40,616 nt of DNA, from the NCBI GenBank assembly GCA_017886545.1, contig JAGHJS010000073.1, positions 1 to 40,616 on the forward strand, written 5' to 3'. The DNA is from Clostridia bacterium. GTDB lineage: Bacteria; Bacillota; Clostridia; Christensenellales; Borkfalkiaceae. This document shows positions 1-40,616 of this stretch, in pieces; positions within the stretch are counted from its first letter, which is position 1; the number at the start of each line of letters is the position of its first letter. The notes under the pieces were generated by a model, which worked only from the letters and a program-made list of their open reading frames with translations, ran no database searches and had not been told where the DNA came from. A program made the translations under genes and the position numbers.

Positions 1-545
1 GCTTCCCGCAGGGCGGAGCTCATCTTTATTTTATATTGTTCTTTTCCGAATTTATCTGTCTGCGGTTGCTGCATCCGCTTTTCGGAACCCGCTCAAATCG
101 TCGGCATGCCGCTTTTTCGGATTCCCGGTTGGATCGTCGGTGTTGTCCGCTTTTTCGGAATCCTGTTCGGACAAAGCTTCCCGCTGAGACGTTTCACCCA
201 CTGCGGCACCGCGGACCGCCGTGCGACAAACGTACCGCGGCGTATCCTTCAAACGATGTTCAGGTCGGTGACGATCTTCATGCGATCTACCGTATCGGGC
301 AATTCCCTTTTGCCTAACCGCTTTTCCGACCGCGCACACAACTTTTCCAACGCACACCGCGAACGCATCACTGCCGCAGCATCATTTTTTTCTTCTGAAA
401 AAGTCCGCAAGCCCGACGGCACAGCAGCTGCACGTTCGCAGTCCTTCCGTTCCGATGCTCCTTGCAAGGTAACGCCATCGGAACAAATCATGCCCGAAAG
501 GCATTATCGGAAAAACTTCTCTCTTAAAAAATGCACCGCTAAGTA
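1..545. other. No recognisable gene
   Basis: This stretch is of mixed composition. Open frames of up to about 146 codons exist on both strands, but none has a convincing Shine-Dalgarno site or a product I recognise. A short unit of the form CCGCTTTTTCGGAatCC recurs imperfectly near 75, 110 and 149. It may be the decayed 3' end of something that lies to the left of the window. Confidence 0.4.
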
Positions 546-1084
546 GTTTACACCTTCACCGCGTGTTTTAAACCTGCTCCGCGGCAGCGCGCCGCATGTT
601 TTTAAATCAAACCTTACCACGGGGCGAAGTTGTTCGTTGGGTAAAGCAAACAAATACCGAAACAGCGCAAAAACATCACGGCGGCGCAACATATTATAAG
701 CGGCGCTAAATTTACGCAGTACCTAACCGCAGGAACACGATCATAAAAACGGACGTACGATCCTCTTTTGTTTTCTTCATACATTCAGGAAGAAAGTTTC
801 ATAGCCGCGTCAGCGAACGTTTGGAGGTACGATCAACAATTTGACGCGCCGTTGCGCTTACGACGCAGATCCTTTGTCAGTTTATCAATAAAAGCGCAAA
901 TTCATACACAACAATTTCTCTATGTTTTATCTATCATATCATAAAATATTTAAAAAGACAAGGGTTCAGCCAAAGATTTCTTTCAAAGGTATGATTTTTT
1001 ATTTGTCTAACACAAATTCAGCATTGATTTTTGCAAAAATTCACATAGCGCATGGCTATTTCAGCCCGAAAACACCCTTTTGAA

Positions 1085-1100
1085 TGTTTCATATGAAACT
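1085..1100. promoter_or_regulatory. parS-like site (imperfect)
   Basis: TGTTTCATATGAAACT matches the parS consensus TGTTTCACGTGAAACA at 13 of 16 positions. It lies 16 bp from a perfect site. ParB (Spo0J) binds such sites to organise and segregate the origin region. Confidence 0.6.
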
Positions 1101-1116
1101 TGTCCGTGATTATGAA

Positions 1117-1132
1117 TGTTTCACGTGAAACA
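1117..1132. promoter_or_regulatory. parS centromere site (perfect)
   Basis: TGTTTCACGTGAAACA is an exact match to the bacterial parS palindrome bound by ParB/Spo0J. Neither parA nor parB is in the window. Confidence 0.9.
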
Positions 1133-1211
1133 TTTCAAATTTTTGCGCTATCGATAAAACGGCGTAAGGCGCATAATAATGTTTATGGTTCATAGCCATC
1201 GGAACGATCAA

Positions 1212-1227
1212 TGTTTCATATGAAACA
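1212..1227. promoter_or_regulatory. parS-like site
   Basis: TGTTTCATATGAAACA is a full palindrome. It differs from parS only in the central CG, which is TA here (14 of 16). Confidence 0.6.
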
Positions 1228-1643
1228 TTAGCTGAGCAACCTGCACTACCCTATTATATATCACTAATAATCGTACACACTAGCCTTTGCGCGAAAACAT
1301 ATTAAGTGATGCGTCATGGAATCTTTAACTTAACAGCCTACAGCACTGAATTGAATACGAGTGCCTTATATAAATTAGCACCAGAAATTGGTGCACTCTT
1401 CTCAAATATAAGCCCGCTGCCAACTTATTGTGCACATGCTGCTTAGCGTAATTACTCAAACGCAAAGATTTGCACATTGAAAAGTGTAATACAACAAAAT
1501 TACGTTGCGTATAATTATGCATATTGCGTGAATATCACAAACTCAAACCCGACTGTGTAATTATTTCGTGCGCGACGACTGAACAATTTTTTGCGCTATT
1601 CAAATAAAAATTACTATGTTGATAGCGCATAAGCGTGCTTTTA

Positions 1644-1659
1644 AGTTTCACATGAAACA
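1644..1659. promoter_or_regulatory. parS-like site
   Basis: AGTTTCACATGAAACA matches parS at 14 of 16 positions. It is the fourth member of the cluster. Confidence 0.55.
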
Positions 1660-1798
1660 TTCGGAGAAATCTCACTGTTTCAAGGCATTTAGAAAGCAAA
1701 TTAAATTATACGCACTGCTTTCAGCAAAGTATAAAAGTTTTCTGCGCTCGTTTCAAATATATGATAATTGATGCCTGAAAGAAGCGGTTATCCCTGAT

Positions 1799-1807
1799 TT
1801 ATCCACA
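1799..1807 (+). promoter_or_regulatory. DnaA box (perfect consensus)
   Basis: TTATCCACA exactly matches the DnaA box consensus. It is the only clear one in this AT-rich region, so this alone does not make an origin. Confidence 0.5.
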
Positions 1808-2516
1808 TTCACAACACGATTCTGCTAATGCTTGCTTCCTTGGCTTTCATCTTCGCTATTACCAATATTATACTGATTTTTGTTATAATTTCGTAAAAAA
1901 TGTAGGGAAAATCGCCCGGAAATTTTTGATTTTTGAGTTTAAAATTCTGTCTCAGACCGTCTGAGAGGCTTTTTTGAAAACAGCGATTTTCGATACATTA
2001 AATATGAGCGCATGGTAAAATTCTTCCATTTCAGCGAGCCGCAGGAGTTCTTGCTGCATATAGTCTGAAAACTTATGCGCAGAAGATAAAATTTGGTCGC
2101 TGAACAATACATTGATGAAAATACAAACAAAAAATATATAAAGCGCAAACAAATTTTCATGCGCAAATGCATATACGCGCTCCATAAAATTTTGACGCAA
2201 ACAAATGAATTGAAAATCAATGGGATGATCTCGCATTTCAAGCCGACCAAAGGCGAAAAATCTCATTTTTCAGAGAAAACACTTCAAAAAAGCGCAAAAA
2301 CAATTTTCAGCGCAACTTAATATAAGCGCAAAAAGCGCGTCTCAATTTCTAAGACGCAAGGAATGAGAGCGCAATAAAATAATATAGCGCACATATTCCT
2401 TAGCGCAGACAAATTTCTCGGCGCAACAAATCTTATTCAAAAACTTGCGCTGCTGTATAAGATCCTGAAAAAGTGGCAATACTTCCCATGCAAAAAACGG
2501 AAGGTGCGTCGGCATT

Positions 2517-3071
2517 ATGGAATACAGCTTCAACGTTTACAATAAGATGGCAACAACGGGATTGGTTCTTTCGCTCGGCAGGCTGATAAAGCCGCAGCAT
2601 CGCCCCGTCATCCTTTGCATCGGGTCCGATCTGGCGATCGGGGACAGCCTCGGTCCTGTCTGCGGCACGATGCTCCTGAAAAAGAAATATTGCGATCTGT
2701 TCGTCTACGGAACGCTGAAAAAGACGATCACCGCCAAGGAGATCAAATATATGAATGATTTTCTGCACGAAACGCACCCCGGCTGTCCTGTAATCGCCAT
2801 CGATGCCGCCGTCGGCGACGCGGGCGATATAGGGCTGATCCGCGTAACGAACAACGGCATCCGCCCCGGATTAGGAGCAAATAAAAGGCTCGGCAAAGTA
2901 GGGGACATCGGCATTTTGGGCATTGTCGCCGAAAAGTCTGTCTTCAATTATTCCCTTCTGAATCTTACGCGGCTGAACCTTGTCTACCGCATGGCAGACA
3001 TTATTTCCGATGCCGTCGCCGATTTTTCAGCCAGGAGCCTGTTCGGCGAAACGGGCGAGGTCGCCGTATGA
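2517..3071 (+). CDS. yyaC: YyaC-type spore protein (DUF1256), GPR-protease-like fold
   Basis: The 184-residue product belongs to the YyaC/DUF1256 family, annotated as a sporulation protein related in fold to the germination protease GPR. Its molecular role is not well defined. The family signature is visible: CIGSDLAIGDSLGPVCG near residues 34-50, then VIAIDAAVG, then RPGLGANKRLGKVGDIGI. The length is normal for the family. The ATG at 2517 has a GGAAGG about 10 nt upstream, and a second in-frame ATG lies 10 codons on. In Bacillus subtilis yyaC sits beside the parAB (soj-spo0J) genes, so its place next to parS sites fits an origin-proximal position. A strong terminator lies 366 bp downstream. 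Confidence 0.9.
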   Translation: MEYSFNVYNKMATTGLVLSLGRLIKPQHRPVILCIGSDLAIGDSLGPVCGTMLLKKKYCDLFVYGTLKKTITAKEIKYMNDFLHETHPGCPVIAIDAAVGDAGDIGLIRVTNNGIRPGLGANKRLGKVGDIGILGIVAEKSVFNYSLLNLTRLNLVYRMADIISDAVADFSARSLFGETGEVAV

Positions 3072-3228
3072 ACGCGGCCATACGGATGCGGCCGGGCAAA
3101 AAGCCGAATTTTTTCAACCGATGCTTCGCCTTCGAAGTCCGAAACTGTTCTGCCGATAAAAAGGTTTTTCCCGATCGCGGTCGGCCTACCTGCGCGCACG
3201 CTCTTCTTTTGCCATACAAAAAAACGCT

Positions 3229-3414
3229 TTATACGGCAAGGGAGGCAAAGCGAAAAAGCGCCTTTTGCCATGCTCCGCGCGGATGTCCGTTACAAAAACG
3301 CGCTGAAAATGTTATCGCGTTTTTTAATAAATATCGGCGCGTACGGCGCAAAAAATTTATGCCTGCGCCCGAAAAAACAAACGATAAATAATGTTTGATT
3401 ATCATATTTTGCAT
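3229..3414 (-). CDS. Doubtful small ORF with strong Shine-Dalgarno
   Basis: A 61-codon frame starts MQNMIIKHYLSF and follows AAGGAGGG placed 5 nt before its ATG. I do not recognise the product. Its C-terminal half is rich in basic residues, as expected for random translation. A second minus-strand start, GGGAGG before an ATG at 3567, opens a 20-codon peptide ending at 3505. Both lie downstream of the toxin/immunity pair and may be cut-off remains of phage genes. Confidence 0.2.
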   Translation of the reverse strand: MQNMIIKHYLSFVFSGAGINFLRRTRRYLLKNAITFSARFCNGHPRGAWQKALFRFASLAV

Positions 3415-3436
3415 ACACTCCCTCCTTATTTCTGTA

Positions 3437-3473
3437 AGCTCCGCCGCTATATTGAAGCGGCGGGGCTTTTTTA
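3437..3473 (+). terminator. Intrinsic terminator after yyaC
   Basis: An 11-bp stem (AGCTCCGCCGC with GCGGCGGGGCT, one G-U pair) is followed by six T on the plus strand. No gene lies between yyaC and this hairpin. Confidence 0.8.
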
Positions 3474-3590
3474 CTGCAATGCGAATAGACGCAGTATTCC
3501 TTATTTATTTCGGTGATATCTGCTGCGCTTCTTTTTGTCCGCTGACTGTCTGCTTGCTTTGCCACATAATCGCCTCCCTGTAATTTCACA

Positions 3591-3623
3591 TGAAAAAAGC
3601 ACCTTGCCTTTCGGCTTGGTGCT
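3591..3623 (-). terminator. Terminator of the toxin/immunity operon
   Basis: On the minus strand the stem AGCACC-aa-GCC pairs with GGC-aa-GGTGCT around a GAAA-type loop, followed by six T. It lies 21 bp beyond the stop of the CPCC gene. Confidence 0.8.
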
Positions 3624-3643
3624 GTGTGATATTGTTGAATTGA

Positions 3644-3856
3644 TTATTTTTTCGGCAAAGGCTCGCCCCAAATATTCAAACCTTTGGATACAAGCGCTTT
3701 TGCCTGATTATAGGTAACGGGGTTTGTTTCGTTCGGCTCATCTTCTTGCCCCGTATAGTCATCGTACTCAAATTCCCAATCACAATAAGGGCAATCATCA
3801 AAAGTACTTCCTTCAAACTCTGTTCCACAAATCGGACATTTTATTTTAAACTTCAT
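3644..3856 (-). CDS. Small CPCC-type zinc-ribbon protein, candidate immunity protein
   Basis: The 70-residue protein has two cysteine knuckles, CPICG (residues 8-12) and CPYCDWEFE (about residues 22-30). An acidic stretch and an N-x-V-TYNQAKALVSKGLNIWG tail follow. This layout resembles the cysteine-rich CPCC domain (CPxCG, then CPxCxWEDD, then a short helix ending in an aromatic-Gly). That domain has been proposed as an immunity protein in polymorphic toxin systems. Its ATG overlaps the end of the upstream toxin-like gene by 11 bp, so the two are translationally coupled. The gene is AT-richer than the chromosomal genes around it, which suggests transfer. The immunity role is inferred from family and position. 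Confidence 0.7.
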   Translation of the reverse strand: MKFKIKCPICGTEFEGSTFDDCPYCDWEFEYDDYTGQEDEPNETNPVTYNQAKALVSKGLNIWGEPLPKK

Positions 3857-4277
3857 AAGCTTTATCCTGTCTTTTTATATCTTCAAATTTTTTCTTGGAA
3901 CATTTAGTTAACGTATGAACAACACCTTCGCTGCTTGCGCAAAACCAACCTTTGGTTTCATCATACCTATAAAATTTCTTCCATTTTTCGCTGTAATACA
4001 GCTTCCCCTTGTCACTATTGAAGAACTCGACCGCCGCCTTTTCATACTCCTTTGTGTTTTTGAACCCCATCTCTCTGGCGTGCCGCTGATGATGCTTTGT
4101 TTCCAGACGGTTAAATTCTGTTGCAGGTGCCGGGACTTTCTGCGGCGGAGCATCTTTCTCCGGTTCATCCGAATAGATGCTTACAGCTTTACGAAGCTTT
4201 TCCCCTTCGCCGGCTCCCGCTCCCTTATCCGTAAATTTCCCGTCGCTTTCGCGCGGGTGCTCGTCTTCCCGAAACAT
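3846..4277 (-). CDS. Orphan phage-head-type toxin-like protein (barnase/RelE-like domain suspected)
   Basis: The 143-residue product starts MFREDEHPRESDGKFTDKG. This acidic DEHPRxxDGKFT linker is typical of the C-terminal part of phage portal/MuF head proteins, just before their toxin domain. The rest (about residues 55-143) is a compact basic domain with HHQRHAREMGF, YYSEKWKKFYRYDE and a final KKKFEDIKRQDK. It recalls the phage-encoded barnase/EndoU/ColicinE5/RelE-like nuclease domains, but I cannot confirm the fold. The phage head part is missing, so this is a free-standing toxin cassette. It has its own consensus promoter, and a hairpin covers its ribosome-binding site. The downstream CPCC gene is the candidate immunity gene. 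Confidence 0.6.
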   Translation of the reverse strand: MFREDEHPRESDGKFTDKGAGAGEGEKLRKAVSIYSDEPEKDAPPQKVPAPATEFNRLETKHHQRHAREMGFKNTKEYEKAAVEFFNSDKGKLYYSEKWKKFYRYDETKGWFCASSEGVVHTLTKCSKKKFEDIKRQDKAYEV

Positions 4278-4278
4278 T

Positions 4279-4301
4279 CGCTTTTCTCCATAAGAAAAGC
4301 G
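4279..4301 (-). promoter_or_regulatory. Hairpin sequestering the toxin gene ribosome-binding site
   Basis: On the minus strand CGCTTTTCT and AGAAAAGCG form a perfect 9-bp stem around TATGG. The GGAG ribosome-binding sequence lies at the loop/stem edge, and the ATG follows after one base. Given the promoter at 4307-4335, the hairpin is nearly the whole 5' leader of the mRNA. Confidence 0.6.
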
Positions 4302-4306
4302 CTATC

Positions 4307-4335
4307 ATTGTAACACAGTTCCCCTGTGCTGTCAA
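4307..4335 (-). promoter_or_regulatory. Promoter of the toxin/immunity operon
   Basis: TTGACA (4335-4330) and TACAAT (4312-4307) are separated by exactly 17 bp on the minus strand. This is close to the perfect vegetative sigma consensus. The expected start is near 4300. Confidence 0.85.
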
Positions 4336-4340
4336 TGCCG

Positions 4341-4723
4341 CAAAAAAGTAAAACAAAAGCACCGCATATACGGTGCTTTTGTTTTGTCTTTGGGCGCCTG
4401 TCTCAAAGAGGAACCATCATTCTTTTGCAGCTTCGGCGACTTTCTGCTGTCAAAGACAATGTTTATACAAAGTATGGGAAGCCCGCATCCCTTCCATTAT
4501 TTAGCAGCTGAGCGGTAAATTTCTGCTGTCATACTTTATATATCGTCTTCAACGGAAAATCGGTGCGAGTCTCTTGACCGATTTTTATGCATAAACAGTT
4601 TCCCTTATGCAACCGTTGCTCTTGAAAAACTGATAGGGAGGACGCGCATTTCCCTCCATCGCGCCGAAAAAACCTTCGGTGCGGCAGGCGAGCGCGGCTT
4701 TCTGCCATTCGTATCAGTTTTCT
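4341..4723 (-). ncRNA. Candidate ornate structured RNA, about 380 nt
   Basis: No protein can be read here, but the minus strand has a promoter (4730-4757), a terminator (4345-4384) and dense perfect pairing between them. Stems, in plus coordinates: 4626-4635 with 4712-4721 (10 bp), enclosing 4637-4641/4653-4657, 4664-4668/4675-4679 and 4683-4687/4702-4706. Next, 4550-4555 with 4613-4618 (6 bp) encloses 4556-4564/4577-4585 (9 bp) and 4588-4594/4605-4611 (7 bp). Then 4469-4476 with 4530-4537 (8 bp) encloses 4477-4481/4491-4495 and 4503-4507/4523-4527. Last, 4399-4403 pairs with 4454-4458. A hairpin of the type GACAGCAGAAA...GCTGC occurs twice, 79 nt apart, with a third diverged copy near 4683-4706. 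RNase P, tmRNA and SRP RNA signatures are absent. Confidence 0.7.
4345..4384. terminator. Strong palindromic terminator
   Basis: A 14-bp perfect stem (4351-4364 with 4371-4384, arms ending in GCACCG/CGGTGC) has a 6-nt loop. It is flanked by A/T runs on both sides, so it can act in both directions. It ends the structured RNA on the minus strand and lies just upstream of the toxin promoter. Confidence 0.85.
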
Positions 4724-4729
4724 GCTTTT

Positions 4730-4757
4730 ATTATGCTCCAAAACCCGAAAATGTCAA
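4730..4757 (-). promoter_or_regulatory. Promoter of the structured RNA
   Basis: TTGACA (4757-4752) and CATAAT (4735-4730) are separated by 16 bp on the minus strand. The expected start is near 4723, at the foot of the 10-bp closing stem. Confidence 0.7.
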
Positions 4758-4803
4758 TCCCGCAACATGTTTTTTGCCAAAAAACAAACCGCCACGGGGG
4801 AAG

Positions 4804-4833
4804 AAAAACACCCCCGCCCGCGGGGGTGTTTTT
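4804..4833 (-). terminator. Terminator of htrA
   Basis: AAAAACACCCCC pairs with GGGGGTGTTTTT around GCCCGC. The T run in the minus direction lies 76 bp after the htrA stop. The palindrome could also stop plus-strand transcription. Confidence 0.85.
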
Positions 4834-4908
4834 TCGTTCCGTTATTGTTTTGCTGTTCCGATACAGGCGTTTTTTTACGTTTCCTTGCCTTTTGCCGCAT
4901 CAGGCGAG

Positions 4909-6393
4909 CTATGTAAAATCAGACGACTGCAGGGTGTAGGAAGCGCCCGTTTCTTCCGCGCCGCTCCGTTCGTATTTCACCTGCAAAATATCGTTCGTGC
5001 GCAGGGTCAGGATCAGATCGGAGATGTTGAACGAGCGGGTGATCGCATGCTCCGTCCCGTTTACGATGATCGATTTGATCACGTCTCCCTCGGCAAGCCC
5101 GAGCGTTTCCGCAATGGAACCGCTTTCGACCGACTGCACGACCACCTCTTCCTCGATCGCGCCGTACCCCGACTCTGCGTCGTAGACGTATTTTGAATTC
5201 TGCGTCGATACGGTGACGCCCAGCGTGATCTTGTACGCGCCGTTGGTCGCGTCGTTCCCGTCCTCATACGAGCGAATGATGTTGTCCGCCGTGCCCGTCA
5301 CGATCTCGAGCGGGATCGCATAATTGATGTTCTGCTCCGTCGAATTGCCTGCGTTCGTGATGCCGATCAGTTCGCCGTCGGCGTTGAACAGCCCGCCGCC
5401 CGAATTGCCCTGGTACAGCGGCGTATCGATGCGGATGGAGCGGTACGAGCGCGCCGTGCCGTCGATATCCAGCGAAATGTAGTCGCTTTCTGTGCTGATG
5501 ACGCCCTGCGTGACGCTGATGCCGCGCCCTTCGGGGTTGCCGATCGCGACCGCCGTTTCGCCCACATGATACCCGTCCGCGAGGGTGATCTCCGCCGCGC
5601 TTTCGTTGATCGCAAGGATGTCGCTCGTCTTTGCGCGCAGCACGGCGATATCGGAGCTGACCGACCCGCCTATGTATTCCAGTTCGATCGCATAGCTGCC
5701 GTAGTCGTATTTGGTATACCCGTCGCTATCCGTGTCCGCCACGTTGTTGTTGTCTTCGTCCACGGTCGAAGGCGACCCTTCGCTGCCGTAAAGGTACCCG
5801 CGGATCTTCCGCGCAATGTTCGTGCCGCCGTTCTTTTCCGTATCCGCGTCCGCCAGATACACCACATGGTAGTTCGTTACGATGTAGGTATACCCGTCCG
5901 CACCCGTATCCATGTCATAGAGCACCGCGGATCCCGTATAGATCGCCGTATCCGTCGACTGCGTATAGAAGGGCGGATACATGGACGACGTCGTTTCCGT
6001 CACCACGAATTCGGAATAGATTTTCATGACCGAAAGCAGGTTTTTCTGGATCGCGAGCGCAGCCGACTCGTCGCTGACGGTCAGGTACTGTTTCAGAAAC
6101 TCCTCAAAGGTGAGATCCGACCCCGTCGTCTGTTTGTACTCTTCGTACACGTCCGTGATCGTAAGGTCCTCGCCGTCCGCTCCGTTCGTAACGGTGAACG
6201 TGCTCGTCGACCCGTCCGAATAGGTGACGGTGTAAACGTCGTTCAGCCCGTCCGTGCCCGTCTTTTCGATCTGCGTCACATATACGGATGATCCCGCCGC
6301 CTGCTCCGAAGAAGAGCAACCGGCAAGCACCAGCGAAAAAGCCAACACCAGCGCCAACAGCACTGCAAGGATCGTTTTCGTTGTACGTTTCAT
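4909..6393 (-). CDS. htrA: HtrA/DegP-type S1C serine protease, lipoprotein
   Basis: The 494-residue cell-envelope quality-control protease has a lipoprotein signal (LVLAGC, lipid-bearing Cys26). A Ser/Thr-rich segment of unknown fold follows (about 35-130), then a trypsin-like domain with the triad His176 (IVTNYHVV), Asp248 (SSDIAVL) and Ser331 (GNSGGGLF), then a C-terminal PDZ domain (about 395-480). The oxyanion-loop glycines are intact, so it should be active. A strong AAAGGAGGG lies 5 nt before the ATG and a TATACT -10 box about 20 nt further up. It is transcribed alone and ends at the hairpin 4804-4833. The lipid anchor replaces the N-terminal membrane helix common in Firmicute HtrA proteins. 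Confidence 0.93.
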   Translation of the reverse strand: MKRTTKTILAVLLALVLAFSLVLAGCSSSEQAAGSSVYVTQIEKTGTDGLNDVYTVTYSDGSTSTFTVTNGADGEDLTITDVYEEYKQTTGSDLTFEEFLKQYLTVSDESAALAIQKNLLSVMKIYSEFVVTETTSSMYPPFYTQSTDTAIYTGSAVLYDMDTGADGYTYIVTNYHVVYLADADTEKNGGTNIARKIRGYLYGSEGSPSTVDEDNNNVADTDSDGYTKYDYGSYAIELEYIGGSVSSDIAVLRAKTSDILAINESAAEITLADGYHVGETAVAIGNPEGRGISVTQGVISTESDYISLDIDGTARSYRSIRIDTPLYQGNSGGGLFNADGELIGITNAGNSTEQNINYAIPLEIVTGTADNIIRSYEDGNDATNGAYKITLGVTVSTQNSKYVYDAESGYGAIEEEVVVQSVESGSIAETLGLAEGDVIKSIIVNGTEHAITRSFNISDLILTLRTNDILQVKYERSGAEETGASYTLQSSDFT

Positions 6394-6481
6394 ACAGTCC
6401 CTCCTTTATCATGATCAGTATACCACCGCAAAATGATAACTTTTTCACAGGTTTATGTTTTTTTTGTTAAGGACGCTTTCC

Positions 6482-7534
6482 TCAGGCAAACTGGCTGTTG
6501 TACAGCGCGGCGTACGCGCCGCCCTTTTCCAGCAGTTCGCGGTGCGTGCCCTGTTCCATAAAGAGGATGCAGTTCGCGTCGCGGATGGTCGAAAGGCGGT
6601 GCGCGATGACGAAGCTCGTTCTGCCGCTCATCAGCTGCTGCATCGCCTTGCCGATCTCCGCCTCCGTGCGCGTATCGACGGAGGACGTCGCCTCGTCGAG
6701 GATAAGGACAGGGGGGTTGCACAAAAACACGCGCGCGATGGTCAGAAGCTGCCGCTGCCCGACGGAGATATTCCCCGCGTCGCCCGCGAGCACGGTGTCG
6801 TAGCCCTGCGGCATGGTGCGGATAAAGTAATCGACTTTCGCCATTTTCGCCGCCTGCACGATCTCCTCGCGGGTAGCGTTCGGCTTGCCGTAGGCGATGT
6901 TTTCCGCGATCGTGCCCGCGAACAGCCAGGTGTCCTGCAACACCATGCCGAAGTTATGCCGCAGCCCCGCGTGGGTCAGGTCGGTCGTGGGGATGCCGTC
7001 GATGGTGATGCGCCCGCCGTTCACTTCGTAGAAGCGCATCAGCAGGTTCACGAGCGTCGTCTTGCCCGCGCCTGTCGACCCGACGACGGCGATCTTCTGC
7101 CCGGGGTGCGCCGTAAAGCTCACATCCTGCATGAGGATCTTGTCGGGGGTGTACCCGAACCGCACATGTTCGAAGGCGATCTCGCCGTGCGCGCGCTCCA
7201 ACGCGGCGGGGTGCTCGGTGTCGGGCACCTCTTCTTCCCCGTCGAGGTATTCGAAGGTACGTTCCGCCGAAGCGAGCGCGGACTGCAGCGAGTTGATCAT
7301 ATACGACGTCTCCGTCAGCGGCTCCGCCGCGAGGGTGATGTACTGGAAGAACGCCTGCGCGATGCCCGGCGACATGGCGCCCGTCAGCATCCACCCGCAC
7401 GCGATGAGCAGGATGACCGCCTGCGACAGGCGGGACAGAAAGCGGATGAGCGGGTTTACGCTGTTGGTCAGAAAGTCCGTGTTCCGCGCCGCCACGCGCA
7501 CGTTTTCGGTGTACGAGGAAACTTTTTCAAATAC
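6482..7534 (-). pseudogene. 5'-truncated ABC exporter (membrane-ATPase fusion remnant)
   Basis: About 350 codons remain of a multidrug/lipid-type half-exporter that is normally 580-620 residues long. What is left is the end of the membrane domain (two hydrophobic segments and the SALASAERTFEYLD linker) and a complete ATPase. The ATPase has Walker A GSTGAGKTT, a Q-loop in GMVLQDTW, the signature NISVGQRQLL, Walker B LILDEATSSVD and the H-loop VIAHRLSTI. Roughly the first 230 residues, with four membrane helices, are missing. The break lies near 7534, just past the terminator of an upstream small RNA. No promoter or ribosome site precedes the fragment. The frame stays open another 30 codons upstream through that terminator, but this part is not protein-like. 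Confidence 0.85.
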
Positions 7535-7581
7535 TCCTTGCTCTTTTTTTCTGTTTTTTTGCGGTCGCGTGCGGAAAACAT

Positions 7582-7622
7582 AAAAAAAGGGCGCCCGATC
7601 GTTTTTGCAAACAACCGGGCGC
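7582..7622 (-). terminator. Terminator of the 7.6-kb small RNA
   Basis: GCGCCCG (7591-7597) pairs with CGGGCGC (7616-7622). Read on the minus strand, the hairpin is followed by seven T. Confidence 0.75.
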
Positions 7623-7716
7623 ACCCGTTATCTTCTCAACCGTTGCGGCTGCGGCCGCAAGTTCTCCGATAAACGATATTCTTTTTTTATGCTTTGCGGT
7701 CGTTCCCGCAGCACAG
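7582..7716 (-). ncRNA. Candidate small structured RNA with its own promoter and terminator
   Basis: A consensus promoter (7722-7750) and an intrinsic terminator delimit an RNA of about 135 nt without a coding frame. It begins with a TGCTGCGG/CCGC-aa-AGCA hairpin. It then has a perfect TTGCGGC-CGCA-GCCGCAA hairpin closed by a TATC/GATA-type outer helix with purine-rich internal loops (GGAGAAC, GGTTGAGAA), and ends in the terminator stem. I could not match it to SRP, 6S or a known riboswitch. Confidence 0.6.
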
Positions 7717-7721
7717 CAGCG

Positions 7722-7750
7722 ATTATACAACGTATATGCGGCAAAGTCAA
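7722..7750 (-). promoter_or_regulatory. Promoter of the 7.6-kb small RNA
   Basis: TTGACT (7750-7745) and a perfect TATAAT (7727-7722) are separated by 17 bp on the minus strand, 64 bp past the stop of the SLOG gene. Confidence 0.8.
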
Positions 7751-7813
7751 CGATAGAACACAACTTTTTCAAAAAATTTTACGGGCAGGATCCTGCCGCG
7801 CAAACGCGCTTTT

Positions 7814-8266
7814 TTATACGTACAGCACGGGCTTCCCCGTCTTCTGCGCATACCGCACCGTGTAATAGGTGCCGCCCTTTTCGCACGCCCCGCGCAGGTA
7901 CGCCAGCACCATGTCGCAGCGGTCCACCATGTAGCGGTTGCGCTCGAACATGCAGCCCGTTTCATAGCGTTCGTGCAGCACCACCCGTTCGTCGCACCGC
8001 TCCAACAGCGCCGCGTACCTCTTTTTTTCGGAAAAGGGATACCGCTCGCTCTGGTCGGCGCAGGGGACGCACGCCACAAGGCGGAGCGGGAACTCCTTTT
8101 TCAGCCGTGCAAGCATCTCCCCGCACAGCAGGTCGAACCCCAGCGCCATGCCGCACAAAAAGGTGTCCGTCCCGTTCTCCAAAAGCGTGCGCAGCTTTTT
8201 ATCCGTCCCCTCCGCAGGAAAATCTTTTCCGAGCACTCTGTGCCCCGTCAGCGCGCAGGTCAGCAC
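7814..8266 (-). CDS. SLOG-family protein (DUF1273/YpsA-YoqJ type)
   Basis: The 150-residue protein has the YpsA/YoqJ layout. An N-terminal TGHR follows the first strand, CGMALGFDLLCGEML is the nucleotide-binding-type helix, and a C-terminal YTVRYAQKTGKPVLYV is present. SLOG proteins bind nucleotides or nucleotide derivatives; the ligand of this branch is unknown. The start is the GTG at 8266, preceded by AAGGAG at 8 nt. It overlaps the rsmG stop by 7 bp, so the two are co-translated. A longer upstream frame has no protein-like character. Cysteine content is high (CALTGHR, CGM, CGE, CVPC, CMF, CDM, CEK), which may be lineage-specific. Confidence 0.85.
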   Translation of the reverse strand: MLTCALTGHRVLGKDFPAEGTDKKLRTLLENGTDTFLCGMALGFDLLCGEMLARLKKEFPLRLVACVPCADQSERYPFSEKKRYAALLERCDERVVLHERYETGCMFERNRYMVDRCDMVLAYLRGACEKGGTYYTVRYAQKTGKPVLYV

Positions 8267-8970
8267 TTCTTTTTCTCCTTCGGCACGCCGAGCGGGTCGC
8301 TCCGCTCCTTTCCGCGCCCGCGCGGGTACGCAGCGGGCGTGCGTTTCACCTTGTCCGCCACGACCAGCGTCCGTTCGTCTTCCTCCCCGCGCAAAAACAG
8401 CTTTTCGGCAAGGCGCAGCCTGAGCCCGAGCAAATCGAAAGCGCCCTTCGCTTCGGCGATCTCCTCCTCCGCGCGCCCCTTGTACGCCACGAACGCGCCG
8501 CCTTCTTTTACAAACGGCGCGCAGTACTCCGCCAGCGTCGCCAGCCGCGCCACCGCGCGCGCCGTGCATATGCCGAACCGTTCGCGGAACGCAGGGTCCC
8601 GCCCCGCGTCCTCCGCACGCAGCGGATGCACCTGTGCGTGCAGCCCGAGTTTATCCACAACTTCACACAAAAATCCGCACTTTTTATGCGAACTTTCAAA
8701 CAGATCGAACTGCAGGTCCTCCCGCACGATGAGCAAGGGCAATGAGGGGAACCCCGCTCCCGACCCAACTTCCGCGCACCGCGCACCATACGGAAAGTAC
8801 GTTTCGCCCGTCAGGCTGTCGAAAAAATGCTTTTTATAGCATTCCTCCCTGTCCGTGATGCGGGTCAGGTTGAACTTTTCATTATAAAACAGGAGCAGGT
8901 CGTAAAACAATCCGAATTTTTCACCCGTTTTTCCGCTTGTAAGCAGCTTTTCCGCTTCGTTTTGTTCCAT
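8260..8970 (-). CDS. rsmG: 16S rRNA (guanine527-N7)-methyltransferase RsmG
   Basis: The 236-residue SAM-dependent enzyme methylates G527 of 16S rRNA. Visible signatures are YNEKFNLTRITD, the motif I region AEVGSGAGFPSLPLLI, and TARAVARLATLAEYC followed by KGRAEEEI. The length is normal. The preferred start is the ATG at 8970 (MEQNEAEKLL). A TATAAT box ends only 6 bp upstream, so the mRNA would have almost no leader. The longer in-frame start at 9069 would read through the DnaA-box region and is not favoured. It is often next to the dnaA-dnaN or jag-yidC clusters, as here. The 3' end carries a basic, low-complexity tail. Confidence 0.93.
   Translation of the reverse strand: MEQNEAEKLLTSGKTGEKFGLFYDLLLFYNEKFNLTRITDREECYKKHFFDSLTGETYFPYGARCAEVGSGAGFPSLPLLIVREDLQFDLFESSHKKCGFLCEVVDKLGLHAQVHPLRAEDAGRDPAFRERFGICTARAVARLATLAEYCAPFVKEGGAFVAYKGRAEEEIAEAKGAFDLLGLRLRLAEKLFLRGEEDERTLVVADKVKRTPAAYPRGRGKERSDPLGVPKEKKKC
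8651..8659 (+). promoter_or_regulatory. DnaA box inside rsmG
   Basis: TTATCCACA is a perfect consensus match. It encodes part of VVDKL on the other strand, so it may be coincidental. Confidence 0.35.
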
Positions 8971-8976
8971 ATCGCC

Positions 8977-8985
8977 ATTATACCA
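8977..8985 (-). promoter_or_regulatory. Extended -10 promoter of rsmG (leaderless)
   Basis: On the minus strand TGGTATAAT (TG plus a perfect -10) is followed after 6 bp by the rsmG ATG. No good -35 is visible. The transcription start would fall on or next to the A of ATG. Confidence 0.55.
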
Positions 8986-8990
8986 TATTT

Positions 8991-9375
8991 TTCCGCGCGC
9001 CGCTACTTTTTCACACCTCTCTCCCCGAATGTTCCTTATTGTGGAAAAGTTCTGTTCTTTTGTAGGCAACTTCCCCGCCCGTTCCGTTTTTCCGCCTTTT
9101 TTCTCCCTCTTTTTCCGTCGGGCGTGTTTTTCTCCCTACAATTCCACTTTGCTTCAACACCGCGCCGCACACACCTTTCCACAGGAACGCCCCTCTTTTT
9201 TTCTTCTGATTTCCGCTCTTTTTTCTTGCTTTTTGCCCCCTTTTCCACTATAATAATAGCATGCGCGGAAGGGGCGGAAAGGGCTGTTCACATTTCCACA
9301 GCGCTTATTATTATATTTACCGTTTATAAGAATAAATCTTTTATTTTTATCCCGCGGCAGGAAGGAGGAACCTCT
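8991..9375. other. Candidate replication origin (oriC) between rsmG and dnaN
   Basis: This 385-bp gap lies where gene direction diverges. DnaA-box-like sites are TGTGGAAAA (9040-9048), CTTTCCACA (9175-9183), TTTTCCACT (9241-9249) and ATTTCCACA (9292-9300). A nearly pure A/T stretch follows at about 9303-9350 and could be the unwinding element. The plus strand between 9050 and 9245 is unusually pyrimidine-rich. None of the boxes is a perfect TTATCCACA, so the call is an inference. Confidence 0.5.
9226..9254 (+). promoter_or_regulatory. Probable dnaN promoter
   Basis: TTGCTT and a perfect TATAAT (9249-9254) are spaced 17 bp. The DnaA-box-like TTTTCCACT covers the end of the spacer and the first base of the -10, so DnaA binding could control it. 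Confidence 0.5.
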
Positions 9376-10473
9376 ATGAAGATCGTATGCGAAGGCGTAG
9401 AACTTTCGGACGCAGTCGGCAAAGTCGTCAAAGCGTGCAGCGTGCGCACGACGAACCCGCTTTTGGAGTGCATCAAGCTCACCGCCGAAAACGACGGGCT
9501 CATCCTGCTCGCGACCGACGGCGAACTCTCCATTCAGAAAAAGATCCGCGCGGAAGTGTTTGAAGAGGGCAGCGTCTGCGTGCCCGGCAAATACTTCGCC
9601 GAATTTATCAAGCGCCTGGAGCGCGAACAGATCACCCTCGCCTCCGAAGGCGAACGGCTGGATATCCGCTATGCCGATTCCGAAAGCTCGCTGCAAACGC
9701 TCTCCGCGGACGATTTTCCCCGCGTGGACGCGGTCGTGGAAGAAAAGAGGGTCGCCCTCACCTCCAAAAACCTCAAAGAACTCATCGCAAAAACGGTGTT
9801 CTGCTGCGCGCAGGACGATTCCCGCCCCGTGCTCAAAGGCTGCCTCATCCAGGCGCAGGAGGGGATGATCCGCTTCACCGCGCTGGACGGCTACCGCATG
9901 GCGGTGTGCGAAAAGAACCTGGACGAGATCCGCGGCGACATAAAGATCATCTGCCCCGGCAGGGCGCTCACCGAAATTTCGCGCATGCTCGGCGCGGACG
10001 AAGAGGAGATCGAAATTTTCGTGCAGAACAACGCGCTGCGCGTGAGCATCGAAAACACGGTGCTGACGGCGCGTTTGTACGAAGGGGAATTCGTCAACGT
10101 CGCGAACATCGTTCCGCACGAATTCATGAGCGAAGTCATCGCGGAACGCGCCGCTCTTGCCGAAAGCGTGGAACGCGCGGCGGTGCTCGCGCGCACCGAT
10201 AAGAGCAGCATCGTGCTGTTCGACATCAAAGAGGATCAGATGAACGTATCCTCGAACACCTCCGTCGGCAGGGTGGACGAAACGGTGAAGATCCTTCTGG
10301 AAGGCAAAGACGTGACCATCGCGCTCAACAGCAAGTACGTGAGCGAATGCATTTCCGCCGTGACCGACGAAAAGATCCGCATCGGGCTGAACGGTTCCGT
10401 TTCGCCCTGCGTCGTGACGCCCGTCACGGGGAACGAATTTCTGTACCTGATCCTGCCCGTGCGCACGTCGTGA
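9376..10473 (+). CDS. dnaN: DNA polymerase III beta subunit (sliding clamp)
   Basis: The 365-residue ring-forming clamp tethers DNA polymerase III to DNA. The product starts MKIVCEGVELSDAVGKVVKA. It shows the three clamp domains, with typical segments LLATDGELSIQ, DGYRMAVCEK in domain 2 and the C-terminal FLYLILPVRTS, where partner proteins bind. The ATG at 9376 has GGAGG 7 nt upstream. The frame is open for another 183 codons upstream, but that part translates the origin region. dnaA does not precede it and recF/gyrB do not follow; rpmH comes next instead. Confidence 0.97.
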   Translation: MKIVCEGVELSDAVGKVVKACSVRTTNPLLECIKLTAENDGLILLATDGELSIQKKIRAEVFEEGSVCVPGKYFAEFIKRLEREQITLASEGERLDIRYADSESSLQTLSADDFPRVDAVVEEKRVALTSKNLKELIAKTVFCCAQDDSRPVLKGCLIQAQEGMIRFTALDGYRMAVCEKNLDEIRGDIKIICPGRALTEISRMLGADEEEIEIFVQNNALRVSIENTVLTARLYEGEFVNVANIVPHEFMSEVIAERAALAESVERAAVLARTDKSSIVLFDIKEDQMNVSSNTSVGRVDETVKILLEGKDVTIALNSKYVSECISAVTDEKIRIGLNGSVSPCVVTPVTGNEFLYLILPVRTS

Positions 10474-10525
10474 GAAGAAAGTACGTAAAAACGGGTAAAA
10501 ATCAACGTATTGCGCCGAAAATCGA

Positions 10526-10555
10526 TTGACAGCGCGCGGAAACGTTTAGTATAAT
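10526..10555 (+). promoter_or_regulatory. Promoter of rpmH-rnpA
   Basis: A perfect TTGACA (10526-10531) and a perfect TATAAT (10550-10555) are spaced 18 bp, with rpmH starting 42 bp further on. Confidence 0.85.
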
Positions 10556-10597
10556 GACAGAGATTCACTATAAATAAAAAAGCAGGAGATAAAAAAG

Positions 10598-10732
10598 ATG
10601 AAAAGGACATACCAGCCCAAAAAGAGGCAGAGGAGCAAAGTGCACGGGTTCAGGCAGCGCATGAAGACGCAGGGCGGAAGGAATACCCTGAAGCGCCGCC
10701 GCAACAAGGGCAGGAAAAAGCTCTCCGCATAA
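10598..10732 (+). CDS. rpmH: 50S ribosomal protein L34
   Basis: The 44-residue, very basic protein starts [19 protein letters not shown] and ends [10 protein letters not shown], the textbook L34 sequence. AGGAG lies 10 nt before the ATG. It heads the rpmH-rnpA-yidD-yidC-jag operon, which supplies a ribosomal protein, a tRNA processing factor and the membrane insertion machinery. Its own strong promoter lies just downstream of dnaN. Confidence 0.97.
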
Positions 10733-10754
10733 ACGGGCGTAAAAAAGGTGTGCG

Positions 10755-11099
10755 GTGTATACCAGGATAAAAAAGAACAATGATTTCAAAAAGTTGTTTA
10801 CAAGGGGAAAAAAGTTTTTTTCCCCTGCTTTAATTATTCTGTATATGCCGTCGGAAAAGCTGTCGATGGGGCTTTGCGTGAGCAAAAAGCACGGAAAAAG
10901 CGTGCAGAGGAACCGTATCAAACGGCTGCTGCGCGAAGCGTTCCGCCGCTGCGCCGCCGAGTGCGGCGGGGCAAAGGCCGCCGTACTGCTCATCCCGAAG
11001 CAGGCGGAGGAATATTCCTTTGCCCGCTTTGAACAGGGCATCCGCGCCTTTTTCGCCAAAACGCGGAGGGAAACGGAAGGTTGCAAAAAGCAAGGCTGA
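10755..11099 (+). CDS. rnpA: Ribonuclease P protein component
   Basis: The 114-residue basic protein assists the RNase P RNA in removing tRNA 5' leaders. It shows the family RNR-type motif [16 protein letters not shown] at about 49-64, an N-terminal [17 protein letters not shown] and [10 protein letters not shown]. The start is a GTG at 10755, with AAGGTG about 6 nt upstream. Its last 19 bp overlap yidD, as in many Firmicutes. The gene for the RNase P RNA itself is not in the window. Confidence 0.95.
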
Positions 11100-11368
11100 T
11101 CTGGAAGGCGCTGCGCAGAACGGTGCTTTTTCCGTTTATCAAAGTGTTTCTGATGCACCTGATCGTGTTCTATCAGAAGTATTTTTCCAAACAGACGTGC
11201 ATGTTCCGCCCCACCTGTTCGCAATACATGCTGGAGGCGATCAACAACCACGGCGTACTGATCGGCATTCTGCTGGGCAGCTGGCGCATCCTGCGCTGCA
11301 ATCCGTTCACGAAGGGCGGGTACGATCCCGTGCCCGAAAATTATTTCAAGGTGCGCTGGCTGTATTAG
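11081..11368 (+). CDS. yidD: Membrane protein insertion efficiency factor YidD
   Basis: The 95-residue protein has the YidD core: [19 protein letters not shown], then [19 protein letters not shown], then YDPVPENY. It is a small amphipathic membrane-associated helper of YidC-dependent insertion. The start is a TTG at 11081, with GGAGGG 10 nt upstream and inside rnpA. It is followed 30 bp later by yidC, its functional partner. Confidence 0.95.
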
Positions 11369-11398
11369 CCGCAATCCGGTTTTAAGAGGAAACCCGCA

Positions 11399-12964
11399 TT
11401 GAACATTCCTATCCTGATCGAGAATTTCGGCGTAACGCTGGATTGGCTCGGCACGGCGATCCAATGGCTGATCGGCATCGGTCCGATCGTCGGCGTCGGC
11501 ATCATTCTGTTCACGATCATATTAAAGACGGTCGTCCTGCCACTGGACGCGTTCTCCAAAGTAAAGATGAGGAAAAACAACCTCAAAATGGAGAAGATGC
11601 GCCCGCAGCTCGAAAAATTGCAGAAGCAGTACGCGAACGACAAGCAGGCATACAACGCCAAAATGATGGAGCTGTACAAAAAGAACGGCTATTCCATGCT
11701 CGGCCCCTGCCTGCCCATGATCGTAACGCTCGTCATCTTCATTTTCGTGATGAGCGCCTTTTCCAGCTACTCGAATTACACCAACCTGCACACCTACGAG
11801 CAGATGGCGGAGTCGTACAACGCCGCGATCTTGCAGTATTCGGTCGGAGCGGAGGACGAAGAAGCCGTTACGACGGACAGCGATTGGACGGCGTTTTATA
11901 CGGGTTCGGGCGACGAACAGGTGTTCCAGTATTACAGGATGGAGCGCGTGTATAACAGCGACGCGGCAGACTGTCTGATCGAAACGCGGGTGACCTACTA
12001 CTACGATCCCCCGACGGAAACGGAGGAAGAAGGGGTCTACACCGAAGAAGAGCTTGCGGCGCTCACGCCCGAAGAACGGGAAACCTACCTTGACGGTCTG
12101 CTCGCCGAAAACAAGACGAGCGGCATCATCAGCACGAGCTACACCGTCAAAACGGCGGCAGTGCTCGCCGCGGCAGAGTCGGAGGACGAAGCGTTCGCGC
12201 CCGTCGCCGCCGCCGCCGAAAAACTTAAAAACAACACCTATCAGGACAACGAAGGCTTCACCGCCAACGATTACCGTGCGCGCGAGATCATGCAGCAGGT
12301 CGGCAGGGATGCGTCCAGCAACATTTATTACAGCGTGCGCGACAGCTTTCTGTGGGTGAACAACATCTGGGAGCCGGACGTATCGTACGAGCACCCCGTC
12401 AAAATGCCGAACGTCACGAACAGCCTGTTCACGCAGGAGATGTTCAACGAGCTGACGTACAACCTTTCGGCGGAAAAAGCGGCGCCGAACGGGTACTTCA
12501 TCCTCATCATCCTCTCCATCGGGTTCATGTTCCTGTCGCAGTTCATCCTTTCGCGCAGCCAGAAGGCGCAGAACGAACTGCAGACGGCGGACGGGCGCGG
12601 CAAAAAGACGCAGAAGATCATGATGATCGTCATGCCCGTCATCTACGGTATTTTCGCCTTCTTCTACAGCGCGGCGTTCACTATTTACATGATCACGAGC
12701 AGCGTGTACAACGTCGTCAGCACCCTTATCATCAACGCGATCATAGACCGGCGCTTCCGCAAACGCGAAGAGCAGGAGATCCAGGATAAATACAACAAGC
12801 GCCTGCCGCAGCACGCTGCAAGCGGCGCCGTAAGCAAAGCGAGCGCCGGCACGAACAACCGGCAGAGCGTGAACAAGCAGCTCAGGCAGAACAAGCTGCG
12901 CATAAGCGAGAAGGAGAAAAAGTCCGCCGACACGAACCGGGAAAAGCGGAACGGAGGAAAATAA
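11399..12964 (+). CDS. yidC: Membrane protein insertase YidC/OxaI, with large extra loop
   Basis: The 521-residue insertase places membrane proteins together with or without SecYEG. The core is normal: a helix at about 23-48 with the LPLDAFSKVKM segment, the coiled amphipathic hairpin KMRPQLEKLQKQYANDKQ, a second helix near 105-125 (MLGPCLPMIVTLVIFIFVM), and a C-terminal helix group from about 365 (YFILIILSIGFMFLSQFIL). Between about 135 and 360 lies an acidic, Tyr/Thr-rich insertion on the outer face. Firmicute YidC proteins are usually below 300 residues, so this is a large lineage-specific insertion. The start is a TTG with AAGAGGA 8 nt upstream. The basic C-terminal tail is typical of forms that contact ribosomes. 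Confidence 0.95.
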   Translation: MNIPILIENFGVTLDWLGTAIQWLIGIGPIVGVGIILFTIILKTVVLPLDAFSKVKMRKNNLKMEKMRPQLEKLQKQYANDKQAYNAKMMELYKKNGYSMLGPCLPMIVTLVIFIFVMSAFSSYSNYTNLHTYEQMAESYNAAILQYSVGAEDEEAVTTDSDWTAFYTGSGDEQVFQYYRMERVYNSDAADCLIETRVTYYYDPPTETEEEGVYTEEELAALTPEERETYLDGLLAENKTSGIISTSYTVKTAAVLAAAESEDEAFAPVAAAAEKLKNNTYQDNEGFTANDYRAREIMQQVGRDASSNIYYSVRDSFLWVNNIWEPDVSYEHPVKMPNVTNSLFTQEMFNELTYNLSAEKAAPNGYFILIILSIGFMFLSQFILSRSQKAQNELQTADGRGKKTQKIMMIVMPVIYGIFAFFYSAAFTIYMITSSVYNVVSTLIINAIIDRRFRKREEQEIQDKYNKRLPQHAASGAVSKASAGTNNRQSVNKQLRQNKLRISEKEKKSADTNREKRNGGK

Positions 12965-12967
12965 AGC

Positions 12968-13891
12968 ATGAAGGAATACGAATTCAGCGGAAAGACGGTG
13001 GAAGAAGCCGTCGAAGAAGGGCTTGCCGCCCTTTCGCTCACGCGCGAGCAGGCGGAGATCGTCGTGCTCGAAGAGGGGAAAAAGGGAGGGCTGTTCTCCA
13101 AAGGGGTCAAGGCCCGCGTAAAGATCGGAAAAAAAATGAGCGACGGCGAGCGCGCGGCGCAGTTCCTCGAAGGGCTGTTCCCGCTCATGCACATCGCCGC
13201 AACGGCGGAGCTGACCGAAGGGGAGCAGATGCACATCAACATCGTGACCCCGAACAGCTATGCCGTCATCGGGCACCGCGGCGAGATCCTCGACGCGATG
13301 CAGGTGCTTGCGGGCGCCGTTGCGAACATCGGCAGGGAAGAGTATGAGCGCGTGGTCGTGGACTGCGAAAACTACCGCGAAAAGCGCGAGCAGACGCTGC
13401 GCCGTTTGGCGGGCCGCCTGGCGGAAAAGGCAGTGCGCACAGGCAGGAAAGTTTCGCTCGAACCCATGACGCCGTACGAGCGCCGCATCATCCATTCGGC
13501 GCTGGCAGACAACACCGAAGTCAAAACGGCGAGCGAGGGCAAGGAACCCGCGCGTTACATCGTCGTCATCCCCAACAACCTGCGCAGCGACCGCCCGTAC
13601 AGCGACCGCCGCGGGTACGACCGCGACCGCAGGGGGTATGACCGTGACCGCAGGGGCGGGTACGACCGCCCGTACGGCGACCGCCGCGGCGGGTATGACC
13701 GCGACCGCAGAGAAGGCGGGTACGACCGCGACAGGCGTGACGGCTACGACCGTGACCGCAGAGGCGGGTACGAGCGCAGGGAGCGCCCCTCTTCGCCCCG
13801 CCCCGCAAAGCGTACGCCGTACTTCGGCACCTACCTCGGCAACAGCGGCGCAGGCAAAAAGGAAGAAGACACGAACAAAGAGGAAGAATGA
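12968..13891 (+). CDS. jag: Jag/KhpB (EloR) RNA-binding protein with YDRDRRGG-repeat tail
   Basis: The 307-residue RNA-binding protein is linked to cell elongation and, with KhpA, to small-RNA binding. It has a Jag_N domain (1-50, ending KGGLFSKG), a type II KH domain (about 85-145, IGHRGEILDAMQ) and an R3H domain with R172-x3-H176 (ERRIIHSAL). Then comes an unusual tail, about 207-272, made of repeats of the type GYDRDRRGGYDR, and an acidic end. Arg/Gly/Tyr-rich tails are rare in Jag and resemble RGG-type RNA-binding or condensate-forming regions. The gene is 3 bp from yidC, in the usual operon order. Confidence 0.95.
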   Translation: MKEYEFSGKTVEEAVEEGLAALSLTREQAEIVVLEEGKKGGLFSKGVKARVKIGKKMSDGERAAQFLEGLFPLMHIAATAELTEGEQMHINIVTPNSYAVIGHRGEILDAMQVLAGAVANIGREEYERVVVDCENYREKREQTLRRLAGRLAEKAVRTGRKVSLEPMTPYERRIIHSALADNTEVKTASEGKEPARYIVVIPNNLRSDRPYSDRRGYDRDRRGYDRDRRGGYDRPYGDRRGGYDRDRREGGYDRDRRDGYDRDRRGGYERRERPSSPRPAKRTPYFGTYLGNSGAGKKEEDTNKEEE

Positions 13892-13899
13892 TGCAAAAA

Positions 13900-13931
13900 A
13901 GCAGCCGGAACCAACGCGTTTCGGCTGTTTT
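13900..13931 (+). terminator. Weak hairpin after jag
   Basis: GCAGCCG pairs with CGGCTGT, followed by only three or four T. It may give partial termination before the M16 gene. Confidence 0.4.
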
Positions 13932-13970
13932 CGCAACGTGCGCCCACAGGGGCGGCGGGGGTAAATAGGA

Positions 13971-15164
13971 ATGCGATTCGAAGGAGAATCCCGCGAACAA
14001 TTAAAAAACGGCGCGACGCTGCTTCTGCACCGCGCGCCCGCGCTCAACACCGTTTCGTTCACGCTGGTGCTTCCCTTCGCTCCCGCTGAGCCGGCGGGGC
14101 TGTACCATTACATCGAACATCTCTTTTTCGAGCGTGCGGGCGAGCTGCGCGCCAAAGAGATCAACGCCGCCATGACGGCGAACGGATCGGAGATCAACGG
14201 GTTCACGGCGCAGAACTACATGTGTTTCTCCTTCACCTGCCGCAGGGCGGTGTTCCAAAGCCAGCTTTCGCTTCTGTATGCCATGCTTTCGCAGCGCGAA
14301 TACGGCGAAGAGGAGATGGAGCGCGTGCTGCCCGTCATCCGCAACGAGATGTTCGAGGACAATTTTTACGACGTCCGTTCGGGCGACGTGATCCGTTCGC
14401 TCTGGTTCGACAAGCGCTACAACCAGTCCGTGCTCGGCGACATGCGCGACCTCGAAGAGGCGACGGACGAAGAGCTGGATTCCTGCCGCCGCATGCTGTT
14501 CAACAAGGGCATGTGCGCCTTTCTGGCGGGCGGCTTTGCCGAAGAGGACGCGGCGCTCGTACGCGGAACGTTCGGGCAGATGCCGCTGCAGCCCTTCCGC
14601 GTCCCGCCGCCGCAGGAACGCCTGCACGACGAAACGCCCGTCAACCGCCGTGGCAGGGGCAGGGAACTGCAGGCGCTCGTCACCTACCACGTCACCGACG
14701 CGGACAGGGAGCTGAAACTCGCGGCGCACTGGCTGCGCAGCGGGCTGTTCGACGGATTGGACGCGCCCGTGTTCGCCTTTTTCGAGGAATGGGGGTTCAA
14801 GTTCTATTCGGTGGAGGCGGATTTCGCCATCCGCGGCGACGAACTCGTCTTTTCCTACCTCGCCTATATTCAGAAAAAGGAAAAGAGCCTGTTCGAAGTG
14901 CTCGTCTCCCGCTTTGAAAAGACGGGCGAAAAGGCGGATTTTGTCGGGCTTTCGCGCCCCTATCTGTACGACGACCTGCTTCTTCTGCCCGACAGCCCCG
15001 AACGCCTCTGTTCGCATTACATGGAGGTGTGGGCGGACCTCGGCGAGCCCGTCACCCTCACCGAAGAGGCGGCGTTTGCCGAAGGGCTGACCAACGAAAA
15101 ACTTGCGGCGCTGTGGCGGCGCGTCGCCTCCTCGCTGCGCCGCATCTTCTACATCGCCAAGTGA
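13971..15164 (+). CDS. M16 family zinc metallopeptidase
   Basis: The 397-residue protease of the pitrilysin/insulinase type has the inverted zinc motif HYIEH at 46-50. The third ligand Glu126 lies in VIRNEMFED, 76 residues after the second His as in the family. It has no signal peptide, so it acts in the cytoplasm. Firmicutes often carry two paired M16 proteins (YmfF/YmfH type); only one is here. The second half is diverged and probably gives the non-catalytic lobe. A downstream ATP-grasp gene starts 7 bp after its stop. The substrate is unknown. Confidence 0.85.
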   Translation: MRFEGESREQLKNGATLLLHRAPALNTVSFTLVLPFAPAEPAGLYHYIEHLFFERAGELRAKEINAAMTANGSEINGFTAQNYMCFSFTCRRAVFQSQLSLLYAMLSQREYGEEEMERVLPVIRNEMFEDNFYDVRSGDVIRSLWFDKRYNQSVLGDMRDLEEATDEELDSCRRMLFNKGMCAFLAGGFAEEDAALVRGTFGQMPLQPFRVPPPQERLHDETPVNRRGRGRELQALVTYHVTDADRELKLAAHWLRSGLFDGLDAPVFAFFEEWGFKFYSVEADFAIRGDELVFSYLAYIQKKEKSLFEVLVSRFEKTGEKADFVGLSRPYLYDDLLLLPDSPERLCSHYMEVWADLGEPVTLTEEAAFAEGLTNEKLAALWRRVASSLRRIFYIAK

Positions 15165-15171
15165 GGGAACT

Positions 15172-16065
15172 ATGCCGAAGGGTCTGATCCTCGTCAATGC
15201 CTATTATCACACGCCCGAGATCGGCTACCAGCCCGCGCGCATGCAGGAAGAACTTGCAAAGCGCGGCGTGCCTGCCGACATCCTGCCGACGGACGGCTTC
15301 CCCGCCCGTGTCGCAGGGGGCAGGCTCCGTGCGGCGTGCAGCGGGTACGATTTCTGCGTGTACCTCGATAAGGACCGCTACATCCTGCGCGCGCTGGAGC
15401 TTGCGGGCATGCCCGTGTTCAACGGGTACGAAACGGTCACGGTGTGCGACGACAAGATGCTCACCGCGCTCGCGCTCGCAAAAGCGGGCGTGCCGCAGCC
15501 GGACACCCTGCCCGGGCCGCTGTGCTACCGCTCCGAGGCGGCGCTCGGCAAAGATACCTACGCGCGCATGGCGCGCCTTCTGGGCGAGCCGTTCGTCGTC
15601 AAGGAAAGTTTCAGCTCCCTCGGCGCGGGCGTGCACCTCATCGGAGGGGAAGAAGAATTTGCCGCGCTGTGGGAACAGATCAAACTGCGCCCCTGGCTCG
15701 CACAGGCGTACGTCGCCGAAAGCCGCGGGCGCGACGTGCGCGTCATCGTCGTGGGCGGCAGGGCGCTGGGCGGCATGCTGCGGCAGTCGGGCGGAACGGA
15801 TTTCCGCTCCAACGTCGCCGCAGGCGGCAGCGCCGCGGCGTTCCCGCTAGACGACGCGCTCCGCACCCTCGCCGAGCGTGCGGCGGCGGCGGTCGGCGCC
15901 GCGTTCTGCGGGGTAGACGTGCTCTTCGGCAAAGACGGGTACCTCGTCTGCGAAGTCAACAGCAACGCCTATTACGGCGCGTTCGAGCGCGCCACGGGGC
16001 AGAACGTCGCGGGCGCGTACGCCGACTATATTTTGCATTCCCTGTGCGGGAGGGCGGCGCAATGA
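15172..16065 (+). CDS. RimK-type ATP-grasp ligase
   Basis: The 297-residue protein has the RimK layout. An N-terminal pre-ATP-grasp domain (1-85) is followed by the ATP-grasp fold with PFVVKESFSSLGAGVHLI (phosphate-binding loop), RDVRVIVVGG, SNVAAGG and the metal-binding CEVNSNAYYGAFE. Such enzymes join an amino acid to a carboxylate by way of an acyl phosphate; the substrates here cannot be read. The ATG at 15172 has GAGGGA upstream, and the 3' end overlaps rfbB by 4 bp. Position after an M16 protease invites the idea that the pair acts on a peptide, but that is speculation. Confidence 0.85.
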   Translation: MPKGLILVNAYYHTPEIGYQPARMQEELAKRGVPADILPTDGFPARVAGGRLRAACSGYDFCVYLDKDRYILRALELAGMPVFNGYETVTVCDDKMLTALALAKAGVPQPDTLPGPLCYRSEAALGKDTYARMARLLGEPFVVKESFSSLGAGVHLIGGEEEFAALWEQIKLRPWLAQAYVAESRGRDVRVIVVGGRALGGMLRQSGGTDFRSNVAAGGSAAAFPLDDALRTLAERAAAAVGAAFCGVDVLFGKDGYLVCEVNSNAYYGAFERATGQNVAGAYADYILHSLCGRAAQ

Positions 16066-17066
16066 AGCTGCTTATCACGGGCGGCGCGGGGTTTATCGGC
16101 GCGAACTTTCTGGCATGGGAACGCGAAAAGTATCCACAGGATACGCTGTTTTGTGTGGATAAACTTACCTATGCGGGCAACGCGCAGAACATTCTGCCCC
16201 TTGTCGGGCGCGGCGAAGTGACCTTTTTCTGCGAGGACGTGGCGAACAAAAGCGCCATGCGCAGGCTGTTTGCGCGCGTCCGCCCGGACGCGGTGGTGCA
16301 TTTCGCGGCGGAGAGCCACGTCGACCGCGCCATCGCCGACCCCGAGCCCTTTGTGCGCAGCAACGTCGGCGGCACGGCGGTGCTGCTGGAACAGTGCCGC
16401 GCGTACGGCTGCCGCTTCCATCACGTCTCCACCGACGAGGTGTACGGTCCGCTCGGCAAAGGGGAGGCGCCCGTTTCCGAAGGCGCGCCGCTGCGCCCCG
16501 CCAACCCGTACGCCGCGAGCAAGGCGGCGGCAGACCTTCTGTGCCTCTCGTACGCAAAGACGTATGGCATGCCCGTAACGATCAGCCGCGGGGCGAACAC
16601 CTACGGCAGGTTCCAGTTCCCCGAAAAGCTCATCCCGCGCGCCCTTGCGTGCATCTTTGCGGGCGAGCCCGTCCCCGTCTACGGCACGGGCGAAAACCGG
16701 CGCAGCTGGCTGGCGGTGCGCGACCACTGCGCCGCCGTGGACTGCGTGCTGCGCCATGGCGAAGCGGGCGGCGTGTACAACATCGGCGGCGAAGAGGCGC
16801 GCAACCTCGACTTGGTGCGTTCGCTCTTTTCGCTTGCGGGCAGGGAGGAGAAGATATCCTTCGTCGCCGACCGCCCCGCGCACGATCTGCGGTACGCGCT
16901 GGACGATCACGCGCTCCGCGCGCTCGGCTGGCGCCCCGCCGTGCCCTTTCAACAGGGTCTGGCGGAAACGGTGCGCTGGTACAAGGAACACACGGCGTGG
17001 CTGGAACAGGTGCGCTCGGGCGCGTACCTCGCGCAAAACGACGCGCTGCGCGGCATGCGCGCCTGA
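16062..17066 (+). CDS. rfbB: NAD-dependent epimerase/dehydratase, dTDP-glucose 4,6-dehydratase type
   Basis: The 334-residue short-chain dehydrogenase has the NAD-binding GGAGFIG (7-13), DKLTYAGN typical of RfbB, the active-site STDEVYG (Thr-Asp-Glu triad region) and the NPYAASK motif with Tyr and Lys. The expected reaction makes dTDP-4-keto-6-deoxyglucose for surface sugars. The partner genes rfbA, rfbC and rfbD are not nearby, so the pathway cannot be confirmed from context. The start ATG overlaps the ATP-grasp stop. Two DnaA-box-like sequences in inverted orientation lie inside the coding region (16130-16162). Confidence 0.88.
   Translation: MKLLITGGAGFIGANFLAWEREKYPQDTLFCVDKLTYAGNAQNILPLVGRGEVTFFCEDVANKSAMRRLFARVRPDAVVHFAAESHVDRAIADPEPFVRSNVGGTAVLLEQCRAYGCRFHHVSTDEVYGPLGKGEAPVSEGAPLRPANPYAASKAAADLLCLSYAKTYGMPVTISRGANTYGRFQFPEKLIPRALACIFAGEPVPVYGTGENRRSWLAVRDHCAAVDCVLRHGEAGGVYNIGGEEARNLDLVRSLFSLAGREEKISFVADRPAHDLRYALDDHALRALGWRPAVPFQQGLAETVRWYKEHTAWLEQVRSGAYLAQNDALRGMRA
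16130..16162. promoter_or_regulatory. Inverted DnaA-box pair inside rfbB
   Basis: GTATCCACA (8 of 9) and TGTGGATAA (perfect on the minus strand) face each other 15 bp apart. Whether DnaA binds here is unknown; the sequence also encodes protein. Confidence 0.35.
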
Positions 17067-17161
17067 CGGAACGGGTAAGCGCAGGACAGGCGGCGCGGAG
17101 CGGTAGCGCAGCAGCTGGCGGCGCGGTTTTTTGCAGACGTATACAAAAAGGAGGGCTTGCC

Positions 17162-18484
17162 ATGCACGTCGATCTTTCGCAGTTTCATGGGAAACGCGTG
17201 TGCGTCGCCCTCTCGGGCGGCGGCGACTCCGTCGCGCTCTTTCATTACCTGAAAACGCACGCGGCGGAGAACGGCATCCTGCTCTCCGCGCTGAATATCG
17301 AACACGGCATACGCGGCGAAGCGTCGCTGCGCGACACCGCTTTTGTAAAAGAGCTGTGCGCGCGCGAAGGGGTGCCGCTGTACTGCTTTTCCGCCGACAT
17401 CCCCGCGCTCGCCGCGGCGGGCGGCAGGGGGCTGGAGGAGGAGGCGCGCCTCTTCCGCAAAAAATGCTACGAGCAGATCCTGCGCGAGGGGAAGGCGGAC
17501 CTTGTCGCCACGGCGCACCACGCGGGCGACAACGCCGAAAGCGTGCTGTTCAACCTCTTCCGCGGCGCGTCGCTCACGGGCGCGGGCGGCATCGGCGCCT
17601 TCGTGCCCCTGTACGGGGAAAAGGGCGTCGTCCGCCCCCTGCTCGGCGTGCCGAAGGCGGAAATTTCCGCCTATCTGCGCGAACATGCCCTCGCGTACCG
17701 CGAGGACGAGAGCAATGCGGACGAGTCGTACACCCGCAACTTTCTGCGCCGCCGCGTGCTCGCGCCCGTAAAGGAGCGCTTTCCGCACGCGGAGGAACGC
17801 CTGTACGCCTTTTCGCGGGACGCGCAGGCGGACGACGAACTGCTGTACGAGCTTGCGCGGGAGCATCTTCACGCAGAGGGCGGCACGGTTTTCTGGCGGC
17901 GCGACCTGCCTGAACCCCTCTTCCGCCGCTGCTTCGTGCTGGCGCTGCGGCAGACGGGCGTGAACAAGGATATCACGCGCGCGCATGTCGAAGGGGCGCT
18001 TTCGCTCCGCACGGCGCAGAGCGGCGCGCGCATCTCCCTCCCCGCGGGGATGTACGCCGTGCGCGAGTACGATACGGTGCGCCTTTGCCGCGGACGCGAA
18101 CAGGCGCCGCCCGAACAGCCCTTCCGCGCGGGCACGTTCGCCTTTGCGGGGGGCACGCTCACAGCCGAACTGCGGCAGCGGGGGGCGGAACCGCTCACGG
18201 GCGGGCGTACGCTCGTGCTGGACGCGGACGCACTCCCCGCAGGGTGCGTACTGCGCACGCCGCGCGAAGGGGATACCTTTTGCAAGTTCGGCGGCGGCAC
18301 AAAGGCGCTGAAAAAGGTGCTCGTCGATAAAAAGATCCCCGCACGTGTGCGCGCGGGGCTGCCCGTTGTGGCATGCGGGGAACGCGTCTTTGCCGTCTGC
18401 GGCACAGAGATCGCGGAAAGCGTGAAAGTAACGGCGCAAACGCGCCGCGTCTGGATATTAACCTATGAGGAGAAACAACCATGA
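17162..18484 (+). CDS. tilS: tRNA(Ile)-lysidine synthase
   Basis: The 440-residue PP-loop ATPase converts the wobble C of the AUA-reading tRNA-Ile to lysidine, an essential step. The ATP pyrophosphatase loop SGGGDS is at 18-23, followed by NIEHGIRGEAS, ATAHHAGDNAES and RNFLRRRVL. The C-terminal substrate-binding domains end in GGTKALKKVLVDKKIP, typical of full-length TilS. The ATG at 17162 has GGAGGG 6 nt upstream. It overlaps hpt by 4 bp; the tilS-hpt pair is a conserved origin-side gene order in Firmicutes. The usual next gene, ftsH, is absent and queH follows instead. Confidence 0.96.
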   Translation: MHVDLSQFHGKRVCVALSGGGDSVALFHYLKTHAAENGILLSALNIEHGIRGEASLRDTAFVKELCAREGVPLYCFSADIPALAAAGGRGLEEEARLFRKKCYEQILREGKADLVATAHHAGDNAESVLFNLFRGASLTGAGGIGAFVPLYGEKGVVRPLLGVPKAEISAYLREHALAYREDESNADESYTRNFLRRRVLAPVKERFPHAEERLYAFSRDAQADDELLYELAREHLHAEGGTVFWRRDLPEPLFRRCFVLALRQTGVNKDITRAHVEGALSLRTAQSGARISLPAGMYAVREYDTVRLCRGREQAPPEQPFRAGTFAFAGGTLTAELRQRGAEPLTGGRTLVLDADALPAGCVLRTPREGDTFCKFGGGTKALKKVLVDKKIPARVRAGLPVVACGERVFAVCGTEIAESVKVTAQTRRVWILTYEEKQP

Positions 18485-19020
18485 ACGAAAACATCGAAGT
18501 CCTGATCTCTGAAAGCAAGATCGCCGAACGCGTGAAGGAGCTGGGCAAACAGCTTTCCGCCGAATACGCGGGCAAAGACCCCCTCTTTGTCTGCGTGCTG
18601 AAGGGCGCATGCATCTTCTATGCCGATCTCATCCGCGCGATGACCTGCTCGGTGCAGTTCGATTTCATTCAGGCGGCGTCGTACGGCAACGGCACCTCCT
18701 CGTCGGGCGAAGTGCGCATCGTCAAGGATACGCAGGCTTCCGTCGTGGGGCGGCATGTGGTCCTCGTGGAGGACATCGTGGATTCGGGCAGGACGCTCGC
18801 CCGCCTCTCCCGTCTGCTGCGCGAGCGCGGCGCGCTCTCCGTCAGGGTCTGCGCCCTGCTCGATAAGCCGTCGCGGCGGGTGCCCGGCGGGGTAGACGCG
18901 GAGTACGTCGGGTTCTCCATCGAAGATCTGTTCGTCGTCGGCTACGGGCTGGACTATGCCGAACGGCACCGCGAACTGCCGTACGTCGGCGTTTTGCCCG
19001 CGGGCGAGGCAAATGAATAG
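18481..19020 (+). CDS. hpt: Hypoxanthine phosphoribosyltransferase
   Basis: The 179-residue purine-salvage enzyme joins hypoxanthine or guanine to PRPP. The PRPP-binding motif VVLVEDIVDSGRTL is intact, with VLKGACIFYADLIRAM and a late GFSIEDLFVVGYGLDYAE. Its length is normal. The ATG overlaps the tilS stop (ATGA). GAGG lies 9 nt upstream inside tilS. Confidence 0.96.
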   Translation: MNENIEVLISESKIAERVKELGKQLSAEYAGKDPLFVCVLKGACIFYADLIRAMTCSVQFDFIQAASYGNGTSSSGEVRIVKDTQASVVGRHVVLVEDIVDSGRTLARLSRLLRERGALSVRVCALLDKPSRRVPGGVDAEYVGFSIEDLFVVGYGLDYAERHRELPYVGVLPAGEANE

Positions 19021-19648
19021 ACCCAATTTCGACAAACAGATGCAGGACGCGCTGCAAACGGTCCCGCAGGGCACGCCGCTTTTGCTGCACAGCTGCTGCG
19101 GACCGTGTTCCACGCGCTGCATCGAGGAATTGAAGCAGACCTTTTCCGTCACCGTGCTCTATTACAACCCGAACATTTACCCGCGCGGGGAGTACGAAAA
19201 GCGGAAAAGCGAACAGCTGCGCTTTTTGCGTGAGACGGGCTGGGCGGGCTTTCTGGACTGCGACTACGCCGCCGAGGACTTTCAGGACGCGGTGCAGGGG
19301 CTGGAAGGGGAGCCGGAGGGCGGCCTGCGCTGCCGCGCCTGTTTTGCGCTGCGCTTAGGCGTTTTGGCGCGCACGGCGAAGGAGCGCGGCTTTCCGTGGG
19401 TGTGCTCCACGCTGTCGGTCAGCCCGCACAAAAACGCGGCGTGGCTGAACGAGATCGGGCAGGCGCAGGCGGAAAAATACGGCGTGCGCTGGCTGCCCAA
19501 CGATTTTAAAAAGCGCAGCGGCTACCTGCGCTCCATCCGCCTTGCCGCCGAACATGAACTGTACCGGCAGGAGTATTGCGGGTGCGAGTTTTCTCTTGAT
19601 TCACGAAAAAAAGTTCACGCAAATCTCGCGCAAAGGCGCAGCGGCTAA
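19013..19648 (+). CDS. queH: Epoxyqueuosine reductase QueH
   Basis: The 211-residue iron-sulfur enzyme performs the last step of queuosine synthesis in tRNA. The family cysteines are visible: HSCCGPCS at about 27-34, RCRACF near the middle and YCGCEFSL near the end. YYNPNIYPRGEYEKR is also typical. The start is the ATG at 19013, overlapping the hpt stop by 8 bp. The family normally ends soon after YCGC. Here about 15 extra residues (from DSRKKV) are encoded by the start of a dispersed hairpin repeat, so the repeat has overrun the gene end. Confidence 0.93.
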   Translation: MNRPNFDKQMQDALQTVPQGTPLLLHSCCGPCSTRCIEELKQTFSVTVLYYNPNIYPRGEYEKRKSEQLRFLRETGWAGFLDCDYAAEDFQDAVQGLEGEPEGGLRCRACFALRLGVLARTAKERGFPWVCSTLSVSPHKNAAWLNEIGQAQAEKYGVRWLPNDFKKRSGYLRSIRLAAEHELYRQEYCGCEFSLDSRKKVHANLAQRRSG

Positions 19649-19940
19649 CGAAGCCGATTTTGCGAAGCGGCTGCTTGCAGACATTTATGCAAAATCGGCG
19701 AAGTTGACGGCGGCGCAGCCGCCGCTATGCCGTGAGTTGGAGGGCGACACCACTGTTCGCGGCTTTGCCGCTCGGCAGCGGTTTCTCCCTCGCCGCGGCA
19801 TATTTCAGGGCACACCATTATAGAAATGCCGCGCCTTCACCCTCTTCCGTTACACCGCCCGCGCGGTGCAATGGGCAAAAGCAAAAAGCGTGGTTTTTGC
19901 TTTTGCAAACGCTTATTCAAAATCGTTTTTTGAATAAGCG
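19600..19940 (+). repeat. Hairpin-train repeat, copy D (after queH)
   Basis: Outer stem TCACG/CGTGA is filled here by a 130-nt structured insert, which includes an 11-bp GCCGATTTTGC/GCAAAATCGGC stem. A GAGGG...CCCTC domain follows, then the hairpin GCGGCAT/ATGCCGC, then the conserved box TTCACCCTCTTCCG. The remaining hairpins are ACCGC/GCGGT, CAAAAGCAAAAA with its complement, and a 13-bp CGCTTATTC-type stem. It is homologous to copy C at 32352-32676 read on the other strand. Confidence 0.8.
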
Positions 19941-19962
19941 CAGGCTGTTTGTAAAAAAGCAC

Positions 19963-19993
19963 AAAAAACCGCCGCGAAAAAAGCGGCGGTTTT
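19963..19993. terminator. Bidirectional terminator between queH and araC-type gene
   Basis: AAAACCGCCGC pairs with GCGGCGGTTTT around an A-rich loop. The minus-strand T run suits the end of the regulator gene at 20056. Confidence 0.8.
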
Positions 19994-20055
19994 CTCGTCA
20001 GCGCACTCTCCCGTTAAAAAACGGCTATGTCTGCACATTCTCCCGCAAAAAACGG

Positions 20056-20859
20056 CTATGTGCCGTGCGGCGCGGCGGCGCTCTGCGTGCGGAACTCCCC
20101 CGCCGTCATGCCCGTTTCGGCTTTGAAAAAGCGGGCAAAGCTCTGCGGGGTGGGGAAGTTCAGGTAGTAGGCGGCCTCCGTCACGGTGTAATCCGTTTCC
20201 AGCAGCAGCCGCTTCGCCTCGGCAAGCCGCTGCTGCGTAAGGTAGCGCTTGAGCGGAACGCCCTCTTTGGCGGCGAACACGGCGGAAAGGTACTTTTCAT
20301 GGTAGCCGAGCTCTTTCGCGATGTCCTTCACGCGCAGATCTGAAAAGCGGTGAAAGAACACAAATTCGCGGATCTGCCCGCACAGCCGCTCCTGCGCCGA
20401 GGCGGGCGGCTCTTCCGCGCCCGCCGCGCGCGCCTGCCCGTACAGTTCGAGCAAAAGCTCGGTCGCCAGGTACAGCGACCGCACGCCGCGCGGCTCCTGT
20501 GCCTCCGCCCGCAGCAGCTTTTCCGCGAGCGCCTGCACCGCGCCCGCGTCCGCAAAGCCGCCCTGCACGGGCATCGAAATGCTCGCGGGCAGCGCGGGGC
20601 AGCGGAAGTGCATCCAATAAAAGCGGCAGCGGCATACCCGCGTGCCGTGCTGGCGGCGGGTGGGGGACATGATAAAGTACTCCCCCGCGCGCACCTCGTA
20701 TTCGCGGTCGTCGTCCGCAATGTACAGCACGCCCTCGGTCACGGCGAACAGCTCGTATTCGAATAGGCGGCGGGTCAGGTGTTTCCACCCGCGCTCGGGC
20801 GAAATGAACTCGCCGAACCACAAAAGCTGCACGGGGCGGGTCAGATCGAGGTGTATCAT
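20056..20859 (-). CDS. AraC-family transcriptional regulator
   Basis: The 267-residue regulator has an N-terminal cupin-like sensor domain (GEFISPERGWKHLTRR, EYEVRAGEYFIMSP). Its C-terminal double helix-turn-helix reads LRVKDIAKELGYHEKYLSAVF and then VTEAAYYLNFPTPQSFARFFK. The start ATG at 20859 has AAAAGG 4-5 nt upstream; another in-frame ATG at 20880 is possible. It is divergent from the GH127-type gene and their promoters overlap, so it very likely controls that gene in response to a plant sugar. The frame continues upstream but crosses the promoter. Confidence 0.9.
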   Translation of the reverse strand: MIHLDLTRPVQLLWFGEFISPERGWKHLTRRLFEYELFAVTEGVLYIADDDREYEVRAGEYFIMSPTRRQHGTRVCRCRFYWMHFRCPALPASISMPVQGGFADAGAVQALAEKLLRAEAQEPRGVRSLYLATELLLELYGQARAAGAEEPPASAQERLCGQIREFVFFHRFSDLRVKDIAKELGYHEKYLSAVFAAKEGVPLKRYLTQQRLAEAKRLLLETDYTVTEAAYYLNFPTPQSFARFFKAETGMTAGEFRTQSAAAPHGT

Positions 20860-20894
20860 CTTACCTTTTGCAACAAGCATCTTCCCTTTCGGGC

Positions 20895-20923
20895 TTGCCT
20901 GCGCTCCTCCTTTTTTGTACAAT
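20895..20923 (+). promoter_or_regulatory. Promoter of the GH127-type gene
   Basis: TTGCCT and TACAAT are spaced 17 bp on the plus strand, 67 bp before the ATG. It overlaps the leader of the divergent regulator gene. Confidence 0.6.
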
Positions 20924-20924
20924 A

Positions 20925-20953
20925 AGTATACCACGACCCGCCCGAAAAGACAA
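20925..20953 (-). promoter_or_regulatory. Promoter of the AraC-type regulator
   Basis: TTGTCT and TATACT are spaced 17 bp on the minus strand. The two divergent -10 boxes lie back to back, one base apart. Confidence 0.65.
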
Positions 20954-20990
20954 GGGTCGGCGTAAAAATTCAAAAAAAGGGGGAGAATGT

Positions 20991-23900
20991 ATGAAAAAGG
21001 CAGAAAACGGCGTGTTTTGCCGCAACGGCGGCGCGTTCCGCCGCTTTCTTTTTGCAATGCTGTGCCTGCTGCTGTGCCTGCCGCTCGTTCTGAGCGCGGC
21101 ATGCGCGCCGCAGGAGGAGCAGGAAGAGACGCCTGACCCGGTCACGGAGATCGGGCAGAGCACTGCGGAGGATTCCGAAGCTATGAAATTCACGGGGCTG
21201 AACGAAACGGTCATCACCGACGGCTATGCCGAAAACGGGCTGAAAAAGGAGATAGCCTATCTTTTAAAGCTGGACGCCGACAGGCTGCTCGCGGGGTTCT
21301 ATCAGAACTCTTCGCTCGGCTCGAACGGGCATTCCATGTACACGGGCGGCTGGGAAGGCGCGCTCATCGGCGGGCACACGATGGGGCACTACCTCTCCGC
21401 GCTGTCGCAGGCAATCGCCAACGCGGGCACGCCCGAAGCCGACCGCACGGCGCTCACGGAAAAGCTAAACTATATCGTCGACGAGCTTGCCAAGTGCCAG
21501 AACGCCTATGACGGCGCGCACGGCGCAAAAGAGGGCTTTTTGTGGGGCGCGCTGCGCTATGACGACGCCAACGTCGAATTTCAGTTCGACAACGTGGAGC
21601 AGAACCGCACGAACATCGCGACCGAGGCGTGGGTGCCGTGGTACACCATGCACAAGATCCTGGCGGGCTTGCTCGACGCCTATACGCTTGCGGGCAACGT
21701 GCAGGCGCTGACCGTTGCGGAAAATCTCGGCGACTGGGTGTATGCCCGCGTTTCGGCGTGGAGCGAGGAGACGCAGGCGACGGTGCTCGCCATCGAATAC
21801 GGCGGCATGAACGACTGCCTCTACAACCTGTACGCCGCGACGGGCGAGGAAAAATACGCCGACGCCGCGCACATGTTCGACGAAGAGGCGCTGTTCGACC
21901 AGGTGCTCGCGGCGGGCGAAAATTACCTCGACGGCAAGCACGCGAACACGACCATCCCGAAGATCATCGGCGCGCTCAACCGCTATGTGACGCTGCACGG
22001 CAAAACGCTGCACGGGCAGACGGTAGACGCCTCCCGCTACCTTGAAGTCGCCGAAGCGTTCTGGACGTGCGTCACCGAGCGGCACACCTACGTCACGGGC
22101 GGCAATTCGGAGTGGGAGCACTTCGGCGCGGACTATGTGCTGGACGGCGAACGCACCAACTGCAACTGCGAAACGTGCAACACCTACAACATGCTCAAAC
22201 TTTCGCGCACGCTGTTCACGCTCACCAAGGAAACGAAGTACCTCGACTACTACGAGGGCACCTATTACAACGCGATCTGGTCGTCGCAGAACCCCGAAAC
22301 GGGCATGACGACTTACTTCCAGCCCATGGCGAGCGGCTACTTCAAAGTGTACTCCTCCGAAACGGAGCACTTCTGGTGCTGCACGGGAAGCGGCATGGAG
22401 AGCTTTACCAAGCTCAACGACAGCATCTATTACAGCGCGGGCAACGCGGTGTACGTCGCGCTGTACCTCAGCTCGACGTATGAAACGGACGCTGTCTCTC
22501 TCACGCAGACCGCCGACCTCGAACATTCGGACACGGCGACGATACAGGTCGGCCGCGGCTCCGCCGTGCTGCGTCTGCGCAGGCCCGCGTGGACGGCGCG
22601 CTTTGCGGTCACCGTCAACGGCGTGCCCGTTACGGGCGAAGCGGAGGGCGGCTTCGTGTCCGTAGACGTGAAGGCGGGCGACAGGGTGCGCGTGGAGCTG
22701 GAAAAGACGGTCACGGCGCACGGCCTGCCCGACAACGCGAACGTGTACGCCTTCAAATACGGGCCCTTCGTGCTTTCGGCGCAGCTCGGCTCCGAGACCA
22801 TGAACACGGGCGTGACGGGCGTGAACGTCACCATCCCCGCCGCCGCCGCGGAAACGGAGCAGCAGGAGATCGCCGAAGCGGGGCGTTCCGTCGCGGACTT
22901 CATGGCGGACATCAGCGACTATATGCAGGCGAACGGCGACGGCACGTTCACCCTCACGGGCACGACGAGCGAAACGCCGCTCACCTTCTCCTGCCATTTC
23001 AGGCAGTACACGCAGCGGTACGCGATCTACAACGAGTTCGTGGAAAACGGCAGCAAAGAAGTGCTCGCCGACGCCTTCGAATGGGAGGCGACGGACACCG
23101 TGCAGCCCGGGTACGGGCAGTACGAAACGGACGAACTGCACAGCATGCAGGATGACGGCTCCGTCGGCGCGACGGGTGTTTCGGTGCTCGGCACCACGCG
23201 CTATGCGACGGCGGGCGGCTCCTTCACCTATACCGTCGCGGTCGACGCCGCCGCGCAGAACCGCCTCGTCTTTTTCCTCGCCGCCGAGGATAACGGTAAG
23301 TCGTTGCGCATTGCGGCGGGCGATACGGTGCTGTACGAATCCGCCGCGCTCGCCTATACGGGCGCGGGGCAGATGTATTCCGTAGCGGTCGACGTGCCCG
23401 CTTCCGTGCAGACGTATACCAAAACGGCGAACGGGCAGCAGCATACCGTCTTCGACGTCACGGTCTCGGGCGTGAACGGCGCCGAGTCGGCGCGGCTTTG
23501 CTCCTACCTCTATTCGCAGGCGCTCCGCAACCACCAGGCGTATTTTGTGGACTGCGGCGACTACAACACCGCCACCGTCGGCGAAGGCGACGTGCTCGGG
23601 CAGTACAACTCCGTCACCGAACAGGTATACGGCGCCGACCCCGCAACGGGCAAAAGCTGGGGCATCGTCGATACCCATGCGACGAATATCGCGGGCACGC
23701 CCGCGGCGGGCACGGGCATCGGTACGAACAGCACCTGGGCATACGAATACCTCACCCCCTACGCCGACCACGACAAGACGGCGACCCAGCGCTACACCAA
23801 AAACCAGTACGAGAACGGCGTGGCGCGCAACCTGTGCTATCGGTTCGAGCTCCCCGACGGCGACTACATCATCGAAGTGTACTTCGCCGACCCGTGGGGC

Positions 23901-24074
23901 TGCTCCAAAAACCCGACGGTCGCCGCGGACGGCACGGCGGTGCTGCAAAACTGCGAAACGGGCAAAGCGCTGCAATCGGCGCCCGTCCGCGTCACGGGCG
24001 GCTCGCTGACGCTGGAGTTCACGACAAGCGATCTGTGCATCAACCTCGCCTATATCCGCATCCTGTTCGCATAA
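20991..24074 (+). CDS. GH127/GH146-type beta-L-arabinofuranosidase lipoprotein
   Basis: The 1027-residue secreted, lipid-anchored glycoside hydrolase (lipobox ending at Cys38) would release L-arabinofuranose from plant arabinans or arabinoxylan-type chains. The zinc/cysteine active site of the family is intact: Glu394 and Cys396 in CNCETC and Cys463-Cys464 in HFWCCTG. Catalytic barrel residues run from about 65 to 480 (GGWEGALIGGHTMGHYLSA, EAWVPWYTMHKILAGL, TYVTGGNSEWEHF). Beta-rich domains follow to about 680. The last 170 residues, from AYFVDCGDY, look like a malectin-type carbohydrate-binding module. AAGGGGGAG precedes the ATG at 20991. Confidence 0.92.
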   Translation: MKKAENGVFCRNGGAFRRFLFAMLCLLLCLPLVLSAACAPQEEQEETPDPVTEIGQSTAEDSEAMKFTGLNETVITDGYAENGLKKEIAYLLKLDADRLLAGFYQNSSLGSNGHSMYTGGWEGALIGGHTMGHYLSALSQAIANAGTPEADRTALTEKLNYIVDELAKCQNAYDGAHGAKEGFLWGALRYDDANVEFQFDNVEQNRTNIATEAWVPWYTMHKILAGLLDAYTLAGNVQALTVAENLGDWVYARVSAWSEETQATVLAIEYGGMNDCLYNLYAATGEEKYADAAHMFDEEALFDQVLAAGENYLDGKHANTTIPKIIGALNRYVTLHGKTLHGQTVDASRYLEVAEAFWTCVTERHTYVTGGNSEWEHFGADYVLDGERTNCNCETCNTYNMLKLSRTLFTLTKETKYLDYYEGTYYNAIWSSQNPETGMTTYFQPMASGYFKVYSSETEHFWCCTGSGMESFTKLNDSIYYSAGNAVYVALYLSSTYETDAVSLTQTADLEHSDTATIQVGRGSAVLRLRRPAWTARFAVTVNGVPVTGEAEGGFVSVDVKAGDRVRVELEKTVTAHGLPDNANVYAFKYGPFVLSAQLGSETMNTGVTGVNVTIPAAAAETEQQEIAEAGRSVADFMADISDYMQANGDGTFTLTGTTSETPLTFSCHFRQYTQRYAIYNEFVENGSKEVLADAFEWEATDTVQPGYGQYETDELHSMQDDGSVGATGVSVLGTTRYATAGGSFTYTVAVDAAAQNRLVFFLAAEDNGKSLRIAAGDTVLYESAALAYTGAGQMYSVAVDVPASVQTYTKTANGQQHTVFDVTVSGVNGAESARLCSYLYSQALRNHQAYFVDCGDYNTATVGEGDVLGQYNSVTEQVYGADPATGKSWGIVDTHATNIAGTPAAGTGIGTNSTWAYEYLTPYADHDKTATQRYTKNQYENGVARNLCYRFELPDGDYIIEVYFADPWGCSKNPTVAADGTAVLQNCETGKALQSAPVRVTGGSLTLEFTTSDLCINLAYIRILFA

Positions 24075-24104
24075 GGCGGGGCGGAAAAAGCGAAAAACGA
24101 CTTT

Positions 24105-24140
24105 CGGGGCGCGCCCACAGCGGGCGCGCCCCGTTTCACG
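24105..24140 (+). terminator. Terminator-like hairpin after the GH127-type gene
   Basis: A 12-bp perfect GC-rich stem (CGGGGCGCGCCC and complement, loop ACAGC) is followed by a short T-rich tract. Confidence 0.65.
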
Positions 24141-24181
24141 CATTTTTCGCCGAAAAATTCAAAAAACCTGCCGCAAAAGAT

Positions 24182-24210
24182 TTGACGGCGCGCCGCTTCT
24201 TCGCTATAAT
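24182..24210 (+). promoter_or_regulatory. Promoter of the isc operon
   Basis: TTGACG and a perfect TATAAT are spaced 17 bp, 75 bp before iscR. Confidence 0.85.
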
Positions 24211-24211
24211 A

Positions 24212-24235
24212 AATGCTACCAAAAAGGTTGCAATT
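24212..24235. promoter_or_regulatory. Candidate IscR operator
   Basis: ATGCTACC-AAAAA-GGTTGCAA is a near dyad immediately downstream of the -10, at the expected transcription start. An Rrf2-type repressor bound here would block its own operon. Confidence 0.45.
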
Positions 24236-24284
24236 CGCCGCGCGAAAGAAAAGGAGCCGCGCGGCGGGAAAGGAGGGACATTTT

Positions 24285-24728
24285 ATGAGGCTTTCATCCA
24301 AATCGCAGTACGGGCTGAAGGCGTGCTTTATCCTGGCGCAGAACTACCCCGACCGCTGTGTGAGCGCGTCAGCGCTCGAAAAGGAGATCGCCGTATCCGG
24401 CAAATACATTGAAAAGATCATGCGCATGCTCTCGGGGCAGGGCGTGGTCACCGCCGAGCGCGGCGTTACGGGCGGGTACAAACTCGCCCGCGCGCCCGAA
24501 CAGATCACCATCGGCGACGTCGCCCGCGCCTTGGAGGACAACATGGAGATCGCAGACTGCATCACCTCCACCTGCGAAAAGTGCGCCACGGGCACCGTCT
24601 GGCGCAAGCTGTACGCGGGCATCAACGAGGTGCTCGATTCGATGACGCTGCAATCGGTCTTAGACGACCATGACGGCGTGGTCGTGTGCCGCTGCGGCGA
24701 GCATGAGCATGCGCACGCGCGGGGCTGA
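24285..24728 (+). CDS. iscR: Rrf2/IscR-type iron-sulfur regulator
   Basis: The 147-residue winged-helix regulator starts MRLSSKSQYGLKA and has GQGVVTAERGVTGGYKLARAP (the wing). A cluster-ligand loop of three cysteines, DCITSTCEKC, is spaced x5 and x2. It senses iron-sulfur cluster supply and represses the isc/suf genes. AAAGGAGGG precedes the ATG at 24285. It adds an unusual C-terminal tail CRCGEHEHAHARG with extra Cys and His residues, possibly a second metal site. It is the first gene of iscR-iscS-iscU. Confidence 0.92.
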   Translation: MRLSSKSQYGLKACFILAQNYPDRCVSASALEKEIAVSGKYIEKIMRMLSGQGVVTAERGVTGGYKLARAPEQITIGDVARALEDNMEIADCITSTCEKCATGTVWRKLYAGINEVLDSMTLQSVLDDHDGVVVCRCGEHEHAHARG

Positions 24729-24741
24729 GAGGGGAGGCGCA

Positions 24742-25938
24742 ATGGAGAACAGGATCTATTTAGACCACGCGGCGACGACGCCCGTCGATCCCCGCGTACT
24801 GCAAAAGATGCTGCCGTATTTCACCGAAAAATTCGGCAACCCCAACTCCCAGCACGCGTTCGGGCGGGAGACGGTCACCGCCGTGGACGACGCGCGCGAC
24901 ACCGTCGCCGCGCTCATCGGCGCAAAGCCGTCCGAGATCTATTTTACGTCTGGCGGCACCGAAGCGGATAACTGGGCGCTGCGCGGCGCGGCGCACGCCT
25001 TTGCCTCCCGCGGCAAACACCTCATCGTCAGCGCGGTGGAGCACCCCGCCATGATCGCTACGGCGAAGGAGCTGCAAAAGGAGGGCTTTTCCGTCACCTT
25101 TGCCGAGGTAGACGAGTACGGCGCCGTGGATATGGCAAAGCTCGAGCGCGCCATCCGCCCCGATACGACCTTCGTGGGCGTGATGACGGCGAACAACGAA
25201 GTGGGCACCATCCAGCCCGTGCGCGAGATCGCGGCGCTGTGCAAAAGCCGCGGCGTCGCGTTTTTTACGGACGCGGTGCAGGCGGCGGGCGCGCTCCCGC
25301 TCAATGTGGGGGATATGGGCGCGGACATGCTCTCCTTTTCGGGGCACAAGTTCTACGGTCCGAAGGGCGTGGGCGTGCTGTATGTGCGCTCGGGCTTGCG
25401 CATCGGCAGGATCATCACGGGCGGCCACCAGGAGCGCAGCATGCGCGGCGGCACCACGAACGTTGCGGGCGTGGTCGGGCTGGCGGAGGCGCTGCGGCTC
25501 GCCTGTGCGGAGCAGGCGCAAAGCGCCGCCTACGTTTCGGCGCTGCGTGACCGTTTCATCGCGCGGGTGCTGAAGGAGATCCCGTATATAAAGCTCAACG
25601 GGCACCCGCAGAACAGGCTGCCCGCCAACGCTAATTTTTCCTTCCGCTATGTGGAGGGCGAATCGCTGCTGTTCAGCCTCGACCTTAACGGCATCGCCGT
25701 GTCCAGCGGTTCGGCGTGCTCCTCGGGCTCGCTTGAACCCTCGCACGTCCTGCTCGCCATGGGGCTGCCCGAAGGGCTTGCGCACGGCAGCGTGCGCTTC
25801 ACCTTCGGCAAGGACAACACCATGGCGGAGGTAGACCGCACCGTCGACGTCCTCAAAGAGACCGTCGTAAAGCTGCGCGCGCTCTCGCCGCTCTTCCCCA
25901 AAGAGCTGAAAAATGAAGTATTCCCGCAGGAGGCATAA
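24742..25938 (+). CDS. iscS: Cysteine desulfurase (IscS/NifS)
   Basis: The 398-residue PLP enzyme takes sulfur from cysteine for cluster assembly on IscU. It starts MENRIYLDHAATTPV. The PLP lysine lies in SFSGHKFYGPKG, the pocket contains VEHPAM and TNNEVG-type ANNEVGTIQP, and the active Cys lies in the loop SSGSACSSGSLEPSHVL. GGGGAGG lies 4 nt before the ATG. The gene follows iscR by 13 bp and iscU begins 1 bp after its stop. Confidence 0.96.
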   Translation: MENRIYLDHAATTPVDPRVLQKMLPYFTEKFGNPNSQHAFGRETVTAVDDARDTVAALIGAKPSEIYFTSGGTEADNWALRGAAHAFASRGKHLIVSAVEHPAMIATAKELQKEGFSVTFAEVDEYGAVDMAKLERAIRPDTTFVGVMTANNEVGTIQPVREIAALCKSRGVAFFTDAVQAAGALPLNVGDMGADMLSFSGHKFYGPKGVGVLYVRSGLRIGRIITGGHQERSMRGGTTNVAGVVGLAEALRLACAEQAQSAAYVSALRDRFIARVLKEIPYIKLNGHPQNRLPANANFSFRYVEGESLLFSLDLNGIAVSSGSACSSGSLEPSHVLLAMGLPEGLAHGSVRFTFGKDNTMAEVDRTVDVLKETVVKLRALSPLFPKELKNEVFPQEA

Positions 25939-25939
25939 C

Positions 25940-26314
25940 ATGTATACGCAAAAAGTGATGGAAGCGTTCCAAAACCCCAAAAACGTCGGCGAGATCGAGG
26001 ACTATGACGGCATGGGCATGATCGGCAGCGAAGCGTGCGGCGACATCATGCAGGTCTTTATCAAAGTCGAAAACGGCGTCATCACCGACGCAAAATTCAA
26101 GACGTTCGGCTGCGCCGCGGCGATCGCGACGTCCTCGACCGCGACGGAGATGATCAAGGGCATGACGGTGGACGAGGCGCTCGCGGTGACCAACAAAAAG
26201 GTCATCGACGTGCTCGGCGGGCTCCCGCCGCAGAAGATCCACTGCTCCGTGCTCGCCGAACAGGCGATCAAAGCGGCGATCGAGGACTACAAGAGCCGCG
26301 CGGCGAACGCGTAA
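25940..26314 (+). CDS. iscU: Iron-sulfur scaffold IscU/NifU-N
   Basis: The 124-residue scaffold builds clusters before transfer. All three ligand cysteines are present: SEACGD, TFGCAAAIATSS and IHCSVLAEQAI. The length is that of the short anaerobe-type NifU_N protein. AGGAGG precedes the ATG by 6 nt. The operon has no iscA, hscAB or fdx, as is usual in Clostridia. Confidence 0.96.
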   Translation: MYTQKVMEAFQNPKNVGEIEDYDGMGMIGSEACGDIMQVFIKVENGVITDAKFKTFGCAAAIATSSTATEMIKGMTVDEALAVTNKKVIDVLGGLPPQKIHCSVLAEQAIKAAIEDYKSRAANA

Positions 26315-26324
26315 GGAGGGGCGT

Positions 26325-26810
26325 ATGCGGAAGAGCGAACGCGAAGTTTGCGGCGATGTTGCCATTCTGGAAACGCTGCTGCGCTGCCCGTACCTGACCC
26401 TTGCGGTCGGCACGGCGGGCGCGCCCTACTGCGTGCCCCTCAATTTCGGCGCGGAACTTGCCGAAGGCGCGCCCGTGCTGTACTTTCACTGCGCAAACGA
26501 AGGCAAAAAGCTCGACTTGCTCGCGGCGGGCGGCGAAGTATCGTTCTGCGCGGCGAACATGCTGCGCGTGTTCAACAAGGGGGAAGCGCCCTGCGGGTAC
26601 ACGACGGACTACGAGAGCGTGTGCGGCAGCGGCAGGGCGCGCATCGTCACGGACGAAGCCGGGCGCCTGCACGGGCTGAACGTTCTGATGCGCCACTACA
26701 CGGGCGGGGAATTCGCGGAAAGCGCGTTTTCCGAACGCGCGCTCGCCCTGACGACGGTCGTGAAGATCGAGGTTTCGCACTGGACGGGCAAACGCCTGGT
26801 GCGGGAATGA
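26325..26810 (+). CDS. Pyridoxamine-5'-phosphate-oxidase-like flavin protein (NimA-like)
   Basis: The 161-residue split-barrel protein has CPYLTLAVGTAGAPYCVPLNFG, then YFHCANEGKKLDLL, then VSFCAAN, the layout of the Nim/PNPOx-like flavin-binding family. Some members reduce nitroimidazoles; most have unknown substrates, and resistance cannot be inferred here. AAGGAGGGG precedes the ATG by 3-4 nt, and the gene lies 10 bp after iscU, so it belongs to the isc transcript. Confidence 0.85.
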   Translation: MRKSEREVCGDVAILETLLRCPYLTLAVGTAGAPYCVPLNFGAELAEGAPVLYFHCANEGKKLDLLAAGGEVSFCAANMLRVFNKGEAPCGYTTDYESVCGSGRARIVTDEAGRLHGLNVLMRHYTGGEFAESAFSERALALTTVVKIEVSHWTGKRLVRE

Positions 26811-26829
26811 GCGGAACAAACAAGAACGA

Positions 26830-26857
26830 AAAAAGGAACGGCGTGCCGTTCCTTTTT
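26830..26857 (+). terminator. Terminator of the isc operon
   Basis: AAAAAGGAACGG-CGTG-CCGTTCCTTTTT is a 12-bp A-to-T symmetric hairpin with a T run, 20 bp after the last stop. Confidence 0.9.
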
Positions 26858-26894
26858 GTTTTTAAAAAGATTGCAATAAAAGGATGGATGTGCT

Positions 26895-26919
26895 AAAAAA
26901 GAGACGGCATTGCCGTCTC
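26895..26919 (-). terminator. Terminator of ksgA
   Basis: GAGACGGC pairs with GCCGTCTC. Read on the minus strand the hairpin is followed by six T, 26 bp after the ksgA stop. Confidence 0.85.
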
Positions 26920-26944
26920 CCACCTTTGGCGGCTTTTGGGGGAA

Positions 26945-27778
26945 TTACCCCTTGCCCTGCTCGCTCAGCACGTCCGCAAGGCGGGCGAGGCGTTCGGGGG
27001 AGAGCGTTTCCCCGCGCGCGTGTTCGGGCACGCCTGCTGCGGCGAGCGCCGCTTTTGCCCCTTCGCGCGGGAGCGAAAAGGCGGTCATCAGGTTGTTTTC
27101 CAGCGTCTTGCGGCGGGAGAGGAAGGCGGCGCGCACCGTGCGCCTGTACATGTCCGCGTCTTTGACGGGGATGCGGTTTTCCTCGAAGGTCAGCTTCACC
27201 ACCGCGCTGTCTACGTTCGGCACGGGGTAAAACATGCGGCGCGGCACGTGCCGCACGATCTCGGCGCGCGCCCGCAGGGCGATGGCGGCGGTCACGGCGC
27301 CGTATTCGGGGGTGTCGGCCGTGGCGCAGAAGCGCTTTGCCACGTCGTCCTGCACCATCACGACGAGCGCCTTCGCCTTTTTCGCGCCTTCGATGAACTT
27401 CATGATGAGCGGCGTGGTGATGTAGTAGGGCAGGTTCGCCGCCACCGTATAGGGCGGGAGCGTTTGTTCCAGCTCCGCAAGGTCAACGCGCAGAAAGTCG
27501 CCGAATATAAGGCGCACGTTCGGGCAGTTTTGCAGCGTTTCCGCAAGCACGGGGCGCAGTTTTTCGTCGATCTCGTAGGCGAGCACCTCTTTCGCCCGCG
27601 CCGCCAGCGCGCGCGTGAACGTGCCCGCGCCCGCGCCGATCTCCAAAGCGGTCCCGCCCGCAACGCCCGCGTCTTCGGCGATGGCGGCGAGCAGGTTTTC
27701 GTCGGTGATGAAGTTCTGCCCGAACTTCTTTTTGAAAAAGAAGCCGTTTTTCTGTAAAATTTCGCGTGTGCTCTCCAT
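26945..27778 (-). CDS. rsmA: 16S rRNA A1518/A1519 dimethyltransferase
   Basis: The 277-residue KsgA/RsmA enzyme dimethylates two adenines near the 3' end of 16S rRNA. Signatures: KKKFGQNFITDENLL, motif I ALEIGAGAGTFTRAL, acidic EIDEKL, motif IV AANLPYYITTP and the C-terminal FLSRRKTLENNL. GAAGGAG lies 7 nt before the ATG. In Bacillus ksgA follows metS-tatD-rnmV. Here the radical SAM gene takes the place of rnmV. Confidence 0.97.
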   Translation of the reverse strand: MESTREILQKNGFFFKKKFGQNFITDENLLAAIAEDAGVAGGTALEIGAGAGTFTRALAARAKEVLAYEIDEKLRPVLAETLQNCPNVRLIFGDFLRVDLAELEQTLPPYTVAANLPYYITTPLIMKFIEGAKKAKALVVMVQDDVAKRFCATADTPEYGAVTAAIALRARAEIVRHVPRRMFYPVPNVDSAVVKLTFEENRIPVKDADMYRRTVRAAFLSRRKTLENNLMTAFSLPREGAKAALAAAGVPEHARGETLSPERLARLADVLSEQGKG

Positions 27779-27880
27779 GTGATCTCCTTCCGTTCGGGAT
27801 AAGTGCGCCCTTTTTGCACAAACTTGTACTGCGCCCGCTCGTACCTCGCGGGCGGAACGGGCAGCTTTGCCCGCACCAAT

Positions 27881-27915
27881 GAGAAAGGCGGCGGCGCGCG
27901 AAAGCGTGCCGCCGC
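27881..27915 (-). terminator. GC-rich hairpin after the radical SAM gene
   Basis: A 12-bp stem (GCGGCGGCGCGC with one G-U) closed by GAAA starts 6 bp past the stop. The following tract TTTCTC is weak, so read-through into ksgA is likely. Confidence 0.55.
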
Positions 27916-27920
27916 TTGCT

Positions 27921-28523
27921 TTATGCGATGTACGGGCGCACTTTCAGCGTCACGCCGCACCGTTTTGCAATCTCGCGGCAGGCGGCGATCTTCTCTTCGC
28001 CGATGATGTCCACGACGGAGAACCACGTTTCAATGCCCTGCGCGGCGCAGCGGCGGGCAAAGTCCTGCAGCCCTTCGAACGCCGCCTCGCCGAAGGCGGG
28101 CCTGCACAGCGCGGCGTAGTCCTTCGCCGTCGCCTCGTTCAGGCTCACGTTTATCTTGTCGATTCTGCCCGCAAGTTCGCCCGAAACGTCGCGCTTCCAA
28201 ATGATGTTCGCCTGCCCGTTCGTGTTCAGGCGGGTCACCGCGCCCCGCGCTTTGAGCGCCGCGGCGACTTTGAGCATGGTTTCAAGGCGCAGGGTCGGCT
28301 CGCCGAACCCGCAGAACACATACTCTTTATAGCGCGCGATGTCCGCGGGGATACGCGCCAGCACCTCCGCGGCGGAAGGCTCGCGCGAAAGCCACAGCTT
28401 GTGCCCGAAATAGTCCGCCTTTTCGTTGCGCACGCAAAAGGTGCAGGCGTTCGTGCACTTGCTCGTCAGGTTGATATACAGGTTATCGCCGATCTCGTAG
28501 GTGAAATTTTCGTACGCTTCCAT
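27921..28523 (-). CDS. TatD-linked radical SAM protein
   Basis: The 200-residue protein starts MEAYENFTYEIGDNLYINLT. It has the cluster motif CTNACTFCVRN (Cys-x3-Cys-x2-Cys), then GFGEPTLRLE and TRLNTNGQAN, matching the small radical SAM family always found beside tatD (TIGR04038 type). The substrate is unknown. The start ATG has AAGGAT about 8 nt upstream and lies 4 bp after the tatD stop. Its short length means a partial barrel with little room for extra domains. Confidence 0.92.
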   Translation of the reverse strand: MEAYENFTYEIGDNLYINLTSKCTNACTFCVRNEKADYFGHKLWLSREPSAAEVLARIPADIARYKEYVFCGFGEPTLRLETMLKVAAALKARGAVTRLNTNGQANIIWKRDVSGELAGRIDKINVSLNEATAKDYAALCRPAFGEAAFEGLQDFARRCAAQGIETWFSVVDIIGEEKIAACREIAKRCGVTLKVRPYIA

Positions 28524-28527
28524 GGGG

Positions 28528-29310
28528 CTATCCTTCGTTTTTAAGTTTGAAAAAGAGGGTGTGTGCGTTCTCCGCGATGCGCGCGGCGAGCTGCGCCTCG
28601 TCCTGCCCGCGCAGCAGGGCGAGCGTTTTGTAGACGAGCGGCACGTTCGCGGGCGTGTTCTGCGTGCCGCGCAGCGGCTCGGGCGCAAGGTAGGGCGAAT
28701 CCGTTTCGGCGAGCAGGCGGTCGTCGGGCACCGCCCTTGCCGCCTCCTGCTGCTTGCGCGCGTTTTTAAAGGTGACGGGGCCTGCAAAGGAGATGTACAG
28801 CCCCAGGCGCAGGTATTCGAGCGCCGTCTCCGCACTGCCCGAAAAGCAGTGCATCACCCCGCCGTGCGTCAGTTTCGCGCGGTTGTCCTTTAAAAGGCGC
28901 AGCGTGTCCTCCGCCGCGTCGCGCGAGTGGATGCATACGGGCAGCCCCAGCGCGTCCGCAAGCTCCAGCTGCGCGGCAAAGGCGCGCTGCTGCGCCCGTT
29001 CGTCATAGCCCTCGTAGTGGTAGTCCAGCCCGATCTCGCCCACGGCAACGCCCTTGGGCGCGGCGAGCAGGGCGGCGAGGCGGTCTAAGTCGCCGTCCGT
29101 CATCTTCGCGCAGTCGGAGGGGTGGAACCCCGCCGCAAAGTACAGCATTTTGAATTTTTCCGCCATGGCGGCGGCAAGGGCGGAGGAGGGCATATCCCAC
29201 CCCACGGAGATCACTTTTTCCACGCCCGCCGCCTTTACGGCGTGCAGCAGGGCGGCAACGTCCCCGTATTTGTCCTCGTAATTGAGGTGTGCGTGCGTAT
29301 CGATATACAT
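28528..29310 (-). CDS. tatD: TatD-family metal-dependent hydrolase/DNase
   Basis: The 260-residue TIM-barrel nuclease has the metal ligands THAHLN (His-x-His), GEIGLDYHY (Glu), VCIHSRDA (His), HCFSG (His) and ETDSPYLAPEP (Asp). Family members act as 3'-exonucleases or DNA-repair hydrolases. The ATG at 29310 has no Shine-Dalgarno. A promoter ends 9 bp upstream, so the message should be almost leaderless. It heads a tatD-radical SAM-ksgA transcript. Confidence 0.95.
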   Translation of the reverse strand: MYIDTHAHLNYEDKYGDVAALLHAVKAAGVEKVISVGWDMPSSALAAAMAEKFKMLYFAAGFHPSDCAKMTDGDLDRLAALLAAPKGVAVGEIGLDYHYEGYDERAQQRAFAAQLELADALGLPVCIHSRDAAEDTLRLLKDNRAKLTHGGVMHCFSGSAETALEYLRLGLYISFAGPVTFKNARKQQEAARAVPDDRLLAETDSPYLAPEPLRGTQNTPANVPLVYKTLALLRGQDEAQLAARIAENAHTLFFKLKNEG

Positions 29311-29319
29311 AGCATGCCT

Positions 29320-29348
29320 ATTGTACCCCTTTTTGCGCCGTTCGTCAA
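29320..29348 (-). promoter_or_regulatory. Promoter of tatD (leaderless)
   Basis: TTGACG (29348-29343) and TACAAT (29325-29320) are spaced 17 bp on the minus strand. The -10 ends 9 bp before the ATG, leaving a leader of about 0-3 nt. Confidence 0.75.
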
Positions 29349-29409
29349 CAAAAACCGCACGGCGGCGCGGGAGGGGAAGGGGCGAACGCCGCCAGCGCCT
29401 GCCGCGCGC

Positions 29410-29450
29410 AAAAAGATCCCGCCGGCGCAAAAGGCGCGCCGACGGGCGGG
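29410..29450 (-). terminator. Terminator after the beta-propeller gene
   Basis: On the minus strand CCCGCC-cgt-CGGCGC pairs with GCGCCG-GCGGG, followed by ATC and five T. It isolates the sigma/propeller pair from tatD. Confidence 0.7.
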
Positions 29451-29558
29451 TAAAGGGATAGGATGAGCGGTTTTGTTTGCCGCGCCTGCGGCAGGGCGGA
29501 CCGCCGCCCGCGTTGCCCTTGCGCCCGCGGCGTTTGTAGCGCGGCTTTTGCGGTGCGG

Positions 29559-31427
29559 TCACAGCTGCACCGCGTAGAATCCCGTTTCGTCATCGGAGAG
29601 GATATACAGCCAGCCGCCGATGTACGCCGCGCGGGTGTTGTCGTAATCGCCGTCCGCCATGGGCAGGCGCAGCGCCTCGGTCAGACCGTAGCCGTCGTAG
29701 GCGAGCACAAGATACTCGCTCTCCCCGCCGTTGTACACCTGCATGCCGACCAGCCCGTTTTCGCGGTCGATGAAGTACGCCTTGTAGTCGGTGGAGATGG
29801 TCTCGTCCGCCGTGTACGCGTCGAGCGAAACCACTTCGCCGCCCTGTTTTTCGTACAGTTCGATCTTCAGCTCCCACGTCGATTCGCCGTACCCGATGCC
29901 GAGCAGCGTGCCGTCCGTAAAGTCGATGAGGGTGTGCGAATACCCTTCGACGGTGCCCGTCTCGGTATAGGTGAGGTTTGCGGGGTCGCTGAGGTCGATG
30001 CGGAACACGGGGTCGGTGAACTCGACGGCGGTGCACACCCAGACGAGGTCCTCCTCCTTTTCAAAGCGGGCGGACATCACGCGTTCGCCTTGGGGCGCGA
30101 ACCATTCGAGCGCGCCGACGGTCTGAAAGTCGGCAAGGTCGACGATATACACCCCCGCGTTGGTGCCCAGGGGCGGCGGGTCCGAAACGTTACCTTCCGT
30201 CTGCAAGCCCCAACGGTACAGCGTGGTGACGACGCGCAGCTGCCCGTTCCGCTCGTCTAAGCTGTATTGGTCTTTCACGGTGCCGGGCACGTCCGCCGTG
30301 CCCCTGTAGGTGAAGGCGCCGCCCTCGCAGGCGAGGCAGGCGATCTCCGTGCGGTCCTCCGAATAGGAGCAGCTCCCTTCCGCGCCGCAGGCAATGACCT
30401 GCCCCGCAAGGTCGTGGCTGCGCGCCACAAAAATGTTGTTCTCCGAAACGTACACCGTATCCGTGTACGAGAAAAAGGCGTACGCGTCCTCTACGGCAAG
30501 CCCCTCTTCGGCGAGCGAGCATACGACGGTATAGCGCGCCGTGTGCGCGCCGTCGGGCAGCACGATGTCCTCCATGGGCAGGCTGTGCATGTCGCCTGGG
30601 GTGCCGACCTGCGGCAGGTACTGCGCCTCGTCGGCAAAGTCGGGGTTATTGCGCACGGCGAAATGGCTTATGAGCAGGAAGGTGCCGTCCGTCTTGCGCG
30701 AGGAGATGTAGCTGCCCGAAACGTACACCCTGTCCGTAAGCTGCATGGCGGCGGGGTCGGATACGTCGATGCTCGTGATCTGTGTGTACAGCTGCCCTTC
30801 GCTCTGCACATAGGCGGGAGAAAACAGCGTCACGGTGTCCCCGTCGCCGCTTAAATAGATCTCCGCGCGGTCGGTGTAGCCGCCCGTGCGCGCGCCCTCG
30901 TCGGCGGGGATCGTGTATTCGGCGAGCACGTCGGAGTCCGCCCCCGCGGCGGAGCAGGCGCGCAGGACGTAACTGCCGCCCTCCCACGTCAGGTAAAAGA
31001 GGGTGCTCTCCGTGGCTTTGAACAGGTCGCCTTCGACGACGCCCGCCACCTGGTTGTCGGTGACTTCGAAGTAGTCGTCGCCTTCGTCGGCGCTGTCATT
31101 GGGCGCCTCCGCGTCGCCCGCCGCGCCATAGCCGCCGAACAGATCCTGCAGCCAGCCCGTAAGCGCCTCAAAGTTGTTTTTGTATTTGGGCGCGCGGTAG
31201 GTGAGCGTGTTGATCTTCTGCATGAGCGGGTAATAGTCGCTGCCGCGGTATTCCGCGAGGGTGGGCATCTCCGCGTTGGCATAGGGCACGAACAGCAAAA
31301 GCAGCAGCCCGCACAGCGCGGCGAGGCACACCGCAAGCACGGAGATGAGCGTGTTGCGGCGCGAGCGCTTCCGCATGCCTTCGGCGCGCGCCAGAATGTC
31401 GTCCGTGCGTTCTCTATACGTCTTCAT
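29559..31427 (-). CDS. Membrane-anchored beta-propeller domain protein
   Basis: The 622-residue protein has a short basic cytoplasmic start (MKTYRERTDDILARAEGMRKRSRR), one membrane helix (about 27-50) and a large outer domain. That domain shows repeated blades with motifs such as QVAGVVEGDLFKATEST, SIDVSDPAAMQLTDRVYVSGSY, RFEKEEDLVWVCT and YFIDRENGLVGM. It matches the bacterial beta-propeller family often paired with ECF sigma factors. Its first 14 bp overlap the sigma gene, as expected for a regulator of that sigma factor. The short cytoplasmic start could bind the sigma factor; this is inferred. Confidence 0.85.
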   Translation of the reverse strand: MKTYRERTDDILARAEGMRKRSRRNTLISVLAVCLAALCGLLLLLFVPYANAEMPTLAEYRGSDYYPLMQKINTLTYRAPKYKNNFEALTGWLQDLFGGYGAAGDAEAPNDSADEGDDYFEVTDNQVAGVVEGDLFKATESTLFYLTWEGGSYVLRACSAAGADSDVLAEYTIPADEGARTGGYTDRAEIYLSGDGDTVTLFSPAYVQSEGQLYTQITSIDVSDPAAMQLTDRVYVSGSYISSRKTDGTFLLISHFAVRNNPDFADEAQYLPQVGTPGDMHSLPMEDIVLPDGAHTARYTVVCSLAEEGLAVEDAYAFFSYTDTVYVSENNIFVARSHDLAGQVIACGAEGSCSYSEDRTEIACLACEGGAFTYRGTADVPGTVKDQYSLDERNGQLRVVTTLYRWGLQTEGNVSDPPPLGTNAGVYIVDLADFQTVGALEWFAPQGERVMSARFEKEEDLVWVCTAVEFTDPVFRIDLSDPANLTYTETGTVEGYSHTLIDFTDGTLLGIGYGESTWELKIELYEKQGGEVVSLDAYTADETISTDYKAYFIDRENGLVGMQVYNGGESEYLVLAYDGYGLTEALRLPMADGDYDNTRAAYIGGWLYILSDDETGFYAVQL

Positions 31428-31968
31428 GGTCCAATCCTTCCTTTTCGAGCAATGCTTTGAGAGAGGTCTTTGCGCGTGCGAGGAGGTTGTACACTTGTTT
31501 GCCGCTTTTTTTCAGGATAACGGCGCATTCGGCGGGGGTAAACCCCTCGAAATAGGTGAGTTCCAGCACTTCGCGGTACTGCGGCGCCAGCCGCCGCATG
31601 CAGGCAAAAAGCGTCCTGTCCCGCTCGGCGGCAAAAAACTGCCGTTCCGCGTCTTCGCGGGCGGGCGCGCCTTCGGGCAGCGCCGTCAGCCGCCTGTTCC
31701 TGCGCAGCAGGTCGAGCGCCCTGTTCCGCGCGATCTTGTACAGATAGGTGCGGAACCGCGCGCCCTCGGCAAAGGGTCTGCGCTTGAACACGAGCACGGC
31801 AAAGGCGTCCGCGGCAACGTCCTCCGCGGCGGCTTCGTCGCCCGTGTACGAATAGGCGAACCGCACCAGCGCGTCGCTGTGGCGGGCGACGAGGCTCTCG
31901 AGCGCCACCCCGTTCCCTGCCAGCCAGGCGCGGTACAGTTCCGCATCCGCATCATAGATCCCTGTCAT
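31414..31968 (-). CDS. ECF-type RNA polymerase sigma factor
   Basis: The 184-residue sigma-70 family factor has a region 2 helix set (RFAYSYTGDEAAAEDVAADAFAVL, then TYLYKIARNRALDLLRR). Its region 4 helix-turn-helix reads QYREVLELTYFEGFTPAECAVILKKSGKQVYNLLARAKTSL. The chosen ATG (31968) has GAGG 5 nt upstream; an in-frame ATG 15 bp earlier is also possible. It is coupled by overlap to the membrane beta-propeller gene. The pair splits the conserved metG-tatD neighbourhood. Confidence 0.92.
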   Translation of the reverse strand: MTGIYDADAELYRAWLAGNGVALESLVARHSDALVRFAYSYTGDEAAAEDVAADAFAVLVFKRRPFAEGARFRTYLYKIARNRALDLLRRNRRLTALPEGAPAREDAERQFFAAERDRTLFACMRRLAPQYREVLELTYFEGFTPAECAVILKKSGKQVYNLLARAKTSLKALLEKEGLDHEDV

Positions 31969-32082
31969 CCTATCCTCTCCCATTTTCCCCGTCGGGCATG
32001 CGCCCCTTGCAAAACCTCTCGCCCGTTAAACGCACGAAGAGGCGGAATTACTCACCGAAACAGAAAAATTTTTTTGAAAAAG

Positions 32083-32109
32083 GGCGGGCGGAAAAGTTTT
32101 CCGCCCGCC
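32083..32109 (-). terminator. GC-rich hairpin
   Basis: GGCGGGCGGA pairs with TCCGCCCGCC around AAAGTTT, with five T beyond on the minus strand. It would stop read-through from the repeat region into the sigma gene. Confidence 0.6.
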
Positions 32110-32162
32110 GTGCCGCTGTTTTTTCATCCCTAGCGCAGCCGAGGAGTGCGCTCCGTTATCCC

Positions 32163-32252
32163 GAGCCTTGCGAGGGATCTCTATGAAAATATCGACAAAA
32201 TCTGAATAGAGATCCTTCGACTGCGCGGCTACGCCGCTCCGCTCAGGATGAC
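32163..32252 (-). repeat. TCATCCTGAGCG-type intergenic repeat
   Basis: Read on the minus strand it starts TCATCCTGAGCGGAGCGG. An inner inverted repeat GGATCTCTAT/ATAGAGATCC carries a 21-nt loop. A related TCATCCTGAGCGAAGCG stands at 40491. Such sequences recur in many bacterial genomes without known function. Confidence 0.65.
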
Positions 32253-32328
32253 AGGGGAACGCCTGCTGCGCGACTCCGCTCAGGGAGACAGGGGAACGCC
32301 TGCGCCGCTGCTCCGCTCAGGGAGACAC
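32237..32328. repeat. 37-bp tandem repeat, about 2.5 copies
   Basis: Units begin with CTCCGCTCAGG at 32237, 32274 and 32311. The first two share ACAGGGGAACGCCTG. They extend the TCATCCTGAGCG element by duplication. Confidence 0.75.
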
Positions 32329-32351
32329 AAAAAAACAGCCCCCTTTTTCCA

Positions 32352-32676
32352 TAATCAAATTGCGCGTCCGAAAACGACGCTTTTCGGTAAGCGCACTCAA
32401 TTTGTCGCATACTTGCGACTTTCCCGAAAAGGGGTGAACGCGCGCGATTTCTATACTCTCTTGCAAAAGCAAAAACCGCGCTTTTTGCTTTTGCACATTG
32501 CGCTTTATGGAAAGCGTAACGGAAGAGGGTGAATTTGCGGCATTTATCAATATGTGTGCCAAAACAGATGCCGCAAAGAGGGAGAAACCGCTGCCGAGCG
32601 GCTTTCGCCGCGAACAGTGGTGTCTCCCTCAAAATCACGGAAAAAAGTTTTGTCAGCTCAAAACTTTTTTCGTGAA
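32352..32676 (-). repeat. Hairpin-train repeat, copy C (after metG)
   Basis: Read on the minus strand, directly after the metG stop: TCACG/CGTGA outer stem with a 12-bp AAAAAAGTTTTG hairpin (32641-32670, also a good metG terminator). The GAGGGAGA...TCTCCCTC domain and the 10-bp TTTGCGGCAT stem follow, then the box TTCACCCTCTTCCG. The next hairpins are GCTTT/AAAGC and a perfect 14-bp TGCAAAAGCAAAAA stem. Then comes a second box TTCACCCCTTTTCGG with GTCGCA/TGCGAC and CCGAAAA/TTTTCGG hairpins. Confidence 0.8.
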
Positions 32677-32680
32677 CCTT

Positions 32681-34654
32681 TTAGAATATCCCGCTCCCGC
32701 TCGGCATCGCCTTTTCGGGGGTGAGGAGAGAGAGGTTGCCCGCTTCGTCCTCGGCGCACAGCAGCATGCCCTCGCTGAGGATGCCGCGCAGTTTTGCGGG
32801 CTTTAAGTTCGTGATCATCACCACTTTTTTGCCCACCATCTCTTCGGGGGTGTAGAATTTCGCGATGCCGCTGACCACGGTGCGCGTCTCGTCCCCGACT
32901 TTTACGGTGCTCTTTAAAAGTTTGTCGCTCTTTTCCACCTTTTCGCAGGCGATGACTTCCGCGATCTGCATCTTCACTTTCGCAAAGTCGTCGATGGAAA
33001 TTTCGGCGGGGTATTCGGGCTCGTGTTTCTTTGCTGCGGCGGGCTTTGCTTCCGCCTTCGCCTCTTTGGCGGGCGCGGCTGCCGCGTGCATCGCCTCGTA
33101 CGCCGCTTCCACGTCTTTATACGCCCTGCGTTCGAACAGGTGCGCCTCGGCGGCGCTCACCTGCGTGCCGACTGCCAGCAGTCCGAATTTGTTCAGCTCG
33201 CCGTATCCGCGCGCGGAAACGCCGAACTGCGCGAGCGCCTTCTCCGCCGTTTCGGGCAGGAACGGCGCCAGCAGCGACGTTGCGATCACGATGCTCTCGG
33301 CAAGGTTATACAGCACCGTCGAAAGCCGTCCGCGTCTGCTCTCGTCTTTGGCGAGGATCCACGGCGCGGTCTCGTCGATGTACTTGTTGCAGCGGCGCAG
33401 GAAGGTGAAAATTTCGCCCAGCGCGTCCGAAATGCGGAATTCGTCCATCTTCGCGGCTACTTTATCGCGCAGCGCCTCCGCCATGGCTTTCAGCTCTCCG
33501 TCCACGGGTTCTGCCTCGCCCTCGTCGCGGAGCACGCCGCCGAAGTACTTGCGCGCCATCGCCGCCGTGCGCGAAACGAGGTTGCCGTAGGTGTTGGCGA
33601 GGTCCGCGTTCACGCGGTCGCACAGCAGTTCCCAGGTGATGTTCCCGTCGCCCTCGAACGGCATGTCGTTCAGCACAAAGTAGCGCACCGCGTCCACGCC
33701 GAAAATGCTGACCAGCTCGTCCGCATAGATCACGTTCCCGCGCGATTTGCTCATTTTGTCGCCGCCCATCAGCAGCCACGGGTGCCCGAACACCCGTTTG
33801 GGCAGGGGCAGCCCCAGCGCCATCAGAAAGATGGGCCAGTAGATGGTGTGGAAGCGGATGATGTCTTTGCCGATGACGTGCACGTCCGCAGGCCAGTATT
33901 TTTTGAACAGCTCGCCGCTGTTCCCGTCCGCGTCGTAGCCAAGCCCCGTGATGTAGTTGGTCAGCGCGTCCAGCCATACGTACACGACGTGTTTGGGGTC
34001 AAAGTCCACGGGGATGCCCCATTTGAAGGAGGTGCGCGAAACGCACAGATCCTGCAGCCCGGGCTTTAAAAAGTTGTTCACCATCTCGTTCTTGCGGGAT
34101 ACGGGCGTGATGAATTCGGGGTGTTCGTCGTAGTATTGCAAAAGCCTGTCGGCGTATTTGCTCATGCGGAAAAAGTACGCCTCTTCCTTGGCGGGCTGCA
34201 CCGATCTGCCGCAGTCGGGGCACTTGCCGTCTTTGAGCTGCGAAGGCGTCCAGAACGATTCGCAGGGCGTGCAGTACATGCCCTCGTAGCTGCCCTTATA
34301 GATGTCGCCCTGCTCGTACAGCTTTTTGAAGATCTTCTGCACCTGCCGCTCGTGCTCCTCGTCCGTCGTGCGGATGAACTTGTCGTAGGAGACGTTCATC
34401 AGATCCCAGATGCCCTTTATCTGCCCCGCCACGTTGTCCACGAACTGCTTGGGGCTCATTCCCGCGGCGGCGGCCTTCTCCTCGATCTTCTGCCCGTGCT
34501 CGTCCGTGCCCGTCTGGAAGCGCACGTCAAAGCCCTGCAGGCGCTTGAAGCGCGCGATCGCGTCGGTGAGCACGATCTCGTAGGTGTTGCCGATATGCGG
34601 CTTGCCCGAAGTGTAGGCGATCGCCGTCGTGATATAATAAGGTTTTTTGCTCAT
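32681..34654 (-). CDS. metG: Methionyl-tRNA synthetase
   Basis: The 657-residue class I synthetase has HIGN (the HIGH motif, in KPHIGNTYE), a zinc knuckle pair CTPCES...CPDCG, DKMSKSRGN (KMSKS) and the anticodon-binding helical domain. A linker rich in Ala/Lys/Pro (about 545-570) leads to a C-terminal tRNA-binding OB-fold (from about 580, KVKMQIAEVIACEKVEKSDKLLK). The ATG has AAAGGGG 8 nt upstream. Transcription starts at the promoter 34707-34735 and should end in the hairpin just past the stop. Confidence 0.97.
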   Translation of the reverse strand: MSKKPYYITTAIAYTSGKPHIGNTYEIVLTDAIARFKRLQGFDVRFQTGTDEHGQKIEEKAAAAGMSPKQFVDNVAGQIKGIWDLMNVSYDKFIRTTDEEHERQVQKIFKKLYEQGDIYKGSYEGMYCTPCESFWTPSQLKDGKCPDCGRSVQPAKEEAYFFRMSKYADRLLQYYDEHPEFITPVSRKNEMVNNFLKPGLQDLCVSRTSFKWGIPVDFDPKHVVYVWLDALTNYITGLGYDADGNSGELFKKYWPADVHVIGKDIIRFHTIYWPIFLMALGLPLPKRVFGHPWLLMGGDKMSKSRGNVIYADELVSIFGVDAVRYFVLNDMPFEGDGNITWELLCDRVNADLANTYGNLVSRTAAMARKYFGGVLRDEGEAEPVDGELKAMAEALRDKVAAKMDEFRISDALGEIFTFLRRCNKYIDETAPWILAKDESRRGRLSTVLYNLAESIVIATSLLAPFLPETAEKALAQFGVSARGYGELNKFGLLAVGTQVSAAEAHLFERRAYKDVEAAYEAMHAAAAPAKEAKAEAKPAAAKKHEPEYPAEISIDDFAKVKMQIAEVIACEKVEKSDKLLKSTVKVGDETRTVVSGIAKFYTPEEMVGKKVVMITNLKPAKLRGILSEGMLLCAEDEAGNLSLLTPEKAMPSGSGIF

Positions 34655-34706
34655 AAGCCGCCCCTTTTGGGCGCGTTTTTCGCGCCGAACGTTGGTTTTC
34701 CCGTCC

Positions 34707-34735
34707 ATTATACCGCATTTTGCGGGCAAAGTAAA
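34707..34735 (-). promoter_or_regulatory. Promoter of metG
   Basis: TTTACT and a perfect TATAAT are spaced 17 bp on the minus strand, 52 bp before the ATG. Confidence 0.75.
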
Positions 34736-34757
34736 CGAATTTTCCGCCGTAAGCGCG

Positions 34758-34787
34758 GCATAAAACGGACAAGTCCGCGCATATGGT
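34758..34787 (+). promoter_or_regulatory. Candidate sporulation sigma-E-type promoter of spmAB
   Basis: GCATAAA and CATATGGT are spaced 15 bp, resembling the sigma-E pattern (-35 near ATA, -10 CATAnnnT). The 11-mer GTCCGCGCATA here recurs exactly at the spoIVFA promoter. Confidence 0.45.
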
Positions 34788-34828
34788 AGAACGCGGTCGT
34801 TTTTTGTCGGCTGCAAAGGGGAAGGGGA

Positions 34829-35401
34829 ATGAACATCCTGTTTGTGGCGGTGTTCGCGGCGTCGTCTGCGGCGCTTTTGTTCAAAGACGCCGCCGCGTTC
34901 CTGCCCGCGCTCCTTGCGGGAGCGGGCAAGGGCGTCGCGCTCGGGCTGCAGCTCGCGGCGGTGTGGGCGGTATGGCTCGGCTTTCTGCATGTGGCGGAGG
35001 ACGCGGGGATCCTGCGCGGCCTTTCGCGCGCCGTGCGCCCGCTCACGGGCAGGCTGCTCCGCACAAAAAACGAAGCCGCGCTCGGGCAGGCGGCTGTGAA
35101 CCTGTCCGCCAACCTTCTGGGCATGGGCGGCGCGGCAACGCCCGCGGGCACGCAGGCGATGCGCCTTCTCGGGGAGGAGGGGAACGCCTTCGGCGAGGCG
35201 ATGCTGTTCGTTATCGGGTGCGCGGGAGTGCAGATCTTTCCCTCCTCCGTCATCGCGCTCCGCGCCGCCGCGGGCGCGGCGGACCCGTACGACGTGTACC
35301 TGCCCATCCTCCTCGCCTCGCTGTGCGCGCTCGCCGTCGGGGTGTCGCTCGTTCTGCTGGCGTATGCGCTGAAAAAGCGGCTGCGCAAAAGGAGCGCGTA
35401 A
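34829..35401 (+). CDS. spmA: Spore maturation protein A
   Basis: The 190-residue membrane protein has four or five hydrophobic segments and the gate-type domain NLSANLLGMGGAATPAGTQAMRLL. SpmA and SpmB are needed for normal dehydration of the spore core. The ATG has GGGGAAGGGG 1-2 nt upstream (34817-34826). It is a little shorter than usual but complete. spmB starts 1 bp after its stop. Confidence 0.92.
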   Translation: MNILFVAVFAASSAALLFKDAAAFLPALLAGAGKGVALGLQLAAVWAVWLGFLHVAEDAGILRGLSRAVRPLTGRLLRTKNEAALGQAAVNLSANLLGMGGAATPAGTQAMRLLGEEGNAFGEAMLFVIGCAGVQIFPSSVIALRAAAGAADPYDVYLPILLASLCALAVGVSLVLLAYALKKRLRKRSA

Positions 35402-35402
35402 C

Positions 35403-35912
35403 ATGCTGTTCGCCCTTCTGGTGCCGCTTTTGTTCCTCGCCGTGTTCCTCGCGGCGGCGGTGCGGCGGGTCAGGGTGTACGACAGTTTCGCAAGCGGCGT
35501 GGCGGGCGTGCTGCCCCTTTTAAAATCGCTCCTGCCGTACATCACCGCCGTGCTCATCCTCGCCGAACTGTTTGAGGCGAGCGGGCTGTCCGCCCTGCTC
35601 TCGCGGGCGCTCACGCCCGCGTTCAACGCCCTCGGCATCCCCGCCGAGCTCGCGCGGCTGGTGCTCATCAAGCCCTTTTCGGGCAGCGGCGCGCTCTCCG
35701 TCGTCAGCGACCTCTTCGCGCAGTACGGCGCCGATTCGTACATCGGCCGCTGTGCGAGCGTCGTCTACGCCGCGGGGGAAACGGTCTTTTACCTCTCCGC
35801 CGTCTACTTTGCGGGAAGGAAAAATAAAAAGCCCGTCCTGCCCGTTGCCGTCGCTTTTTTCGCAAACCTGTGCGCCGTGGCGCTCGGCTGCCTGTTCTGC
35901 CGCATCCTTTAA
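35403..35912 (+). CDS. spmB: Spore maturation protein B
   Basis: The 169-residue membrane protein has the SpmB gate motif, SLLPYITAVLILAELFEASG followed by LIKPFSGSGALSVVSDLFAQYG. YIGRCASVVYAAGETVFYL is also present. It acts with SpmA in the mother cell or spore membrane during core dehydration. Its start ATG at 35403 is coupled to spmA. Confidence 0.93.
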   Translation: MLFALLVPLLFLAVFLAAAVRRVRVYDSFASGVAGVLPLLKSLLPYITAVLILAELFEASGLSALLSRALTPAFNALGIPAELARLVLIKPFSGSGALSVVSDLFAQYGADSYIGRCASVVYAAGETVFYLSAVYFAGRKNKKPVLPVAVAFFANLCAVALGCLFCRIL

Positions 35913-36087
35913 GGCTCTGCCAAAAAATGTTAATCACAAACCTTTCACAAAACCGCCTTAAAAAACGTGTCAGTAATTAACAAGGTTAACGATTCATAGC
36001 CCGATAATCGTGTAAATTTGATAATTTTCAACAAAAAACGCACAAAAATTTAATTTTCAAAATTTTCAAAAAAAATTTTTTATTTGC

Positions 36088-36116
36088 TTTACTTTCTTGT
36101 GTGGCTTGGATATAAT
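36088..36116 (+). promoter_or_regulatory. Strong promoter with A/T-tract upstream element
   Basis: TTTACT and a perfect TATAAT (36111-36116) are spaced 17 bp. They are preceded by about 60 bp of A and T tracts that look like an UP element. Confidence 0.75.
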
Positions 36117-36122
36117 AAGAGC

Positions 36123-36246
36123 GTAATCAAACGAAAGACGCAAGCGCTTCCGCTTGGTTACCTTCAAAAGCTCATCATTTTCCCCCTTATCATATATGGA
36201 TCGGGCGCAGGCCGTAAAGGCTCTGCGCCCGGTTCATATTTTTTTT
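36123..36246 (+). ncRNA. Candidate small RNA with its own promoter and terminator
   Basis: About 124 nt run from the expected start to a T run. The 5' part can fold as GAGC/GCTC enclosing GTAATC/GGTTAC and an AAGCG-CTTC-CGCTT hairpin. The 3' part is a 15-bp terminator stem (36196-36210 with 36223-36237, two G-U pairs) followed by eight T. No good ORF is present. Short words (CAAAC, GAAA, GACGCAA, GGTTACC) recall the c-di-GMP-I riboswitch, but its helices are missing. Confidence 0.6.
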
Positions 36247-36252
36247 GGTTTC

Positions 36253-36593
36253 CGCGCAAACCTCGCAAAAGAGATGCTGCGGTTTGCGCGATTTTCAGGG
36301 GACAACCGCTGCCCTCGTCGGAGCAGTCGGCTGCGCTCTCGCTTTGCCCCAAGGAGCAAAGCTCGCATGCGCACTCCGCTCCTCCTCTTCCCAAAAATCT
36401 CGCAGTGCTTTCGCACGCTGCGATTTTTGGGAACCCTGTAATTGGTCGGGACAGCCGTTTTCCCCTCTGCGGCGCGCGCCAAATGCTCTCCATTATAAGC
36501 GCGCCGCATTCACCCCTTTCGGGTGAGCCGAATGTTTTCGGCAAATTGAGGGCGCTTGCAAAAAGTGTGATTTTTGCGCGCGCAATCAGATTG
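36253..36593 (+). repeat. Hairpin-train repeat, copy A1 (before spoIVFA)
   Basis: Bases 36253-36471 match 40123-40341 with only four differences. Parts: CGCGCAAACC/GGTTTGCGCG stem, a GGGG...CCCC domain with the CCAAAAATC...ATTTTTGG hairpin, and a variable stem GCGGCGCGC/GCGCGCCGC. Then come the box ATTCACCCCTTTCGG and the variable stems GCCGAA/TTCGGC and GCAAAAA/TTTTTGC. Together with the small RNA it fills the 840-bp spmB-spoIVFA gap. Confidence 0.85.
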
Positions 36594-36650
36594 TTTAAAA
36601 AAACAATTTTGCGTCATTTTGACAGGTTAAAACCATTCAAAAAAACTCCT

Positions 36651-36681
36651 CCCCGCAGTATATGCGGGGAAATTTTATTTT
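36651..36681 (+). terminator. Hairpin upstream of spoIVFA
   Basis: CCCCGCA pairs with TGCGGGG, followed by AAATTTTATTTT. It would insulate the spoIVF promoter from the repeat. Confidence 0.6.
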
Positions 36682-36716
36682 GTGCAGAAAGTTTGTTCTA
36701 CCGGGGCTTGTCCGCG

Positions 36717-36724
36717 CATACAAT
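36717..36724 (+). promoter_or_regulatory. Sigma-E-type -10 box of spoIVFAB
   Basis: CATACAAT is a perfect sigma-E -10, 31 bp before the ATG. spoIVF is a sigma-E operon in Bacillus. No clear -35 is visible. Confidence 0.5.
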
Positions 36725-36755
36725 GATTACACAGCAGCGAAAAGGAGGAAATTGT

Positions 36756-37535
36756 ATGAGCGAACAGATCGATTACGCCGAAATGCTGGAAATACCGGTC
36801 AGCACGCTGAACGTCACCAAAAAGAAGAGCCGCAAAAAGCGCGAACCCGACCTTAAAGAGCAGGCGGTCGCCGCCGTCAACGAGCGTGCCGAAGGGTACG
36901 AGGCGCACACGGAGGACGCGCTTCCGCCCGAAGCGCCTGCCGCCGAAGCGAACGTGGTCGACTACGGCGAGGGCGCCGTCCCCGAGGAAAAGCCGCGCAA
37001 AAAGTTTTTGGACAGCAAACTGCTCGTTGCCGAGTTTGCGGCGGTGATCGGGCTGGTCGCCCTCATCCTGCTCACCAACGTGTTCTGGCAGGACAGCGCG
37101 ATCAACACCTTTTTTGCGGGGCTTGTAAACCCGCAGGAAGAGGCAGTGCAGACGATCGACGAACGCACCTATTCCGAACTCACTCTCGGCTCCGTCGTCT
37201 CCGACGAAAGCGTGGATTGCGCCGTGTCCGATACGGGCATCCTCTCTTTCACGGCGGAATGCAGCGTCTACGCGCCCTATACCGGCACGGTGACCAACGT
37301 TTCGCAGGGCGAAGACGGGCTGTACACGATCGAAGTGGGGCATACGGCGTCCTTTTCGTCCGTGTTTTCGGGGCTGACCTACGCCTATTTTGCGGCGGGA
37401 GACGCCGTTTACCCGACCATCCCGATCGGGTACAGCGACGGTTCCGCGCAGGTCTCGGTCGCGCTTTACGACGCTGGAACGCTCATTCAGTCCTATTCCG
37501 TGGATGAAAACAATGACATCGTCTGGGATCTTTAA
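36756..37535 (+). CDS. spoIVFA: SpoIVFA-type stage IV sporulation protein (degenerate M23/LytM domain)
   Basis: The 259-residue protein has a charged N-terminal part with KKKSRKKREPD, one membrane helix (about 90-112, AEFAAVIGLVALILLTNVFW) and a C-terminal LytM-like domain. That domain includes VYAPYTGTVTNVSQGEDGLYTIEVGHTASF and GDAVYPTIPIGYSDG. The catalytic His/Asp residues of M23 peptidases are not evident, as in Bacillus SpoIVFA, which holds and regulates SpoIVFB. It is followed by a SpoIVFB-like protease, which supports the name. AAAGGAGG precedes the ATG at 36756. Confidence 0.85.
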   Translation: MSEQIDYAEMLEIPVSTLNVTKKKSRKKREPDLKEQAVAAVNERAEGYEAHTEDALPPEAPAAEANVVDYGEGAVPEEKPRKKFLDSKLLVAEFAAVIGLVALILLTNVFWQDSAINTFFAGLVNPQEEAVQTIDERTYSELTLGSVVSDESVDCAVSDTGILSFTAECSVYAPYTGTVTNVSQGEDGLYTIEVGHTASFSSVFSGLTYAYFAAGDAVYPTIPIGYSDGSAQVSVALYDAGTLIQSYSVDENNDIVWDL

Positions 37536-37623
37536 AAGGCGGCGGCACGCACGCAAGCGCGGGCGGGCGGCGGCGCGCGCCATGCGCGCGCCGCACGGAA
37601 AACGCCTGCGGCGGCAGGGGCGG

Positions 37624-38460
37624 ATGACGGTCTCCGTGCATCCGCTCTTTGTTTTGTTCGGGCTTTTCTTTTTTCTGCGCGGCGAACTGTTTCTGTTCCT
37701 CGTCTGCACCGCGGCGGCGCTCATCCATGAGTTCGGGCACGCCATATACGCCGCGCGCATCGGCTGCCGCCTGGACCGCATCCTGCTTTTGCCCTGCGGC
37801 GCGGTCGTGCAGGGGGATATAGAGGGGATCTCGCTGGCGGACGAGATACGGCTCGCCCTTGCAGGCCCCGCCGTCAACGCGGCGTGCGCGGTGCTGTTTG
37901 TCGCGCTGTGGTGGTTGTTCCCCGACACCTATGCCTTTACCGACACGGCGGCGTATATGTCGGCGGGGCTGTGCGTCATCAACCTGCTGCCCGCCTATCC
38001 GCTGGACGGCGGCAGGGTGCTCTATTGCGTTGTCGCGCGCTTTCGCGGCGCGCGCGCCGCGCGCAAAGTATGCGTTGTTTGCAGCCTGATCGTGGCGGCG
38101 GCGGTGCTGGCGCTGTTCGTGCTCAGCTGCCTGGCCGCCGTCAATTTTTCGCTCCTGTTTTTCGCGCTGTTCATCTTGTTCGGTACCTTCGGCGGCAAAG
38201 ACTGCCGCTATACCCGCCTGATGCCGGACTTTGCGAAGGAGCTCGCGCGCGGCGCGGAGGTCAAACGCGTCGCCCTGGCGGAAAGCTGTACGGTGAAAAG
38301 GGCGCTCTCCTTTCTGGAGCGCGGCAAGCAGATCGAATTTGCGGTCTACGACGGCGAAGGGGAGCTTGCCTGCGTGCTCAGCGAACGCGAATTTTTCGCG
38401 ATTTTGCAGCGGGCAGACATTTATTCGCCCATCGGAACGTATATAAACGGCGGTTTCTGA
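37624..38460 (+). CDS. spoIVFB: SpoIVFB-type M50 intramembrane metalloprotease
   Basis: The 278-residue site-2-type protease should cut pro-sigma-K late in sporulation. The zinc motif ALIHEFGHAIYAA (HExxH) lies in the first membrane segments, the third ligand in NLLPAYPLDGGR, and a CBS-like C-terminal part from about 215 (SCTVKRALSFLERGKQIEFAVYD). I chose the ATG at 37624 because SpoIVFB begins with a short segment and then HPLF. Earlier in-frame starts would add a very basic leader read through the end of spoIVFA. The gap to spoIVFA is 88 bp. Confidence 0.92.
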   Translation: MTVSVHPLFVLFGLFFFLRGELFLFLVCTAAALIHEFGHAIYAARIGCRLDRILLLPCGAVVQGDIEGISLADEIRLALAGPAVNAACAVLFVALWWLFPDTYAFTDTAAYMSAGLCVINLLPAYPLDGGRVLYCVVARFRGARAARKVCVVCSLIVAAAVLALFVLSCLAAVNFSLLFFALFILFGTFGGKDCRYTRLMPDFAKELARGAEVKRVALAESCTVKRALSFLERGKQIEFAVYDGEGELACVLSEREFFAILQRADIYSPIGTYINGGF

Positions 38461-38498
38461 ACAAAAACAGCCGAATTCCTGCATAAAACATAAAAAAT

Positions 38499-38522
38499 CC
38501 GTGATTTCGGCACGGTTTTTTT
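38499..38522 (+). terminator. Terminator of spoIVFAB
   Basis: CCGTG-atttcgg-CACGG is followed by seven T. A run of six A upstream makes it partly bidirectional. Confidence 0.75.
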
Positions 38523-38532
38523 GCGTTTGCTC

Positions 38533-38561
38533 TTGCAAAGGTGATAAACTTGTGTTAAAAT
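38533..38561 (+). promoter_or_regulatory. Promoter of rng
   Basis: TTGCAA and TAAAAT are spaced 17 bp, 73 bp before the ATG. Confidence 0.6.
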
Positions 38562-38634
38562 AATAAGCAAAGCGCATCAAAGAAGCGTTTGTCACTATCG
38601 CCGCTCGCGGCGGCAGCGGAGCAGTTCTGTAGTT

Positions 38635-40113
38635 ATGCAAAAGACCATGTTTTTCGACCGCTTCGGCACGACGAATATCGCGGCGGTCGTCGAAGCGGGC
38701 AAACTTGTCGAATTTCACGCGGACGGGCAGACGGACCGCGATACAGCCGGGAATATTTATAAAGGGCGCGTCGTCAATGTGCTGGCAGGCATGCAGGCGG
38801 CGTTTGTCGCGTACGGGGCGGACAGGAACGGCTACCTCGCCGCGGGAGACATGCCCGCGGAGGCGGAGGGCGACGTGCCCGCCGAACTCAACGTAAAGGT
38901 CGGCGATACCGTGATGGTGCAGGTCTCCAAAGCGCCCATCGGCACGAAGGGCGCGCGCCTCACGATGAACGTGTCGTTTGTCGGCAAAAATCTGATCTAT
39001 CTCCCTTCGGCGGCGTTCTGCGCCATATCGCGCAAGATCACCGACGAACAGACGCGCGAAAGGCTGCTGAACTGGGCAAAAAAACTTGCGCCCGAGGGCG
39101 GCGTCATCCTGCGCACACAGGCGGAGGGGGCGCGCTTTCCGCTGCTGAAAGAGGAACTCCGCACGCTGCGCCGCATGTACGAAGACGCGCGCGAAGCGTA
39201 TGAATCCGCTTCCGTCGGCGACTGCGTGTTCCGCGAAGGGGATCTGCACGCGCGGCTGCTGCGCGATTTCGACCTGACGGACGTGGACAAGGTGTATATA
39301 GGCGACGCGCAGGCGTACGCCCGCGCCGAAAAGCTGTTTGCCTCCGCAAAGAGCGGGCTGAAAAACAAGTTGGTCCGCTATACCGGCGAACGCGAGATGT
39401 TTGAGTTTTTCGGGCTGGAACAGCAGCTTTGCGCGCTGACCGATCACCGCGTCGAGCTGGAGAGCGGCGCGTATCTGATCATCGACAAGACCGAAGCGCT
39501 CACCGCGATCGACGTGAACACGGGCAAATTCACGGGCGAAACGGGGCTGGAAGATACGGTGTTCCGCACCAACCTCCTCGCCGCGCGCGAGATCGCGCGG
39601 CAGGTGCGCCTGCGCAACATCGGCGGCATCGTCGTCGTCGACTTTATCGACATGGCGAGCGAAGAACACCGCCTTGCCGTCACGAAGGAGCTGGAAAATT
39701 GCCTGCGCAGCGACCGCGCGCAGTGCAACGTGATGCCGATGACCGATTTCGGGCTGGTGCAGTTCACGCGGAAAAAGGTAAAGTGCGACAACATGGTCGT
39801 GCTGACCAAACCCTGCCCGCACTGCAGCGGCGCGGGTTCGGTCCCGTCCGACGAATTCCTTGCGTTCCGTATCCAGAGCGCGCTGAAAAAATGCTTTGCG
39901 GAAGGGTATAAAAACGCGGTGGTCGAGCTGAACGCGGGGCTGTATGCCTACATTGTTTCGACGCGGCGGTTTTCCGCCCTGGTCCGGAACGAATGGCGGG
40001 AAAAGCGCGTATACATGATCCCGCACCGCACCTATCACGAGGAACAGTTCACCGTGCGCGGCGACAACGGCCGCGTGCTCACCCTTCCCGATACGGCGAA
40101 GCTGCTGTATTAA
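38635..40113 (+). CDS. rng: Ribonuclease E/G
   Basis: The 492-residue endoribonuclease has an S1 RNA-binding domain near the N-terminus (GNIYKGRVVNVLAGMQAAFVAYG). The catalytic DNase-I-like domain has AIDVNTGKFTG and IVVVDFIDM, which hold the metal-binding aspartates. The Zn-link CPHCSGAGS is followed by a small domain. The length is that of RNase G, without the long scaffold tail of RNase E. The Shine-Dalgarno is weak (GCGGAG about 13 nt upstream). spoIVFB-rng is a known Clostridia order; rplU normally follows and would lie beyond the window. Confidence 0.95.
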   Translation: MQKTMFFDRFGTTNIAAVVEAGKLVEFHADGQTDRDTAGNIYKGRVVNVLAGMQAAFVAYGADRNGYLAAGDMPAEAEGDVPAELNVKVGDTVMVQVSKAPIGTKGARLTMNVSFVGKNLIYLPSAAFCAISRKITDEQTRERLLNWAKKLAPEGGVILRTQAEGARFPLLKEELRTLRRMYEDAREAYESASVGDCVFREGDLHARLLRDFDLTDVDKVYIGDAQAYARAEKLFASAKSGLKNKLVRYTGEREMFEFFGLEQQLCALTDHRVELESGAYLIIDKTEALTAIDVNTGKFTGETGLEDTVFRTNLLAAREIARQVRLRNIGGIVVVDFIDMASEEHRLAVTKELENCLRSDRAQCNVMPMTDFGLVQFTRKKVKCDNMVVLTKPCPHCSGAGSVPSDEFLAFRIQSALKKCFAEGYKNAVVELNAGLYAYIVSTRRFSALVRNEWREKRVYMIPHRTYHEEQFTVRGDNGRVLTLPDTAKLLY

Positions 40114-40122
40114 AAAAGTGCT

Positions 40123-40469
40123 CGCGCAAACCTCGCAAAAGAGATGCTGCGGTTTGCGCGATTTTGAGGGGAAAACCGCTGCCCTCGTCGGAGCAGTCGG
40201 CTGCGCTCTCGCTCAGCCCCAAGGAGCAAAGCTCGCATGCGCACTCCGCTCCTCCTCTTCCCAAAAATCTCGCAGTGCTTTCGCACGCTGCGATTTTTGG
40301 GAACCCTGTAATTGGTCGGGACAGCCGTTTTCCCCTCTGCGCATGACCTTTGAAGGCTTCTCCTATTAAAAAGTCATGCGCATTCACCCCTTTCGCGTGA
40401 GTCGCAAGTATGCGACAAATGGGGTGCGCTTTTCCAAAGGCGTGGCTTTGGAACGCGCAATTTGATTAA
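40123..40469 (+). repeat. Hairpin-train repeat, copy A2 (after rng)
   Basis: It begins 10 bp after the rng stop. It is nearly identical to A1 over 219 bp, with outer stem GAGGGGAAAACCGCT (14 of 15 paired). Beyond that the sequence differs from A1 but pairs again: GCGCATGAC/GTCATGCGC, the box ATTCACCCCTTTCG, GTCGCA/TGCGAC and TCCAAAG/CTTTGGA. It ends in a CGCGCAATTTGATTA shared with copy C. Confidence 0.85.
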
Positions 40470-40479
40470 GGAAAAGTGC

Positions 40480-40616
40480 AACAGCATTTGTCATCCTGAG
40501 CGAAGCGAAGCGTAGTAATCGGCGGCAGAAAAGCCGACGCTTTCGGCAACAAGTTGCCATGGGCATACGCCCATATGCCGCCGATTGCGGCGCGCTCGTT
40601 TTACCCCTTGCAAGCA
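40480..40616 (+). repeat. Second TCATCCTGAGCG-type repeat at the window end
   Basis: TCATCCTGAGCGAAGCGAAG is followed by CGGCGGCA...TGCCGCCG-type inverted arms and an inner hairpin (CATGGGCATACGCCCATATG region). The element may continue beyond the window. Confidence 0.5.

Follow-up and report, generated by a model that had tools for sequence, protein, structure and literature searches.

Introduction

The skipping-rope motif was reportedly catalogued in a 2017 paper. Rfam files skipping-rope RNA (RF02924) as an sRNA gene only; the legend of one published figure gives it a pseudoknot (PMC7779021, figure 3), and a paper on phages and their hosts, in the part that touches on it, counts it among phage noncoding RNAs (PMC8501573). 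In classical type III toxin–antitoxin systems, as one review section outlines them, the antitoxin RNA precedes the toxin gene, both are read from one promoter, and a terminator lies between them (PMC5086642, section 4). By analogy, the closest precedent for the kind of neutralisation considered here is the abiF-motif RNA of Clostridioides difficile (RCd22, RF03085), which adjoins a phage toxin gene and is reported to neutralise the toxin by direct binding (PMC12373285); it differs from the RNAs described below in motif and in protein family, and in lying upstream of its toxin.

Here we compare these systems with a minus-strand RNA unit in the window, that is, the whole 40,616-nt stretch of DNA that was analysed. 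The comparison provides skipping-rope RNA, an orphan class, and a new sister family with a close genetic partner, the BECR RNases of phages and plasmids, and so opens the function of that class to direct testing. The linkage suggests an unrecognised kind of RNA–RNase toxin–antitoxin system that would use arrays of dissimilar RNA antidotes.

Results

A minus-strand RNA unit with its own promoter and terminator

The unit is preceded by a near-consensus promoter at 4730..4757 (minus strand; TTGACA at 4757-4752, a 16-nt spacer and CATAAT at 4735-4730, 11/12 consensus matches), with a predicted transcript start at ~4723, and it ends in an intrinsic terminator at 4342..4385 (minus strand), a hairpin of 16 pairs at 4385-4350 followed by a T-rich tail. 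The scan that yields such signals is weak on its own, because its counts are close to those in shuffled sequence (3 promoter-like sites vs 1.8, and 5 terminator-like sites vs 3.6). The minimum free energy (MFE) of the whole unit is -130.1 kcal/mol, whereas shuffled sequences average -108.5 (z -4.1; 0/100 shuffles equally low), and both strands of the region are overlapped by open reading frames of 60–70 aa. At curated thresholds no Rfam model matches the unit, the models for GOLLD, ROOL, OLE, raiA, tRNA, tmRNA and RNase P included; at E <= 10 the rows are below cut-off, mostly over the terminator, and none is convincing. ARAGORN detects neither tRNA nor tmRNA in the window. These results confirm what the preliminary description had observed: a structured minus-strand unit with its own promoter and a strong terminator, without a match in Rfam and without the signature of RNase P or tmRNA.

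Four small domains in tandem

That description had treated the unit as a single ornate RNA with at least three stem-closed domains, possibly a new large class to be compared with GOLLD, ROOL and OLE. The domains are real, but there are four, B-C-D-E, of ~70–90 nt apiece, and a long stem of its own closes each one. They form a tandem array whose members occur singly or recombined elsewhere. Judged from sequence comparison, P1, P2 and P3 meet in a junction in each domain, and base-pairing of the P2 loop with the P3 loop (L2 with L3) locks it, C being the one without loop pairing. Domain B (4628..4719, minus strand, as for all four) has P1, P2 (GGCAG/CUGCC), an additional P2b hairpin, P3 (GGAGG/CCUCC) and the loop pairing CGCGC/GCGCG. 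In domain D (4465..4541) P1 is lengthened to 12 bp, and P2 (AGCAG/CUGCU) and P3 (GGAAG/CUUCC) carry the loop pairing CCGC/GCGG, while domain E (4386..4457) has P1 GUCUUUG/CAAAGAC, P2 GCAG/CUGC and the loop pairing CGCC/GGCG. Domain C (4550..4618) has P1, P2 and P3; L2–L3 complementarity was looked for in its loops and not found, and it is the least certain member of the family. The two to three copies of a GACAGCAGAAA...GCTGC hairpin noted earlier resolve into two exact copies, in D and E, and a variant, GGCAGAAA...CTGCC, in B. Inner stems had also been proposed, and comparison supports them, but the single-sequence MFE structures of B, D and E omit them, so that the inner helices of these three domains rest on comparison.

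Covariation and loop–loop pairing

Because MAFFT alignments of the module types put helices in the wrong place, the family was built upward from D with structure models. A covariance model of two D copies alone recognises E in four loci, the window included, and F in two, at 18–32 bits; on A, B and C it stays at chance level (8–13 bits, amid false hits). The model R2 lifts A, B and C to 12–19 bits, a range that false hits overlap from 14.8 bits down. Scores for B copies are just 12–24 bits with covariance models, and for the C copies in the two A-B-C arrays described below 12.5–17.5 bits. Covariation of the stems in homologues, which had been named as a check on the structure, is found. In the 8-row alignment from the D-only model, both partners differ among rows in 12/18 pairs, and the share of cells that pair is 95.0%, vs 71.8% in shuffles; when the partner is shifted by 1–3 columns, pairing falls to 37–47%. 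A 19-row alignment, which sets P2 of the B rows in the wrong place, has 14/18 pairs that vary on both sides and 96.3% of cells paired.

The loops are likewise complementary in the types absent from the window, with CCGCAC/GUGCGG and CCGCGC/GCGCGG in two F domains and CUGCU/AGCAG, CUGCA/UGCAG and CUACC/GGUAG in three A domains. Taken module by module, loop pairing is below 0.05 in F only; the E loops hold an alternative match, AAAG/CTTT, as long as CGCC/GGCG, and the D copy of the A-D-E array (L012) retains just 3 loop pairs. When loops were swapped among 10 pairs from A, B, D, E and F, own partners averaged -8.65 kcal/mol and swapped partners -6.18 (0/10000 permutations), with loops delimited by hand and the E loop trimmed to its 3' part, which biases the test towards the expected pairing. 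The two copies of domain C, the L012 copies, L277, the domain newly found at L240 and near-repeats of listed loops were excluded from it.

Arrays and single domains in other genomes and phages

A BLAST search of the genus with the window unit gave matches in 7/40 genomes, the source genome included. The stretch of the query that is matched varies from genome to genome, and one genome has the pieces in another order; the array is modular, its domains strung behind a single promoter. Besides B-C-D-E in the window, the arrangements are A-B-C (L002 and L003), A-F-B (L004), E alone (L005), F-E-B (L009) and A-D-E (L012), and one locus (L006) has a degenerate B. By eye, a promoter-like sequence precedes the arrays in L002, L004, L005, L009 and L012, and transcripts end in P1 of the last domain, or in an additional hairpin, followed by T's. 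R2 finds arrays in the genus at the BLAST-positive places only; weak hits in two further genomes (G032 and G016) resemble coding stretches and were dropped. A pattern search of IMG/VR for F returned two phage contigs with a single F domain each (R2, 47.7 and 44.6 bits), and patterns for E/D and for B found nothing in viral contigs.

A wider view comes from R3, a covariance model of 11 rows that comprise D, E and F domains and a single A. At E <= 0.001 it matches 15/396 genomes of the order, the source genome counted, and the stronger of these matches are lone domains or pairs with promoter-like sequences (by eye); single-domain loci include L213, L215 and the phage locus L072. In a sample of the class it matches the source genome only (1/391), with filters that lose weak matches. 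A loose pattern for the P2 motif picks out at least 118 loci in genome contigs. Of these, 80 were scored with R2 together with the two viral loci, and the score is strong in the viral two alone, the next best being 19.8 bits. R3 on the other 38 gave one hit, of 26.9 bits, on an Erwinia contig within an open stretch of 1262 codons; it was judged false, and R3 scores up to ~27 bits may therefore arise by chance in loci selected by the P2 motif. Four hits in the order at 26–28 bits (L223-L226) are uncertain.

A distant sister of skipping-rope RNA

An Rfam scan of 18 loci returned one tRNA and one skipping-rope RNA, the latter on a phage contig (L073), ~150 nt from an F domain and adjoining a gene with sub-threshold PBECR3 and MuF_C matches. 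The junction architecture P1(8)-2nt-P2-(P2b)-AUG-P3-flush-P1 is present in the window family. Both RNAs have an 8-bp P1, a 2-nt joint, a P2 of ~5 bp with a loop beginning GAAA/AAA, an optional extra arm, '..AUG' ahead of a 5-bp P3 flush on P1, L2–L3 pairing, and a BECR RNase gene as neighbour. The pseudoknot of skipping-rope RNA thus recurs in A, B, D, E and F, as judged by the swap test, and C does not show it; in skipping-rope RNA itself, 20 loop pairs give -5.77 kcal/mol with their own partners vs -3.64 when swapped (0/10000 permutations).

R3, which contains no skipping-rope sequence, matches 14/24 skipping-rope places at the exact coordinates and strand, three of them with E < 0.01 (41.9, 23.8 and 23.7 bits) and the others at 10–17 bits; the remaining hits in that scan are one F domain and two elsewhere. 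Among the GenBank skipping-rope places described below, it matches 10/16, near-duplicates included. The sequence that scores 41.9 bits (L254, G065:C1:18790-18869) forms a bridge, as it reaches 28.1 bits with RF02924, whose cut-off is 36.7. Unlike skipping-rope RNA, however, the window family forms tandem arrays of dissimilar domains, and RF02924 returns no row for the window or the arrays even at E <= 10. It is for this reason that, from sequence, we regard the window family as a distant sister of skipping-rope RNA and not as a member; the RNA had been called undescribed-looking, which holds insofar as Rfam does not match it, but it has a catalogued relative.

Genes beside skipping-rope RNA

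At E <= 1e-4, skipping-rope RNA is found in 20/196 genomes of a class sample, at 22 loci. A PBECR2 or PBECR3 gene ends 17–92 nt upstream on the same strand at 17 of the 22, counting one gene (L266) that falls below the Pfam cut-offs; at the other five the neighbour is another Phage_Mu_F gene (L265, L279) or nothing recognised (L269, L272, L280). Searches of phages and plasmids in GenBank, with two skipping-rope-linked proteins as queries, returned 6, 1 and 10 records, and the best place in each of these 17 was examined (one record has a second place). In 16/17 records skipping-rope RNA lies 6–136 nt past the gene on the same strand, and in the seventeenth, Javan254, the sequence stops with the gene; many of the records are near-duplicates, so that they amount to ~8 distinct loci, and the queries themselves came from skipping-rope loci. 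The distinct loci are from Streptococcus suis phages, a faecal phage, and plasmids of Macrococcus, Brevibacillus, Sporosarcina, Priestia, Treponema and Enterococcus/S. thermophilus. Across 23 skipping-rope-linked proteins a single proline never varies, and a histidine and a lysine are almost as constant. A profile of these proteins matched ribosomal L23 chains only (E 0.06–0.14), which we took as chance, and PADLOC gave no result. Passages of the literature on PBECR and Barnase-EndoU-ColicinE5 proteins do not mention an RNA partner and, among the matches listed, no paper title joins skipping-rope RNA with PBECR.

Genes beside the window family

In the order the Pfam model for PBECR1 is positive in 6/396 genomes, and all six loci have an adjoining RNA of the window family: five by R3, just downstream, and one (L233) by eye, where R3 gives no hit and a promoter and a C-like domain lie beside PBECR1. 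Conversely, of the 12 order loci that score >= 35 bits outside the source genome, five have an intact PBECR1 and one a remnant (by eye); the other six have no recognised toxin within ~1.5 kb, and none of the open reading frames listed near the A-B-C arrays of the genus (G027 and G008) is toxin-like. The PBECR1 genes sit among phage head genes. LPD13, a phage-associated domain, is linked to the family in four cases. It occurs in 1/396 order genomes, where a promoter, a B domain (17.7 bits) and an A domain (35.5 bits) run convergent to it (L239). On one phage contig (G064, L072) the final bases of the LPD13 gene are shared with an F domain, and on another (G065) a hybrid A/B domain lies 4 nt from the end of a first LPD13 gene (L212), while at the 3' end of a second (L240) there is a promoter with a stem-closed stretch bearing a GCAGAAA...CUGC hairpin. 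This last element, at chance level by R3 (12.8 bits), overlaps the last few bases of the gene and is likely a further domain type; located at L240 2655-2753 (minus strand), it carries an additional arm, and its loops may pair as GCGC/GCGC. The RNA is convergent to the PBECR1 and LPD13 genes in the order loci, and partner and domain type do not correspond one to one, with D, E, F-like and C-like domains beside PBECR1 and F, A and B beside LPD13. The phage-related setting that had been proposed for the RNA is borne out by this adjacency to phage BECR-fold RNase genes. Searches of viral contigs found no relative with a PBECR1 peptide pattern and, with an LPD13 pattern, its own source only.

In the window, the array is followed on the same strand by an RNase-like gene at 3846..4277 (minus strand) with its own promoter-like site at 4335-4307. 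The gene encodes a phage linker, DEHPRESDGKFTDK, and a C-terminal domain with a predicted BECR/colicin D-like RNase fold; it matches the C-terminus of the PHROG 15528 portal at 2.7e-5, and the model of its product resembles CdiA and colicin D (Foldseek rows ranking below these two were ignored). The partner is assigned by profile for PBECR1/2/3 and by predicted fold for the window gene. Overlapping the end of this gene is a small CPCC/zinc-ribbon protein at 3644..3856 (minus strand; Cys_rich_CPCC 5.8e-5, just under cut-off), a possible protein immunity. Two CPCC relatives in tandem also lie beside the F-E-B array (L192 8811-9293), where there is no recognised toxin. By eye, what lies at positions 3290-3589 of the window is related, in degenerate form, to a phage gene of DNA-binding or small-terminase-like type (compare L193 2565-3005), and hence the window probably contains a decayed prophage fragment between host genes.

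Discussion

Two covarying RNA families, one built of the domains described here and the other skipping-rope RNA, lie in close linkage with BECR-fold RNase genes of phages and plasmids. We consider it probable that these RNAs are type III-like antitoxins against BECR RNases, stacked as an immunity array, although that they neutralise is something we infer. Its own promoter would drive the RNA in a lysogen, or in a cell that carries the plasmid, independent of late genes, and each folded domain would bind a BECR RNase directly and block it, as in type III pairs. Domains in series might neutralise several RNases, or raise the dose, in the manner of immunity-gene arrays of polymorphic toxins, and arrays that stand alone, with no toxin, would serve as orphan immunity. 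Like ToxIN, CptIN and TenpIN, the loci place an RNase gene next to a structured, loop-paired and sometimes repeated RNA (four dissimilar repeats in the window, one in many relatives), and RNA–protein neutralisation is what we propose here by analogy. They differ in the BECR fold, the dissimilar domains, the separate promoter, and an RNA that is convergent or downstream. Against the antitoxin reading, LPD13 is not an established nuclease, loci of both families exist with no recognised toxin or PBECR2/3 gene nearby, the GenBank queries were drawn from skipping-rope loci, and domain type does not track partner type. Gene order, too, differs both from classical type III and between loci: the RNA is convergent in the order, downstream of PBECR2/3 for skipping-rope RNA, and in the window upstream on the gene's strand, but there the gene has a promoter-like site. 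As the classical RNA precedes its toxin on one promoter, an RNA antitoxin here would be a variant of type III; in the window it would not even be required, since the RNase-like gene is followed by a candidate gene for protein immunity.

A more specific version of the antitoxin reading starts from shape. The cloverleaf connectivity of tRNA resembles that of skipping-rope RNA, which runs through a stem, 2 nt, an arm, 1 nt, an arm, 4 nt and a 5-bp arm with a flush return, and whose first and last arms touch. Unlike in tRNA, the loops in skipping-rope RNA and the window family kiss through Watson–Crick pairs, D, E and F are without the middle arm, and the window has no tRNA. More speculatively, this connectivity and the colicin D-like fold suggest tRNA mimicry: skipping-rope RNA and its sister family could be tRNA-shaped antidotes, cloverleaf-like with their outer loops locked by kissing, that occupy colicin D-like BECR RNases delivered by phages, and arrays could be immunity libraries in which each domain answers a different rival phage's RNase. 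We regard this version as possible and, on balance, rather unlikely.

The remaining explanations part from the antitoxin reading on where and how the RNA lies. If the RNAs were trans-acting sRNAs pairing with host or phage mRNAs, their linkage to RNases would be no more than shared cargo of mobile elements; an own promoter and terminator, arrays and single domains without a recognised toxin nearby, and the Rfam classification of skipping-rope RNA fit this, whereas the 6–136 nt linkage, seen in Bacilli on phages as well as plasmids, on a Treponema plasmid and in a faecal phage, does not, nor does the conserved feature, which appears to be a folded junction whose variable, mutually paired loops would leave little free seed. 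We consider it improbable. A role as cofactor, guide or packaged cargo of an injected nuclease, instead of inhibitor, is suggested by the position of PBECR1 genes among phage head genes and by the view, in the part of one paper that deals with them, that PBECR domains are packaged and injected (PMC5512222); we give it still less credence, as the RNA is antiparallel to the toxin gene in the order loci, skipping-rope pairs occur on plasmids too, and some arrays have no recognised toxin. Convergence in the order PBECR1 and LPD13 loci, with the RNAs of L072 and L240 overlapping the last few bases of the gene and that of L212 ending 4 nt short, might point to type I-like antisense transcription across the toxin mRNA's 3' end; yet skipping-rope RNA is on the same strand downstream and the window RNA on the same strand upstream, and with orientation varying among loci no shared antisense mechanism is possible, which makes it highly improbable as a general account. 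Least probable of all is a single large RNA that, like GOLLD, ROOL or OLE, would adopt one joint tertiary structure: the folding energy of the entire unit would suit it, but Rfam does not match the unit, and the domains are found singly (L213, L215, L072) and reordered.

Some further loci are worth recording. At L233 1801-1950, straight after the promoter, there is another stem-closed stretch that fits none of types A–F. At L195 (4890-5129 and 5099-5287), by eye, the linker start of the window RNase-like gene recurs with another C-terminus and frame; the locus looks decayed, and its arrangement is like that of polymorphic toxin genes, with no Pfam match. A possible new partner is a conserved protein (MREEMSFE...VCLTWEESGM) that is convergent with a D or E domain in two loci (L216 1617-2312 and L227 1638-2333). 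At L217 1421-1500, by eye, a D domain is faced by the decayed C-terminus of a PBECR1, the RNA being kept while the toxin decays.
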